Of a stretch of DNA of 41,685 nucleotides, positions 1 to 41,685 are shown piece by piece. The DNA is taken from IMG/VR virus record IMGVR_UViG_3300005548_000005, positions 1-41,685 of that record; one strand, written 5' to 3'. The stretch's first letter is position 1. Every line of letters begins with the position of its first letter. The translations under genes were made by a program, and so were the position numbers. The notes under the pieces are model-generated. The model had not been told where the DNA came from. It saw nothing but the letters and a program-made list of their open reading frames with translations, and made no database searches. The stretch is from a virus.

Positions 1-98
1 ACCACCGGGAAGACGGCGAAGCCGAAGCCGCCGTCGTAGGTGAGCAGCTGGTCGTCGGTGGTGGCATCCAGGCCCGCGGTCGACTTGAAGACGTCGAC
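1..98. repeat. Terminal direct repeat, left copy
   Basis: These 98 bases are identical to the last 98 bases of the window. The gene that runs off this end continues in frame at the other end. The simplest reading is a circular assembly with an overlap, or a circularly permuted/cos-closed genome, giving a 41,587-bp unit. A true short physical terminal repeat is less likely, because the repeat lies inside a tail gene and not near the terminase. Confidence 0.95.
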
Positions 99-335
99 CT
101 GGACCGAGGTTGGGCCGTCGCTGTCGTAGGAGAGCAGGCTGTCGGCGATCAGCATGCCGTCCGTGGGGGCAGTGAACTTGTACCAGACGTGGTTGGTGGG
201 CGACCCGATCTTGGGGTCTTCGCTGTAGAACCCGACCGTGGGCGCGGTCACCGACAGTGGGGTGACCAGGCCGGCGTCCTGGTAGGTCTCGCCGCCGGCG
301 GGGAGGGTGATCCCGTTGATGCTGTAGATGGGCAC
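1..335 (-). CDS. Minor tail protein, N-terminal part (gene continues at window end)
   Basis: The gene starts at a GTG four bases after the stop of the large tail-tip gene and runs off the window start. It continues in frame from 41,587 down to 40,261, for 553 residues in all. The part here (about 111 residues) reads as a beta-sandwich: VWYKF about a third of the way in, and just past the join a TSYYLALWD strand. This resembles pre-peptidase C-terminal or carbohydrate-binding folds. No clear Shine-Dalgarno (SD) is present, so translation is probably coupled to the upstream gene. By position it is a distal tail or receptor-binding component; the exact role is inferred. Confidence 0.8.
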   Translation of the reverse strand, partial: MPIYSINGITLPAGGETYQDAGLVTPLSVTAPTVGFYSEDPKIGSPTNHVWYKFTAPTDGMLIADSLLSYDSDGPTSVQVDVFKSTAGLDATTDDQLLTYDGGFGFAVFPV

Positions 336-339
336 CTGG

Positions 340-3300
340 TCAGACCTGGTCGTTCTGCTGGACGCGGAAGATCCGGCCGGGGTTGAGGTGGGTGTCCCAG
401 CGTGGGAAGAGGGTCACCCAGACCACGGGCTGGCGGTAGCAGAAGTACGGGAACCCGGCGGGGTCGCGCCACCGGCCGGTGACCTGGTCGACGCCCTTCT
501 CGGGGAAGTCGGCCGTGGCGTCGGCCTTGGTGGTCGGGTGGTATCCGAGGGGGTTGCCGTCCCAGCCGGCCTCGTACAGCAGGTAGTGGTCGTCGGTGAG
601 GGTGTCGTTCTTCCGGCGCCAGTTGCGCTTGCCGTCGTCGGTGAACGGGTCGCCGATCATGGCGGTGATCCGCTCGGCGCTGATCTCGGCGCCGAAGACG
701 GCCATGATGAACTCGGCGGGGTCGTCGACGGTGGTGACGGTGAGGTCTCGGATCTGGCCTTCCTCGCCGGCCACCACCGGGAACACGCACCAGGCGCCGC
801 CGGGGGCGGTGATCCGGGAGTCGATCAGGCCGCCGATCTCGTCCCATCCGGTCATCGAGTCGCGGGTCAGGCTCGAGGAGCGGGCCTGGTTGCGCCACTG
901 GCGGGCGGGGTTCTGGTGGGACTCGCGGCGGAGCTCGTGGATCTCCCACACCTCGAGGGCGTCACGGTTGCGGGTGTCGACGGCGATCTGGACGGTCTTG
1001 TCCTGGTTGAGGTCGCGGCTGGCCACGTGCATCAGGACGGGTGCGCCCTGGTAGTGGATCAGGCCGTTCATGCCGGGCTTGATCGCCCGGTTGTCCATGA
1101 CCAGGTCGACGGTCAGGGGGTCGCCGGGGTGGTGTTCGCCGGCGATGACGGCGCCCATGGTGAGGTCGATGGTGCCGACGAGGTTGGGGGAGGCGTCGTC
1201 GGAGAGGTCGTTCTGGGCCCAGTCCCGGGCTTGGCCGCGGTCCTGGACGTTGCCCATGTTGACGGCTCGGTCGGCGAACACGCGGTGCCGGTCGGACTTC
1301 GGGTTGCGTCCGGTGATCTGCCCGGAGGCGTTGTAGTTGAAGGTCCGGGTGAACGGCCTCTGGGCGGCGGGGTGGATGGCTGCGCCGCGGAGGCTCCACT
1401 GGCCGTCGTTGTTGAACGCGGCCCTCCAGGTGGCGGCGTCGACCTCGCCGGTGACGTCGAGGTCGTCGTTGAACTGTCGCTGCAGCGCCTTGACGGCCTT
1501 GGTCAACCCGGCCGTGAACACGTCGGGGGTGGGTGGGGTGCCGCCGCCCTGGCCGTCGAGGTAGCCCAGCACCCACAGTCGCCACGACAGCTGGAAGACG
1601 TCGTCGCCGGTGTCGCCCTGCTCGAGGTGGCCCGGGAACGGTGGCGGGTCCTGGATCGTGGAGAGGCCGGGGTACTTGGCGAACCGGATCCGCATCCCGT
1701 TGCGGCCGATCGCGGTGACGAACTCCCGGTCGGGCTCCTGCGCGAAGTCGCGGCGCAGGTTCGCCACCGCTCGTGTGTCGTCGCAGTAGACCGTGAAGTC
1801 GATCGTGGTGATGTCCTTGCGGAACATCCGGTAGACGCCGTCGGCGTTGGGCATGATCGTCCACTGGGCGCCACCGAGGGTGGTCGACCGGGCGGTCAGG
1901 TCGGTCAGGAAGTCCAGCTGCCAGGTGTCGCCGGAGTTGGGGACCTCGATCCCGGTGACCGGTGGGTTGGCCATGGTGGGCAGCGCCAACCCGTGCCGGA
2001 TGGCCATCATCGACAGGTGGCCGATGTCCTGGATCGTCGGGAAGATCGGGTCGGGTCGCCAGGTGCGGCCGGCGCGGCCGGTGGCCTCACCGAGGATCGC
2101 GGTGGTCAGGGCGCGGCCGGAGTCGTTGTAGTCGCCGATGAAGCCCCGGAAGTCGGTGGCGACGACGTGGTTGTTGTCGTCGACGCGCTGGATCTTCAGG
2201 GGCGCGTACTTCTTCAGCCACGCCCAGTCGCCCTGTCCGGGCTTCTCGAAGGCGCCGTGGAACTGGGGCCACTGGATCGACCCGGAGCCGTAGAGCAGCG
2301 GCTCGATCAGCCCCTGCGTGGGCTCTGGGGTCTCGATCCCGCGGATGACGGTGCGGTCGCCGCCGGCGACCACGATCCGGTGCCGCGGCCGCGGGATCGC
2401 GACCGTCGTCGACGTCACCTTCGCGGTCGCGCCGGCGATCGCGACGGCGTCGAACGCCTGGGCCTTCATCAGTCGCGCTGAGCTGGGCACCGGCTTCGGC
2501 AGAGCGACGACCGGTGGCTCCCAGCTGGCGGTCCCGATGCCCTCGCGGCGGCGGCCGTCGGTCCACGAGATCTGGGTGGTCGGGATGACGGTGACGAAAC
2601 CGAACGCGGTCGCGTCCGCGACGTGGTCACCGGTCGCGGAGGCGTGGGGGCCGACCACGTCCGTGCCTTCGGCGGCCGCGTCGGCGGTGTGGTCGGCGGT
2701 CGCAGTGGCGACCTTCCCGACGACACCGGCGGCGGTGGCGTCAGCGACGTGGATGGCGAGGGCGGTCCGCTCGGAGGCGACGGTGCCGGTCGCCGTGGCG
2801 TCAGCGACGTGGTCTCCGGTGGCGTCCCGGGAGAGACCGGCGACCACGGTCCCGTCGGCGTCACCCCCGGACGTGTGCGCCCCAGTGGCAGACGCTGAGG
2901 TCCCGACGGAACCGACCGCGGTTGCCCCGGCGGTGTGGGCGCCGGCGGCAGTGGCGGCGGTCCCGACGACACCCGCGGCGGTGCCGCCTGACGTGTGGGC
3001 GCCCGTGCCGGATGCGGAGACGCCTGACGCGCCGAGCGCGAGGAGGACAGTGTTGGTCTCCCACGTTGGGGAGCTGGTGAGGGTCACCACAGGGGCCAGT
3101 GCGGACCCCGACGGCGGTACGGAGTGCACGGCCAGGGCGGCGGCGCCGAAGCCTGAGGAGACCGCGATGTCGGAGCGCCAGGTGACACCCTTGATGGTGG
3201 CGGTGTCGAGAATGTGCCCGCTGTTACCGGAGCTGTTGGAGAAGATCAGGGCCGAGACGGCGATGGCAGCAGGGCCGCCGCCCGCCGTGTTCACGAGGGG

Positions 3301-4263
3301 CGGCGTGGTCGACGTTCCGTGCGTCATGGTGCCGGTGGCGAGGATCCCGTTGGGGTTCCGGATGACGATGCCGGCGGAGCCCCAGACCTGGGAGCCGGAG
3401 GTGACGTTGATCGTGGATCCGGGGTCACCGGAGACGAGGATCTTGTAGCCCCACCAGTAGTTGCTGCGCTGTGAACCACCCGTGTTGTTGCCGGGGCCGT
3501 CGAGGGGCGTGAACCCGGTGGGGCCAGCGCTGATCGCGCCAGCAGCGGCGATGGTGGAGAAGGCGCAGAGGAACATGTCGCCGACCTGCGCCGTCGAAGG
3601 GATCGTGATGGAGGCGTTGGTGCTGTTCCCACTGTTGGTCGCGGAGCCGACGACGGCTGGGATGCTCACCGAGGATGGGAGCATGAAGGTCAGGGTGTTG
3701 CCGAGCTGGGAGGTGCCGCCGGCCTGGGTGGCGTTTCTGGTGTTGTCGTCGCCGGCGGTGACGGTCTCGTCGCAGACGTCGACGGCCCAGAAGGTGCGGT
3801 TGGTAAATCCGCCGCGGTCGGTGACCCCGGACCCGGGGGCGGTGATGACCGGGTTGCTGGTGCCGGAGGTGGAGAAGATGTGGACGACCATGCCGTCGAC
3901 CGGTGCCCGGTACCGGCAGTCCAGGGACGTGACGGAGGCGGTGGGGTATGCGGCGCCACCGATCAGGGAGGGGATGCCGGCGACCCCGGAGTAGGCGACG
4001 CACTTGTAGTTCGTCGAAGCCGAGGCGGTGAACGTGCTCGGCTCTGTGCCGTCGATGATGCGGCCGAAGACATGGAGCCAGTTGTTGGTCGACCCGAACT
4101 TGTAGGTGCCCAGGTCGAGGAAGGTCGATCCGCTGAGCGCGGTGTTGAGAGTGCCGTCTTCGCATACGACCAGCAGCGCGTCACCGACCGACAGCCCCGA
4201 CGGCTTGGTGACCGTCGTGGTGTTGGTCGTGGACGCGCTACTGCTGACGAACGCGACGGCCAC
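340..4263 (-). CDS. Large minor tail / tail-tip protein with repeat linker and peptidoglycan-binding module
   Basis: This 1,307-residue protein is the largest of the genome. Residues 1 to about 415 hold two related beta-rich domains (each with a VGD motif near its start). A stretch of about seven Ala/Gly/His/Asp repeats follows (about 417-555). The body then looks like a baseplate/Gp37-like tail protein with TTQISWTDG and GSGSIQWPQF motifs. About residues 879-955 match a PG_binding_1 module (GDTGDDVFQLSWRLW, then VKALQRQFN). The C-terminus (FPYFCYRQPVVWVTLFPRW) resembles actinophage minor tail proteins. It sits downstream of the tape-measure cluster, as expected for a tail-tip protein. The start is GTG without a good SD. 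It probably contacts and penetrates the host envelope. Confidence 0.8.
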   Translation of the reverse strand: MAVAFVSSSASTTNTTTVTKPSGLSVGDALLVVCEDGTLNTALSGSTFLDLGTYKFGSTNNWLHVFGRIIDGTEPSTFTASASTNYKCVAYSGVAGIPSLIGGAAYPTASVTSLDCRYRAPVDGMVVHIFSTSGTSNPVITAPGSGVTDRGGFTNRTFWAVDVCDETVTAGDDNTRNATQAGGTSQLGNTLTFMLPSSVSIPAVVGSATNSGNSTNASITIPSTAQVGDMFLCAFSTIAAAGAISAGPTGFTPLDGPGNNTGGSQRSNYWWGYKILVSGDPGSTINVTSGSQVWGSAGIVIRNPNGILATGTMTHGTSTTPPLVNTAGGGPAAIAVSALIFSNSSGNSGHILDTATIKGVTWRSDIAVSSGFGAAALAVHSVPPSGSALAPVVTLTSSPTWETNTVLLALGASGVSASGTGAHTSGGTAAGVVGTAATAAGAHTAGATAVGSVGTSASATGAHTSGGDADGTVVAGLSRDATGDHVADATATGTVASERTALAIHVADATAAGVVGKVATATADHTADAAAEGTDVVGPHASATGDHVADATAFGFVTVIPTTQISWTDGRRREGIGTASWEPPVVALPKPVPSSARLMKAQAFDAVAIAGATAKVTSTTVAIPRPRHRIVVAGGDRTVIRGIETPEPTQGLIEPLLYGSGSIQWPQFHGAFEKPGQGDWAWLKKYAPLKIQRVDDNNHVVATDFRGFIGDYNDSGRALTTAILGEATGRAGRTWRPDPIFPTIQDIGHLSMMAIRHGLALPTMANPPVTGIEVPNSGDTWQLDFLTDLTARSTTLGGAQWTIMPNADGVYRMFRKDITTIDFTVYCDDTRAVANLRRDFAQEPDREFVTAIGRNGMRIRFAKYPGLSTIQDPPPFPGHLEQGDTGDDVFQLSWRLWVLGYLDGQGGGTPPTPDVFTAGLTKAVKALQRQFNDDLDVTGEVDAATWRAAFNNDGQWSLRGAAIHPAAQRPFTRTFNYNASGQITGRNPKSDRHRVFADRAVNMGNVQDRGQARDWAQNDLSDDASPNLVGTIDLTMGAVIAGEHHPGDPLTVDLVMDNRAIKPGMNGLIHYQGAPVLMHVASRDLNQDKTVQIAVDTRNRDALEVWEIHELRRESHQNPARQWRNQARSSSLTRDSMTGWDEIGGLIDSRITAPGGAWCVFPVVAGEEGQIRDLTVTTVDDPAEFIMAVFGAEISAERITAMIGDPFTDDGKRNWRRKNDTLTDDHYLLYEAGWDGNPLGYHPTTKADATADFPEKGVDQVTGRWRDPAGFPYFCYRQPVVWVTLFPRWDTHLNPGRIFRVQQNDQV
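2596..3015 (-). repeat. Tandem Ala/Gly/His repeat block in the tail-tip gene
   Basis: About seven imperfect units of 20-22 residues follow a pattern like ATG(A/D)H(T/V)(S/A)(G/D)xAxGxV, for example SATGAHTSGGDADG and SATGDHVADATAFG. The block separates the N-terminal beta domains from the baseplate-like body, as a flexible or fibrous linker would. Units differ by substitution as well as length, so the array looks old. Unit number could vary between related phages. Confidence 0.75.
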
Positions 4264-4275
4264 AGCAGCGGCCGA

Positions 4276-4641
4276 TCAGGCTGCGATGGGCGTGACGGTC
4301 AGGGTCAGCGAGGTCAGGGTGAACGTGTTGGTCGACACCCACGCCTGAGACGCCGACAGGGCGATGGACCGCCAGAACGTGCCCGCCGTCGACGCCGACC
4401 ACAGGCTGATGTGGGACAGGGTCTCCGAGGTGCCGCCGTTGGTCCACGGCCCGGTCGACCCCGACGACGACTTCGTACCGCCGGACGAGGCGCCGGTGGT
4501 GCACTGCTTCCGGGTGGTGTCACCGGCCGCGGCCGCGGTCGTGCCGGCGGCGCCGGGGTCGGCGGTGTGGAGCTTGATCCACGGGTCGTCGAGGACGTCG
4601 AGCCATGCGTCGGCGATAGCGCCTGCGACTCCTACGGTCAT
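4276..4641 (-). CDS. Tail fiber-like minor tail protein
   Basis: This 121-residue protein has the layout of a small actinophage minor tail family: WLDVLDDPWIKLHTADPGAAGT near the N-terminus, TRKQ, then a TWTN/SHISLWSASTAGTF core and a beta-rich end. The ATG overlaps the upstream stop (ATGA), so translation is coupled. Position just before the large tail-tip gene fits a small structural tail protein. No enzymatic motif is visible. Confidence 0.65.
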   Translation of the reverse strand: MTVGVAGAIADAWLDVLDDPWIKLHTADPGAAGTTAAAAGDTTRKQCTTGASSGGTKSSSGSTGPWTNGGTSETLSHISLWSASTAGTFWRSIALSASQAWVSTNTFTLTSLTLTVTPIAA

Positions 4642-4889
4642 GACTTGGCTCCTTGCTCAGCGGCCTTGCGTGCGGCGGTCTTGGTCGCGCCGGCTTCGAC
4701 GGCCTCGTCGAGTGCGGCCGCGAGTCGCTCGTCCAGGTGCTCGACCTGGGCGACGGCGGTCGCGCGGATCTGCGCGACCTTGGTGACGTTGGCCAGGGCG
4801 GCCTTCGCGGAGGTGAACCGCGGCCGCTCCTCGACCACGCCGTCCGCTGTGGCTCCCGCCTTGTGCGGGGCCTCGGTTCTGCTGCTCAT
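4638..4889 (-). CDS. Small helical tail-region protein
   Basis: An 83-residue, Ala/Glu/Lys-rich protein, predicted largely helical, with a coiled-coil-like central stretch (VAQVEHLDERLAAALDEAVEAG). The ATG overlaps the upstream stop. I do not recognise a family. It lies among minor tail genes and is probably structural or an assembly factor. Confidence 0.55.
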   Translation of the reverse strand: MSSRTEAPHKAGATADGVVEERPRFTSAKAALANVTKVAQIRATAVAQVEHLDERLAAALDEAVEAGATKTAARKAAEQGAKS

Positions 4890-5107
4890 GTGGTGCTCCT
4901 GATCTGTGCGATGGTGGCGTCGTCCAGGCCGGCGGCCCGGAGCGCGTCGTCGGACTTCTTGGCCAGCTGGGAGGCCGAGACAATCCGGGTGTGGACGTCG
5001 TCGGTGGAGCTGATGAGGGTTCCCTCCTCCAGGCCGTTCGGGTCGTTCGGGCCGGCGCGGACCTCGCCGTGGGCCACGGCCTTGATCTCGAACATCAGCT
5101 CGGGCAT
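4886..5107 (-). CDS. Small tail-region protein
   Basis: A 73-residue protein beginning MPELMFEIKAVAHGEV, a beta-rich start followed by a helical C-terminus (ASQLAKKSDDALRAAGLDDATIAQI). An SD-like AGGACCACC lies just upstream. Its stop overlaps the next start. No family recognised; role inferred from position only. Confidence 0.55.
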   Translation of the reverse strand: MPELMFEIKAVAHGEVRAGPNDPNGLEEGTLISSTDDVHTRIVSASQLAKKSDDALRAAGLDDATIAQIRSTT

Positions 5108-5121
5108 GTGCGGTGGTCCTC

Positions 5122-5526
5122 CTAGAGCTCGTCGGTGAGGGCGTCGGGGTGGAAGATGGTCACGATCACGACGGGCCCGTCGTCGGACGCGTCGGTGACG
5201 TTGAGCGGCTCGGTCAGGGCGCTGCAGTCCCAGCCGTCGCCAGTGACGGGGTCACGGAGCAGCCAGTGGGTGGCCTCGTCCCAAGGCCCAGTGGGTGCCC
5301 CGTAGGTGATGGAGCGGGAGATGGCGCCGCCGTCGGGGTCGGGCCAGCCGGCGTCGTTGGAGACGGTCGCGGGGGCGTAGCCGGGGCCAGTGATCTCGAC
5401 GCCGTCGAACATCGGGTCGCCGTTGAACAGGGCGAGCTCGTGGGCGTCGGGGGAAGCGGGGCCGTGGTTGGGGCCGTAGTCGTTGGCCAGCGAGGCGTTC
5501 TGGGCTGCGACGTCCTTGATCGCCAT
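5122..5526 (-). CDS. Minor tail protein
   Basis: A 134-residue protein with a mostly beta, Asp/Pro-rich composition. The ATG overlaps the upstream stop (ATGA). It contains WPDPDGGAISRSITYGAPTGPWDEATHWLL, seen here as a Trp-rich central part. It lies between the tape measure and tail-tip genes, where siphophages encode distal and minor tail proteins. Function is inferred from position. Confidence 0.6.
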   Translation of the reverse strand: MAIKDVAAQNASLANDYGPNHGPASPDAHELALFNGDPMFDGVEITGPGYAPATVSNDAGWPDPDGGAISRSITYGAPTGPWDEATHWLLRDPVTGDGWDCSALTEPLNVTDASDDGPVVIVTIFHPDALTDEL

Positions 5527-5975
5527 CAGGGGTTCACCAGGAACTGCAGGGCCACCCGGGTCTGGGCTTGCGCGGCGAGGCCGAAGTCGATCGAGTCGCC
5601 CCAGCTGGGGGCGATCGGGAACGCGTCCCACGGGCCGAGGTCGCTGCCGTGCAGGCTGATCGCGACGGTGTACGTCACCTGAGCGACGGCCTCCTCGAGC
5701 TCGAGGCGGGCGTCGAGGAGATCGGCGATGTCGGTTCCGGTGGCGTGCAGGACGGCGGGCAGGGTGCCCTGGTCGCGGACCGCGCCGAGCAGCTCCTTGC
5801 CGTCCTGGTAGTCGGAGTCCGGGGCCCAGTTGTACCGGTAGGGGAAGGACGGGAAGCCGAGGCCGTCGTCGGCGATCGTGAACCGTGAACCCCCCTCGGT
5901 GGGGACGTTGCAGGCGACCAGGTCGGGCAGCGAGATGCTGTCACGGGTGATGGTCAGCTTCAGGAGCGGGATCAA
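5526..5975 (-). CDS. Distal-tail-like minor tail protein
   Basis: A 149-residue protein directly after the tape measure, the usual place for the distal tail protein. The start is a TTG whose TTGA overlaps the tape-measure stop; no nearby ATG or GTG extends the conserved-looking N-terminus MIPLLKLTITRDSISLP. The protein is beta-rich and lacks membrane segments or catalytic motifs. It would connect the tail tube to the tip complex. The family call rests mainly on synteny. Confidence 0.6.
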   Translation of the reverse strand: MIPLLKLTITRDSISLPDLVACNVPTEGGSRFTIADDGLGFPSFPYRYNWAPDSDYQDGKELLGAVRDQGTLPAVLHATGTDIADLLDARLELEEAVAQVTYTVAISLHGSDLGPWDAFPIAPSWGDSIDFGLAAQAQTRVALQFLVNP

Positions 5976-8365
5976 CGGATGCCTCCTCGCCTGGTGCCGT
6001 CGGTGTTGGCGCGCTGGCGCTGCTCACGCACCAACTTGCCGGTGGGGTCGGGGGAGTGGAGGTGGACGTCGCCGTTGACGGTCATGCCGCTGCGGTTGCC
6101 GGCCAGGTCGAGCTGCTGGCCGAGGGTGGTGTGGCGGCCCATGTGGGCCTGCAGCGCATCGAAGTCGCGGCGTGCCTTGTCCAGGCCCAGGAGCTTGTAG
6201 AGCGTCGTGACCTCCTTGGGCGTCAGCTGGTACTGGCGCTGGAGGTGCTCGACGTCGGTCTGGGAGGTGAGCAGCCCGGGGGTGAGGACCTGGGTCTGGA
6301 CCTGGTCGGGCAGCGAGTCCAGGGCGCGGGCGTACTTGTCGCTCTTCCCGGCGAGATCGAGGAACGTCTTCGACTGGCCCGCACCGGCGCGGGTGACGAG
6401 GTCGATGTCGCGTGAGGTCTTCTCGAGGTTCCCGCGCAGCGCGTCGAGCCTGGTCGACGTCGCCTTCAGCCCGATGCCGAGGATGTCGCGGGCCTCGCTG
6501 GCGGTGAGTCCGTAGGCCTTCAGGATCGCCGACGTCGGCGCACCGGGCAGGTTCGGCAGCGACGTCGCGCCCTTGAACTGCTGGGCGAACTGGGCGGCGG
6601 TGAGACTCATGGGGGTGAGCTGTTTCTGCTCGGCGCCCTGGCCGGCGAGGGTGAGGGCCGCCGGCGGGGCGAGCACGGTGCGCAGCAGTCCACCCGCGAG
6701 CCCGCGGCCGCCGCCCTTGATCCCGAAGTTCAGGGCCTCCTTCAGCACCGCGGCGTCGTGGGCGGCCATCGCCTCCTTGAACGCCCGCCCAGCGGCCGAG
6801 GACGCCGCGGCGGCCCCACCTCCGGCCGCTCGTACAGCTTCCGCGGCCGCCGTCGCTTCTCGGGCTGCGTTCGCCTCCGCGGCCGCCGTCCCGGCGGCGG
6901 TGGCGCCCTTGCCGGCGGCCCACAGCGGCACGCCCTTGCCGCCTGTACCAGCGCCACCGAGGCCGCCGCTGATGTCGATCACGTACAGCGGGTTCGCGGG
7001 GGTTCCGCGGGTGGCTCCGAGCGCACCGGCAATCCCGCCGCTACCGCCGCCCAGGAGGGCCTTCGTGCCGACGCCCAGCAGCCCTGACTTGTGCCCGAGG
7101 TAGGTGGCGCCGGCACCGAGTACGACGGCCTTCTGGGCCCAGCCGGGCAGCCGGTTGAAGGCGTCGAAGATCGACTTGACCTTCGGAGCCAAATATTTGG
7201 CCTCACCGACGACGTCGTGGAGCCCGGTCTTCAGCGCGGGCAGCGCCGATGAGGCCAGGGGCTTCAGCTCGTCGGTGAAGTGGTGGATCGAGCGGGCGCC
7301 GTCGTGCTCGAACCAGGTGGCGGCGTCGTCGACGGCCGGGATCACGTCCTTGTTGATCAGGTGGACGAAGTCGGTGGCGACCGGCATCAGGCCGCGGCCG
7401 AGCGTGTCCTTGGCGTTCTCCCACGAGGCGCTGAGGATCCGCTGCTGCTGAGCGAGCTTGTCCGAGGACCGGGCGAACTGGCCCTGCTGGGTCTTGGTCT
7501 GGTCCAGGATCAGCGCCTGGTTGGCGATGACCTTCTGCTGCGCCGTCAGCGGCGGCACCGTGCCCTCGACGGACTTCCGCAGGGTCTCCTGGGCCGCACC
7601 CAGCTTGGCCTGCGCCTCCTGCGCGGCCAGGCTGCCCTTCCCCGACTTGGTGACAGCGTCGTTGTAGGCGGCCTGGTCCTTGAGCACCGCGACCTGGGCG
7701 GAGTGGATCTTCGCGGAGTCCTTGACCGGCTTCAGCAGCCCCAGCTGGAGTGCCTCGGCCTTCTGCTGAGCGCCGTCGATCAGGATCCCGAACGGCTTCA
7801 GGCCACGGGTCGACCCGGCCAGGCCACGCTGGAGAGCGGTGAACGCCTGTTCCGGGTCGGTGTGGGCGAACGCCGCCAGGTCGGCGGCGAGCTTGACCAT
7901 CTGGATCGAGTCCTTGGCGCCCTCTTCCCGGGTCTCCTTGGCCTGCCTGAAGAGGAGCCCGAAGCCGCTCGCGGCGGACCGTGCCGCGTCGTCGGCGAGG
8001 CCGTACTTCTTGGCGGCGTTCGCGGAGAACTTGTTGATCTCCTCGCTGGCCGGCCCGAAGATCAGCTTGACCCGGTTCTCCGAGGCGGCGTCCTCGACCG
8101 CGCCGCGGATCGAGTCGCCGACGAGCTCGCCGATCTTCTCCACCGCGAACGCACCGAGCAGCGGGGCGGCGATGTACCGGGCGGCCTCGGAGAACTGGTG
8201 CCGCATCGCGGTCGACGCGCGGGTGCCCATGGTCCGGCCGAGCGAGGTGCCGGCACTCGAGCCGGCCCGCGAGCTCGCGTGGGTGGCGTCCCGCTCGAGC
8301 TGGCTGCCGAAGGTGCGGGACAGGGCGGGGCGGATCTCGAGTTCACTCCAGCCGACGTCTTCCAC
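5972..8365 (-). CDS. Tape measure protein
   Basis: A 797-residue protein between the tail chaperones and minor tail genes. It has long helical segments rich in Ala, Lys, Gln and Glu (AQEAQAKLGAAQETLRKSVEG, split by loops), a Gly/Ala-rich hydrophobic part around residues 420-560, and no enzymatic domain that I can see. GTG start, preceded by AGAGGGGGT at good spacing. It sets tail length and is injected with DNA. The length implies a fairly short siphovirus tail, roughly 120 nm by the usual 0.15 nm per residue rule. Confidence 0.9.
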   Translation of the reverse strand: MEDVGWSELEIRPALSRTFGSQLERDATHASSRAGSSAGTSLGRTMGTRASTAMRHQFSEAARYIAAPLLGAFAVEKIGELVGDSIRGAVEDAASENRVKLIFGPASEEINKFSANAAKKYGLADDAARSAASGFGLLFRQAKETREEGAKDSIQMVKLAADLAAFAHTDPEQAFTALQRGLAGSTRGLKPFGILIDGAQQKAEALQLGLLKPVKDSAKIHSAQVAVLKDQAAYNDAVTKSGKGSLAAQEAQAKLGAAQETLRKSVEGTVPPLTAQQKVIANQALILDQTKTQQGQFARSSDKLAQQQRILSASWENAKDTLGRGLMPVATDFVHLINKDVIPAVDDAATWFEHDGARSIHHFTDELKPLASSALPALKTGLHDVVGEAKYLAPKVKSIFDAFNRLPGWAQKAVVLGAGATYLGHKSGLLGVGTKALLGGGSGGIAGALGATRGTPANPLYVIDISGGLGGAGTGGKGVPLWAAGKGATAAGTAAAEANAAREATAAAEAVRAAGGGAAAASSAAGRAFKEAMAAHDAAVLKEALNFGIKGGGRGLAGGLLRTVLAPPAALTLAGQGAEQKQLTPMSLTAAQFAQQFKGATSLPNLPGAPTSAILKAYGLTASEARDILGIGLKATSTRLDALRGNLEKTSRDIDLVTRAGAGQSKTFLDLAGKSDKYARALDSLPDQVQTQVLTPGLLTSQTDVEHLQRQYQLTPKEVTTLYKLLGLDKARRDFDALQAHMGRHTTLGQQLDLAGNRSGMTVNGDVHLHSPDPTGKLVREQRQRANTDGTRRGGIR

Positions 8366-8383
8366 GGACCACCCCCTCTCGGC

Positions 8384-9072
8384 TCACTGCTGCCCGCCGT
8401 CGTCGTCGTGTGTGCGGGCTTGCGCGGCGCGTTCCTGCTCGGCGCGCTGCTGGGCATAGGCGGCGGCGCGCTCGCGGGCGACGTCGACCTTGGCGACCTG
8501 GCCACGGGCCTCCGAGGCTGGGTGACGGACGTGGACGACCCCGGGAAACATCGGCTCCATGGCCACCAGCTGGGAGTGGGTGAAGCCCTCGCCGTGCAGG
8601 GATGCCCACAGCGGGGAGTCGACGCCGAGGTGGCCGACCAGGGCGATCAGCCGACGGGTGGTGAGCTTCCCCGGGCCGCCGCTGGGCAGACGCCAGTCGC
8701 GCAGGTCGATCTGGTGAAAGGCAAGGGACGCCTCTACGGCTGGCCCGTGGTCACGGATCAGCTCGTAGAGGCGTCGGATTCCCCCAGGGTCAGGCCGCAG
8801 TGCTTCATCCACGCGTTGAACAGGGCGAAGAAGTCGCGGTCGACCAGACCCTCGAGACGAGCGAAATCCTCGGGCGAGAGAGCAAGCCGCATGCACTCAA
8901 CCGCGACGCCGCGGTTGCCGCGGGAGACGAACGCCTGTTGTGCACGGTCCTTCGCCAAGGATGGGAATGTCACCTCGTGTGCCGCGGTGATCGTCTGCCC
9001 GTCGGGGAGGGTGTGCACGTACGGGTCGGCCGAGATCTCGGCGGTCAGCGGGTCGGGTGTCGGGTCTGCCAT
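8384..9072 (-). CDS. Tail assembly chaperone gpGT (-1 frameshift fusion)
   Basis: Ribosomes slipping back one base at the G-GGG-GAA site join the first 98 codons of the short chaperone to a downstream frame ending at 8384, giving about 229 residues. The second frame has no start of its own before the overlap. It continues IRRLYELIRDHGPAVEASL and ends in a Gln/Ala-rich helix and DDDGGQQ. G/GT pairs before the tape measure are near universal in siphophages; they bind the tape measure and recruit tail-tube protein. Efficiency of slippage cannot be judged from sequence. Confidence 0.82.
8758..9072 (-). CDS. Tail assembly chaperone gpG
   Basis: The 104-residue unshifted product starts at ATG after AAAGGAATCGCGACCCC and ends ...LTLGESDASTS. 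It contains a helical core (ALSPEDFARLEGLVDRDFFALFNAW, split by turns) typical of tail chaperones. It is preceded by an 89-base gap, unusual in this packed operon, that holds three GAATCGCG-type boxes. It acts with gpGT during tail assembly and is not in the virion. Confidence 0.82.
   Translation of the reverse strand: MADPTPDPLTAEISADPYVHTLPDGQTITAAHEVTFPSLAKDRAQQAFVSRGNRGVAVECMRLALSPEDFARLEGLVDRDFFALFNAWMKHCGLTLGESDASTS
8779..8785 (-). other. Programmed -1 frameshift slippery site
   Basis: Read on the minus strand the heptamer is GGGGGAA, phased G-GGG-GAA in the gpG frame. Slippage by one base re-pairs GGG on GGG and GAA on GGA, and enters the open gpT frame. The zero frame stops seven codons later. 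Position and direction match the conserved tail-chaperone frameshift. Confidence 0.75.
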
Positions 9073-9077
9073 GGGGT

Positions 9078-9134
9078 CGCGATTCCTTTCAGGGTGCGCG
9101 ATTCGAGATGAGAAGGCGGACGGGGTGAATCGCG
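9078..9134 (-). promoter_or_regulatory. GAATCGCG box cluster upstream of the tail chaperone
   Basis: The 89-base gap before gpG holds GAATCGCG (minus strand) at 9078-9085 and 9097-9104, and the inverse at 9127-9134. The outer inverted pair could form a hairpin in the mRNA. A fourth copy lies in the next gap upstream (9999-10006). Role unknown: possible internal promoter, processing or translational control element. Confidence 0.4.
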
Positions 9135-9161
9135 AGAAGCCCCCGCCCGCCGTACGTGGGA

Positions 9162-9368
9162 TCAGCGGCGGGCGTGCCCGTCGCGGATCAGCCGCTCGGC
9201 CTTCTCCGGGGAGAACATCCGGACCTTGCCGGCGTCGCGGCGATCGCCGGTGCCGGTGAGGAAGACGCGGACCTTGGGTGGCCGCGGCTTCTTGGCCCGG
9301 GTCGGCTTGCTGGGTGGGGTCGTGACGTCGGTGGCGGGCGGGTCCTGGGGGTTCACGTCGGCGCTCAC
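9162..9368 (-). CDS. Small Pro/Lys/Arg-rich protein after the major tail protein
   Basis: A 68-residue protein starting at a GTG that overlaps the major tail protein stop (GTGA). The first half is disordered, Pro/Lys-rich (PPSKPTRAKKPRPPKVR). The second half ends SPEKAERLIRDGHARR, a short helical element like those in small tail-region proteins. It may be a tail accessory or assembly protein. No family assigned. Confidence 0.55.
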   Translation of the reverse strand: MSADVNPQDPPATDVTTPPSKPTRAKKPRPPKVRVFLTGTGDRRDAGKVRMFSPEKAERLIRDGHARR

Positions 9369-9961
9369 GGTCCGGGCACCACCACGGGGCCGAGGTAGGT
9401 CTCCCAGTACACGGGCGTGACCTCGCCGGTGTCCCCGTCGACGACGAGGGTGGGGAAGATCTCGACGGTGACCGGCAGGGAGAACAGGTTGTTCTCGCCC
9501 TCGGTGACGGTGCCCAGGCTGTTGATCTGGGCGTAGTTCTTGGTGATGAACCGCTTCAGCTTCCCGGCCTTCTGCATCTGCATGGCCAGCCGGAACTGGC
9601 GCTGCAGGTCGCGGCCGCCCAGGTCGCCGGAGTAGGCGCCCGAGGTGAAGGTGATCCCGGAGACGTCGTACCGCAGACCGAGGGTCTCCTCGTTGTCCTC
9701 CAGGGCGGTGAACGTCCGGGTGATCGACAGGTTCCGGTTCGCGACCGCGATCGTGCCGACGCCCCAGCCGAAGAACTTGTTGTTGTCGTTGGCCTGGTCC
9801 TCGGCGAAACCGGCGTCCCCGTCGAGGATGCCGGCGAACGCCCAGGGGTCCGTCCCGGTGAGGGCGAACGGCTCGCCGGGGTCGGGGCTGTCGGAGGTGA
9901 CCGCGCCGATCAGGACGTCGGCGTTCGGCCACAGCGACACGTTGGTGGTGTCTCCGCTCAT
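9365..9961 (-). CDS. Major tail tube protein
   Basis: A 198-residue beta-rich protein between the tail terminator and the chaperones, the standard place for the tube subunit. It carries TFTALEDNEETLGLRYD and a beta-strand C-terminus (VYWETYLGPVVVP). ATG start, with AAGGAG about ten bases upstream inside a 68-base gap, one of few real gaps in the late operon; this suggests separate high-level translation, as expected for a protein made in many copies. It polymerises around the tape measure. Confidence 0.82.
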   Translation of the reverse strand: MSGDTTNVSLWPNADVLIGAVTSDSPDPGEPFALTGTDPWAFAGILDGDAGFAEDQANDNNKFFGWGVGTIAVANRNLSITRTFTALEDNEETLGLRYDVSGITFTSGAYSGDLGGRDLQRQFRLAMQMQKAGKLKRFITKNYAQINSLGTVTEGENNLFSLPVTVEIFPTLVVDGDTGEVTPVYWETYLGPVVVPGP

Positions 9962-9998
9962 GAGCTAGGTGCTCCTTCGCTTCGGTGTTGGGTGGACT

Positions 9999-10006
9999 CG
10001 CGATTC
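9999..10006 (-). promoter_or_regulatory. Isolated GAATCGCG box in the major tail protein leader
   Basis: On the minus strand the 68-base leader between the tail terminator and the tube gene carries GAATCGCG, identical to the boxes before gpG and in the same orientation as two of them. Two of the largest gaps in the structural region thus share an octamer. Function unknown. Confidence 0.35.
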
Positions 10007-10029
10007 GTGCCGCTGTGGGCGGCGGGACA

Positions 10030-10464
10030 TCAGGCGGCCTGGTGCGGCCGCAGGGAGACCCGGACGGTCCCCCAGCACGAGAGGTTCTTGGTGTCCGGGT
10101 CGGTGGCCACCGCTGAGCGGCCGACCAGGGGAGAGACGACGTCGATGTCGTCGTCGCCGGGGAAGATGACCAGCTGGGAGCGGATCCACGACTGCAGGGC
10201 TTTCACCTCGTGGCGCTTCCCCTTCGGAGCCCAGGCGACGAACCGGAGGGTGGACTGCTCGAGCACCCTGCTCGAGGTCGTCGTGCCGGCGAGCTCGAGC
10301 TGGATCCGCCGCTGTGCGCCGACCAGGGCGGTCGAGGGGGCGTCGACGTCGACGACGATCGCGCCGGCGCTGTCGAGGACCAAGTCGAGGTCGCGGAGGT
10401 AGCCGATGAGGGGTTCCTCCGGGTCGCCGAACGTGACGTCCAGCAGACCCTCGGCGAAGCTCAC
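10030..10464 (-). CDS. Tail terminator protein
   Basis: A 144-residue protein just upstream of the tube gene. It has alpha/beta character and a VVSPLVGRSAVATDPDTKNLSCWGTVRVSLRPH end, in pieces matching the beta hairpins of gpU-like terminators. GTG start overlapping the upstream stop (GTGA). It would cap the finished tail and join it to the head. The call relies on order (gp10-like, then terminator, then tube). Confidence 0.65.
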   Translation of the reverse strand: MSFAEGLLDVTFGDPEEPLIGYLRDLDLVLDSAGAIVVDVDAPSTALVGAQRRIQLELAGTTTSSRVLEQSTLRFVAWAPKGKRHEVKALQSWIRSQLVIFPGDDDIDVVSPLVGRSAVATDPDTKNLSCWGTVRVSLRPHQAA

Positions 10465-10745
10465 GAGTTGACCTCGAGGCCGACCGCGGCCGCGGCCTTC
10501 ACCAGGGCGCCGTACTTCGCCTCGACCGCGATGCCGGCGGGATGGGCGACGATCACATTGCCAGCGTCGGAGACGATCACGGGCAGCTCGGTCTCGGTGC
10601 TGTCGCCGGCGTCGATCGAGCCGACCATGATGCCCTGCCGGCGTACGTTGTCGGCGATCGCGTTCGCCAGGTCCTTGCGGGCGCGGTCCGCCCCGGGACC
10701 GTCGAGCTTGCGCTGCAGCGCCGCGTAGTTGAGGTGGATCCGCAT
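10461..10745 (-). CDS. HK97 gp10-like head-tail joining protein
   Basis: A 94-residue protein starting MRIHLNYAALQRKLDGPG, with a helical N-terminus then a beta pair ending AKYGALVKAAAAVGLEVNS. This is the layout of short gp10-like or minor tail neck proteins, where a basic helix leads and an aromatic AxYxxxV hairpin follows. ATG overlaps the upstream stop. Acts at the head-tail junction by synteny. Confidence 0.6.
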   Translation of the reverse strand: MRIHLNYAALQRKLDGPGADRARKDLANAIADNVRRQGIMVGSIDAGDSTETELPVIVSDAGNVIVAHPAGIAVEAKYGALVKAAAAVGLEVNS

Positions 10746-11122
10746 CAGGTCCTCCTCGGCTGCACGACCGGGACCTTGGTGCGGTCCAGCCACACGGAGC
10801 CGCCGCCGTCGACCTGCCAGGTAGACGACGTGATCGTGGTCAGCAGTGCCTCGAGCTCGTCAGGGTCGGTGGGGAGCTCGTCGAGCTCGGTGACGTGGAC
10901 CAGGTCGTCGGCGTCGACCTGCTGCACGCCGGGGACGTCGAAGAACGCCGGCTGGACGACCGCGGCCTGGTCGGTGCTCGAGCGCTCAGCGATCTGCTCG
11001 GGGTTGAAGATGGCGCCGGGCACCAGGGTGCCGGTGACGGTCTCGTCCTCGTTGCCCATGTCGCTGGTGGTGACGATGTGGACGAGGATCACCGAGACCG
11101 GTGGGCGCCGCTGGGTCCTCAC
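10745..11122 (-). CDS. Head-tail stopper / connector protein
   Basis: A 125-residue acidic, beta-rich protein between the gp6-like connector and the gp10-like gene. GTG start overlapping the previous stop. It contains DVPGVQQVDADDLVHVTEL and a C-terminal WLDRTKVPVVQPRRT. Position fits the stopper that closes the portal vertex after packaging. No motif is diagnostic. Confidence 0.55.
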   Translation of the reverse strand: MRTQRRPPVSVILVHIVTTSDMGNEDETVTGTLVPGAIFNPEQIAERSSTDQAAVVQPAFFDVPGVQQVDADDLVHVTELDELPTDPDELEALLTTITSSTWQVDGGGSVWLDRTKVPVVQPRRT

Positions 11123-11526
11123 TGGAAGAAGACCCCACGCCCTCGGGGGCACGCCCGGTCCGGGTAGCGCTCGGCAGGCGGGAAGCTGCCGCGCGGCTTC
11201 GGAGCTCCGCCAGCTGGGGTCACTCCGCCGGCAGCGGCGTTGCGGAGGATCTCGTCTCGGCGGGTGCCGTCGTAGAACGACTCCTCGCCCTCGAGGACGT
11301 ACCGAGCGAGAGCGTCGGGGTTGGAGGCGGCGATGCCGCCGAGCTCGATCGCCCACGACGACTGCTCTTCGGTCAGTGTCTCGGGGCGATTGGTCAGCCC
11401 CAGGATGGGCTTCAGCCAGCCCCAGACCACCCGCTCGCACATCGCCGCCTGACTGTCACCGACGGGCTTCTGGAGCCAGTCGGCGAGGTCCTGCGCCATG
11501 AACAGCGGGTGGTCCGGGGCGGGCAT
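11119..11526 (-). CDS. Head-tail adaptor (gp6-like connector)
   Basis: A 135-residue mainly helical protein. The central segment ALARYVLEGEESFYDGTRRDEIL (in two helices) resembles the gp6-like connector of HK97-type phages, and DLADWLQKPVGDS at the N-terminus fits the usual first helix of that family. It follows the capsid gene as expected. It forms a ring under the portal. Confidence 0.68.
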   Translation of the reverse strand: MPAPDHPLFMAQDLADWLQKPVGDSQAAMCERVVWGWLKPILGLTNRPETLTEEQSSWAIELGGIAASNPDALARYVLEGEESFYDGTRRDEILRNAAAGGVTPAGGAPKPRGSFPPAERYPDRACPRGRGVFFQ

Positions 11527-11532
11527 GAGGCG

Positions 11533-11871
11533 TCAGTCCTCCTTGCTGAGGACGGCCTGCAGCTTCTCCACGAGAGTGCTTCGGGCCTCTTCGCCCTTGG
11601 CGTTCTCCTCGTCGAGGTACTGCTGCGCCTTTCCCTTGTCGGTGCCGACCTCCTTGACGATGTCGCCGACGGTGGTCGGCTTGCTGTCGCCGGCAGGCGC
11701 CGGGTCGGCCGACTTCGGGGCCTTCCCGATGAGCTCCTCGTCGAGGAGCATCCTCAGGTGGTCCTTGTCGAGACCCGCAGGGAGCTCGGCCCCCTCGTAG
11801 AAGGGTCCGACCAGGGTGGTGCGCCCGTCCGCCCACACGGAGACGGCGGGGCTGGTGACGATGTAGCTCAT
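11533..11871 (-). CDS. Head-region protein
   Basis: A 112-residue protein after the major capsid gene. The N-terminus is beta-like (SYIVTSPAVSVWADGRTTLVGPFYEGAELP) and the C-terminus a charged helix ending EKLQAVLSKED. Similar short ORFs sit between capsid and connector genes in actinophages. Its role, perhaps capsid accessory, is not known. Confidence 0.55.
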   Translation of the reverse strand: MSYIVTSPAVSVWADGRTTLVGPFYEGAELPAGLDKDHLRMLLDEELIGKAPKSADPAPAGDSKPTTVGDIVKEVGTDKGKAQQYLDEENAKGEEARSTLVEKLQAVLSKED

Positions 11872-11881
11872 GTCAGGCTCC

Positions 11882-12811
11882 TCAGAGTCCGGTGATCTTG
11901 CGGGCGGCGGCGGGCTCGACCACCACGGGGACGGTCACCCGGCGGGCGCGGATCCGCCAGCCGTCGGTGTCGTCGTCGCGGATGGACTTGACCTGGACCG
12001 GCGCGGTGTTCGGGCCGGCCGCCGAGACGTAGCCAGGGCCCCCGAGGTCCTCGTCGGCCATGCCGCCGAGCTGCTCGGAGTCGAGCACCAGGCCGGTGCC
12101 GGAGACCGCGTTGGGGGTCGCGAGCCACTTCATCCCGAGGATGGTGGGGAACGCGCCCGTGATCGCGGGGTTGTCGGTGTTGGTCTCGCGCGGGACGTAG
12201 CCGGCCGAGATGAAGGCGATCATCGCGTACGTCCAGTTGATGTCGTCGAGCACGACGGTGTCGGGCATGTAGCCCTGGTTGAGCGCGAGGATGTTGGCCT
12301 TGGCGAGGCCGACGTCCTTGAGCATCTGCGCGGCCGAGGCGGTCGACCAGGCTGCGGCAGCGGCAGCGGAGTTGGTGACGGCCGAGGAGATGACGCCCAT
12401 GGCGACGCCGTCGACCGTGGACACGTTCTGGTTCACCAGCTTGGTGAACCCGCGGCTGACCGGGTCGAAGTTCTGGCGCTTGATGGACTCGTCGAAGATC
12501 TCGGCGTCCTCGCCCCACTTGGCCGTCTTGGCGATCGAGGCGGCCCCGGTGCCGACGGTGGTGAGCGGGTACTCGGCACCCGGGGTCACCACGCGCGGCG
12601 GCTGGGCCGGGAAGATCGACTCCCCAGTCTCGTAGAGCACGGCGCCGCCCTCGACCTTGAAGCGGCCCTTGAGGAGGGCATCGGCGATGTACCGCTGCTC
12701 GAGCAGGGTTCGGAGGCGGCGGGCGATCAGGGTCGGGTTGTTGAGGAACCGGCTGATCGTGACCTGGTCGCCGCTGATGGTGGGTGCGGCGGGCGGGTAG
12801 GTGTACGGCAT
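11882..12811 (-). CDS. Major capsid protein
   Basis: A 309-residue protein after the protease/scaffold and decoration genes. It has an N-arm, TISRFLNNPTLIARRL, a beta-rich E-loop-like segment, YETGESIFP, and long A-domain helices. It lacks an obvious cleaved delta domain, consistent with scaffold being part of the protease gene. ATG start; strong expression expected. It forms the HK97-fold shell. The family assignment is from layout and size, not from a search. Confidence 0.82.
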   Translation of the reverse strand: MPYTYPPAAPTISGDQVTISRFLNNPTLIARRLRTLLEQRYIADALLKGRFKVEGGAVLYETGESIFPAQPPRVVTPGAEYPLTTVGTGAASIAKTAKWGEDAEIFDESIKRQNFDPVSRGFTKLVNQNVSTVDGVAMGVISSAVTNSAAAAAAWSTASAAQMLKDVGLAKANILALNQGYMPDTVVLDDINWTYAMIAFISAGYVPRETNTDNPAITGAFPTILGMKWLATPNAVSGTGLVLDSEQLGGMADEDLGGPGYVSAAGPNTAPVQVKSIRDDDTDGWRIRARRVTVPVVVEPAAARKITGL

Positions 12812-12813
12812 GG

Positions 12814-13182
12814 TCAGATCTCCATGATCTCGACGGGGTTGCCCGTCGTCGCGGTGGTGAGGGCCACACCGAACGCGTTCGCGTCGTTGGTGCCCACGGT
12901 GTGGGTGGCGACCGCACCCGCGGCGGCGGCCTCGACCGAGTCGCCGGCGGTGACGGTGCCGGAGGCGATGAGGCGGTGGACCGGCCCGCGGCCGATCATG
13001 GTGATCTTGTCGCCGGAGACGCCGTCGAAGGCGGCCACTCCGACGACCTTCGCTGACGCCGCGGCGCTCGCGGCGACCGTGCCGGAGCCGCTGACGGCCA
13101 GGACCTGGCCACCGGTGACGGCCCCGGACAGGGTGACGGGGATGCTGTCACCCGGCTTGTGGATCGGTGCGTACTCGGACAT
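12814..13182 (-). CDS. Capsid decoration protein, DUF2190-like
   Basis: A 122-residue, Gly/Ala/Val/Thr-rich beta protein with HKPGDSIPVTLSGAVTGGQ, DUF2190-like: a compact beta barrel repeating GxxV turns. It sits between protease and major capsid, a usual decoration-protein position, and ends two bases before the capsid start. It would stabilise the expanded shell. Confidence 0.72.
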   Translation of the reverse strand: MSEYAPIHKPGDSIPVTLSGAVTGGQVLAVSGSGTVAASAAASAKVVGVAAFDGVSGDKITMIGRGPVHRLIASGTVTAGDSVEAAAAGAVATHTVGTNDANAFGVALTTATTGNPVEIMEI

Positions 13183-13183
13183 G

Positions 13184-14533
13184 TCAGGCGCCCTTCTGCT
13201 GCTCGGGGAACAGCGAGTCGTAGAGCTGGTCGTCGGCCGACGCCTCGCCGGTCGGGTCCCCGCCGGCGTTGCCGATCTCGTCGAGCGGGATCAGGCCCGG
13301 CTGGAGAGCGGCGAGCACCTGGGCGGTGCCCTCGGGGTCGGCGTCCCAGGCGGTACGCCAGTGGTCGCGTCGGGCGGGGGTGGTGCGGCCGGTCGCGATC
13401 GCCTTCGCGATCGCGGCGTCGCGCACGTCGCGAAGCTGCTGCTCGCGGGCCTCGCGGCCCTGGGTGGCGTTGGCCTGCATCTGCGCCAGCACCGTGCTGT
13501 CGACCAGCTGGAGCCCCTCGGGCACCTGCGCCGACGTGGTGGGAGCGGGCTCCGCGCGCTCCTCGAGAGCCTCCGCGACTGCGGCCACGATGGTCTCGGC
13601 GTCCGCGTCGTCGGGGAAGCCGACCTGCGCACGCAGGGTTGCGATCTGCTCGTCGGTGAAGTCCACGAGAGTCGCTCCTTCCTTCTGGGTGGGCCCGTCC
13701 GCGGACGCGGTCGGGAGTGTGGGGGCCGGGGCGTGTGACCGTCCGGCGTGGTTGAAGATCGACAGGTCGAACCGGTCCTCGGGGTCCTCGCCCTCGGGGA
13801 GGACCACGATCACCTCGGGCTCCGGCTCGTCGCCCGCCGTGCTGGTCTCGCCGGCGTCCTGCACGACCGCCACTCGGTCGGCGAGGTTGGCGTCGGCGGC
13901 CTCCTGCGCGGTGTACCAGGTCTCTTCCACCATCACCGCTCGCCAGTCGGCGTCGGTGCCGCCGGCGGACTCGGTGTAGATCGAGGCGATCGCGTTGGAG
14001 ACCGAGTCGAGGAACCGTGCGGCCTTCTGCATCGTCTCGGCGGGGCCGTACGCGAACGCCGAGGCGTCGTGGATCATCAGCTGCGTGCCGGGTGACATGA
14101 CGGTCTCCTCGCAGCCGACCGCGATGACCGAGGCCGCGGAGGCGGCCAGGCCGTCGACGACTGCGACAGCGCGTGCCTTGTGGGCTCGGAGCAGGTTGAG
14201 AATGGCCATGCCCTCCCATACCTCGCCGCCGGGGGAGTTGATCCGGACGCGCACCTCGACGACGTCGTCGGGCAGTGCGTCGAGAGCGGTGGCCACGTCC
14301 TTGGCAGAGATGCCCCACCAGCCGCCCCAGGAGTCGATGGGGCCGTAGATCCGCATGGTCGCGATCGAGCCGGTGACCTGACTGCCACCGTCGACGGAGC
14401 CGGCGGCAGCCGCGGCGTTCTTGGCCGTCCGGACCGAGAAGATCTCGGCCTTGTTCTTGGGGGGCTGCTTGTCTCCCCAGAACCGGAACCGCGGGACCTG
14501 CAGCTCGGTGGGCAGCGTCGGGACGTCGGTCAT
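13184..14533 (-). CDS. ClpP-like head maturation protease fused to scaffold
   Basis: A 449-residue protein. Residues 56 to about 250 form a ClpP/SppA-like serine protease: INSPGGEVWEG (99-109), nucleophile Ser132 in GLAASAAS and His155 in MIHDAS. A Pro/Glu-rich joint follows, then a helical C-terminal part (about 330-449; EARE and RTTPARRDHWRTAW) typical of scaffolding domains. It would template and then mature the procapsid. The ATG overlaps the portal stop. Confidence 0.88.
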   Translation of the reverse strand: MTDVPTLPTELQVPRFRFWGDKQPPKNKAEIFSVRTAKNAAAAAGSVDGGSQVTGSIATMRIYGPIDSWGGWWGISAKDVATALDALPDDVVEVRVRINSPGGEVWEGMAILNLLRAHKARAVAVVDGLAASAASVIAVGCEETVMSPGTQLMIHDASAFAYGPAETMQKAARFLDSVSNAIASIYTESAGGTDADWRAVMVEETWYTAQEAADANLADRVAVVQDAGETSTAGDEPEPEVIVVLPEGEDPEDRFDLSIFNHAGRSHAPAPTLPTASADGPTQKEGATLVDFTDEQIATLRAQVGFPDDADAETIVAAVAEALEERAEPAPTTSAQVPEGLQLVDSTVLAQMQANATQGREAREQQLRDVRDAAIAKAIATGRTTPARRDHWRTAWDADPEGTAQVLAALQPGLIPLDEIGNAGGDPTGEASADDQLYDSLFPEQQKGA

Positions 14534-15795
14534 GCGGGCACCTCCGTGGGCGCGTTGGGGTTGCGCGGAGGCAACCGGAGCCGTGTGCGGATGAACTGCT
14601 CGAGGTCCTCGTCGGGCTGCAGCACCTTCGCGGCGACCAGCGCCGCGATCGCCTGCACGATCGAGTCGTCGCTCGACCCGATCTCGTCGAAGACCAGTCG
14701 GGGCGCCGGCTCAGTGGGCCCGTAGTTCAGGTCGACCAGGTCCTCGATGACGTGCTTGGTCGCGGTGTCGCGAACCTCCTCGGCGACCGACTGGAGCGAC
14801 AGGGTGAAGAAGTCAGCGAACGTCGAGCCGAGGGCCCAGGAGCCCGTCTGGCTACCGAGGTTGAGGAAGTGGGCGAGGACAGCGCGGGCGATCTGCTCGT
14901 CGTGGTACTTGATCGACTCGAGGATGCTCGGGAGCGTGCCGGTGACGCCCTGCAGCTCGAGGGTCGCTCCGTGCGGCAGAGCAGCGCCGGCGTCGTCCCC
15001 GGACCGGACGCCGGCGGCGATCTCCTCGCCGGCGGTGAGGTCGGTCTCGTTGTCGGCGCCGGTGTAGACCGGCACTCCCATCCCGTTGCGGGCATTGGAC
15101 ATGCTCATGGTGCGCAGGTCGCGGTCCTTGAGGAGCCAGTTCTTGTACGCCGGGCGGAGCAGCGACGAGCCGATCCAGTTCCCGCCCTGCTGGTCCAGGA
15201 CGTACGCCACCAGCCGAGACGTCGGCAACGTGACGCCGTCTGTGGTGGCGCCGAGACCGCCGTACTGCTGGATCGAGATCAGGCCGCCGTCGCTGGCGAC
15301 GTTGAACTTCGCGATCGTCCGCGGCGGGCGGTATCCGAGCTTCCGCAGGTGGGCCATGCCGTCGTCGGGGTCGAGTCGGTAGACCTGCTCGAAGTAGGCG
15401 TGGCCGTACTGCAGCATCAGCAGCGCCGTGCGGAGGTGCTTCTGCCAGGAGAACCGGTCGCGGGTGCGGATCGCGTCGACCTCGTTGCCCTCACCGACGA
15501 TGGGCAGACCGAGGTCGCCAGCCACGTGGGCTGTGACTTCCGGGCGGCAGCCGGCGCCGTCGACGCGCCACACGGTGCGCTGGATCGGCGTGGTCACCGC
15601 GCGCAGTACCGAGGAGACCTGCGCGTCCTGCCGGCACATCGCGTCGTACACGTCGAGGCAGTAGGGCCAGCGCAGCTCGGGGGTCTGCTCGCTGAGGTCG
15701 GGCATCCCCCAGAACTGCTGGGTGCCCCAGGTTGCGTAGCCCTTCTCGCGGACGGCCAGAGCGGTCGCGGCGGTCTTCGCAGGTGTGTCGGCCAC
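14530..15795 (-). CDS. Portal protein, DUF935/Mu gp29-like
   Basis: A 421-residue protein. Key marks are ALLMLQYGHAYFEQVYRLD (YGHAxFE core), a lateral beta region, and a helical C-terminal stalk (SLQSVAEEVRDTATKHVIEDLVD, in parts) ending in a PFAM-DUF935-like LxxxxF/RLRLPP tail. Location between large terminase and protease is standard. It forms the dodecameric DNA channel. Confidence 0.85.
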   Translation of the reverse strand: MADTPAKTAATALAVREKGYATWGTQQFWGMPDLSEQTPELRWPYCLDVYDAMCRQDAQVSSVLRAVTTPIQRTVWRVDGAGCRPEVTAHVAGDLGLPIVGEGNEVDAIRTRDRFSWQKHLRTALLMLQYGHAYFEQVYRLDPDDGMAHLRKLGYRPPRTIAKFNVASDGGLISIQQYGGLGATTDGVTLPTSRLVAYVLDQQGGNWIGSSLLRPAYKNWLLKDRDLRTMSMSNARNGMGVPVYTGADNETDLTAGEEIAAGVRSGDDAGAALPHGATLELQGVTGTLPSILESIKYHDEQIARAVLAHFLNLGSQTGSWALGSTFADFFTLSLQSVAEEVRDTATKHVIEDLVDLNYGPTEPAPRLVFDEIGSSDDSIVQAIAALVAAKVLQPDEDLEQFIRTRLRLPPRNPNAPTEVPA

Positions 15796-15809
15796 AGGAC
15801 CTCCCTTCC

Positions 15810-17321
15810 TCAGAAGCCAGCGCTGGAGACGTCGCCGCGCGGCCTGGTGCGCCGCTCGACTCGTCGCGGGGCAGGCGGCGGGGTCTTGGTCGCGAGCTCG
15901 TCGAACTTGTAGGCCGCCCAGCAGGTCGCCAGTACGCCGGTTGTGTCGGACTGACCGATGCGACGCCAGGTCAGGGCGCCGTGGCTGGTGCGGACCTCGG
16001 CTTCGGAGAAGTGCGCGACCAGGAGGGAGCCGCCGGTGTGCAGCATCGTCGGCCGGAAGTCCTCGTCGTCGGGCGCTGGGACCATGGCGTCGTACATGTC
16101 GCTGAACGCCGTGGGCAGCTCGGCCGACTTCATCAGGTGCACCTTCACGTCGGCGGCTTCCAGCGGCGCGATCAGGTTCTTGGCCTGGGAGTCGGGGTCG
16201 ATGACGACGCCGAGGTTGTCGTGTTTCTTCGCCAGCCGCTTCATCTCGCTGAGGGCCCAGGTGGCGCCCTTCTGGTTCTTGATCAGCTCGATGTGCTTGC
16301 GGCCATCGTTGCGCCGTCCGGCGACAGCGATCGACGCGTACCCGCGGTCGTGCTTGACCTCGAGGCCGAACAGCACCGGGCCGACAGGCTGGGAGTTCTC
16401 GTCCGTGGCTGCCTCGATCGCCGCGCGGGGGATGACCCAGTCCTCGCCCTCTTCGCGGGGGTAGTCGCCGTTGCCGAGTCGCTCGTTGCCGAACATCTCG
16501 GGCGACATGACGTCGTGCTCAGCGTCGATGTCTTCGATGGTCATGGTGTGTCCCACCGCCGGGTTGAGCCGAGCCCACGTGATCGGGGAGTCGGCCTCCA
16601 TGTCCTCACCGAGTGCCCACCGCCAGTACGTCAGCCGTGGTCGCTCACGTTCGGCCAGCCGGATCAGCCGGCCTTGGATCGTCGACTTCTTGGTGCCAGC
16701 TGAGCCGCCGTACCACAGCTGGGCGTTGGGCATCGCCGAGACGACCGGCATCAGCGCGGCGACTTCCTCATCGACCAGGTCCTGGGCCTCGTCGAGGATC
16801 ACGCAGTCACCCGACAGGCCGCGGCCGCCGCCGGCGGTCCGGGTCCGGAACCGGAGCATCCGGCCGTCCCAGGTCTCGATGATCTCCTTGCCGTTCGTGG
16901 CTCCGAACCGCTTGACCTCCTTGAGGAGATCCGGCGATCGGTAGATCAGCTCCTGGATCCGGAAGTAGGCCTTCATCGCCGTCTCGCCCTTGTGGGCGGA
17001 GTAGACGATCTCCCGCTCGTGGAACAGGAACAGGCCAGCCAGGCACCGCAGCTCGAAGACGACGGACTTGCCGTTCTGTCGGGAGAGCTCGAGGCCCACC
17101 TGGTAGCTCGACCACTTCTGTGCGGGCTTGCCGGCCGCGTCGACGTCGTTGATCACGCCGAGCCCGTCGGTCAGGAACTCCTTCTGCCAGTCGTACAGGT
17201 CGACCTCGACCATCTCGGCCAGGCCGATCGCGAGGTGACCCTTGCTGTACTCGTACGGCGCGCGCAGCCGGTGGGTCGGCTCCTGGCTTCCGACGATCCG
17301 CTCAGGTGGGGCCAGTACCAC
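15810..17321 (-). CDS. terL: Terminase large subunit
   Basis: A 503-residue packaging motor. Walker A variant SRQNGKS at residues 80-86, Walker B CVILDEAQ at 173-180, then a coupling SAG motif (GGSAGTKKST). The C-terminal nuclease domain has acidic positions near LFGLEVKHD and GVVIDPDSQ. It starts at a GTG overlapping the TerS end by 20 bases; no closer start keeps the adenine-binding N-terminus. Works with TerS and portal to cut and package DNA. Confidence 0.93.
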   Translation of the reverse strand: MVLAPPERIVGSQEPTHRLRAPYEYSKGHLAIGLAEMVEVDLYDWQKEFLTDGLGVINDVDAAGKPAQKWSSYQVGLELSRQNGKSVVFELRCLAGLFLFHEREIVYSAHKGETAMKAYFRIQELIYRSPDLLKEVKRFGATNGKEIIETWDGRMLRFRTRTAGGGRGLSGDCVILDEAQDLVDEEVAALMPVVSAMPNAQLWYGGSAGTKKSTIQGRLIRLAERERPRLTYWRWALGEDMEADSPITWARLNPAVGHTMTIEDIDAEHDVMSPEMFGNERLGNGDYPREEGEDWVIPRAAIEAATDENSQPVGPVLFGLEVKHDRGYASIAVAGRRNDGRKHIELIKNQKGATWALSEMKRLAKKHDNLGVVIDPDSQAKNLIAPLEAADVKVHLMKSAELPTAFSDMYDAMVPAPDDEDFRPTMLHTGGSLLVAHFSEAEVRTSHGALTWRRIGQSDTTGVLATCWAAYKFDELATKTPPPAPRRVERRTRPRGDVSSAGF

Positions 17322-18126
17322 TGTCGGCCTCCCGCCTCAGCTGCTCGAGGCGAGACGGTGGAACCACGACGCTCTTCTTCGCACCCTTCCGTGGCTGCGG
17401 TGCGTCACCGCTCTCGGGCTCGACGCGGGTACCGGCCAGTCCACGCAGCTGGGTCATCGAGATCCGGAGCTCGCGCGCCGCCTTCTCGGCTGCCTTCGGG
17501 TCGCTCGCGTTGTCGTCGACGTTGCGAGCCAGCACCAACACCGCGGCCGCCAGCGCCGGCGCATGCCGCGCGAGCTTCTCGGTCTCCTTCTTCGTCGCCG
17601 CCTCGACGTCGCCGAGCTGGCGATCCGGTCGGCTGTCGAGCGGCTGCGGGATCGCTGCCTGCCGGTCCATGATCTTCAGCAGCAGGTCGAGCGCTTTCGG
17701 ATCACCGTCCTTGGCGTCCGGCCACAACGCACCCTGCAGCTGGTTGAGTCGCTCGCGCTGCAGCAGCCGGTCGTTCGCGATCGAGGTGACCTCGAGCATC
17801 TGCATCGCCTGCTCGAAGGCCCGGAACGCGAGGTCGGCCGAGGAGTACTTCAACGTGGTCGCGATCTCGGCGTACGACTTTCCCTCGCGCTTCAGCTCGA
17901 GGACCTGCAGCAGTCGAGGGTCGGGGGCGGGCTTGCGACCGCGACGCCGTGGGGGAGAGGCCTTGGCGGCCGCGGCCTTGGTCGGCGACTTCTTCGCCGG
18001 CGTCTTGGCCGCCTTCTTCGCGGGCGCGGCCTTCGTCGTACGCCGGCTCTTCACCGGTGCGCCGGCGGCCCGCTTCGCCGGCGCCTTCTTCACGGCAGTC
18101 TTCTGCGTCGTCGATCGCGCGGCCAT
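17302..18126 (-). CDS. Terminase small subunit with histone-like N-terminal tail
   Basis: A 274-residue protein directly before TerL. Residues 1-68 are a Lys/Ala/Pro-rich tail like histone H1 or mycobacterial HU tails (AKKAAKTPAKKSPTKAAAAK) ending in an AT-hook-like RRRGRKPAP. Residues about 71-110 form an HTH (REGKSYAEIATTLKYSSADL). The rest is helical oligomerisation region. ATG start. It recognises the packaging site; the basic tail could add nonspecific DNA binding. Unusually long because of the tail. Confidence 0.82.
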   Translation of the reverse strand: MAARSTTQKTAVKKAPAKRAAGAPVKSRRTTKAAPAKKAAKTPAKKSPTKAAAAKASPPRRRGRKPAPDPRLLQVLELKREGKSYAEIATTLKYSSADLAFRAFEQAMQMLEVTSIANDRLLQRERLNQLQGALWPDAKDGDPKALDLLLKIMDRQAAIPQPLDSRPDRQLGDVEAATKKETEKLARHAPALAAAVLVLARNVDDNASDPKAAEKAARELRISMTQLRGLAGTRVEPESGDAPQPRKGAKKSVVVPPSRLEQLRREADSGTGPT

Positions 18127-18129
18127 CGC

Positions 18130-18381
18130 TCACCAGTCCCGAGACGGCTTGTACCGGGAGTGCTTCTGCCCGGCGATGAGACCGGCCTCCCGGTTGCAGG
18201 ACCTGTGCTCGATCCGGTCGCCTACTGAAGTCGGGTCGTCGACCAGGTCGACGCTGTGCCCGAGCTCGAGAACCTGCGTCCTCAGCATCGGCTTCTTGCA
18301 CCTCGGGCACGGAGTGCCGTAGGCCTTAGGAAGCAGGCGGGCCTTGGTCTTCTGGTGTTCGGCCCCGTACGGACTGGCCAT
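18130..18381 (-). CDS. HNH-like endonuclease (degenerate first motif)
   Basis: An 83-residue protein three bases upstream of TerS. It has CPRC, then ELGHSVDLVDDPTS, then IEHRSCNREAG, matching the small HNH layout of a zinc pair, a xxH core and a final HxxCN. The usual DH is GH here. Start ATG with GAGGGTGA six bases upstream. Small HNH enzymes beside terminase genes are needed for cos cleavage in several phages, so a packaging role is plausible. Confidence 0.65.
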   Translation of the reverse strand: MASPYGAEHQKTKARLLPKAYGTPCPRCKKPMLRTQVLELGHSVDLVDDPTSVGDRIEHRSCNREAGLIAGQKHSRYKPSRDW

Positions 18382-18403
18382 CCGGAGTCACCCTCGAGCA
18401 GGT

Positions 18404-18434
18404 CGCGCGAGCACGCGCCGAGCGAGCTCGCGCG
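18404..18434. other. GC-rich inverted repeat, candidate packaging/cos region
   Basis: CGCGCGAGC at 18404-18412 is mirrored by GCTCGCGCG at 18426-18434, inside a run of alternating CG/GC steps. It lies in the 161-base noncoding gap just upstream of the HNH/TerS/TerL genes, where cos or pac sites usually occur. No overhang can be assigned from sequence. Confidence 0.35.
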
Positions 18435-18485
18435 GCGCGGCGAGCGCGCGTCCCCAGGAATTCGCGCGCATTCGGGGAGGGAAAT

Positions 18486-18503
18486 CTGTCGACACTGTCA
18501 ACA
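18486..18503. repeat. Tandem CTGTCGACA/CTGTCAACA repeat
   Basis: Two 9-mers differing at one base lie side by side in the gap between the first two late genes. On the minus strand they include TTGACA and share TGTCAAC with the CTTGTCAAC box of the HicA-like promoter, so they could be a further operator or a -35 element. No convincing -10 follows. A T6 run at 18524-18529 lies next to them. Confidence 0.35.
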
Positions 18504-18542
18504 CGTGTCCGCGGGTCTCTGGATTTTTTCGCGACGAGAGAG

Positions 18543-18746
18543 TCACGAGTCATCTCGGAAGGGGTCGCCGATGATGGCGCGAAGGCGCTCAGCTGTGACC
18601 GGGCGCCCGTCGAACCGGATGGTCGCCCAGCGTCGGCGCGACGGCACGAAGCGATCCCACCAGCGCAATCGCCGCCACGCATTCCTGCGTTCGCGTCGTC
18701 CGCGACTGTGAGCAGCCAGCCATGAACGGGCAGGGGTGGTGGTCAT
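18543..18746 (-). CDS. Small basic protein at the head of the late operon
   Basis: A 67-residue protein from ATG (MTTTPARSWL) with a strong GGAGG six bases upstream. It is very rich in Arg and Trp (RRERRNAWRRLRWWDRF) and ends TAERLRAIIGDPFRDDS. A longer open frame exists upstream, but the SD selects this ATG. Basic, aromatic composition suggests nucleic-acid binding. No family recognised. As the first leftward gene before HNH/TerS it may act in packaging or late control. Confidence 0.6.
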   Translation of the reverse strand: MTTTPARSWLAAHSRGRRERRNAWRRLRWWDRFVPSRRRWATIRFDGRPVTAERLRAIIGDPFRDDS

Positions 18747-19202
18747 GCGGAACCTCCGGGGTCGGGCGCGCGACCGCGTCAAGGCGGGAAGCCTGCTGGA
18801 GCGACACGGGCGCGCGGGTCGTGGAACGTGGCCGGCCCTCAGCACTCGCTGGCGCCTGGCGGCGAACCGAGGTCAATCAGCAACAGCCGCGCTGGTGGGT
18901 CCAGGGCGAGAGGGCCGGGCCACGTGAGGTGCTGCGCGAGTCCCCCGAGCCGCATGACACAGGCGGCCCGCGCAGCGGCGGGGTGTCCGGCCCGCGCGGC
19001 TCCCAGCTGACGACGAGATCGGCGTGGGTCGCGGGTTGCGCCTGCGTGCTCGAGCAGGCCGGACAGCAGAAACCCCGAGCACCTGTGAAGCGGGCTCGGG
19101 GTAGTCGAGTGGGGACTGTGCCTGAAGGGTGACGTATGAGCGTGGGTCGAGGCAACGACCGGCGTCGGTGTGTCGCAAGTGGGGGGTGGGTCGGAAGTCG
19201 TG
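18747..19202. other. Long noncoding region between the two divergent units
   Basis: This is the longest stretch without a convincing gene. It contains the SD for the leftward small gene, a CTCGAG-centred palindrome (19047-19056), a terminator-like hairpin (19072-19102), and a 26-codon open frame from 19137 that I do not accept as a gene. A late promoter is expected here, but no good -10/-35 pair is visible, so late transcription may need a phage activator. Confidence 0.5.
19072..19102. terminator. Terminator-like hairpin
   Basis: ACCCCGAGC (19072-19080) pairs perfectly with GCTCGGGGT (19094-19102) over a 13-base loop. There is no real T-tract on either side, so termination would be weak or factor-dependent. 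It could separate the HicA-like promoter from leftward late transcription, or be structural. Confidence 0.4.
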
Positions 19203-19221
19203 AGGTTTCACTGTGAAACCT
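19203..19221. promoter_or_regulatory. parS-like palindrome
   Basis: AGGTTTCAC-T-GTGAAACCT is a perfect 9+9 palindrome with one central base. Its core GTTTCAC...GTGAAAC equals the two half-sites of the canonical chromosomal ParB site, with one extra base in the middle. It directly abuts the -35 of the HicA-like promoter. The phage encodes two ParB-like proteins, so it may be their site, or an operator for the local HTH protein. Confidence 0.5.
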
Positions 19222-19262
19222 TGTCAGTTGACAAGGGATGCGGTAGCATTGCACTTGTCAAC
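19220..19262 (+). promoter_or_regulatory. Promoter with CTTGTCA operator boxes for the HicA-like operon
   Basis: A likely promoter is TTGTCA (19222-19227), 16-base spacer, TAGCAT (19244-19249). Three copies of one box surround it: CTTGTCA at 19220-19226, its inverse TGACAAG at 19229-19235, and CTTGTCAAC at 19254-19262. The last two form a perfect 9-base inverted repeat around the -10. This fits autorepression by the HTH partner, as in most toxin-antitoxin operons. An AGGAGGTGA SD follows. Confidence 0.65.
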
Positions 19263-19281
19263 GAGAGGAGGTGAAGGCAAG

Positions 19282-19479
19282 ATGGACAAGGATCTGAAGA
19301 AGATCGTCAAGGCGCTCAAGGCCCAGGGCTACGAGACCGAGATGACCCGGAAGGGACACCTGATGGTGTACCGCGACGGTCACCTGGTCGCCGTTCTCCC
19401 CGGCAACGTGGGCGACTGGCGGGCCCTGAAGAACGCGATCGCTGCGCTCCGACGGGTCGGGTTCCGGTGGCCGCCCTAG
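19282..19479 (+). CDS. HicA-like toxin
   Basis: A 65-residue protein with the HicA dsRBD-like plan: N-terminal helix (LKKIVKALKAQGYE), then beta strands with the KGHLMVYRDGHLVAVLPG core, whose Gly-His pair matches the GSH active region of HicA mRNA interferases, then a C-terminal helix (ALKNAIAALRRVGF). ATG with perfect AGGAGGTGA. It would cut or bind translated mRNA. It is one of only six or so rightward genes and has its own promoter, typical of a self-contained module. Confidence 0.68.
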   Translation: MDKDLKKIVKALKAQGYETEMTRKGHLMVYRDGHLVAVLPGNVGDWRALKNAIAALRRVGFRWPP

Positions 19480-19491
19480 GCCGACGGACAA

Positions 19492-19550
19492 GAGGACCGG
19501 GGCGCGGAAATCGCCCCGGTCCTCGGGACCCAGTGTGACCCGAGGACCGG
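19492..19550 (+). promoter_or_regulatory. Mutually exclusive hairpins between toxin-like and HTH genes
   Basis: Arm 1 GAGGACCGGGGCG (19492-19504) pairs with arm 2 CGCCCCGGTCCTC (19512-19524), 13 perfect pairs. Most of arm 2 also pairs with arm 3: CCGGTCCTCGGG (19516-19527) with CCCGAGGACCGG (19539-19550), 12 perfect pairs. Both cannot form together. The SD of the HTH gene starts four bases after arm 3. A ribosome finishing the toxin-like gene would cover arm 1 and favour the 2:3 form. There is no T-tract, so translational control is more likely than termination. Confidence 0.6.
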
Positions 19551-19566
19551 ACGAAAGGAAGAAGCC

Positions 19567-20034
19567 ATGCAGATGTACCACGCGAACGTCGAGGTCGACG
19601 ACCGCACACCGATCACCCGCGACAACTCCACCGAGGTCGACGCCTGGATGGAGGTGCTGCGCCAGTACCACGGATCCCCGGGCACCAGCATCCGCGGGTT
19701 CCGTGAGGCCGGCCTGTACGTGCCCGCCGAGAACCTCGCCCAGGCGACGACGTCGGCGACCGCGATCGTGAGCTCGCTGTTCGGCGCCGAGGCGATCGCC
19801 ATCGAGATCATGACCGAGAAGGAGTTCGACACCCGCGAGGGCTGGATGCCGATGCCCGAGATCGTGTCGGTCAGCGAGGCCGCCGAGCTGCTCGGCGTCA
19901 CCCGGCAGGCGGTGCAGGACCGGATCCGGCGCGGCACGCTGCAGGCCGAGAAGGTCGGCGACACCTACGTGATCCCGCGCGGCCAGCTCCCGGCGCAGCT
20001 GCTCGACTCGAACCCGGAGCCCGCCGACAAGTGA
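19567..20034 (+). CDS. HTH protein, probable antitoxin partner of the HicA-like gene
   Basis: A 155-residue protein. Residues about 1-95 form an unrecognised alpha/beta domain (YHANVEVDDRTPITRDNS, then ATTSATAIVSSLFG). Residues about 98-145 are an excisionase/MerR-type HTH (EIVSVSEAAELLGVTRQAV, then RRGTLQAEKVGDTYVIPRGQL). AAAGGAAG SD. HicB antitoxins combine an RNase-H-like domain and a DNA-binding end; this has the same plan but the N-domain is not clearly HicB. It likely neutralises the toxin and represses the promoter. Pairing is inferred from operon structure. Confidence 0.6.
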   Translation: MQMYHANVEVDDRTPITRDNSTEVDAWMEVLRQYHGSPGTSIRGFREAGLYVPAENLAQATTSATAIVSSLFGAEAIAIEIMTEKEFDTREGWMPMPEIVSVSEAAELLGVTRQAVQDRIRRGTLQAEKVGDTYVIPRGQLPAQLLDSNPEPADK

Positions 20035-20050
20035 TGGTGCGGTTGCCCGG

Positions 20051-20578
20051 CTACCTGGATACGAAGAGGCCGCCCACTGCCGCTGGGTTGGTCGCCCTCA
20101 GGCGGTCGATCTGGTCGTCGAGTGTCTGCATGTAGCGGGTCAGCTCCTCGACCAGGAGGCCAGGGTCGGTGTCTTCGTACCGTCGGGGGTTCGTGACCTC
20201 GCGCCCGAAGTAACCCTGCGCCGAGTCGACCAGGTCACGGAGCCTCGGCAGGACGTCGGCCGGCATGAGCGAGAGCTCGCGCTGGCAGAGTTCAACGTTT
20301 CGTTCCCACCTGGTGGGGGTGATCTCCTCCCAGCTCCAGAAGTCCCTGAGCCTCTCGGCGGTGCCTCTGTGCGCCATGAGGGTGAGCAGCTGGTCTGTCG
20401 GCTCGAGGTTGCCGCGGAGGCTCTCGAGCACCTGCTCAGTGTTCTCGTTCGCCCGCTTGGTCCCACGTCCGGCGATCCACGCGGCGTAGACGGCCGCCCC
20501 GCCGGTGAGCGCGGTGAACACCACCAGCGCGTAGTCCACCCAGTCCCGGTGGAGCTCGACCTCGGTCACGAGAAGCAC
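20051..20578 (-). CDS. Single-pass membrane protein of unknown function
   Basis: A 175-residue protein with one N-terminal membrane segment (about residues 16-37: ALVVFTALTGGAAVYAAWIAG) and a charged cytoplasmic helical domain containing FWSWEEITPTRWERNV. Starts at GTG 20578, or at GTG 20569 three codons later. No SD, and a 13-base gap from the gene upstream. Last gene of the early unit, convergent with the HTH gene with only 16 bases between stops. Possible exclusion or regulatory role, unproven. Confidence 0.55.
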   Translation of the reverse strand: MLLVTEVELHRDWVDYALVVFTALTGGAAVYAAWIAGRGTKRANENTEQVLESLRGNLEPTDQLLTLMAHRGTAERLRDFWSWEEITPTRWERNVELCQRELSLMPADVLPRLRDLVDSAQGYFGREVTNPRRYEDTDPGLLVEELTRYMQTLDDQIDRLRATNPAAVGGLFVSR

Positions 20579-20591
20579 AACGCCCAGTATG

Positions 20592-20819
20592 TCAGCCCTC
20601 GAAGTCGATGCCTGCCGGCGTGATCACGAGCAGCTCGCCGGGCGCGAGCTGGGCCAGCTTGGCCTCTAGCTGCTCGCGCGGGTAGCCGGCGAGGGTGAGC
20701 CCGCAGGCCATGAGGTTGCTGCAGAAGGTGTGCTCTTCACCCCGCAGGTCGGCCGCGGTGCGGACCGGGATGTTCTCGGTCTTGCAGGTGTAGCACGTTC
20801 CGATCGGTTGGTCAGGCAC
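20592..20819 (-). CDS. Small zinc-finger-like protein
   Basis: A 75-residue protein with CYTCKTE near residue 9 and two later Cys (TFCSNLMACG), a likely Cys4 zinc site. A helical, acidic C-terminus follows (EQLEAKLAQLAPGELLVI). GTG start inside the end of the preceding HTH gene (8-base overlap). No family assigned; such proteins often bind nucleic acid or host factors. Confidence 0.55.
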   Translation of the reverse strand: MPDQPIGTCYTCKTENIPVRTAADLRGEEHTFCSNLMACGLTLAGYPREQLEAKLAQLAPGELLVITPAGIDFEG

Positions 20820-21027
20820 GTGTGGATCCTTTCGTACGTCGACGTCGTTGCGGTCGGCGCGCTGCGATCTTGCGGACGTCGGCGAGGTCGTACAGGGGCG
20901 TGTTGTCGTGCTCGAGGCCCACCGGGAAGAGCAGTCCGCGACGCACCCAGTCCGAGATCGTCGTACGGGGCCGGCCGCTGCGCTGTGCCGCCTGGCTGAT
21001 GTTCACGAGCTCGCGGGCCTCGGTCAT
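20812..21027 (-). CDS. MerR/excisionase-type HTH protein
   Basis: A 71-residue protein: LVNISQAAQRSGRPRTTISDWVRRGLL is an HTH, followed by the wing (PLYDLADVRKIAARR) and a basic tail. The ATG overlaps the upstream stop. Size and fold fit an excisionase-like or small regulator. It lies far from attP, so the 33,001-33,204 gene competes for the Xis role. Confidence 0.65.
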   Translation of the reverse strand: MTEARELVNISQAAQRSGRPRTTISDWVRRGLLFPVGLEHDNTPLYDLADVRKIAARRPQRRRRTKGSTRA

Positions 21028-21566
21028 CGGCGCGCCTTCGGGTCGCCACCCGGGTCGTCGACCAGGTCGACGTGGATGAAGGCGCCTGGTCGCTGGTTGG
21101 CGTACCGGTGCTCGACGGTGAGGCGGACGACCAGGGAGTCGTCGCGGTAGATGCCGGCCTCCTTGAGGCCGTCGAGGGTGGAGCGGACGAGCTTGTCGAC
21201 GTCGGGCGTGGTGGTGACGTACAGGGGGGCTGTGGGCTTCAGGACGCCGGCGTTGCGACCGGTCCCGAAGTGCGACCGCGGCCGCGGCGAGTAGAACCGT
21301 GCCTGGACGTGCACGGGCCCCACGATCGGCGTCCACCACTCGCCGGGCTCGCGGCCGATGTTGTGGTGGTTCAGGATCGTCAGGGCGTCGGCGATCACGC
21401 TGTTGCGCCATGGTCGTACGCCGGCGCTCGACTCCTTCATGCCGGCGCGGCCGTTCTTGCGGACGAAGGCCTTCTTCGAGCCCTGGGGCGCCGGCGTGCC
21501 GGTCACGTCGATCGAGATCCGTTCGCCGGCGCTGACGATGTCGGCGGTGGGCTCAATCGCCATCAC
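21024..21566 (-). CDS. RusA-like Holliday-junction resolvase
   Basis: A 180-residue protein (from GTG 21566; ATG 21563 is equally possible). It carries the RusA signature: Asp122 and Asp124 in PDVDKLVRSTLDGL, then Asp132, and the YRDDSLV pair at 142-143, the acidic residues that hold the catalytic metal. N-terminal GTPAPQGSKK matches the basic loop of the family. It would resolve recombination branches before packaging, and is the clearest DNA-processing enzyme in the early unit. Confidence 0.85.
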   Translation of the reverse strand: MMAIEPTADIVSAGERISIDVTGTPAPQGSKKAFVRKNGRAGMKESSAGVRPWRNSVIADALTILNHHNIGREPGEWWTPIVGPVHVQARFYSPRPRSHFGTGRNAGVLKPTAPLYVTTTPDVDKLVRSTLDGLKEAGIYRDDSLVVRLTVEHRYANQRPGAFIHVDLVDDPGGDPKARR

Positions 21567-23329
21567 AGGAACAGCACCGAGGCAGCCACGACGCGTCCCT
21601 GCTGGGGGTAGTCGATCAGGCCGAGGGAGCGGAGGGCACCGAGGTTGTTCGTGTAGGCGCTGCTCGAGGGTGAGGCGCCGGCGAGGTCCGCGAGCTCGGT
21701 GCGGTCGAGGTCGTCGGGGTAGGCGGCGATCAGTTGCTCGAGGAGGCGCCAGCGCACGGGCGACACGAGGTGGCGGATCCGCTCGTGGAGCTCAGCATCC
21801 GACGCCGGCGCGGAGACCTCGGTGGCGTGAGCCCGGCCGTCCTCGGTGATGCGGACGAGGCCCGAGCTGGGGTAGTCGATCAGGCCGGCGGTCCGGAGGG
21901 CGCCGAGGTTGTTGGTGAACGAGCTGCTCTTGTGCGAGGCACCGGCGAACACCGCGAGTTGCGCCCTGGGGGCTTCAGGTACGCCGATCGACTCGAGCTC
22001 GACGAGAGCGTTGAGCAGCTTGCGGCGAGCCGGTGGCACGTCGCTGGTGGAGGCCTCAGCGCGCGGCCTGGACGATGGTTCGCCACCGGGTCGGGCAGAG
22101 GGTCGCCTGGCTCCGCCTGAGGCCTGTCGACTGGCGGATTCGACGCCGTGGGACTCTCCGGTGTCAGACGCCGCGCGCTGAGGGGTCTTGGTGCGTCCCG
22201 GGGCTGCCCAGGACTTCGAGTCGCGCAGGACGGCCAGGGCACCGCCGAGGCTGGCGAGCCCGTGGCTCAACGGCGCGAGCAGGTCCTCGAGTCGACCGGC
22301 TAGGTCGGGGTCGAGGACGGGCACCTCGACGAGCTGGGGCTCGGCCGTGGGTGCCGGCTTGGCGCGCTCAGCTGCGAGCTCGCGCTCGAGGTCGGCGATC
22401 CGGCGGCGCAGGGCCTTCGGGTTGTCGGCTTGGGCGCGTTCGACGGTGGCGGTGATCTGGGCGCCGAGCTCGTCGAGGTCGACCTTGGTCAGCCGCTGGG
22501 GCACGATCCGCTTCTGCCCGGGCTTGGGGGTCGCGGAGGAGTCGAACGTCGTGCGCGGCCGTATCCTGATACGCCGCAGCAGGTCGAGCCACCCAGGCGA
22601 CCACACCCAGGCGGTGCCGACCGGCAGCGACGGCAGCGACTTCTTGACCTCGGCGGCCTGGTCCTCGACGTCGTGCAGCTTGACCCACTCGTCGATCGCG
22701 GCGACGTCGCGAACCCCGGTCATGCCGAGGGCGATGAGGACCTCGGCCTGGGTGAGGACGTCCTTGTGGAGGGTGGCCGGCCGTTGGGTGATCAGGGTGA
22801 CGCCGAGACCGCGGGCGCGGCCGCGGCGCACCAGGTCCTCCATGGCACCGAGGAGCCGGAGGCCGTCACCCTGGGCGCGCTGGGGTGCAAACGCGTCGGC
22901 CTCGTCGACGATCACGTGCAAGGGCATGCGGTTGCGGTGGTAGAGCTGCTCCAGGAACGGGGCCATGAACTTCCGCGACGCGGTCTTCGACATCGCCGAC
23001 AGGTCGATCACGGCCGGCATGCGCTGGTCGACGAGGACCTGGGCGATCAGCTCGCCGGCGGTGGGCTCGAGCGGGACGTCGGCGTGGTCGCCCCCGAAGA
23101 TCACCACAGGCAACCCGTCGCCCTTGGCGTCCGCCGATGATCGCAGTCCCCACCAGACGCCGACGGGGTCGATGATCACGACCGGTTGGCCGGCGGCGAT
23201 CATCTCCTCGGCCATCACCACCCCGGTGGACGTCTTGCCCTTCCCGCGCTTGGCCACGATCGCGAACGTCTCGGTGACCGCCTCGAGCGGCAGGGAGAGC
23301 TCGGTGGAGATCCTCAGCTGGGCGCTCAC
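21563..23329 (-). CDS. HerA/FtsK-like ATPase with two winged-helix repeats
   Basis: A 588-residue protein. Walker A is AKRGKGKTS (27-35), Walker B VIVDEAD (139-145), with an arginine/TQRPATLHKDVL sensor-like segment, as in HerA/DUF87 DNA-pumping ATPases. A Pro-rich linker follows. Two homologous winged helices end the protein, each with a (F/Y)TNNLGALRxxGLIDYP core (about 449-512 and 525-588). It probably translocates or remodels DNA. A role with the phage ParB proteins is a guess. GTG start, coupled to the upstream gene. Confidence 0.75.
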   Translation of the reverse strand: MSAQLRISTELSLPLEAVTETFAIVAKRGKGKTSTGVVMAEEMIAAGQPVVIIDPVGVWWGLRSSADAKGDGLPVVIFGGDHADVPLEPTAGELIAQVLVDQRMPAVIDLSAMSKTASRKFMAPFLEQLYHRNRMPLHVIVDEADAFAPQRAQGDGLRLLGAMEDLVRRGRARGLGVTLITQRPATLHKDVLTQAEVLIALGMTGVRDVAAIDEWVKLHDVEDQAAEVKKSLPSLPVGTAWVWSPGWLDLLRRIRIRPRTTFDSSATPKPGQKRIVPQRLTKVDLDELGAQITATVERAQADNPKALRRRIADLERELAAERAKPAPTAEPQLVEVPVLDPDLAGRLEDLLAPLSHGLASLGGALAVLRDSKSWAAPGRTKTPQRAASDTGESHGVESASRQASGGARRPSARPGGEPSSRPRAEASTSDVPPARRKLLNALVELESIGVPEAPRAQLAVFAGASHKSSSFTNNLGALRTAGLIDYPSSGLVRITEDGRAHATEVSAPASDAELHERIRHLVSPVRWRLLEQLIAAYPDDLDRTELADLAGASPSSSAYTNNLGALRSLGLIDYPQQGRVVAASVLFL

Positions 23330-23475
23330 TGGACCAGCTGCCCGAGATCGAAGGCGATGACGTCGGGGTCGTTCGGGTGCTCCCAGCGGCCGCAGGCGGA
23401 ACAGCGGTTCCGGTAGAACACCTTCCCGCCGTCACGCCCGATGCCGAACGGGACGAACCGACACTCGTGCTCCAT
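23326..23475 (-). CDS. Very small zinc-binding protein
   Basis: A 49-residue protein starting at ATG in an ATGA overlap with the gene before. It has HEC near the start and CSACGRWEHP in the middle, a minimal zinc-ribbon pattern. It overlaps the start of the HerA-like gene (GTGA). Function unknown. Confidence 0.55.
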   Translation of the reverse strand: MEHECRFVPFGIGRDGGKVFYRNRCSACGRWEHPNDPDVIAFDLGQLVQ

Positions 23476-23846
23476 CACGCGCCCGCGCGCTCGTCGACGT
23501 ACCGGATCGGGACGTGGACCTTCTCGCCGAGCTCCTGGTGGTCGAGCCAGACCGCGAGGTATCCGGTGCTGGCGCTGTCGGGCGGCCAGTAGACGGTGGC
23601 TCGGTCGACCGGTGAGAAGGCCCGGCCCAGCCAGGCGATCGCGTCTCTGACGCCGGCACGCTCGGCGTACTGCTCGGTCCACCAGGTCTTCTCGTTGTTC
23701 GCGGCGATCAGGGCGCAGTGCCAGGGCTGCACCACTAGCGGGGGGTTACCGGACGGGTCGCCGATCTGGTCGCGTCGGGTGACGCGGATGTGAGCGGCGT
23801 ATGGGTCGGGTGTGACGTTGCCGGTCTGGGCGGGGATCTCGGTCAT
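23475..23846 (-). CDS. Hypothetical early protein
   Basis: A 123-residue mixed alpha/beta protein with tryptophan-rich core (PWHCALIAANNEKTWWTEQY) and a beta-rich end. ATG overlaps the ParB-like stop. I recognise no family. It sits between ParB-like and HerA-like genes in a coupled operon. Confidence 0.55.
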   Translation of the reverse strand: MTEIPAQTGNVTPDPYAAHIRVTRRDQIGDPSGNPPLVVQPWHCALIAANNEKTWWTEQYAERAGVRDAIAWLGRAFSPVDRATVYWPPDSASTGYLAVWLDHQELGEKVHVPIRYVDERAGA

Positions 23847-24886
23847 GCGGTTGCCTCGTCAGGCTCGATGTCAGGACCCGCGGACGAGGGACCGCTGGTG
23901 CGCGCCTCGTCCGGCTCGTCCGCGGGTGTCTGTGGGTGGCGCCGGCGCTCGAGCTTGGAGCGTTCGTCGGAGCGGATGCAGGCCTCCCAGCAGGAGCCGC
24001 AGCCGATGCCGCCGATTCGGCCGGCGGTCATCTTGGAGTGGCCCAGCTGGCGGCACAGGGTCTCGACGGCGGCCGCGAGCGGGTGGTCGAACGACAGGTG
24101 GGCGGCCGAGGACTTCCCCCAGGCGTTGGGCCGCTCCTTGCCGGAGTGGTGGCGTCCGAGCTGGGTGCCGCGGCCGATCGAGAGGGTGCCGTTGCGGATC
24201 GCGGCCTGCCGCTCCGGGGAGAGCTCGAGGAGCGCCAGGCGGCCGGAGACGTGGGACTGGGACTTCCCGACTCGGCGGGAGAGCTCGAGGTCGGAGATCT
24301 CCTCGCGGCCCTTGATCTTGGCCAGCGCCCGGGCCTCCTCGATCGGGTCGAGGTCCTCGCGCTGGGTGTTCTCCATGAACATGGCCACGAGGACGTCGTC
24401 GGCTCGGATCGCGGAGATGATCACCGGCACGGACTCGAGACCGGCCTGCAGGGCAGCGGCGCGGCGGCGGTGGCCCATGACGACCACCAGCTGGTCGCCG
24501 CGACGGCGGGCGACGATGGGCTGCAGCATCCCCATCCGACGGATCGAGTCCGCGAGCTCGGTGACGTCGCCGACCTGGTCGCGGACGTTGTCGGGGTCGG
24601 GGACTAGGCGGCGCAGCGGGACCTCGACGTACTCGTCGTCTTGGACCTGGCCGGTGTCGTGGGTGTGCTCGGTGGCCGCCTGGCTGCGGATCCGGGCTGC
24701 CGCGTCAGCCATGGCCTTCGAGCTGGGGAACCCGTTCGCGTCGGACAGGACGACGACCTCGTCGAAGGTGGCCCCGAACTCGGACGCGATCTGGGCGCGG
24801 GCCTCGCGTGGCCACCGGGCGTCCGCGAGGGCTTGCAGGATCTGGGCCTGGGTGCTCGGTGCGAGCTGGGCCCGGGTCGGGGTCAC
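23843..24886 (-). CDS. ParB-like protein (second copy)
   Basis: A 347-residue protein from a GTG overlapping the upstream stop; longer upstream frame overlaps a real gene and is not used. The ParB core has GHRRRAA (139-145) and ENTQREDLDPIEEA (172-185), the CTP-binding motifs, then an HTH (196-222; RRVGKSQSHVSGRLALLEL). The C-terminus has a Cys cluster (GIGCGSCWEAC) instead of a usual dimer domain. An N-terminal HTH-like region (TQAQILQAL) precedes. Likely binds a phage DNA site; no ParA partner is visible. Confidence 0.8.
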   Translation of the reverse strand: MTPTRAQLAPSTQAQILQALADARWPREARAQIASEFGATFDEVVVLSDANGFPSSKAMADAAARIRSQAATEHTHDTGQVQDDEYVEVPLRRLVPDPDNVRDQVGDVTELADSIRRMGMLQPIVARRRGDQLVVVMGHRRRAAALQAGLESVPVIISAIRADDVLVAMFMENTQREDLDPIEEARALAKIKGREEISDLELSRRVGKSQSHVSGRLALLELSPERQAAIRNGTLSIGRGTQLGRHHSGKERPNAWGKSSAAHLSFDHPLAAAVETLCRQLGHSKMTAGRIGGIGCGSCWEACIRSDERSKLERRRHPQTPADEPDEARTSGPSSAGPDIEPDEATA

Positions 24887-25215
24887 TGGACCGCTCCAGC
24901 CAGCGCGGCGGCCTCGTGGGCGCGGCGTCGGGAGCGGTGCGTCCGGCCTCCGAGTCGGCAGGCTCGACATGGCCGGTACGGCTTGCCGGCGACGACCCGG
25001 ATCTCCACGGTCTGGGCCGGCGCGACGTCGAGCGAGCCGCCGGCCTGGTGCCGGGCGTGCACGCGGGTCATGTACTCCTCGAGCACCAGCTGCGCCGTCG
25101 ACCCGGTCGAGGCCGCGGTGGCGACCAGGTGCGGCCGCAGGGCGCCGAGCCGGTCGGCAAGGTAGTCCAGGCAGGTCGAGCATCCGGAACTCGGGTGCGG
25201 AGGCTGGTGGGTCAT
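24883..25215 (-). CDS. Cys-rich small early protein
   Basis: A 110-residue protein with two CxxC pairs: CSTCLDYL near residue 12 and CRACRLGG near residue 84, a plausible split zinc site. The middle is helical. ATG start overlaps the upstream stop, with AAGAAGGAA upstream. No family recognised. Confidence 0.55.
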   Translation of the reverse strand: MTHQPPHPSSGCSTCLDYLADRLGALRPHLVATAASTGSTAQLVLEEYMTRVHARHQAGGSLDVAPAQTVEIRVVAGKPYRPCRACRLGGRTHRSRRRAHEAAALAGAVQ

Positions 25216-26018
25216 GATCGGGGTTCCTTCTTCCGTGCCAGGTGGGTGAGGTTGAGCCGGCCGAAGAGGGCTGGCCAGGAGTCGGAGTCGCCGGCGCGGC
25301 GGTCGCGGTACCAGGTGTGGACGTAGCCGGCGGGGTCGGTCTTGCATCCGCACAGGGGGTTGGAGCACCGGCACTTCGGGCGGCGTCCCGTGGCGCGATC
25401 GCGCGGCCGCTCGCAGCGGACCTCGCCGCTCTTGAGGTAGACCACGAGCGACCCCTCGTGGCAGTGCGGGCACTCGCTGTCGAGCTCCGTGCGGTCGTCG
25501 CCCTCGACGAGTCGGTCGGCCTCGTCGACCAGGTGCTGCAGGTCGCGGTTGACGTTGCGGGCCAGGGCGACGGTGGGGATCGTGAAGATCAGTTCGCGGA
25601 CCACCCCGAACTGGGTCGCCTTCGACGGCCGGGCGTAGACGCGTTGCGGGATCGCGCAGGTGCCCTGTAGGTCGTGGGCGGCGAGGATCCGGCGGCGTAC
25701 GTCGAGGAGGGTGGTCTCGATCTCGTTGATCAGGGTCCAGGCGGCCATGTTCCCGGGCGTGTGGGTGTTGCCCAGGCTCGCCGGGTAGCCCGCTGCCCTA
25801 GCCGCCTGTTGGGCCAGACGGTCGGCGAGGAACTGCCGGCCGATCGCCTCCCTGGTCGACTTGGGCACAAACGTCAGCCCGGGCCCGCGGGAGTCCTTGA
25901 GCAGCTGCAGCTGGTCCCAGCGGGTGTCCAGGAGCCGCAGCAGCGTCGCGGCCTCCACTTGCGCGTCCTCGAGCGGGATCGGCGACGTAGGCTTCGACGG
26001 GACGGCGGCCGTGGTCAC
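25212..26018 (-). CDS. Early protein with C-terminal zinc ribbon
   Basis: A 268-residue protein from GTG in a GTGA overlap. Residues 1 to about 190 are helical. The C-terminal part has ECPHCHEGSLVVY, then CERPRD and CRCSNPLCGCK, a cysteine-dense zinc ribbon. Such two-part proteins are common in actinophage early regions without known function; DNA or protein binding is likely. Confidence 0.6.
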   Translation of the reverse strand: MTTAAVPSKPTSPIPLEDAQVEAATLLRLLDTRWDQLQLLKDSRGPGLTFVPKSTREAIGRQFLADRLAQQAARAAGYPASLGNTHTPGNMAAWTLINEIETTLLDVRRRILAAHDLQGTCAIPQRVYARPSKATQFGVVRELIFTIPTVALARNVNRDLQHLVDEADRLVEGDDRTELDSECPHCHEGSLVVYLKSGEVRCERPRDRATGRRPKCRCSNPLCGCKTDPAGYVHTWYRDRRAGDSDSWPALFGRLNLTHLARKKEPRS

Positions 26019-26275
26019 GAGTCCCACCCCCGCCGGCGGCCGCTCAGCTGACGCCGGGCGTCCCGCAGCTCCAGGAGCCGGCGCACGGTCCTCGGGTCGA
26101 AGGTCAGCGCGGCCGGAAGGGTCAGCGCGTGGTTGAGGACCTGGTAGTAGCGGCTGATCGAGTAGTCGAACCGCTCCCGGACGATCGACTCCTTGATCGC
26201 CGGGTACGTCCAGGCGCCGGCGCGCTCGAAGGCGATCACCTCGGCGTACCGGTTCGACAACCCCCGCTCGGTCAC
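26015..26275 (-). CDS. DUF3263-like protein
   Basis: An 86-residue protein following the actinobacterial DUF3263 plan: AFERAGAWTYPAIKESIVRERFDYSISRYYQVLNH, read as two helices of an HTH-like fold, then ALTFDPRTVRRLLELRDAR. Overlaps both neighbours by four bases. Probably a small DNA-binding regulator. The family is largely restricted to actinobacteria, which supports the host assignment. Confidence 0.7.
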   Translation of the reverse strand: MTERGLSNRYAEVIAFERAGAWTYPAIKESIVRERFDYSISRYYQVLNHALTLPAALTFDPRTVRRLLELRDARRQLSGRRRGWDS

Positions 26276-26520
26276 GGCTGGTCTCCGGGGAGGCGGAGGA
26301 GGCCGCGCTGGTGGAGGGCGGACCAGGTGGCCATGGCGCCGGCGTGGACGCCGGCGAGGAAAGTGGCGTGCTCGAGGTCGGTCTCGAGCAGCGCGCCGAC
26401 CGCCAGCTCGTTCTCGACACCGGTCAACTTGTCCTTGGCGATGCCGACGATCTGCTCGAGGAGCGCGCCGGCCCCTTCGAAGCCGAGGACCTCACCGGGG
26501 CTGGGGATCTGGTCGCTCAC
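26272..26520 (-). CDS. Hypothetical small early protein
   Basis: An 82-residue acidic helical protein (VLGFEGAGALLEQIVGIAKDKL, then TFLAGVHAGAMATWSALHQRGLL). No cysteine or membrane segment. GTG start in a GTGA overlap. No family recognised. Confidence 0.5.
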   Translation of the reverse strand: MSDQIPSPGEVLGFEGAGALLEQIVGIAKDKLTGVENELAVGALLETDLEHATFLAGVHAGAMATWSALHQRGLLRLPGDQP

Positions 26521-26732
26521 GTGTGCTCACCTCGCGCCGGGTGCTTGTGCTGGTTGGACCAGCCGGCGACCTGGCCGGGGTCAGTGCCGGCGACCTCGAG
26601 GCGACAACCCCGGACCCGGCACCTCCACCGGTACGGCCGGTAGAACTTGCGGTCCGCCCACCGCACCAGGAACGGCGTGGCGGTCGCCGCCGTCATCGCC
26701 CCGAAGAGCCACCCGAACACGAAGTCGGTCAC
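26517..26732 (-). CDS. Small membrane protein
   Basis: A 71-residue protein with a hydrophobic N-terminal helix (FVFGWLFGAMTAATATPFLV) and a basic Trp/Tyr/Arg-rich tail with CRVRGC. GTG start in a GTGA overlap. One membrane pass with the tail probably inside. Role unknown. Confidence 0.5.
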   Translation of the reverse strand: MTDFVFGWLFGAMTAATATPFLVRWADRKFYRPYRWRCRVRGCRLEVAGTDPGQVAGWSNQHKHPARGEHT

Positions 26733-27103
26733 GACGCGTCCCCGCCACTGAGGGTCCTGAGGACAGCGCGGATCCGAGAGGTCTGCACGGCTGCGCGATC
26801 GCCGCCACACATGCACTCCGGGAAGCACTCGCACAGCGCCTCGAGCTGGTCGATCACCCCGAGCAGCTCGAGCACAACAGCCGGGTCGACGGCCGCGACG
26901 TACTCAGCGTTCGCTCGATCGACGGCCCACTCCTCGTAGCCGCAGCGCGCGACTCGTGGTCGCCTGGTCACCTTGGCGCCGGCCTTCCATGGCAGCGCCG
27001 GCGCGCGCACCTCGTAGCCCTCCGAGCCCAACACCACCGCCTCCCACGGACCCGGGGTCGCAGCATCGGCCAGGCGCCGCAGCTCAGCACGGTCGACGGT
27101 CAC
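26729..27103 (-). CDS. Ea22-like early protein
   Basis: A 124-residue protein with the Ead/Ea22-type frame: LRRLADAATPGPWEAV at the N-terminus and RANAEYVAAVDPAVVLELLGVIDQLEAL in the middle. An unusual Cys cluster follows (CECFPECMCGG, four Cys within nine residues). GTG start. Ea22-like proteins are common accessory phage proteins without a proven activity. Confidence 0.6.
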   Translation of the reverse strand: MTVDRAELRRLADAATPGPWEAVVLGSEGYEVRAPALPWKAGAKVTRRPRVARCGYEEWAVDRANAEYVAAVDPAVVLELLGVIDQLEALCECFPECMCGGDRAAVQTSRIRAVLRTLSGGDAS

Positions 27104-27384
27104 CGCTCAGCCCTCGCGACGCGGCGCTTCAGGAGCTCGTTCTCGTCACGGACTCGCGTCAGCTGGCGGTCGAGCGCGCGCAGCTGGCGCTGACACTCAG
27201 CCGCGAGGTCCTCAGCGCGCTCGGCCCGAGAAACCAGGTCGTCGACTCGGTGCGCCATGGAGTCTGCCTCGACCAGGGTGCGAAGGCGGTCGGCGAGCTT
27301 GTAGTCGAGGTGGTCGGCCAGGCCCATCAGCCGCATGTCGTCATCGCGCAGGCCCGGGTTGCCGGCTTCCGTCTGAGTGCTCAC
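27100..27384 (-). CDS. Coiled-coil small early protein
   Basis: A 94-residue protein, mostly one long helix with heptad spacing (DLVSRAERAEDLAAECQRQL, then LDRQLTRVRDENELLKRRV). GTG in a GTGA overlap. Coiled coil suggests oligomerisation or a scaffold role. No family recognised. Confidence 0.5.
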   Translation of the reverse strand: MSTQTEAGNPGLRDDDMRLMGLADHLDYKLADRLRTLVEADSMAHRVDDLVSRAERAEDLAAECQRQLRALDRQLTRVRDENELLKRRVARAER

Positions 27385-27596
27385 CGCGATGCCACCCACG
27401 CGATCGCAGCGGCGACCCGCATGACCGCCCAGTACAAGAGACCCATGACGGTGAAGACCGGCCACATGAGGCCGAGCAAGGTCGCTTCGCCGAGCTCGGC
27501 AGAGCCGCCCAAGGGACCGAGTCCGCGCTTGAGGACCAGCGCGCCGACCGGGACCACACCGAGCGCCCACACGACCGCCACGAGGATCCAGATCAC
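27381..27596 (-). CDS. Two-pass membrane protein
   Basis: A 71-residue protein with two hydrophobic segments: WILVAVVWALGVVPVGALVL and LLGLMWPVFTVMGLLYWAVM. GTG overlapping the upstream stop. Holin-like size, but placed in the early unit, so a role in the infected membrane, such as exclusion, is as likely. No family call. Confidence 0.5.
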   Translation of the reverse strand: MIWILVAVVWALGVVPVGALVLKRGLGPLGGSAELGEATLLGLMWPVFTVMGLLYWAVMRVAAAIAWVASR

Positions 27597-28474
27597 GACG
27601 CCACCGCCTGCTCGAGCTCGGGGCGGGCGGGGTGCTCGACCGGAGGAGGGCATCCGCAGGAGCCGTCGGCGGCCCAGCGGTGGCCGCCGGGACACCGGGG
27701 CCCGGCCTGGGTGGCCGCGTCGATGGCGGCCTGGCGCTCGGTCCGCTTGCGGATCTGGCGGGGCGTGGTGCCGCAGCCGCGGCAGTTGTCGGCGAACGTG
27801 CCGGTGGGCTTGTGAGCCGGGCACGGTTCTCTCCCTGCGCCGGAGGCGTGGGGGGTTGGGGGGGAAGTAGTTGTAGTTAGGGAAGGGGTCCGGTGGGCTG
27901 GACCCTTACCGGTAGCTTTCCGCCTGTTGGTGCCGGCGGGCCGGACCCTTTCGCCGGGGTCGAGTGCGAAAGGGTCCGGCTGTTCGGAGGCTTTCCCGTG
28001 TGAAGAGTCCGGTGTACCGGTGGCTTTCTGGGCCGGTTGGGTCCGGTCGGCCGGAGGCATTTCGACGTCGACGACCTGGCGGGCGAGGACGCTCTCGAGG
28101 GCCGCGATCTGGTCTGCGTCGAGCTGGTCGACGGGAACCCCGAGAGCCGCTGCGAGGTCGGCGACAGACGCGGGGGAAGCATCCGCGCCAGGCCGGGGAT
28201 GGGCGTCGCAGCAGCCCTCGGGGAAGACGATGTACTCCGCACGGCGGCCGCGGTGCCCGGCTCGGTGCTTGCGGAGGTAGCCCTCGGCGGCGAGGTCGCT
28301 GACCAGGGCCTGGGCCTGGGACTTCGAGACGTTCGCCCACTCCATGATCGCCTCGAGGCCAGGGAACGCGATCTGGGTGTGGGCGTCCGCGGAGTCCGCG
28401 AACGCCATCAGGGCGAGCTTGGATGAGGCGCCGAGCTTCAGGGGGCGGACGCACTCGATCAGGTGCAGGCTCAT
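27593..28474 (-). CDS. Winged-helix DNA-binding protein, possible replication initiator
   Basis: A 293-residue protein. Residues about 15-85 are a winged helix of the phage replisome-organiser type (SSKLALMAFADSAD, FPGLEAIMEWANVSKSQAQALVSDLAAEGYL). A long low-complexity linker (PDSSHGKASEQPDPF) leads to a C-terminal Cys/His part (CPAHK...NCRGCG; CPGGH...CGC), zinc-like. ATG in an ATGA overlap. It is the best candidate for replication initiation here, since no polymerase or helicase is present. Confidence 0.6.
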   Translation of the reverse strand: MSLHLIECVRPLKLGASSKLALMAFADSADAHTQIAFPGLEAIMEWANVSKSQAQALVSDLAAEGYLRKHRAGHRGRRAEYIVFPEGCCDAHPRPGADASPASVADLAAALGVPVDQLDADQIAALESVLARQVVDVEMPPADRTQPAQKATGTPDSSHGKASEQPDPFALDPGERVRPAGTNRRKATGKGPAHRTPSLTTTTSPPTPHASGAGREPCPAHKPTGTFADNCRGCGTTPRQIRKRTERQAAIDAATQAGPRCPGGHRWAADGSCGCPPPVEHPARPELEQAVAS

Positions 28475-28809
28475 GCGTGGGAGTCCTCCCGGGTGGATTC
28501 GGCGATCGCGTGAGAGACCTGGCAGTGGTGGAGCTGGTACCAGGGCAGGTCGAGGACCTCGTCGACGGTGTCGGTCCCGACGGGGCGGAGGGTGGAGAGC
28601 TCGGCGGCGAGCTCGTCGACACCGGGCCACAGGCGGCCGGCCCACTCGGGCATCGCACCCACGGACTCGGTGCGGCCGTCGACCGGGCGGACGTTGACGA
28701 CGCGCCACTTGTCGTCCTGGTCGCGGAAGAAGAGGACCTCGGCGCGGCAGCTGCGGCATCGGGGCCGCGAGGCCCGGCTGTGACGGCGTCGCCGACTCAT
28801 GAGGGTCAC
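28471..28809 (-). CDS. Hypothetical early protein with CxxC
   Basis: A 112-residue protein. A basic N-terminus leads into CRSCRAEV, then a beta hairpin (VLFFRDQDDKWRVVNVRPVDG) and a helical end. Start is GTG 28809 in a GTGA overlap, or ATG 28800. Likely zinc-binding. No family recognised. Confidence 0.5.
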   Translation of the reverse strand: MTLMSRRRRHSRASRPRCRSCRAEVLFFRDQDDKWRVVNVRPVDGRTESVGAMPEWAGRLWPGVDELAAELSTLRPVGTDTVDEVLDLPWYQLHHCQVSHAIAESTREDSHA

Positions 28810-29255
28810 GCCGCCTCTGGCGGGTCGATCAACGCGTCCAGCAGCTCGAGCGCGATCGGGACCTGCTGGGCTGCCAGGTCAGTGATCTGCTGGCTGATCG
28901 GCAGTGGGTGCTCGCGGTAGTACGCACGAGCGGCGTCGTACGCCGCGCGCCGATCGGCCAGGAAGCGGGCGGCGACCTGCTCGCGGAGGGCGTCCTTGCC
29001 GTCGTTCCCGGTGCCCACCATGCGGGGCAGGTAGGGCGTGAGGAGCTGGCGCTTCTCGTTGTCCCACCGGTCGTTCAGCGCGATGGTGTAGCGGCGTAGC
29101 ACCGGGGAGGCGCAGGCGGGTGCGTCGGTGAAGCCTTCGCCGGCGAGCCAGGAGACGACCTCCATGGCGCAGTGGCCGTCGTTGAAGTCCTTATGTCCGC
29201 CCTCGTCGAGGGTCAGGTCGTCCAACTTGGCGAGGCGTTCGGGGATGACGGTCAT
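28806..29255 (-). CDS. Conserved actinobacterial hypothetical protein
   Basis: A 149-residue protein with a recognisable conserved block: LTLDEGGHKDFNDGHCAME, then WLAGEGFTDAPACASPVL and ALNDRWDNEKRQ. I recall similar ORFs across actinobacterial genomes and phages, always of unknown function. The HxDF/DGHC motifs could hold a metal. ATG with AGGAGAAACCCC upstream, one of the stronger SDs in the unit. Confidence 0.65.
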   Translation of the reverse strand: MTVIPERLAKLDDLTLDEGGHKDFNDGHCAMEVVSWLAGEGFTDAPACASPVLRRYTIALNDRWDNEKRQLLTPYLPRMVGTGNDGKDALREQVAARFLADRRAAYDAARAYYREHPLPISQQITDLAAQQVPIALELLDALIDPPEAA

Positions 29256-29500
29256 GGGGTTTCTCCTGTCAGGTGGTGGTGCCGTGGGAGGTGGACGTCA
29301 CGGAGCCCGATCAGGCGGGCTTGCTTCTCGACGGAGGCGAACAGGACGCTGCGAGCCAGCTGGGTGTGGCCGAGTCGGATGGCGCGGACGGCCTCGCGGG
29401 ATCCGCGGTTGCGGTACGCCCGCACCAGGGGCGAGTCGTCGTCGCCGGCGTCACGGTGCGAGGCGAACCGGGCGGCGTTGTCCTGCCAGACGGTGGTCAC
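29252..29500 (-). CDS. Hypothetical small early protein
   Basis: An 82-residue helical, Arg/His-rich protein (SHRDAGDDDSPLVRAYRNRG, then HVLPRHHHL-like end). GTG in a GTGA overlap with the previous gene. No motif or family recognised. Confidence 0.5.
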   Translation of the reverse strand: MTTVWQDNAARFASHRDAGDDDSPLVRAYRNRGSREAVRAIRLGHTQLARSVLFASVEKQARLIGLRDVHLPRHHHLTGETP

Positions 29501-30033
29501 GCGGCCGCCCTCGTGATGGTGATTCCCCAGCCGCAGCCCATGCACTCGATGCCGTGGATGGTGCGGCGGTTCGGCATGTGGGGGTGGCAGCCGCAGGCCT
29601 TCTCCTCGGCGTCCAGCCGGCGGATCCCGCGGTCGACGTCGAGCCAGCCGGCCGGTGTGACGGCGCCGCGCGTCCTGGCGTCACGGCGGATCCGGGCCGA
29701 GCCGGGACCGAAGTACTCCACGTCGTGCAGCTCGTCGTAGAGGCCTGTGATCTTGGTCGACGACGCGGTGGTGATCTTCTGGTGGGGGCCGAAGAGCAAC
29801 GCCGTCAGGTACGAACGCTCGCGGCCGAGCCGCGCGGACAGCACCTGGCGGGACCAGCCGAGACAGGCGAGCGACTCGATCCGACGTCGAGCCGGGCCGA
29901 CGTCGACGAGCCGGTTCGGTGCCGCGGCGTACGACCGCGCGGCCGCTGCGTGGGCTGCTCGACAGCAGGCGTGGTGGCAGCCGAGGTGGTAGCCGCGGTC
30001 GGTGCCGTGCCGAGGGTCGTCGTGCCCGATCAC
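29497..30033 (-). CDS. Early protein with Cys/His-rich ends and HTH-like middle
   Basis: A 178-residue protein from a GTG overlapping the stop of a 30-codon ORF. The N-terminus has GCHHACCRAAH; the middle looks like an HTH (ESLACLGWSRQVLSARLGRERSYLTALLFG); the C-terminus has CGCHPH and CMGCGW. This layout, a zinc knuckle plus HTH, suits a WhiB-unlike small regulator. No family is assigned. Confidence 0.58.
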   Translation of the reverse strand: MIGHDDPRHGTDRGYHLGCHHACCRAAHAAAARSYAAAPNRLVDVGPARRRIESLACLGWSRQVLSARLGRERSYLTALLFGPHQKITTASSTKITGLYDELHDVEYFGPGSARIRRDARTRGAVTPAGWLDVDRGIRRLDAEEKACGCHPHMPNRRTIHGIECMGCGWGITITRAAA

Positions 30034-30122
30034 GACGCATCCTCGGCCGGCAGCCTGTGGGCGGTCTCCTCGATTAGCATCACGCCGGCGCTGAGGACCG
30101 TGAGGAGGCCGAGCACGAACAT
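30030..30122 (-). CDS. 30-residue membrane peptide
   Basis: A tiny ORF (MFVLGLLTVLSAGVMLIEE, then 11 polar residues) fills the only gap between two early genes. Its ATG overlaps the upstream stop (TGATG) and its stop overlaps the next start (GTGA), exactly like the annotated genes. One hydrophobic helix with an acidic tail. The fit in the coupled chain is the main evidence. Confidence 0.55.
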   Translation of the reverse strand: MFVLGLLTVLSAGVMLIEETAHRLPAEDAS

Positions 30123-30628
30123 CAGCTCGCCTCCGACTCGAGGGAGGCCTGCCAGGCGAACGCGTCACCCAGCGGCGTGGAGGGGGCGATGTCGTCGCGC
30201 CAGTCGCAGTACGTCGTCCGGGCGCCGGTGCTGGTCCACAGCCAGGGGATGCCGGCGGTCTCGAGGAAGTCGGTGAGCCGGACGACCAGCCAGGCATGGA
30301 GGTCGATCACCGACGGCGACATCGGCAGGTGCCGGTACGGGGTGTCGAGGGTGATCAACGTGTACGCCGGCACACAGGACGGCAGGTGGACGAAGTCGCC
30401 GGGCGGGATGACCTGGCCGTTGGCGTTGATCTCGACGACGCTGGCCAGCAGGCCCTGGCCGCGGCCCGTGGCGTAGCTGACCCGGATCGGGCTGCCGTCG
30501 GCGTCGAAGGTGACGGCCTGGTCGATCTGGACCTCGGTGACGTCGGCGAGCACCATCCGCACCGCCGGCCCGAACAGGGCCTGCTGGGGGAGCGGCTTCA
30601 GTGCGGCGATCACCGTCGACGTCGTCAC
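30122..30628 (-). CDS. Hypothetical early protein
   Basis: A 168-residue alpha/beta protein. It contains FDADGSPIRVSYATGRGQG and DLHAWLVVRLTDFLETAGIPWLWTSTG, split over helix and strand. GTG in a GTGA overlap with the ParB-like gene. No family recognised. Coupling suggests it is made with ParB. Confidence 0.52.
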   Translation of the reverse strand: MTTSTVIAALKPLPQQALFGPAVRMVLADVTEVQIDQAVTFDADGSPIRVSYATGRGQGLLASVVEINANGQVIPPGDFVHLPSCVPAYTLITLDTPYRHLPMSPSVIDLHAWLVVRLTDFLETAGIPWLWTSTGARTTYCDWRDDIAPSTPLGDAFAWQASLESEAS

Positions 30629-32070
30629 GACGCCGCCTCCTCGGCGTCGGTGTCCGCGGCCTTCGGCTCGGCCACGGAGAGGGTTGCCTCCGCGCTGTCA
30701 CGGATCCCGATGTCCTGGGTGGTGAACGGATGTCCGAGCTGCTCGAGGAACCCGAAGTAGCGGGTGGTGAGGGTGGCGCCGACCTGGCTCTGGTCGTCCT
30801 GGCTTTCGGTGAGCTGCAGGAGCACCACCATCAGCAGCCGCACCAGCCGCCAGCCAGGCATCGTCGTGTAGGTGTCGAGGAAGGCCAGGTGCTTGGCGTC
30901 CTCCTCGTCATCCCAGTAGCCGAACCGGAACCGGTCGGCTACGTCGACGCCGGCGACATCGAAGTACAGGGCGGGGGCGTCGCCAGCTTCGCCGAAGATC
31001 CAGTCGGCCGCCGGCGGGAGCACGACGCGCAGCTGGTCGACCAGGAAGTCGGGGACCATGGCGCCCTCGGGGACCAGGTCGAGGACGGTCTGGGCGCGCA
31101 GGTTCTTGGCGATCGCCTTCTGCTCGCGCTCGGTCTCCCACATGGCTCGCCGCTCCGCGTCGGCCTGCTCGCGCTCGCGGTCGGCCTTGGACTTCTTGGT
31201 GGCGTGGATGCTGGTCGCGGTGCAGACGAGCGTGATCGTGTGGGTGCCGTCCCAGTCCTTGCTGATGACGTAGCCCAGGCAGCCGTCGTGCTCGCTGCGG
31301 GCGTCGTCGTAGGCGAGGTCGGCGTAGGAGGTGAGCCGGCCGAGCTGGTCGTCCTTGCGCTGCGCTTCCCAGATGTCGCGGGCGCCCTGCATGTCGTACT
31401 CGGTGACGCCGTCCTTGGTGAGGCGACCGATGACCTGGTCGTTGTGCTCACGGTTGGCCCGGATCCGCTTCTGCCTGTCGACCTCGCCGCGGAACGAGGG
31501 ACTGCCGGCGGCCTTGACCAGCGCGGTCTGTGCCTTGGGGTCGTCCTCGAAGGCGACGATCTCGAGGGCATCGCCGATGGTGAGCTGGCCGACGTGGATC
31601 GAGTCGCGGGTCTTCTTCGAGAGCTTGAGCAGCTTGAGGCGCTCGCGGATCGTGGAGACGGGCCGACCGGTCATCTTCGCGATGTCGCGCTGGGTGTGCT
31701 TCAGGTCGCGCAGCTGCTCGAAGGCCTCGGCCTCCTCCATCGGGGACAGGTCGACTCGGTGGACGTTCTCGACGACAGCGGCCTCGATCTGCTGGGCGTC
31801 GGTGGTCAGGTCAGTGCGGACGATCGCCGGCGTCGTCTTCTTCCGGGCCTTCTTCAGGCCGTCGAGTCGACGGTGTCCGGCGATGACGACGTACCCGCCG
31901 TCGGCTGCTGGGGCGACCACGATCGGCTGGATCAGACCCTGCCCCTTGATCGAGGCGACCATCTCGTCGTCGGCGACGACCTTGCGGCGTGGGTTGGCGG
32001 GATGGGGCTTGATGGTCTTGACCTCGAGCGCGGGCTCGAAGCTGGTGGTGGTGTCGGTGCTACTGGGCAT
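30625..32070 (-). CDS. ParB-like protein (first copy)
   Basis: A 481-residue protein with the ParB/Srx core: NPRR (26-29), GHRRLDGL (65-72), ENVHRVDLSPMEEA (101-114), then an HTH (124-150; DIAKMTGRPVSTIRERLKLLKL). The long C-terminal half (190-481) has a charged coiled stretch (KKSKADREREQADAERRA) and no known domain. ATG with GAGGT SD. ParB proteins are CTP switches that load at parS; without ParA this one may act in regulation or phage genome organisation. Confidence 0.82.
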   Translation of the reverse strand: MPSSTDTTTSFEPALEVKTIKPHPANPRRKVVADDEMVASIKGQGLIQPIVVAPAADGGYVVIAGHRRLDGLKKARKKTTPAIVRTDLTTDAQQIEAAVVENVHRVDLSPMEEAEAFEQLRDLKHTQRDIAKMTGRPVSTIRERLKLLKLSKKTRDSIHVGQLTIGDALEIVAFEDDPKAQTALVKAAGSPSFRGEVDRQKRIRANREHNDQVIGRLTKDGVTEYDMQGARDIWEAQRKDDQLGRLTSYADLAYDDARSEHDGCLGYVISKDWDGTHTITLVCTATSIHATKKSKADREREQADAERRAMWETEREQKAIAKNLRAQTVLDLVPEGAMVPDFLVDQLRVVLPPAADWIFGEAGDAPALYFDVAGVDVADRFRFGYWDDEEDAKHLAFLDTYTTMPGWRLVRLLMVVLLQLTESQDDQSQVGATLTTRYFGFLEQLGHPFTTQDIGIRDSAEATLSVAEPKAADTDAEEAAS

Positions 32071-32103
32071 TGCGTGACCTCGGTTCTCGTTGCGGTGCTG
32101 CGG

Positions 32104-32508
32104 CTAGGTGCGCAGTGGTTCCCGTCGTCTGGTCAGGCGGCCGGACGCGAGGGTCTCGGTGAGCACGAACCCGCCGGGGTGGAACCGCCACCGCGCGACG
32201 TGGGCGTGCAGGGACGCGACCACGCGGCCGTCGGGCAGCGTGATCGGGGCGAGGCAGGTCTGGTGGTCGAAGAGCACCAGCGACAGCAGGGCGACCTGGT
32301 CGACCTCGTGGAAGTTCACGGCGGCCGCTCCGGCGAGGAGCAGGTCGCCCGGGGTCAGGTCGGCGTAGTGATCGCGGAACTGGGTGGCGGTGTCGGTGAC
32401 CGGGAACGTGGGCCGGCCCTCGAGCCGCGACGGCCGGATCCCGTGCAGCTCACGGACGACGGGCTCGTCGTACGACTCGACGGCCCGCTCGACGTCGACC
32501 TGGCTCAT
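32104..32508 (-). CDS. Hypothetical early protein
   Basis: A 134-residue protein (RAVESYDEPVVRELHG, later FPVTDTATQFRDHYADLTPGDLLLAG). No cysteine cluster, membrane segment or known motif. ATG in an ATGA overlap. Second to last gene before ParB in the early chain; 33 bases separate the two. Confidence 0.5.
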   Translation of the reverse strand: MSQVDVERAVESYDEPVVRELHGIRPSRLEGRPTFPVTDTATQFRDHYADLTPGDLLLAGAAAVNFHEVDQVALLSLVLFDHQTCLAPITLPDGRVVASLHAHVARWRFHPGGFVLTETLASGRLTRRREPLRT

Positions 32509-32837
32509 GAGGATGCCGCCTCCGCGGGCTCCGGTCCGGAGCTCGGGACACCGGGCGCCGCAACGGGAACGGCGTCGGAGCCCGCGGAGGTGGTGGTGCC
32601 CTCGGTGGGACCGGACCCCCCCATGGGTCCCACCGAGGAGATGAAGGCGCGCGTCAGCGACATGGACAGCGGCGAGGTGCCGAAGCCGCGGCCGTCGAGA
32701 GCTGCGCGTTGGAGGCCGGCTGCGACCGCGTCGAGGACGAGCTCGGGATCGACACCGTCATCGAGGGCGTTCTGCACGCTGGCCTGGATCCGGCGAAGGA
32801 TCGCCAGGGCGGCGTCGTCGGAGATCTCGTCGGTCAC
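32505..32837 (-). CDS. Hypothetical early protein
   Basis: A 110-residue protein with a helical N-terminus (DDAALAILRRIQASVQNALDDG) and a low-complexity Gly/Ser/Thr/Pro C-terminus. GTG in a GTGA overlap. No recognised family. Confidence 0.5.
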   Translation of the reverse strand: MTDEISDDAALAILRRIQASVQNALDDGVDPELVLDAVAAGLQRAALDGRGFGTSPLSMSLTRAFISSVGPMGGSGPTEGTTTSAGSDAVPVAAPGVPSSGPEPAEAASS

Positions 32838-33001
32838 GGCTGACCGCCCGTCGTGGCCGGGGCCTGCTGCATGGTGTCGCCGAGGTGGTGCAGGCCGGTG
32901 GCCATGTCGTGGAGGACGAGCACGATCGCCAGCACGCACAGGAGACCGAGCGCGGTGGCCATCACCATCGAGGCCCGGGAGTCACCGCGGCGGGCGGCCA
33001 T
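32834..33001 (-). CDS. Small single-pass membrane protein
   Basis: A 55-residue protein with one hydrophobic helix (MVMATALGLLCVLAIVLVLH) after a short basic start. ATG in an ATGA overlap with the HTH gene. Second gene of the early unit, so expressed early; membrane exclusion is possible but unproven. Confidence 0.55.
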   Translation of the reverse strand: MAARRGDSRASMVMATALGLLCVLAIVLVLHDMATGLHHLGDTMQQAPATTGGQP

Positions 33002-33204
33002 CACGTACCACGCTCGATGCGCTCGACGTCCTCGAGGCGGTACCGGCGGTGACCCGAGGGGAGCTTGACCACGGGGAGGCGCCCGTCCCAGGTGCGCAGC
33101 GTCGAGGGGGAGATCCCGAGCCGACGGGCGACCTCGCGAGGAGTCAGCAGCGGCCGCGGCTCTGGTGCGGTAACTGCGGATCCATGCGATTTTCGCGGGC
33201 TCAT
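33001..33204 (-). CDS. MerR-type HTH protein, first early gene (Xis/Cro-like candidate)
   Basis: A 67-residue protein: LLTPREVARRLGISPSTLRTWDG is the HTH, then LPVVKLPSGHRRYRLEDVERI, the wing and a helix, as in excisionases and BldC-like regulators. It is transcribed divergently from the repressor, the place of Cro and Xis in similar phages. Its ATG has no SD and lies just after a TACGGT -10, so the mRNA is probably near leaderless. Confidence 0.72.
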   Translation of the reverse strand: MSPRKSHGSAVTAPEPRPLLTPREVARRLGISPSTLRTWDGRLPVVKLPSGHRRYRLEDVERIERGT

Positions 33205-33212
33205 GGGGAGTG

Positions 33213-33218
33213 ACCGTA
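33213..33218 (-). promoter_or_regulatory. -10 of early leftward promoter
   Basis: TACGGT on the minus strand fits TAnnnT and ends eight bases before the early ATG, which would put transcription start within a base or two of that ATG. The -35 region is weak. The inverted repeat at 33241-33270 lies just upstream, as an operator would. Confidence 0.5.
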
Positions 33219-33240
33219 GACGAAAGTCGTGGATCTAGCC

Positions 33241-33270
33241 AGATTTTGCCTAGCGTGTTGCGCAAAATCT
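33241..33270. promoter_or_regulatory. Operator-like inverted repeat between repressor and early genes
   Basis: AGATTTTGC (33241-33249) and GCAAAATCT (33262-33270) form a perfect 9-base inverted repeat, in an AT-rich patch of an otherwise GC-rich genome. It lies in the 110-base gap between the divergent repressor and early genes. This is the natural binding site for the repressor dimer. Confidence 0.7.
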
Positions 33271-33302
33271 CGCAGTTCTGGCGGATTCAGGCGTTTTCCG
33301 GC

Positions 33303-33308
33303 TACAGT
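33303..33308 (+). promoter_or_regulatory. -10 of repressor promoter, leaderless mRNA likely
   Basis: TACAGT ends six bases before the repressor ATG, which puts +1 on the A of the ATG. There is no SD upstream. Leaderless mRNAs are common in actinobacteria and are typical of phage repressors. The -35 is not clear. Confidence 0.6.
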
Positions 33309-33314
33309 GTGGTC

Positions 33315-33794
33315 ATGACGACTGAGGGCGCTCCGGCGGTACCGACCGCCGATGCGATCGTGGGCGAGAAGGTCTTCCACTGGATGTGGCGGATGAAGAT
33401 CTCGCAGACCGAGATGGCGAGGCACCTCGGGATCTCGCAGACCAATGTCAGCCGCCGACTTCGCGGCGAGACCGGCTGGACGATCGACGACATCATCACC
33501 GCGGCCCGTGTCCTACGGCTGTCGCCGGGCGACCTGCTCCCGGGCGACGACTACGAGGGTCGTCCGGGTGGTGGTGGTACTCAGTACGCCATCAGGGACT
33601 CGAACCCCGAACCCGCTGATTACGGATCAGCGGACGCCACGATCCTGCAGATGCCGCGTCGCCCGCGGCCGATCAGCGGCGAGCGGGCAGCGTCCACACA
33701 GACTGGCTGGGGGGCCACTGTGGTCCGCCTCGAGGCACGTTCCTCGAGGCGGACCACCACTTCTTCGGCCTGGTGCGACCAGGCCAGCTCGTGA
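33315..33794 (+). CDS. Immunity repressor, virus form (attP within gene)
   Basis: A 159-residue protein. Residues about 18-76 are a Cro/CI-type HTH (KISQTEMARHLGISQTNVSR, then TIDDIITAARVLRLSPGDLL). From residue 92 the reading frame runs through a tRNA-like attP core (AIRDSNPEPAD), so the last 57 residues (103-159) come from phage DNA beyond the core. Integration would replace that tail with host sequence, here probably an immediate stop after codon 102. The short form would be the active prophage repressor. No -LAA-like tag is visible on the virus form. Confidence 0.82.
   Translation: MTTEGAPAVPTADAIVGEKVFHWMWRMKISQTEMARHLGISQTNVSRRLRGETGWTIDDIITAARVLRLSPGDLLPGDDYEGRPGGGGTQYAIRDSNPEPADYGSADATILQMPRRPRPISGERAASTQTGWGATVVRLEARSSRRTTTSSAWCDQASS
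33587..33633 (+). other. attP core (tRNA 3'-half match) inside the repressor gene
   Basis: Reverse-complemented, 33587-33622 reads as a tRNA from position 37 to 71: anticodon-stem 3' arm TCAGC, variable loop GGGTT, T-arm CGGGG-TTCGAGT-CCCTG with correct pairing, and acceptor 3' strand ATGGCG. The anticodon loop itself is diverged (C at position 33), so it is not a working tRNA. CCGCTGAT and ATCAGCGG (33613-33633) form an inverted pair around TACGG, a plausible integrase core site. From memory it best fits actinobacterial tRNA-Lys. Confidence 0.78.
33720..33757 (+). terminator. Perfect 16-bp hairpin in the repressor tail
   Basis: Stem 33720-33735 pairs without mismatch to 33742-33757 around a six-base loop (cacgtt). 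The stem contains CTCGAGG/CCTCGAG. It is followed by CCACTTCTT, only partly T-rich. It lies beyond the attP core, between the truncated repressor and int, so it could stop repressor transcripts before int, or be an integrase/host-factor site. Confidence 0.55.
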
Positions 33795-33832
33795 CCGCAG
33801 TCCCCGCATCACCATCCCCCCAGGAGAACACC

Positions 33833-34024
33833 ATGACCGCCACCGCCCTCCGCCTGATCGACACCACCGCCACCACCCCCGAGCACGAGCAGACTCCCGT
33901 CGTCGACGCCGGTGTCGCGGCCGGCCTGATCCACACCTGGGCGGCGGTGCAGACCACGTTGCTCGAGCGGCAGATCCGCCGGTCCGGTGCGCTGCAGCGG
34001 TACGTCCGCGGCTCGGTGAAGTGA
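33833..34024 (+). CDS. Small protein between repressor and integrase
   Basis: A 63-residue protein from ATG with AGGAG eight bases upstream. The C-terminal half is helical and basic (AGLIHTWAAVQTTLLERQIRRSG). No family recognised. Its position between repressor and int suggests a lysogeny function, such as an integration co-factor. Confidence 0.55.
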   Translation: MTATALRLIDTTATTPEHEQTPVVDAGVAAGLIHTWAAVQTTLLERQIRRSGALQRYVRGSVK

Positions 34025-34098
34025 CGCGCCCGGGTCCACCTCGGGAAAGTCTCAACGTAACCTCAAGACCCGCTCTGGCGTTGGTAGGTCGATGCCCT

Positions 34099-34917
34099 AT
34101 GAACTCGACGGATCGGGCCGTTGAGAGCTGGGCCAGCTGGATGCGTGCCGCGGGGCGAGCCCCCGGCACGATCGCGTTACGAACGGGGCACGTCCGCAAG
34201 GTCTTCCGGGACCTGGGCGTGCAGCAGCTCAACGACGTCACGACCGAGCAGCTGGTCGAGTTCTTGGCCACGCAGCGATGGCGGCCGAACACGCGCCGCT
34301 CCTACCGGGCTTCCCTGCGGGTCTTCTACGACTGGGCCCGAGCCGCCGGCTACGTCGAGGCCTCGCCGGTCGAGCGGGTGCCGGCCCCGAAGATCCCGCG
34401 ATCGCGGCCGCGGCCGCTGCCCGAGGACAACTACCGGCTCGCGCTGCAGGTCGCCCGGTACGAGCCGGCGCTGCGGATCGCGATCCGCCTCGGTGGGCAG
34501 TGCGGTCTACGGCGCGCGGAGCTCTCCCGGGTCCACCGCGACGACGTCTTCGAGGACCTGATCGGGCATGCGCTGCGGGTGGTCGGGAAGGGGGGCCACG
34601 AACGGCTCGTGCCGCTGCCCGAGGACCTGGCCCACGATCTGCTCGCGCGGCCCCAGGGTTGGCTGTTCCCGTCGCCGCGGCTCCACGGTCGGCCGGCGAC
34701 ACCGCAGGCCGTGGGGCGGTGGATCTCGTCGCTCCTGGGGCCCGGGTTCACCACCCACTCGCTGCGGCACCGGTGCGGGACGATGGCGCTCGAGCACAAC
34801 GGCGGGAACCTCCGCGCTGTCCAGGAGCTCCTCGGCCACGCGAAGCCCGAGACCACTGCGATCTACACCCTGGTCCGGGAGGAGACGATCCGCGCCGCCA
34901 TGGAAGGTGCGGCTTGA
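34099..34917 (+). CDS. int: Tyrosine integrase
   Basis: A 272-residue protein. Residues about 5-92 are the SAM-like core-binding domain. The catalytic domain carries Arg138 (GLRRAEL), Lys164 (VGKGGHERLVPL), His220 and Arg223 (HSLR), His247 (LLGHAKPETT) and nucleophile Tyr256. There is no N-terminal arm-binding domain, so it is XerC-sized. It ends -MEGAA, a small-residue end like ssrA-type tags. It would recombine attP, 0.5 kb upstream, with a host tRNA gene. Confidence 0.93.
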   Translation: MNSTDRAVESWASWMRAAGRAPGTIALRTGHVRKVFRDLGVQQLNDVTTEQLVEFLATQRWRPNTRRSYRASLRVFYDWARAAGYVEASPVERVPAPKIPRSRPRPLPEDNYRLALQVARYEPALRIAIRLGGQCGLRRAELSRVHRDDVFEDLIGHALRVVGKGGHERLVPLPEDLAHDLLARPQGWLFPSPRLHGRPATPQAVGRWISSLLGPGFTTHSLRHRCGTMALEHNGGNLRAVQELLGHAKPETTAIYTLVREETIRAAMEGAA

Positions 34918-34960
34918 CCATCTCGTGACAGAAGGCCGGGGCACATGTTCTGCTGGCCGC

Positions 34961-35167
34961 ATGATCCTCGCGATAGCGGAGCTTGATCCTGACGGCACGC
35001 TGAGGTGCCCCATTTGTGGGTCGAAGTCGTTCACGATGAAGCGCAGCACCCGAGATCGAATGATGTGGGGTATCTGGGGACTGCTCCCGTGGGTGGCTAA
35101 GAAGAAGCACATCACGTGCCTCGGCTGTCGGGTGGAGTTGAGTCCGCCGCGAGCCCCTGCGTCCTGA
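34961..35167 (+). CDS. Zinc-ribbon protein downstream of integrase
   Basis: A 68-residue protein with CPICG near residue 16 and CLGC near residue 53, a standard zinc ribbon, separated by a Trp/Met-rich stretch (MMWGIWGLLPWVAKKK). Weak SD. It would be next to an attachment end in the prophage and may be expressed there. Function unknown. Confidence 0.55.
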   Translation: MILAIAELDPDGTLRCPICGSKSFTMKRSTRDRMMWGIWGLLPWVAKKKHITCLGCRVELSPPRAPAS

Positions 35168-35171
35168 GCCC

Positions 35172-35429
35172 TCAGTCGGCCTCGAGGACCTGAGCGCTCA
35201 GCCAGTCCTCGACGATCACCCACCCGGAGGTGTGCCGCACCGGGTGCACCACGCGGCCCTGCCAGCCCGCCGGCGTACGCCGCCACTCCAGGAGCAGTCC
35301 CGGCTGGCGGCCGCCGTCCTCGAGCACCCAGCAGCGCTTCACCGGCGCCAGGTCCTCGCCGCCAGCGTTGCGGAGGAGACGCTCGCGGCCGATCCAGTCG
35401 TCGCGTCGACCGCTCATCCCGCCCGCCAT
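35172..35429 (-). CDS. Hypothetical protein with its own leaderless promoter
   Basis: An 85-residue Trp-rich, probably beta protein (CWVLEDGGRQPGLLLEWRRTP, later TSGWVIVEDWLSAQVLEAD). It starts directly downstream of a TAGCGT -10 and is cut off from the late unit by the terminator at 35454-35485. It converges on int-side genes with four bases between stops. An independently expressed gene beside the lysogeny module is a candidate lysogenic-conversion or defence gene. Confidence 0.6.
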   Translation of the reverse strand: MAGGMSGRRDDWIGRERLLRNAGGEDLAPVKRCWVLEDGGRQPGLLLEWRRTPAGWQGRVVHPVRHTSGWVIVEDWLSAQVLEAD

Positions 35430-35435
35430 GGGCCG

Positions 35436-35441
35436 ACGCTA
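35436..35441 (-). promoter_or_regulatory. -10 for the isolated leftward gene
   Basis: TAGCGT on the minus strand ends six bases before the ATG, giving a predicted leaderless mRNA. The spacing is the same as for the repressor promoter. The -35 lies in the terminator flank and is weak. Confidence 0.45.
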
Positions 35442-35453
35442 AGGCATGACGAA

Positions 35454-35485
35454 ACCGCCCCACCCTGTGGTCAGGGTGGGGCGGT
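35454..35485 (-). terminator. Intrinsic terminator of the late unit
   Basis: ACCGCCCCACCCTG (35454-35467) pairs perfectly with CAGGGTGGGGCGGT (35472-35485) around the tetraloop TGGT. On the minus strand it is followed by TTTCGTC. It lies 21 bases after the last late gene and so ends the leftward late transcript of nearly 25 kb. Confidence 0.85.
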
Positions 35486-35506
35486 CTGTCGGTGGGTCGA
35501 GCGGTG

Positions 35507-36541
35507 CTACTTGCCCTGGGCGGCGGCTGCCCACACGGCGTTGGTCTGGGGCCGGGTCTCGAAGAGGTTGTCGCCCTTGGCCGACTCGAAGAACAGGACG
35601 TAGTCGAACTTCGCCGCACGCCAGTAGTCACGGATCGCCTGGACCTTGGCCGCGGCCTGCGTGTCGGTCAGGGACTGCGGGTTGGAGTCCGTCGACCAGC
35701 CGGTCTCCCAGACCGCGAGCGGCAGGCCCCACTGGAGGGCCCAGTCCCGGGCCGGGTCGAACGCCGCGCCGATCGTCTTCTGAGTCACCCAGTAGGCGTC
35801 GATCGTCAGCCGGTCGTAGTTCTCCGGGTGGAACCACTGCGTCGGGTACGACGGGTCGGTCTTGGCCACGTTGGAGAGGACCCAGCCGGTGATCCCGCCG
35901 AGACAGACCTCGACGTTCGGCAGGCCCATGGCGTCGACGATCTTCTTGATCGCGGCGTGGCCCTTGGCGACGTCGGCCGCGGTGTAGGTGCCCTTGCGGA
36001 TCTTGGCGTCGTTCTCGTGGTCACCCGCCAGGTGGAACTGCTGGGTGGGCCTGGCGGCGTAGGACGCGAGCTCGGTCTGCAGCGTCTTCACCGCGGTCGC
36101 GTCACCTGCTCCTAGAGGCTTGATCCACTTCGACCCGATCGACACGGCGATGGTCGGTGAGGGACTCTGGGTGGCCTTGCCGCTGTAGGCGTCGCCCCCG
36201 TAGACCCGGTCGACCGGCAGCGTCGTGACACCGAGCGCGGTGGCGACGCGCTTCCGGGCGGTGGCGCTCTGGGCGTCCCCGCCGATGGTCAGGGGTCCGG
36301 GGTACGCCGAGAAGATCGTCTTCACCGGCGGCGGCGGAGGTGGAGGCGTCGGGTCCGGGTGGGTGGCCTTGTAGTCGGCCAGCGCCTGGACGGCCGCAGC
36401 CTCGGCCAACTCCGCCTCACTCACCTGCTGGGTGAGCCGGTCGATCGTGGCGGCGTTCTCGGCGGCCAGCTGCGCGTCGGCCTCCTCGTGGGTGTCGAGG
36501 AGCTGCTTGACGGCCGCGTCGACCTGATCAGCGAGGCTCAC
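35507..36541 (-). CDS. TIM-barrel glycoside-hydrolase-like protein, last late gene
   Basis: A 344-residue protein from GTG, one base after the holin stop. Residues 1-60 are a coiled coil (DRLTQQVSEAELAEAAAVQAL), then a poly-Pro linker, then an alpha/beta barrel. Glu in AGDHEND and Glu in LAVWETGWS are placed like the acid/base and nucleophile of clan-A hydrolases. It may be a cell-wall glycosidase working with the M23 enzyme, or a tail-borne enzyme. The family is inferred from motifs only. Confidence 0.62.
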   Translation of the reverse strand: MSLADQVDAAVKQLLDTHEEADAQLAAENAATIDRLTQQVSEAELAEAAAVQALADYKATHPDPTPPPPPPPVKTIFSAYPGPLTIGGDAQSATARKRVATALGVTTLPVDRVYGGDAYSGKATQSPSPTIAVSIGSKWIKPLGAGDATAVKTLQTELASYAARPTQQFHLAGDHENDAKIRKGTYTAADVAKGHAAIKKIVDAMGLPNVEVCLGGITGWVLSNVAKTDPSYPTQWFHPENYDRLTIDAYWVTQKTIGAAFDPARDWALQWGLPLAVWETGWSTDSNPQSLTDTQAAAKVQAIRDYWRAAKFDYVLFFESAKGDNLFETRPQTNAVWAAAAQGK

Positions 36542-36542
36542 G

Positions 36543-36800
36543 TCAGCTCCGCTTCTTGGTGCTCGAGACGCCGGCGAGGGACGCCGACGGCGAGCTGCCA
36601 CTGCCTCCGAGGTTGACCAGGAGCCCCTTGGCCAGGGCAACGGCAGGCGGGACGCCGAGGGTAGCCCAGACGACCTTGCCGTCCGACCAGTTGATGGGCG
36701 TCGCCCCGGCGAGGACCGAGGTGGTGAGCAACGCGCCGATCTCTGTGCTGGCGACGCGCTCGCCCAGGTCCTGCCAGTAGGCCTTGTTCCACTTGCTCAT
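36543..36800 (-). CDS. Holin, r1t-like
   Basis: An 85-residue protein matching the r1t holin pattern: WNKAYWQDLGERVASTEIGALLTTSVLAG, then a second hydrophobic helix (VVWATLGVPPAVALAKGLLV), and a polar tail. The WxDLxER start is the family mark. ATG with AAGGAGAAGCAC, a strong SD. It would permeabilise the membrane for the lytic enzymes. Confidence 0.8.
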   Translation of the reverse strand: MSKWNKAYWQDLGERVASTEIGALLTTSVLAGATPINWSDGKVVWATLGVPPAVALAKGLLVNLGGSGSSPSASLAGVSSTKKRS

Positions 36801-36985
36801 GTGCTTCTCCTTCGTGGGGTGTCGAGACGGAAGACGGGGACGGCCGGTGGCCGCCACGGTGCGCGTCGTACGCGGCGTACGGCGTAGTCGATGACCCAGG
36901 GCAGGGCGAGGACCCCGGCAGTGGCCCAGAGGCGACGGAGGCGGCGCCGAGCTCGGGGGCTCATCGGCACCCACCGTGTGGGCAT
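36797..36985 (-). CDS. Small basic membrane protein of the lysis region
   Basis: A 62-residue protein with a very basic start (SPRARRRLRRLW), one hydrophobic helix (ATAGVLALPWVIDYAV) and an Arg/Pro tail. The ATG overlaps the upstream stop (TGATG). Such proteins near holins can be antiholins or spanin-like; not determinable here. Confidence 0.5.
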   Translation of the reverse strand: MPTRWVPMSPRARRRLRRLWATAGVLALPWVIDYAVRRVRRAPWRPPAVPVFRLDTPRRRST

Positions 36986-37344
36986 CAGACAGCCCTCCAT
37001 CGGCCGTTCTCGATGTAGCCGTGGGACGGGCACCCGTCCTCGCACTCCAGGGACGGCGAGAGGGTCAGCGGCTCGACCTGCTCGACGGTATGCAGTGCGC
37101 AGCCCGAGAGCGCCCAGCGGGGCGCGCCGGTCGTTGGGGTGTGCCAGTGCCAGACCCACACGTCGCGGGCTTTCTCGCCGACTGTCAGCCAGCCGTCCAC
37201 CTGGGCGCTATCTCCGACGATCGCGTAGTAGATGCCGCCGCCGGCGTCCTTGATCCGCTTGCGGAGGGGATGGTCGGTCCAGACCGTGGGCGGTTCGTCC
37301 CGAGGCCTGCCGAACCCCTTGGGGTGGGCCGCGTTGTCGGTCAC
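36985..37344 (-). CDS. DUF6527-like protein
   Basis: A 119-residue protein with VWVWHWHT, then ALSGCALHTVEQVEPLTLSPSLECEDGCPSHGYIENGRW: the LTLSPSL and CxxHGYIENG parts look like the short DUF6527 zinc-type fold. GTG in a GTGA overlap. DUF6527 genes are found with ubiquitin-like conjugation genes in bacteria, but none is present here. Function in the phage unknown. Confidence 0.55.
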   Translation of the reverse strand: MTDNAAHPKGFGRPRDEPPTVWTDHPLRKRIKDAGGGIYYAIVGDSAQVDGWLTVGEKARDVWVWHWHTPTTGAPRWALSGCALHTVEQVEPLTLSPSLECEDGCPSHGYIENGRWRAV

Positions 37345-37574
37345 GCCGTCCGGTTCTCCGTGCGGTTCCGCTCGAGCGCCTCGGCCAGGAGGCCCTCGAG
37401 CTGACCCTGGCTGATGCCCGACCCGGCGAGCTCCATGCGACCGGACCCGGGCTCGTCGACGGCGTGGTAGGTGAGGACGAACCCGACCTCGCCGGCGTCG
37501 ACGAAGAGGGCCCCGAGCTCGCGGACCAGGTCGCGGACTCGGTCCTCGTCGACGTCGCCGTGGTAGCCGCTCAC
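37341..37574 (-). CDS. Hypothetical small late protein
   Basis: A 77-residue acidic protein (DRVRDLVRELGALFVDAGEVG, then a helix ending LLAEALERNRTENRTA). GTG in a GTGA overlap with the EEP-like gene. No family recognised. Confidence 0.5.
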   Translation of the reverse strand: MSGYHGDVDEDRVRDLVRELGALFVDAGEVGFVLTYHAVDEPGSGRMELAGSGISQGQLEGLLAEALERNRTENRTA

Positions 37575-38338
37575 GCCGCGGCCCTGTTGGCCCGGCGCCA
37601 GACGCGGCGGAGGTGGCCGAGGATCCAGCCGTGGTCGGCTGGGTTGGTCGCGGAGTGCGCGGCGATGATCTCGGCCGTGGCCAGGCGCAGGCCGGGTCCC
37701 CAGGCGAGGTAGACGACGCGGGAGTTCTCGTACTTCATCCCGAGTCGCCGGAACACCGCCTGTGGCGAGTGCTCCCACTCCTTGGCCCGCGGGACGGGGA
37801 GGTAGTTCAGGTCGCCGGTGACGATGACGCGGCCGTCGACCTTCGGGTCGGCCAGGGCTTTCGCGGCCTGGTCCTCGAGGATCTGCATGCCGTCCGCAGT
37901 CACAGGGACTCGCTCGTTGTGGAGCATCTCCCCGAAGTCGGGGGATTTCGTGTCGTGGTTCTGGATGACGGCGTTGACGTGGGTGTGGAGGAGCACGTAG
38001 GCCCGGCCGAAGAGACGCCACCGCACGATGGCGAGCCACCGGTCGTTGCCGGTGCCCTTCACGCCGACGTCGGGCGACAGCGGAAGCAGCTTGTAGGACA
38101 CGAGACGGCAGAACCGGCCGACCCGTAGCGCGATGGGGATCTCCTGGGAGTGCTGGCCGAGGTCCTTGGCGAGCACCCGGTACCGCTTTCCGAGGGCGTG
38201 GCGCAGCTGGCCGATCAGGGAACGCTTGCCGAGGTCCATCTCGGTCAGCGCAGCGACCCGCGGGCGGATCCGGGCGATCGTGGCCAGGGCCTTGGGCATG
38301 CCGGTGCCGACCTTCTGCGGGGCGACCAGGATCTTCAC
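37571..38338 (-). CDS. EEP-family (DNase I-like) nuclease/phosphatase
   Basis: A 255-residue protein with the landmarks of the endonuclease/exonuclease/phosphatase fold: Glu33 in ALTEMDL, His in LLHTHVNAV, Asp and Asn in VTGDLNYLP, and the final Asp-His in PADHGWIL. GTG in a GTGA overlap with the endolysin gene. It may degrade host DNA or RNA late, or act on cell-wall lipids. No signal peptide, so it acts in the cytoplasm or after lysis. Confidence 0.72.
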   Translation of the reverse strand: MKILVAPQKVGTGMPKALATIARIRPRVAALTEMDLGKRSLIGQLRHALGKRYRVLAKDLGQHSQEIPIALRVGRFCRLVSYKLLPLSPDVGVKGTGNDRWLAIVRWRLFGRAYVLLHTHVNAVIQNHDTKSPDFGEMLHNERVPVTADGMQILEDQAAKALADPKVDGRVIVTGDLNYLPVPRAKEWEHSPQAVFRRLGMKYENSRVVYLAWGPGLRLATAEIIAAHSATNPADHGWILGHLRRVWRRANRAAA

Positions 38339-39000
38339 TTCCCGGCTCCGACCTTCCGGTAGATGGCCTTGACCGCGTCGCGCAGCGTGACGCCCTTGAA
38401 CAGCGGGGAGCCGGCGGGCTCGCGGGTGTTCATGTCGGCGTCGAGCACGGACTCGGTGACCGCGGCCGCGACGGCCTTGCTGACGTCGGCGACGAGAGCG
38501 GTCTTGTCCTTCTGGGGCCAGTCGGCGTATCCCATCGTGAACTCCTCGTTGTTGGGATCGGGGTTGGGTGGTTGCCAGGCGACGCTGGGCCGCGGGTTGA
38601 TGACGACCGCGCACGACCAGGGGCCGGTGGCGACCTTGTGGCGTTCGAAGTGCAGGTGCGGGCCGGTGACGTTGCCCTCTTCGCCGACCCGGCCGACCTG
38701 CTGACCGGCGCGCACGCGGGCGCCGTCGGCGACGGTGCGGGCGGTCATGTGGGCGTAGAAGTCGCGGCCGCCTCCAGCTGAGGCGTCGACGCGGATCTCG
38801 AGCTGGTGGTTGCCGAACGGTGCTCCGTGGCTGGCGTAGACCGCGGTCCCGGGACGCGCAGCGACGACGGGGGTGCCGACGTCGGCGGGGAAGTCGACGC
38901 CGGTGTGGATGCCTTCGCCGGCGGCGTTGCGGTCACACGACCACCTGGTGCCGCGTTCGCCGTACTGGGTGCCTTCGGCATGGTCGGGGACGGGGATCAC
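38335..39000 (-). CDS. Endolysin, M23 (LytM) peptidase
   Basis: A 221-residue protein. His32 and Asp36 (GIHTGVDF), His84 (YAHM) and His117 (HLHFE) make the M23 zinc site. A linker (PPNPDPNNEEFT) leads to a C-terminal helical part (about 156-221) starting MGYADWPQKDK. It cuts peptidoglycan cross-links at lysis. GTG in a GTGA overlap with a holin-like gene. No signal peptide, so export needs a holin. Confidence 0.85.
   Translation of the reverse strand: MIPVPDHAEGTQYGERGTRWSCDRNAAGEGIHTGVDFPADVGTPVVAARPGTAVYASHGAPFGNHQLEIRVDASAGGGRDFYAHMTARTVADGARVRAGQQVGRVGEEGNVTGPHLHFERHKVATGPWSCAVVINPRPSVAWQPPNPDPNNEEFTMGYADWPQKDKTALVADVSKAVAAAVTESVLDADMNTREPAGSPLFKGVTLRDAVKAIYRKVGAGK
38542..38547 (-). promoter_or_regulatory. 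Internal Shine-Dalgarno inside the endolysin gene
   Basis: GAGGAG on the minus strand lies six bases before the in-frame ATG at 38535, exactly at the linker between the peptidase and C-terminal domain. It would direct a separate 66-residue C-terminal product. Several endolysins use such sites to make a free binding subunit that joins the full-length enzyme. Confidence 0.55.
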
Positions 39001-39341
39001 GGGTGCCTCCTGGGTGTGTGAGGGCCCGGCAGGTGCGCGGGCAGGAGGTCGGTGAACAGCCAGTCGAGGAAGCCGACGAGCATGATCGACAGGGACAGGA
39101 CGAGCAGGGGTGCGGTGATCGACCCCGGTGCCGAGGACTTGATCGCGAGGTAGCCGCCGTAGACGAGCACCAGGTGCTCGAGGATCAGGCCGGATCGCAG
39201 GATCCGCTCGCCGCGTTTGAGTTCGTCCCAGCGGATGGTGAGGGTGGCGACGAACCCGGTGCTGCACAGGAACGCCAGGACGGCGTAGGTGTAGCGGAAG
39301 ACCTCGACGTCGACGCAGCTGGGGATCCCGCAGCTACCCAC
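38997..39341 (-). CDS. Three-pass membrane protein, holin-like
   Basis: A 114-residue protein with three hydrophobic helices (YTYAVLAFLCSTGFVATLTI; ILEHLVLVYGGYLAI; PLLVLSLSIMLVGFLDWLF) and a basic tail. GTG start four bases after the upstream stop. Directly before the endolysin, a usual holin place. It may be a second holin beside the r1t-like one. Confidence 0.6.
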   Translation of the reverse strand: MGSCGIPSCVDVEVFRYTYAVLAFLCSTGFVATLTIRWDELKRGERILRSGLILEHLVLVYGGYLAIKSSAPGSITAPLLVLSLSIMLVGFLDWLFTDLLPAHLPGPHTPRRHP

Positions 39342-39344
39342 CGG

Positions 39345-39875
39345 TCATCGCCCTTCGCAGAAGTCCGGGGGCGGGTAGGAGTGTGTCGCGGCGACGGTCT
39401 GCTGCTCGCGGAGCTTCCCGAGCAGGACTCGGTCGGCCTGGATCCGACCGTCGAAGGCCTGGACGAGACCGCCCACGGTGGGGTGTGGGGACAGCAGCGT
39501 GGTGCGCAGCCGGTTCTGGTAGACGATGTCGCTGTTCAGCAGGTCGATCTGGGCCTGGAGAGCGGCGTCCTGGGCGGTGATCCGGTCGTCGCGGGCGAGC
39601 GCGGAGAGGCGGTTGAACTCGATCGAGCATTCGGTGCGAGCCGCGTCTGCCTTCTTCTGCACGACCACGGCGATGCTGATGACGCTGCTGATGAGCAGCG
39701 ACAGCACGATGGCCCAGGTCGACACCGTGGTCCGGTGCCCGACGATCTTGCTGATCAAGCGCATGGGGGGCTCCTCCCGATCGAAGATGAGGTGGAGCAG
39801 GACCCGCTCGGCCTTGCCCCAGAGATAGCCGGCCAGGAACGCGGCCAGGACCACAGCGATCGTGGCGCCGTTCAT
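39345..39875 (-). CDS. Membrane-anchored coiled-coil protein of the lysis region
   Basis: A 176-residue protein with two N-terminal membrane segments (ATIAVVLAAFLAGYLWG; WAIVLSLLISSVISIAVVV) and a long helical domain (AQDAALQAQIDLLNSDIVYQ). ATG overlaps the upstream stop. A membrane plus coiled coil layout recalls spanin-like or holin accessory proteins in actinophages. No family fixed. Confidence 0.55.
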   Translation of the reverse strand: MNGATIAVVLAAFLAGYLWGKAERVLLHLIFDREEPPMRLISKIVGHRTTVSTWAIVLSLLISSVISIAVVVQKKADAARTECSIEFNRLSALARDDRITAQDAALQAQIDLLNSDIVYQNRLRTTLLSPHPTVGGLVQAFDGRIQADRVLLGKLREQQTVAATHSYPPPDFCEGR

Positions 39876-40060
39876 CGGTCCTCGCCGCCCTTCCTTTTGA
39901 CGCCGAGGCCGATCAGTAGCCCCGTGATGGCTGGGACCAGGGCGAGGGCTAGGGCCTGGGGGTCGATCTGGTTGCGGATGAGTCCGACGCTGACGACGAT
40001 GACCAGCAGTCCGACCAGGGCGAGCACGACGGCGGCGACGACCCGAGGGGGAATCTGCAC
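39872..40060 (-). CDS. Small two-pass membrane protein, holin-like
   Basis: A 62-residue protein from GTG with an excellent GGAGGAGG seven bases upstream; a longer frame exists but lacks an SD. Two hydrophobic helices (VVAAVVLALVGLLVIVVSVGL; ALALALVPAITGLLIGLGV) and a basic KRKGGEDR tail. First gene of the lysis block after the tail genes. Holin or antiholin is likely. Confidence 0.6.
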   Translation of the reverse strand: MQIPPRVVAAVVLALVGLLVIVVSVGLIRNQIDPQALALALVPAITGLLIGLGVKRKGGEDR

Positions 40061-40116
40061 GTGTGGCCTCCTCCGAGTCGGGTGGCGATCGGCTGACAGG
40101 TGGACGCCTGTCGCGC

Positions 40117-40254
40117 ATGATGGGGCCGGTGATCTCGGCACAACGGTTTCTGGCTGCCCTCAAACGAAACTGGGGGCTGGTGCTCGTACTGGTTCTCTGC
40201 GTGACGTGGATCGTGGTGATCCAGTGGCTGTTCCAGAACGGCCTCCAGGGGTAG
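40117..40254 (+). CDS. Possible plus-strand small membrane protein
   Basis: A 45-residue open frame (MMGPVISAQRFLAALKRNWG, then VLVLVLCVTWIVVIQWLF) on the strand opposite the late operon, filling most of the 200-base gap between the tail and lysis genes. It codes one clear membrane helix and most codons end in G or C. No SD or promoter is evident. It may be real and antisense-oriented, or chance. Confidence 0.35.
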   Translation: MMGPVISAQRFLAALKRNWGLVLVLVLCVTWIVVIQWLFQNGLQG

Positions 40255-40260
40255 GCCAGC

Positions 40261-41685
40261 TCAGGGCGGAGCGCTGTAGCCGCGGGCGTTGGACTTCGAC
40301 ATCGGGTACATGCGCGGCGAGCTGTTGATCCCGAGCTCGTCATCACGCGGCCAGAGCCGGATGGGCTGGTGGCCGTCGACCTCCGGGATCACGGGGCCGT
40401 TGCGGTAGCGGTACCGCGGTGGGCGGACGTGGACGCGGATGGCAACGAACTGACCGTGCCGCCGCTGGTCGACGTTGAGGTCCGCCTCGGCGAAGTTGCC
40501 GAACAGGTTGGCGAACGGGTCGAGGACCTCGGGGAAGAGGCCGACGAAGCGGAGGCCTCCGCCGTAGGTGCTGATGAGCGACAGGTCGATTCCGGCGTCC
40601 CACTGCTCCTGCCAGGCTGCCTCGTAGCCGAGGGCGGCGTCGATGAGCGCGGAGTCGATGGGCTCCCAATCGGCGGGGACGGTGGCGTCGGGTGGGAGGT
40701 CGGCGAGCTGGAAGTCCTGAGCGGCGGCGAACCCGTCGTTGCCGCTCAGGCCGCCGAGGATGAACCGGTCGGTGGCGAAGTCGTCGCCGTCGAAGATGTA
40801 GTTGGTCTTCGGACCCCACGTGTTTCCGGGGTTCTCGTCGATCGGCACGGCCTTCCCGAGCCACTGGGTGGTGATGATCAGGGGAGCAGGTTCGCCGTTG
40901 ATGGTGGCGGACTCACCGGTGACGGTCTGGTCGGGGGATGCGTCGATGCCGAGGAGCTCACCCTCGTCGGCCTCGTACTCGACGGTGCCGCCGGGCGGTG
41001 GGATGGGTGCCGGGAGTCCGCCGGTCGGGCCGAGGTCGGGGAGGATGTGGGAGACCCAGAACCGTTGGGTGAGGCCGTACGCCTGGGTGATGGTGTTGGC
41101 GTGGCCGTCGGACTCGGCGCCGGTGCTGTAGGTGGCCCCGAGGTCGAAGGTGTTGTTGCCGGTGCGCTCGGGGAACACGGTGGAGCAGGTGCCAGGGCCG
41201 CCGTTCCAGGCGGCCTTGATGTCGACGTCGGGGTTCTCCGGGTCGGGTGACCACCATTGGCCGTAGTCACACCCAGCCGCCACGTGCTTCCAGGCGCAGC
41301 CGGTCGAGTTCGGTGCTTCCGGGAGGATGCCGGGGTGGGGGCCGAGGAAGGACCGGGAGATGACGTACCTGCCGCCGTACCCCGCGGTGCCGCCTACCCC
41401 ATCGAGGAATGCGGGTGCCGTGGGCAGGACCGGGTCGTGCATCGCCTCATCGGGCACCGCGACCCACGTCTGGTCGGCGGGCTGCACCCATTCGGAGACG
41501 GCGCCGTAGTCGCTGAGCCGGAGGATCAGGTTGGTCGCGCCGGGTGCGGCCCAGTCCCACAGGGCCAGGTAGTAGGAGGTGCCGGCGACCACCGGGAAGA
41601 CGGCGAAGCCGAAGCCGCCGTCGTAGGTGAGCAGCTGGTCGTCGGTGGTGGCATCCAGGCCCGCGGTCGACTTGAAGACGTCGAC
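40261..41685 (-). CDS. Minor tail protein, C-terminal part (gene begins at window start)
   Basis: This is the rest of the 553-residue tail gene that starts at 335; bases 41588-41685 duplicate 1-98. The part here includes the beta-sandwich end, a Cys-bearing Gly/Trp-rich region (CAWKHVAAGCDYGQWW), a Pro-rich turn (PAPIPPPGG), and a C-terminal domain ending MYPMSKSNARGYSAPP. Absence of membrane or catalytic motifs fits a virion tail or receptor-binding protein. The next gene downstream begins the lysis block. Confidence 0.8.
   Translation of the reverse strand, partial: VDVFKSTAGLDATTDDQLLTYDGGFGFAVFPVVAGTSYYLALWDWAAPGATNLILRLSDYGAVSEWVQPADQTWVAVPDEAMHDPVLPTAPAFLDGVGGTAGYGGRYVISRSFLGPHPGILPEAPNSTGCAWKHVAAGCDYGQWWSPDPENPDVDIKAAWNGGPGTCSTVFPERTGNNTFDLGATYSTGAESDGHANTITQAYGLTQRFWVSHILPDLGPTGGLPAPIPPPGGTVEYEADEGELLGIDASPDQTVTGESATINGEPAPLIITTQWLGKAVPIDENPGNTWGPKTNYIFDGDDFATDRFILGGLSGNDGFAAAQDFQLADLPPDATVPADWEPIDSALIDAALGYEAAWQEQWDAGIDLSLISTYGGGLRFVGLFPEVLDPFANLFGNFAEADLNVDQRRHGQFVAIRVHVRPPRYRYRNGPVIPEVDGHQPIRLWPRDDELGINSSPRMYPMSKSNARGYSAPP
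41588..41685. repeat. Terminal direct repeat, right copy
   Basis: Exact copy of bases 1-98. Removing one copy joins the minor tail gene in frame (1,662 bases, 554 codons including stop), which supports a circular map. Confidence 0.95.

What the first reader, a model, noticed from the sequence alone, without database searches (positions are those of the whole stretch)
19203..19221. parS-like palindrome in a phage with two ParB-like proteins
GTTTCAC-T-GTGAAAC equals chromosomal parS half-sites with one extra central base. Odd-length sites exist for the ParB relative KorB. The phage has two ParB-like proteins and no ParA. The site might load phage ParB, capture host ParB, or serve as an operator beside the toxin-like promoter.
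Basis: partly seen in the sequence, partly recalled or inferred. Interest (0 to 1): 0.7.

Follow-up and report, generated by a model that had tools for sequence, protein, structure and literature searches.

The report
Promoter palindrome, probably not parS
A perfect 19-base palindrome in a phage of high-GC bacteria looks like half of a chromosome-segregation site, but it sits on the promoter of a small toxin-like gene pair, is missing from the closest relatives, and is more likely an ordinary regulatory site than a centromere.

Summary
Both ParB-like proteins are confirmed; no ParA was found. The ParB reading is not supported. (1) Both phage ParBs lack R173, N178 and R204, parS-contacting residues that all 6 actinobacterial chromosomal ParBs examined keep. 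(2) The stretched 15-mer is absent from 148 actinobacterial genomes; normal parS occurs in 28 of a 40-genome sample. (3) A related phage with the same gene pair and two ParBs lacks the site, and three phages with 4-6 sites have no ParB_N protein. The palindrome abuts the -35 box of the only sigma-70-like promoter nearby, which drives a HicA-like gene and a winged-HTH partner. There another palindrome, CCTTGTCAGTTGACAAGG (19219-19236), is the conserved element: 20 of 27 loci, 0.06 in shuffles. The finding's palindrome is in none of the other 26 promoters and lies in the segment that diverged from the nearest relative. Best reading: a lineage-specific auxiliary operator of this toxin-antitoxin-like operon, bound by an unidentified dimeric regulator; a functionless dyad is the main rival. 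In passing: a conserved, covarying hairpin between the two genes.

The parts
19203..19221 (.). palindrome A (the finding), AGGTTTCAC-T-GTGAAACCT; lineage-specific, ends on the first base of the -35 box
19219..19236 (.). palindrome B, CCTTGTCA-GT-TGACAAGG; conserved operator-like dyad over the -35 box, overlapping A by 3 bp
19221..19249 (+). sigma-70-like promoter TTGTCA-17-TAGCAT, the only one found in 18700-20100
19254..19262 (+). CTTGTCAAC, second copy of the B half-site near the expected transcription start, 33-34 bp after the first in 10 of 10 loci (of 27 read) that show two such copies
19282..19479 (+). HicA-like gene, 65 aa (phrog_2089); predicted alpha-beta3-alpha fold like HicA toxins
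19492..19524 (+). intergenic hairpin, 13-bp stem and 7-nt loop, conserved between the two genes
19567..20034 (+). partner gene, 155 aa: N-terminal beta-alpha-beta-beta-alpha-beta domain plus HTH_17/Xis-like winged HTH; likely regulator of the operon
23846..25183 (-). ParB-like protein 1 (ParB_N + HTH_ParB); lacks R173, N178, R204
30628..32070 (-). ParB-like protein 2 (ParB_N + HTH_ParB); lacks R173, N178, R204

Best explanation
Palindrome A is a lineage-specific auxiliary operator in the promoter of a self-contained, rightward toxin-antitoxin-like operon (HicA-like protein plus a winged-HTH partner) carried by a temperate phage of actinobacteria. Shown: A ends on the first base of the -35 box and overlaps by 3 bp a second palindrome, B, which covers the -35 and is conserved in the family. 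Inferred: the operon's own HTH protein represses the promoter through B and the second half-site near the start, as HicB antitoxins do; A, centred about 44 bp upstream of the expected start, is bound by a dimeric regulator other than ParB, which blocks or helps RNA polymerase at the same promoter. The resemblance to parS is convergence of a short half-site.
For: Only sigma-70-like promoter in 18700-20100, against 0.0 (sd 0.1) in shuffles. A perfect AT-rich dyad there is unlikely by chance (27 of 40,000 shuffles; 0 of 60). Palindrome B meets the test (TTG..CAA, 6 or more of 8 arm pairs) in 20 of 27 upstream regions, shuffle mean 0.058. The best match to A is 10 of 15 or fewer in the other 26, and A lacks the TTG/CAA core of B. 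In the nearest relative, L001, the flanking DNA is conserved and A itself is the diverged stretch. ParB residues, host genomes and the dissociation of site and ParB speak against ParB. Precedent: HicB binds inverted repeats at hicA promoters, two of them in Y. pestis (PMC11594946, passages).
Against: No protein is shown to bind A. A is in none of the other 26 promoters, so there is no conservation to prove function. It is single-copy in the phage, and the exact 15-mer is in 0 of 148 related bacterial genomes, so neither a phage regulon nor a host regulon for it is visible. An exact match of both 7-bp half-sites to parS in a phage with two ParBs is an uncomfortable coincidence.
Confidence: 0.5

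Rival explanations
1. A functionless dyad: A arose by drift in a rapidly changing stretch just upstream of the conserved promoter and binds nothing in particular.
For: Absent in all 26 other promoters; lies in the segment that diverged from the nearest relative while its flanks stayed; any perfect odd palindrome with arms of 9 or more is expected 0.55 times per window.
Against: The 120 bp upstream rarely gives such a palindrome by shuffling (27 of 40,000), and it abuts the -35 box exactly.
Confidence: 0.22
2. A weaker second operator of the operon's own HTH protein, loaded cooperatively next to B.
For: A overlaps B by 3 bp; Y. pestis HicB3 uses two inverted repeats at its promoter (PMC11594946); aligned on TCA/TGA the half-sites share 4 of 7 positions (read).
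Against: A lacks the TTG/CAA core that defines B across the family, and relatives manage without it.
Confidence: 0.13
3. An odd-length parS for one of the two phage ParBs: the ParB loads with CTP at A, slides, and silences the toxin promoter or organises the phage DNA.
For: Both proteins carry ParB_N and HTH_ParB with GHRR and EN..R motifs. Odd-length sites have a precedent: V. cholerae parS2 is a 15-bp inverted repeat (PMC3688505, passages). ParB-like VirB works on parS-like promoter sites (PMC10770331, passages).
Against: Both lack R173 (contacts G1 of GTTTCAC, PMC7383237), N178 and R204; G006, with two ParBs, has no such site, nor do G003 and G004 with one each; three phages with 4-6 sites have no ParB_N, and G010's is a methyltransferase fusion without HTH_ParB; single copy, no ParA found.
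Confidence: 0.1
4. A host-ParB capture site: the prophage borrows the host partition complex, as SGI1 does with IncC ParB (PMC10954446, abstract and passages).
For: Both half-sites are those of chromosomal parS, and 6 of 6 actinobacterial ParBs examined keep the parS-reading residues.
Against: The extra base breaks the CACGTG core reported as important (PMC4368675) and turns the half-sites by about a tenth of a turn; such stretched sites occur in 0 of 148 genomes of the class, against 28 of 40 for normal parS; the phage has an integrase, so less need of partition.
Confidence: 0.05

Closest known systems
hicAB operators (Y. pestis PhicA3 BS1/BS2; B. pseudomallei hicAB)
   Same: inverted repeats at the promoter of a hicA-first operon, read by the DNA-binding partner protein
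   Different: here the partner has a winged HTH like BldC/Xis, not a shown HicB fold; palindrome A is not shown to be its site
chromosomal parS
   Same: half-sites GTTTCAC/GTGAAAC identical
   Different: one extra central base, no CACGTG core, single copy, no parA in the record, phage ParBs lack parS-contacting residues
V. cholerae parS2 (15-bp site of ParB2)
   Same: odd-length inverted repeat of 15 bp
   Different: conserved half-site TGTAAA versus GTGAAAC; many copies, with its own ParB2
virS sites of the ParB-like regulator VirB
   Same: parS-like palindrome at a promoter, read by a ParB relative
   Different: VirB's HTH reads its site; the phage ParBs here lack the parS-reading residues

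Membership tests
chromosomal parS | two GTTTCAC half-sites with an intact CACGTG core (normal spacing) | tested here: not met
   CACTGTG; no normal site at up to 3 mismatches
chromosomal parS | cognate ParB with parS-contacting residues, phage proteins | tested here: not met
   both lack R173, N178, R204 (residues from PMC7383237)
chromosomal parS | ParA partner in the same element | tested here: not met
   no PF13614 match in the record; one model only
chromosomal parS | CTP-dependent ParB loading and spreading at the site | not testable with these tools
   needs purified proteins
odd-length ParB sites (V. cholerae parS2) | 15-bp inverted repeat | tested here: met
   GTTTCACTGTGAAAC, 15 bp (length from PMC3688505)
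odd-length ParB sites (V. cholerae parS2) | half-site TGTAAA | tested here: not met
   half-site GTGAAAC
hicA-promoter operator | inverted repeat at or over the promoter of a hicA-like operon | tested here: met
   A abuts and B covers the -35 box
hicA-promoter operator | bound by the operon's antitoxin | not testable with these tools
   B is conserved in 20 of 27 loci, A in none of the 26 others; binding not shown
HicA toxin | HicA fold | tested here: met
   model pLDDT 83; VIA-align Z 5.4, 5.2, 5.0 and 5.0 to four solved HicA chains, 54-60 residues aligned, a middling Z; Foldseek alone is weak (E 0.95 and 1.8 for two HicA-family chains)
HicA toxin | Pfam HicA_toxin above the gathering score | tested here: not met
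   13.5 bits against 27
HicA toxin | conserved histidine | tested here: met
   His26 in 23 of 26 aligned sequences, window included; Arg in L117, L118, L121
HicB antitoxin | partial RNase H fold N-terminus | tested here: inconclusive
   N-domain is beta-alpha-beta-beta-alpha-beta; HicB not among the rows shown

The most novel reading that the evidence does not exclude
A is a stretched (15-bp) ParB site that a phage or host ParB clamp uses to silence or time a prophage toxin operon, so that partition-type clamps regulate a toxin-antitoxin promoter directly.
Probability: 0.08. Interest if true: 0.7.

Novelty: new member of a known kind. Interest (0 to 1): 0.25.

Why it matters
It is mainly a caution: a short half-site equal to parS, in a phage with ParB-like genes, is not evidence of partition. 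Phages with several such stretched sites mostly lack ParB_N, and related phages with ParBs lack the sites. If a ParB did bind here, it would link partition clamps to toxin-antitoxin control. The side result, a conserved hairpin between the HicA-like gene and its partner in 24 of 28 loci, may be the more useful lead on how this family balances the two proteins.

Tried and rejected
Rejected: even-spaced parS in the phage; several palindromes of one kind as a ParB site array: the only half-site dyad with 3 or more A/T of 6 shared by 3 or more of 6 related phage genomes is palindrome B; excisionase as the partner's main role, because a separate Xis-like gene lies next to the integrase at 33004-33204, although in 3 of 26 relatives an integrase lies just upstream of hicA. 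Led nowhere: distant DNA search of the locus in cultured phages (no match); loci for the partner protein alone (none); Rfam (no family at its gathering score); solved-structure sequence search for the HicA-like protein (nothing convincing); exact string of the stretched site in papers (0 papers, five variants); the A+B composite elsewhere in IMG/VR (0); Gordonia phage GEazy, a ParB relative, scanned over 30,140 of 46,728 bases for the site (0 at up to 3 mismatches). HicB was not among the structural rows shown, which excludes nothing.

Rows dropped before counts: L104, L107, L109, L115, L119, L120 repeat L001-L006; L128, L131, L132 are near-copies; L134 and L135 have no clear start; L111 has 3 bp upstream and enters only the hairpin counts. 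The ParB residue table holds 8 of 9 loci sought; L148, the second ParB of G006, missed the motif filter. In one search, 43 of 68 site-bearing contigs were searched for ParB_N (3 hits, G008, G010 and G047, two over the cut-off; G008 was not looked at further).

Full report
What is there. The window is a 41,685-base virus record, 70% GC, with an actinophage-like terminase, an integrase at 33445-34914 and two ParB-like proteins. The palindrome is real and exact, AGGTTTCAC-T-GTGAAACCT at 19203-19221, single-copy at up to 3 mismatches, with no normal parS.

Is it more than chance? A perfect odd palindrome with arms of 9 or more is expected about 0.55 times in a window of this make-up, but an AT-rich one was seen in 0 of 60 Markov sequences, and 27 of 40,000 shuffles of the 120 bp upstream of the gene gave any such palindrome with spacer 0-3. 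So a functional dyad is likely, not certain. For the exact agreement of both half-sites with parS I have no calculation that allows for all the operators a reader might have recognised.

Surroundings. The palindrome, called A here, ends on the first base of the -35 box of the only sigma-70-like promoter in 18700-20100. It overlaps by 3 bp a second perfect palindrome, B, CCTTGTCA-GT-TGACAAGG (19219-19236). The promoter drives a 65-aa protein (phrog_2089; relatives are named HicA-like toxin in several cultured-phage records) and a 155-aa HTH_17 protein. The 65-aa protein misses Pfam's HicA cut-off (13.5 against 27 bits), but its model (mean pLDDT 83) has the alpha-beta3-alpha order, and four of the nine best VIA-align rows are solved HicA toxins (Z 5.0-5.4); such Z values are middling. 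The partner's model (mean pLDDT 92) has a beta-alpha-beta-beta-alpha-beta N-domain and a winged HTH that aligns with BldC (Z 8.2) and mycobacteriophage Pukovnik Xis (Z 6.5).

What is conserved. Loci of the HicA-like family came from IMG/VR and GTDB genomes, 13 of 14 of them Actinobacteria by record title. In 27 upstream regions including the window's, palindrome B (TTG..CAA in an 18-mer with 6 or more of 8 arm pairs) is found in 20, against a shuffle mean of 0.058 and a maximum of 1; for L130 the hit counted is not at the -35 position. Palindrome A reaches 15 of 15 in the window only; elsewhere the best is 10. In the nearest relative, L001 (terminase 83% identical; HicA-like protein 74%), the DNA upstream of A is largely conserved and A is the part that differs. 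L105 has another perfect palindrome at about the same place. The stretch upstream of B thus changes quickly.

Is it a ParB site? The crystal study of Caulobacter ParB (PMC7383237, passages) names Q162, G170, K171, S172, R173, N178, G201 and R204 as parS contacts, R173 touching G1 of parS. In an alignment 6 of 6 chromosomal ParBs from actinobacterial genomes keep S172, R173, N178, G201 and R204; the window's ParB1 has Q173, G178, T204 and ParB2 has V173, E178, L204; two ParBs of related phages also lack R173, N178 and R204. Position numbers were mapped by me through the alignment. Across records, the stretched site and ParB do not travel together: G006 carries the same gene pair and two ParBs with HTH_ParB, and no site at up to 2 mismatches; G003 and G004 have one ParB_N protein each and no site. 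Of 43 site-bearing records searched, 3 have a ParB_N match, 2 over the cut-off. Records with many sites (G012 4, G015 5, G016 6) have none; G010 (8 sites) has one fused to a DNA methyltransferase without HTH_ParB. In bacteria the 15-mer occurs in 0 of 148 genomes of the class and in 0 of 12 genomes holding the family, while normal parS occurs in 28 of 40. A study in P. aeruginosa calls an intact CACGTG core important (PMC4368675, passage); A has CACTGTG.

For the ParB reading, told in full: odd-length ParB sites exist (V. cholerae parS2, 15 bp, PMC3688505, passages); ParB relatives can act at promoters (VirB, PMC10770331, passages); mobile elements can borrow a partition system through parS-like sites (SGI1, PMC10954446, abstract and passages). 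Specificity read from a few residues is not a binding test. I therefore keep about 0.15 in all for ParB of phage or host.

Most likely working. B and the second half-site at 19254 are the operators of the pair, read by the HTH partner (inferred from conservation and from HicB precedents, PMC11594946, passages). A is an extra operator of this lineage, placed where a bound dimer would touch or block RNA polymerase; its protein is unknown. That A does nothing is the main rival.

Side result. Right after the hicA stop codon lies a hairpin, 13-bp stem and 7-nt loop in the window (19492-19524). 24 of 28 loci have an uninterrupted stem of 12 or more pairs (G-U allowed) within 88 nt of the stop, against 147 of 5,600 random windows of the same loci. 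In 21 with a 7-nt loop (20 distinct), 10 of 12 pairs show changes on both sides; rows were chosen for a perfect stem, so the 100% pairing is by selection. In 5 of 28 the 5' arm core is repeated just before the partner's start codon, where it could pair with the 3' arm instead. No Rfam family reaches its gathering score there.

Noticed in passing
window 19492-19524 (and 19539-19550): Conserved, covarying hairpin between the HicA-like gene and its HTH partner (24 of 28 loci); in 5 of 28 its 5' arm core GAGGACCGG is repeated before the partner's ATG, allowing an alternative pairing over the ribosome-binding region.
   Followed up: partly
L084-L092 (G015, G016, G010), L093 (G012): Phages with 4-8 scattered GTTTCACNGTGAAAC sites (up to 2 mismatches) and no ParB with HTH_ParB found; what reads them is unknown.
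   Followed up: partly
window 33004-33204 (-): Small Xis-like protein next to the integrase (phrog_66), a likelier excisionase than the partner at 19567-20034.
   Followed up: no
window 19060-19200 against L001: About 100 bp of DNA upstream of the promoter is strongly conserved with the nearest relative; no function found.
   Followed up: no
window 21566-23329 (-): HerA/FtsK-like ATPase near the ParB genes; Gordonia phage GEazy also has a ParB-like gene near an FtsK-like translocase.
   Followed up: no

What the first reader, a model, noticed from the sequence alone, without database searches (positions are those of the whole stretch)
33587..33633. attP core lies inside the repressor gene: integration-dependent immunity
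A 36-base tRNA 3'-half match sits within the coding frame of the CI-like repressor, with the integrase gene just downstream. In mycobacteriophages such as BPs, Brujita and Charlie, the same arrangement makes the virus-form repressor inactive and the integrated, shortened form active. The sizes here (159 versus about 102 residues) are close to the 136 and 103 I recall for BPs. Integration itself would be the lysogeny switch.
Basis: partly seen in the sequence, partly recalled or inferred. Interest (0 to 1): 0.9.

Follow-up and report, generated by a model that had tools for sequence, protein, structure and literature searches.

The report
Phage switch thrown by chromosomal integration
This phage, probably of an actinobacterium, keeps its integration site inside its own repressor gene, so inserting into a host tRNA-Lys gene should trim the repressor from 159 to 102 residues and switch on lysogeny; this is a known design (integration-dependent immunity), here with an oddly missing stop codon in the virus-form repressor.

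Summary
Confirmed, and of a known kind. A 36-bp stretch (33587-33622) inside the Cro/C1-type repressor ORF (33315-33794) is identical to the antisense 3' half of actinobacterial tRNA-Lys(CTT), not tRNA-Thr as ARAGORN calls it. Identity ends inside a stop codon that the host tRNA supplies: the phage reads GAT TAC, the host GAT TAA. Integration should therefore give a 102-residue repressor ending NPEPAD. The same core sits in repressors of Gordonia cluster CW phages, for which integration-dependent immunity is published. I found proviruses at this same tRNA-Lys whose repressors stop exactly there; for one, joining attL and attR restores a longer repressor ending -AA. The divergent Cro/Xis-like gene, an armless integrase ending -EGAA and an operator-like inverted repeat all fit. 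One published mark is absent: the 159-residue virus form ends -QASS, not -AA. Its coding-like tail reaches -GERAA (residues 125-126) but no stop follows, and the frame runs on through non-coding-like DNA with a 16-bp perfect hairpin. Tagless repressors have precedents in M. abscessus prophages, and the closest relative here ends -RAS. The host, a lysogen of this very phage, and the activities of the two forms remain undetermined.

The parts
33315..33794 (+). repressor (rep), virus form as read: 159 aa, Cro/C1-type HTH, ends -DQASS
   Evidence: ORF; phrog_2328 transcriptional repressor E 3.5e-18, Pfam HTH_26 and HTH_3 above cut-off
33315..33620 (+). part of rep expected in the prophage: 102 aa, ends NPEPAD, followed by host TAA
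   Evidence: host tRNA-Lys(CTT) antisense reads GAT TAA; relatives truncated at the same codon
33587..33622 (-). attP common core, identical to the 3' half of tRNA-Lys(CTT); strand given is that of the tRNA
33621..33692 (+). coding-like part of the virus-form tail, ends -GERAA; the AA codons are 33687-33692 and no stop follows
   Evidence: codon log-odds fits the frame (which split one codon earlier); similar to the tail of L107, which ends -GGAA*
33693..33791 (+). last 33 codons of the 159-aa form; not coding-like
   Evidence: codon signal lost; no similarity to other tails beyond chance
33720..33757 (+). hairpin, 16 perfect base pairs, loop 6, terminator-like but without a T run
   Evidence: only three perfect hairpins of 13 bp or more in the window, 0 expected in 10 simulated sequences
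33767..33785 (+). second hairpin, 8 base pairs, just before the rep stop
33833..34024 (+). small ORF of 63 aa between rep and int, unknown function, strongly coding-like
   Evidence: no PHROG or Pfam match
34099..34917 (+). tyrosine integrase, 272 aa, no recognised arm-binding domain, ends -EGAA
33001..33204 (-). divergent Cro/Xis-like HTH gene (MerR/HTH_17 type), 67 aa
   Evidence: 55% identical over 49 aa to the same-position gene of L129
33242..33269 (.). inverted repeat GATTTTGC-N12-GCAAAATC between rep and cro, candidate operator
   Evidence: half-site occurs only here in the window, 0.13 expected

Best explanation
The cassette is an integration-dependent immunity switch. Shown from sequence: attP lies in the repressor ORF, the integrase lies downstream, and a Cro/Xis-like gene diverges. 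Int should recombine the core with attB in the host's tRNA-Lys(CTT) gene. At the rep-bearing junction the tRNA is rebuilt, and its antisense anticodon loop supplies TAA, so the repressor ends at residue 102 (inferred for this phage, seen in relatives at the same site). The short form is expected to be the stable, active one that represses the divergent early genes, and the virus form to be weaker because of its C-terminal extension (inferred from BPs). Int, ending -EGAA, is expected to be unstable, so host proteolysis would set the lysogeny frequency. How the virus-form repressor is inactivated is open, because its likely tag (-GERAA) is not terminal in this sequence.
For: Core inside rep in frame. 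Same core in eight Gordonia phage repressors, all ending -AA, and in L107 and L108; published as integration-dependent at tRNA-Lys for GMA5, GRU3, Jeanie and McGonagall (PMC5559632). Proviruses L126, L127, L128, G003 and G008 with rep stopped at NPEPAD-TAA in tRNA-Lys(CTT). G008 attL and attR rejoin to a repressor ending -LLLPAA. Same Rep family in prophage form (L118, L119) and phage form ending -HAA (L120). Closest relative L129 with syntenic cro, rep (core inside) and int. In each phage-form relative compared, the attP sequence departs from the host at the stop codon.
Against: The virus form ends -QASS, not -AA. A terminator-like hairpin lies between rep and int, which fits poorly with simple co-transcription of the two. 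No lysogen of this phage, no host, no activity data.
Confidence: 0.85

Rival explanations
1. attP lies in rep, but the virus form is now about as stable and active as the prophage form: the stop after -GERAA was lost, the tag is buried, and immunity is largely uncoupled from integration.
For: No terminal -AA; the tail reads on for 33 non-coding-like codons. In BPs a stabilised long form raises lysogeny (PMC4557955).
Against: Other integration-dependent repressors without -AA are known and presumed to be degraded by other signals (PMC8092301); the closest relative ends -RAS with a stop that overlaps the next gene.
Confidence: 0.1
2. The 159-residue length is an error of the metagenomic assembly: the true virus form ends at or near -GERAA and the system is fully standard.
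For: Coding signal and homology both end at about -GERAA; the expected extension would then be about 24 residues, close to the published 20-35.
Against: Both other frames are also open through this stretch, so a one-base indel would not bring in a nearby stop, and no single substitution turns the next codon (TCC) into one. Reads were not available.
Confidence: 0.25
3. The hairpin inside the ORF makes the virus-form mRNA non-stop, and the host's tmRNA adds a real SsrA tag; integration supplies a stop upstream and frees the short form.
For: Hairpin of 16 perfect pairs before the stop; the window is the only one of 28 repressor tails with strong structure (z -4.7). E. coli arfA is controlled this way (PMC3989581). 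The two other strong hairpins of the window lie between genes just after stop codons, so this type looks like a terminator of this phage.
Against: One case only: the other repressors without a terminal A (L129, Taheera, L131) have no structured tail. No T run after the stem.
Confidence: 0.07
4. A complete phage-encoded tRNA-Thr gene overlaps rep.
For: ARAGORN call.
Against: The 3' half is tRNA-Lys(CTT) and the 5' half is unrelated phage DNA that is part of the rep tail.
Confidence: 0.01

Closest known systems
Gordonia cluster CW phages (GMA5, GRU3, McGonagall, Jeanie) and the similar EricDab, Emperor, SallySpecial
   Same: Same tRNA-Lys core inside rep and in the same frame, integrase of about 270-300 aa (41-48% identical), rep then int on one strand with a divergent regulator; GMA5 also has an extra ORF between rep and int
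   Different: Their virus-form repressors end -AA and have no strong hairpin in the tail; repressor N-terminal parts are of other families; genomes are about 16-18 kb
IMG/VR phage L129 (3300031228_000019)
   Same: Cro 55%, Rep 42% including the core, Int 53% identical; repressor ends -RAS rather than -AA
   Different: Several ORFs between rep and int; no strong hairpin in the tail; core diverges from the window's at a few bases
Mycobacteriophage BPs (cluster G)
   Same: attP inside rep, int downstream, divergent cro; a single host base next to the core makes the stop; short form 103 aa (PMC4557955, PMC9262239)
   Different: Virus form 136 aa with an ssrA-like tag; tRNA-Arg site; not compared by sequence here
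Mycobacterium abscessus prophages MabC, MabN, MabO, MabH
   Same: Integration-dependent systems whose virus-form repressors lack an ssrA-like tag (PMC8092301)
   Different: Their integrases also lack the tag, while here Int ends -AA; sequences not compared

Membership tests
Integration-dependent immunity systems | attP common core inside the repressor coding sequence | tested here: met
   Core 33587-33622 within ORF 33315-33794
Integration-dependent immunity systems | attB overlaps a host tRNA gene that is rebuilt on integration | tested here: met
   Core is the 3' half of tRNA-Lys(CTT); relatives at this site keep an intact tRNA. For this phage position 72 would become U from the phage flank, so the host tRNA should be checked
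Integration-dependent immunity systems | Prophage repressor shorter, through a stop at or near attL | tested here: met
   Predicted TAA after residue 102; seen in proviruses of relatives, not in a lysogen of this phage
Integration-dependent immunity systems | Virus-form repressor ends in an ssrA-like -AA tag (typical, not universal: PMC8092301) | tested here: not met
   Ends -DQASS; -GERAA is internal at residues 125-126
Integration-dependent immunity systems | Integrase ends in an ssrA-like tag | tested here: met
   Int ends -EGAA
Integration-dependent immunity systems | Integrase and att sites without arm-type binding | tested here: met
   272-aa Int starts directly with the core-binding part; no arm-binding domain matched. 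Arm sites themselves not tested by binding
Integration-dependent immunity systems | Divergent Cro-like gene with an operator in between | tested here: met
   HTH gene 33001-33204 and inverted repeat 33242-33269; function inferred
Integration-dependent immunity systems | Short form confers immunity, long form does not | not testable with these tools
   Needs a host and expression assays

The most novel reading that the evidence does not exclude
The virus-form repressor is removed by trans-translation instead of an encoded tag: the in-frame hairpin at 33720-33757 ends or cuts the mRNA before the stop codon, so the host's tmRNA adds the real SsrA tag, and integration supplies an upstream stop that lets the short form escape. 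This would be a new way to build the switch.
Probability: 0.07. Interest if true: 0.75.

Novelty: new member of a known kind. Interest (0 to 1): 0.32.

Why it matters
It extends a lysogeny switch that works without a lambda-like decision circuit to another phage lineage, and shows one tRNA-Lys(CTT) site shared by many unrelated repressors read through the same core. If the missing tag is real, the phage is a natural test of whether degradation of the long repressor is needed for the switch.

Tried and rejected
ARAGORN's tRNA-Thr: rejected, the match is tRNA-Lys(CTT). Relatives cannot be drawn for a virus record, and no actinobacterial genome handle could be obtained. The trans-translation idea as a general substitute for the tag: other repressors without a terminal A show no structured tail, so it rests on one case. 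Terminase search in viral contigs gave one 81% relative whose contig does not reach the immunity cassette. The 2013 Mol Cell paper and the 2013 commentary on this system are not held; their content is cited through later papers.

Full report
Observation. The repressor ORF 33315-33794 (159 aa) contains at 33587-33622 a 36-bp block identical to the antisense strand of the 3' half of tRNA-Lys(CTT). ARAGORN calls the place tRNA-Thr(cgt), but the 5' half it uses is phage DNA; intact copies elsewhere read as Lys. Megablast of 20001-41685 against 50,697 phage records finds this core and nothing else, in 14 records, all but one of them Gordonia phages, mostly inside genes annotated as repressors or DNA-binding proteins.

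What integration would do. The repressor frame crosses the core as ...YAIRDSNPEPAD. In the host tRNA the next codon is TAA, formed by the antisense anticodon loop (GAT TAA GAG); in the phage it is TAC. The 36-bp identity ends after the first two bases of that codon, so a single host base makes the stop and the prophage repressor would have 102 residues. The published BPs case works the same way, a host base turning the third position of a codon next to the core into a stop (PMC9262239). The BPs sizes are 136 and 103 (PMC4557955).

Evidence from relatives. Eight Gordonia phages carry the core inside a repressor that ends -AA; six read it in the window's frame, while Coeur and Rahul use another frame, in which the host sequence offers TGA. 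Pope et al. already list a tRNA-Lys attB for GMA5, GRU3, McGonagall and Jeanie, and assign integration-dependent immunity to cluster CW (PMC5559632). IMG/VR supplied lysogens. L126, L127, L128, G003 and G008 have repressors that stop at NPEPAD-TAA; L127 and G008 retain the whole tRNA-Lys(CTT). G004 shows the same with NPKPAD. In G008 both junctions are present, and joining them gives a longer repressor ending -LLLPAA. Within the window's own Rep family, L118 and L119 end at a host stop within tRNA-Lys(TTT), while L120, with an almost identical repressor, is in phage form and ends -DHAA. The closest relative, L129, shares Cro (55%), Rep (42% over 108 aa, including the core) and Int (53%).

Other parts. 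A Cro/Xis-like HTH gene diverges at 33001-33204. The inverted repeat GATTTTGC-N12-GCAAAATC (33242-33269) lies in the gap, and its half-site occurs nowhere else in the window. Int (272 aa) keeps the residues invariant among its relatives, including the catalytic ones, has no recognised arm-binding domain and ends -EGAA.

The anomaly. The virus form ends -DQASS. Of 28 virus-form repressor tails compared, 24 end in A (21 in AA); the exceptions are the window, L129 (-AS), Taheera (-AS) and L131 (-PK). The tail splits in two. Up to -GERAA (to 33692) codon usage fits the frame, and the peptide resembles the L107 tail, which ends -GGAA* (shuffle p 0.0005 before correction for 20 comparisons). Beyond that the codon signal is lost, and there are two hairpins, one of 16 perfect base pairs. 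The only other perfect hairpins of 13 bp or more in the window (19492-19524, 35454-35485) lie between genes shortly after stop codons, so this type looks like a terminator of this phage. I infer that the gene once ended near -GERAA and that the stop is missing, either in the phage or in the assembly.

How it works, with steps marked. Shown: gene order, attP inside rep, the truncation that follows from the host tRNA sequence, and the same truncation in relatives. Inferred: activity of the short form, instability of Int, weakness of the long form. Published integration-dependent systems without -AA exist in M. abscessus prophages, and their authors presume other degradation signals (PMC8092301). 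So the missing tag does not remove this phage from the kind, but the step that inactivates the long form is unexplained here. The most novel reading left open is trans-translation of a non-stop rep mRNA, as in E. coli arfA (PMC3989581); it rests on one case and I give it 7%.

Verdict. A sound finding, and a new member of a known kind with one unexplained departure. The host is unknown. Position 72 of the rebuilt tRNA would be U, from the phage flank (33586), so either the host tRNA differs there or the lysogen would carry a G-U pair.

Noticed in passing
window 19567-20034 (+), 20005-20024: An HTH gene on the + strand, in a region otherwise read from the - strand, ends ...LDSNPEPADK; the DNA matches the tRNA-Lys T-arm core at 18 of 20 bases. 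It could be a relic of an older attachment site. A HicA-like ORF (19213-19479) and a 13-bp perfect hairpin precede it.
   Followed up: partly
window 33585-33587: The phage base at tRNA position 72 is T where the intact tRNA-Lys copies seen have C; L129 has the same T. The host tRNA may differ, or the lysogen's tRNA would have a G-U pair.
   Followed up: partly
L005 2281 and 2358 (Gordonia phage GRU3): GRU3 carries two copies of the core 77 bp apart, both followed by the same tail ending -LLSLVTAA.
   Followed up: no
L101 (NZ_CP063192.1, Corynebacterium heidelbergense phiDSM104638): A 16.9-kb circular 'plasmid' has a near copy of the tRNA-Lys core next to a tyrosine recombinase gene and looks like a small cluster CW-like phage.
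   Followed up: no
L016 (MT835744.1): An unannotated 'Bacteriophage sp.' fecal contig holds an intact tRNA-Lys(CTT) and may be bacterial DNA or carry a flank.
   Followed up: no
window, 11 sites including 33030, 33728 and 33742: The palindrome CCTCGAGG occurs 11 times, 2.6 expected, no shuffle reaching 11; three sites are at the immunity cassette, two of them in the hairpin.
   Followed up: no
L129 1968-2160: The repressor tail of L129 contains a second stretch resembling tRNA antisense (CCCCGAACCTTCCGATAACAG) downstream of the core.
   Followed up: no

What the first reader, a model, noticed from the sequence alone, without database searches (positions are those of the whole stretch)
33612..33624. 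Integration into a tRNA-Lys gene would create a stop codon at the exact core border
Phage frame reads GCT GAT TAC GGA. In a tRNA-Lys gene as I recall it for actinobacteria (anticodon arm ...CTTAATCAGC), the reverse complement reads GCT GAT TAA. The hybrid gene would therefore end right after codon 102. If the target were another tRNA, for example tRNA-Thr(CGU), the frame would run on into host sequence.
Basis: inference. Interest (0 to 1): 0.75.

Follow-up and report, generated by a model that had tools for sequence, protein, structure and literature searches.

The report
Host tRNA ends phage repressor gene
When this bacterial virus inserts into a lysine tRNA gene, the host's tRNA sequence very probably adds a stop codon exactly at the join and shortens the virus's repressor; this trick is known from related viruses, and this one differs in the tail that is cut off.

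Summary
The repressor gene (33315-33794, +) runs through a 36-base attP core (33587-33622) that is antisense to the 3' half of a tRNA. The core's exact 35-base form occurs 126 times in the 117 bacterial stretches fetched; all 123 typed genes are tRNA-Lys(CTT), and 125 of 126 copies put TAA where the phage has TAC. Joining window and host flanks in silico restores tRNA-Lys and gives a 102-residue repressor with 16 of 16 hosts tried. Nature has done it too: a prophage in the genus of a Nocardioides genome carries a 40%-identical repressor and 47%-identical integrase, sits in tRNA-Lys(CTT) and ends ...RDSNPEPAD-TAA. The core's extra matching bases point to Nocardioides as host.

The mechanism, integration-dependent immunity, is known; the same junction stop is described for mycobacteriophage BPs (PMC9262239, section read). 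What differs: the viral tail lacks the usual ...AA degradation end. It is 57 codons long, ends ...QASS and crosses a strong hairpin. Nine related Nocardioides-group tails also mostly lack AA (1 of 9), whereas 18 of 18 Gordonia, Mycobacterium and unassigned viral tails read here have it.

The parts
33315..33794 (+). Repressor gene, viral form, 159 aa; residues 1-102 are the predicted prophage form
   Evidence: Pfam HTH_26 1e-7 and HTH_3 1.3e-6; PHROG 2328 transcriptional repressor 3.5e-18 over residues 6-111
33587..33622 (-). attP common core, 36 bases, 3' half of tRNA-Lys(CTT) read antisense to the repressor
33584..33586 (-). Three more bases shared only with Nocardioides-type tRNA-Lys (T at position 72), total 39; one host 40
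   Evidence: titles
33621..33623 (+). Border codon: TAC (Tyr) in the phage, TAA in attL; third base is the first non-core base
33613..33633 (.). Inverted repeat that keeps the whole tRNA anticodon stem around a changed loop; possible integrase core-type sites (inference)
33621..33791 (+). 57-codon tail present only in the viral form, ends ...CDQASS (no AA)
33720..33757 (+). 16-bp perfect stem, 6-nt loop hairpin inside the tail; terminator-like without T-run (function inferred)
   Evidence: z -5.1 for 33700-33790; no T-tailed terminator
33767..33785 (+). Second hairpin, 8-bp stem, inside the tail
33833..34024 (+). Small ORF of 63 aa between repressor and integrase, no family
34099..34917 (+). 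Tyrosine integrase, 272 aa, C-terminus ...MEGAA
   Evidence: Pfam Phage_integrase 2.8e-16; PHROG 1 1.1e-48
33001..33204 (-). Divergent small HTH protein (MerR/excisionase-like), place of a Cro-like gene
33584..33659 (-). ARAGORN 'tRNA-Thr(cgt)': attP core plus fortuitous 5' half, not a real tRNA
   Evidence: no Rfam tRNA hit

Best explanation
The window carries an integration-dependent immunity cassette, or something that works like one. The phage's integrase recombines a 36-40 base attP core inside the repressor gene with a host tRNA-Lys(CTT) gene, probably in a Nocardioides. The host side of the junction rebuilds the tRNA. Because the repressor reads the tRNA antisense, the host anticodon loop turns the border codon TAC into TAA, so the prophage makes a 102-residue repressor. 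Shown computationally: the core, the target tRNA, the restored tRNA, the stop, and the same event in natural prophages. Inferred: that the short form is the stable, active repressor and that the 57-residue viral tail keeps the viral form inactive, as measured by others for BPs. How the tail does so here is uncertain, since it lacks the usual AA end.
For: Core and frame. Host gene and TAA: 123 of 123 typed genes tRNA-Lys(ctt), TAA at 125 of 126 cores. In-silico attL: tRNA-Lys(ctt) restored and 102 aa in 16 of 16. Natural prophage G141: repressor homolog (40%), integrase 47% identical, both junction cores 15.7 kb apart, tRNA-Lys(ctt) at one end...RYAIRDSNPEPAD-TAA, while the phage-side core reads on with TCA. 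G194 and G026: same at tRNA-Asn(GTT), phage TAC versus host TAA. G062 and G161: tRNA-Arg(ACG), host TAG. Seven IMG/VR records carry repressor ORFs ending ...DSNPEPAD-TAA in the same frame: L129, L132, L133, L134, L172, L180, L192; 6 of these 7 have HTH-type Pfam hits, two of them below the curated cut-off, and L134 has none. Gordonia cluster CW phages: same attP within repressor, tRNA-Lys (PMC5559632, passages).
Against: No lysogen of this very phage was found, and no other viral contig holds its tail sequence (0 hits). The viral repressor ends QASS, not AA. A strong hairpin and a small ORF lie between repressor and integrase, unlike the simple rep-int operon. The host genus is inferred from 3-4 bases and from homologous prophages, not from a host link.
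Confidence: 0.88

Rival explanations
1. The target is another tRNA, for example tRNA-Thr(CGU), and the hybrid frame runs on into host DNA.
Against: All 123 typed host genes with the core are Lys(ctt); the homologous prophage G141 sits in tRNA-Lys(ctt); Rfam finds no tRNA at the phage site.
Confidence: 0.02
2. The stop forms as said but has no switching role: the 159-residue form is as stable and active as the 102-residue form, so immunity does not depend on integration.
For: The window repressor ends QASS, not AA; for BPs both forms bind DNA similarly (PMC4557955, passages).
Against: The arrangement recurs with unrelated repressors and three tRNA targets; the integrase still ends GAA; the tails of nine relatives all end in A or S.
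Confidence: 0.2
3. The window's tail is a lost-stop allele: the original tail ended after ...ISGERAAS (25 codons past the core, as long as in relatives) and now runs on 32 codons into the hairpin region.
For: Tails of the three strong homologs G141, G194 and G026 end 25-27 codons past the core in ..VAS..RAS and ..RAS; the window has ..RAAS at codon 25; strong hairpins follow, where a terminator would stand.
Against: Relative G161 has a tail of over 60 codons and ends SA; no second copy of the window tail exists to compare.
Confidence: 0.25
4. Non-stop switch: transcription of the viral gene ends at the hairpin before any stop codon, so tmRNA tags and destroys the viral repressor, and the host TAA rescues it after integration.
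For: No stop in any forward frame between core and hairpin end; very strong hairpin; host tmRNA tags end ALAA.
Against: All three frames are open in 744 of 5000 shuffles and the one frame in 2426 of 5000, so openness is unremarkable; the three strong homologs lack such a hairpin within 250 nt past the core; no T-run terminator.
Confidence: 0.06

Closest known systems
Integration-dependent immunity of mycobacteriophage BPs (tRNA-Arg)
   Same: attP inside the repressor gene; base next to the core turns the third base of a codon into a stop at attL (Cys to TGA there, Tyr to TAA here); tRNA rebuilt (PMC9262239 section 9; PMC4557955 passages)
   Different: Other tRNA, other codon; BPs viral tail is 33 residues with an ssrA-like end, here 57 residues ending QASS
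Gordonia cluster CW phages (GMA5, GRU3, McGonagall) and their relatives SallySpecial, Emperor, EricDab
   Same: Same tRNA-Lys core in the repressor, same frame, same ...CAIRDSNPEPAD peptide, related integrases 41-48% identical; attP in the repressor at tRNA-Lys noted in PMC5559632 for McGonagall, Jeanie, GMA5 and GRU3
   Different: 15-18 kb genomes versus a 41.7-kb record; viral tails 8-24 codons, all ending AA
About 16-kb Nocardioides-group prophages G141, G194, G026 (found here)
   Same: Homologous repressor and integrase, host stop from the antisense anticodon loop, viral tails not ending AA
   Different: G194 and G026 use tRNA-Asn; tails 25-27 codons without the hairpin

Membership tests
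Integration-dependent immunity system (features as listed in PMC9262239 and PMC9934374) | attP core lies inside the repressor reading frame | tested here: met
Integration-dependent immunity system (features as listed in PMC9262239 and PMC9934374) | attB overlaps a host tRNA gene that is rebuilt | tested here: met
   tRNA-Lys(ctt) in in-silico attL with 16 of 16 hosts
Integration-dependent immunity system (features as listed in PMC9262239 and PMC9934374) | Prophage repressor shortened by a stop from bacterial sequence at or near attL | tested here: met
   natural homolog
[quoted passage not shown]
   ends ...CDQASS; 1 of 9 Nocardioides-group relatives has AA
[quoted passage not shown]
   ...MEGAA
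Integration-dependent immunity system (features as listed in PMC9262239 and PMC9934374) | Repressor and integrase cotranscribed | tested here: inconclusive
   Same strand, but hairpins and a 63-aa ORF lie between
Integration-dependent immunity system (features as listed in PMC9262239 and PMC9934374) | Long form unstable or inactive, short form confers immunity | not testable with these tools
   needs lysogens and protein half-life
Tyrosine integrase | Phage_integrase catalytic domain | tested here: met
   Pfam PF00589 2.8e-16
tRNA-Thr(CGU) gene in the window | Recognised tRNA structure | tested here: not met
   ARAGORN only; no Rfam tRNA at E up to 1; position 33 is C

The most novel reading that the evidence does not exclude
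In the Nocardioides branch of these phages the viral repressor is not disabled by an ssrA-like AA end. It uses a different C-terminal signal of small residues (AS, VS, SA, SS) or, in this phage, a tail that runs through a terminator-like hairpin, so that an unintegrated genome makes a non-stop or differently marked repressor which only the host's antisense tRNA stop codon can rescue.
Probability: 0.15. Interest if true: 0.65.

Novelty: new variant of a known kind. Interest (0 to 1): 0.4.

Why it matters
The lysis-lysogeny decision of such phages hangs on a single host base read antisense from a tRNA anticodon loop. Finding the same stop at tRNA-Lys, tRNA-Asn and tRNA-Arg(ACG) next to related integrases suggests a rule for which tRNA genes can serve such switches. 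The AA-less tails suggest that the viral repressor's inactivation signal can differ between host genera, which can be tested.

Tried and rejected
The tRNA-Thr target was rejected. The non-stop idea was weakened by its own control and by the lack of such hairpins in the three strong homologs. I first took the window tail as a unique outlier against 12 of 12 AA ends in the tRNA-Lys set; the Nocardioides prophages showed that AA-less ends are common there. No close copy of the cassette in viral contigs: the integrase patterns gave none, the repressor search gave one weak HTH relative, the tail 26-mer none. Integrase hits in the first 14 Nocardioides-titled genomes were weak (best 1.4e-16) and not followed. 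My simple codon-usage gene caller missed the repressor and chose an antisense ORF, so it was used only for neighbours and base rates. Broussard et al. 2013, the primary paper on the mechanism, is not held, so its content is taken from reviews and later papers. A library search for Nocardioides with integration-dependent, repressor and prophage gave 0 papers.

Full report
What is there. The window is an IMG/VR virus record of 41,685 bases. At 33315-33794 (+) lies a 159-codon gene with a Cro/C1-type HTH (Pfam HTH_26 1e-7, HTH_3 1.3e-6; PHROG 2328 transcriptional repressor 3.5e-18). Downstream on the same strand are a 63-codon ORF and a tyrosine integrase, 34099-34917 (Pfam 2.8e-16). Upstream and divergent is a small MerR/excisionase-like HTH gene (33001-33204). 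The frame around the finding reads GAA CCC GCT GAT TAC GGA, and GAT is codon 102.

The core and its target. The antisense of 33587-33622 is the 3' half of a tRNA gene. They hold 126 copies: 123 typed as tRNA-Lys(ctt), one cut by a contig edge (L032), two without a tRNA 5' half (L015, L042). In 125 of 126 the base beyond the shared T is T on the tRNA strand, which makes GAT TAA in the repressor frame; L015 is the exception and not a tRNA gene. Identity with hosts ends at that base: 36 bases with ordinary hosts, 39-40 with the 13 tRNA genes that have T at position 72, all 13 in records titled Nocardioides (one Nocardioides, L072, has C). Joining window and host flanks in silico for 16 chosen hosts (those 13 plus L060, L072, L114) gave tRNA-Lys(ctt) and a 102-residue repressor ending ...AIRDSNPEPAD in 16 of 16.

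Chance. The antisense core has three frames. By reading, one has TGA within the core, one stops at the border, and one stops 9 codons on inside the tRNA. A stop at the border is therefore about one in two for any frame open across the core, and the finding's strength lies in the verified target, not in rarity. Among viral-form repressors with a tRNA-Lys-type core (ORF of at least 70 codons across the core, no tRNA 5' half), 12 distinct ones besides the window use this frame; Gordonia phage Coeur uses frame 0 with an altered core. These counts leave out three duplicate records (L161, L181, L193) and one cut at the core (L224).

Natural integrated forms. Seven IMG/VR records hold ORFs that end ...DSNPEPAD-TAA in this frame (L129, L132, L133, L134, L172, L180, L192). 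Six of seven have HTH-type Pfam hits, two of them (L132, L133) below the curated cut-offs; L134 has none. Only L133 and L180 extend far enough for ARAGORN to see tRNA-Lys(ctt); the other five records end at the TAA. The decisive case is genome G141, drawn from the genus of the genome that holds L013 (title: Nocardioides sp. URHA0032). It has a repressor 40% identical to the window's over residues 7-113 and an integrase 47% identical, in a prophage bounded by two copies of the core at 693343 and 709069. The repressor end lies in tRNA-Lys(ctt) and stops at TAA; the other end carries the phage side of the core with TCA in place of TAA. G194 and G026 show the same with tRNA-Asn(gtt): host TAA, phage TAC. 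G062 and G161 use tRNA-Arg(acg), where the host antisense loop gives TAG one codon later. By tRNA numbering (my inference), TAA comes from positions 37-36-35 in Lys and Asn, and TAG from 34-33-32 in Arg(ACG).

Known mechanism. In mycobacteriophages BPs and relatives attP lies in the repressor gene, the viral repressor (136 residues in BPs) is degraded through an ssrA-like end, and the prophage form (103) is stable and active (PMC4557955, abstract and passages). The review PMC9262239 (section 9 read) says that at BPs attL the bacterial base next to the core turns the third base of a Cys codon into TGA. PMC9934374 (passages) lists a stop introduced by bacterial sequence at or near attL as a key feature. 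PMC5559632 (passages) reports the 37-bp attP of McGonagall, Jeanie, GMA5 and GRU3 at tRNA-Lys. The finding is therefore a new case of a described trick.

What differs. The repressor's viral tail after the core has 57 codons and ends CDQASS. Viral tails of the 12 tRNA-Lys-type relatives, Coeur, Pipp, Bunker, Dogfish, IdentityCrisis and Phrann all end AA: 18 of 18. In the Nocardioides-genus set, tails were read upstream of P0002-like integrases. Of 27 loci, 9 had a core with a tail in the matching frame: VAS, ESA, ASA, VVS, LVA, RAA, RAS, RRA, RAS. One of 9 ends AA; 9 of 9 end in A or S. For five (G141, G161, G062, G026, G194) the frame is confirmed by the integrated repressor at the other end; for four (G197, G204, G158, G133) it is assumed. 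Base rates for a last residue A or S are 21 of 63 window genes and 44 of 196 long ORFs in the fetched Nocardioides regions. Host ssrA tags end ALAA in all 31 Nocardioides-genus loci typed and in 4 Gordonia. So AA-less ends look like a trait of this branch, with unknown meaning. In the window the tail also passes a 16-bp hairpin (33720-33757) and a second one (33767-33785), z -5.1 for the stretch. The absence of stops before the hairpin is not significant (744 of 5000 shuffles open in all three frames).

Verdict. Observation and interpretation are confirmed. Under the strict feature list it fails one point (the repressor's AA end), so I file it as working like an integration-dependent immunity system, in a variant branch, and not as a plain member.

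Noticed in passing
window 19567-20034 (+): An HTH protein (P0005) ends ...LLDSNPEPADK: the same 8-residue peptide DSNPEPAD as the tRNA-derived tail of the repressor, with four base differences that leave the amino acids unchanged. The four best homologs, in Nocardioides-genus genomes (L242-L245), lack it. Chance match or old copy unclear.
   Followed up: partly
L343, L345, L346, L348 and the five prophages G141, G194, G026, G062, G161: Viral repressor tails in this branch end in small residues other than AA, 8 of 9, while the hosts' own ssrA tags end ALAA.
   Followed up: partly
G141, G194, G026, G062, G161: Host stop arises from the antisense anticodon loop at Lys(CTT), Asn(GTT) (TAA) and Arg(ACG) (TAG): possible rule for which tRNA genes such phages can use.
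   Followed up: partly
L002 1463-1494, L005 2464-2495, L006 2463-2496, L009 2111-2142, L010 2463-2494: Small Gordonia phages carry a 14-15 bp hairpin just before the core inside the repressor gene; after integration it would lie just 3' of the rebuilt tRNA, so it may serve as its terminator.
   Followed up: no
L006 2505-2616: Phage GRU3 has two tandem copies of the attP core 77 bases apart.
   Followed up: no
L009 2156-2190: Phage Coeur reads the core in a different frame and has an altered base that removes the TGA inside the core.
   Followed up: no
window 23843-24886 and 30625-32070 (-): Two different ParB-domain proteins in one phage.
   Followed up: no
window 19282-19479 (+): Small ORF that looks HicA-like to me (recalled; no Pfam hit), upstream of P0005 and followed by a 13-bp hairpin at 19492-19524.
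   Followed up: no
window 33303-33308: TACAGT, a -10-like hexamer, ends 6 bases before the repressor ATG: possible leaderless transcript; the promoter scan reported no site.
   Followed up: no
L348: An intact-looking tRNA-Asn antisense copy stands 260 bases before a second core with a phage tail, upstream of an integrase in G133.
   Followed up: no
window 33719-33787 (-): Sub-threshold Rfam hit to sodF sRNA (31.2 bits against 46 needed, E 0.025) on the hairpin region, probably just the hairpins.
   Followed up: no
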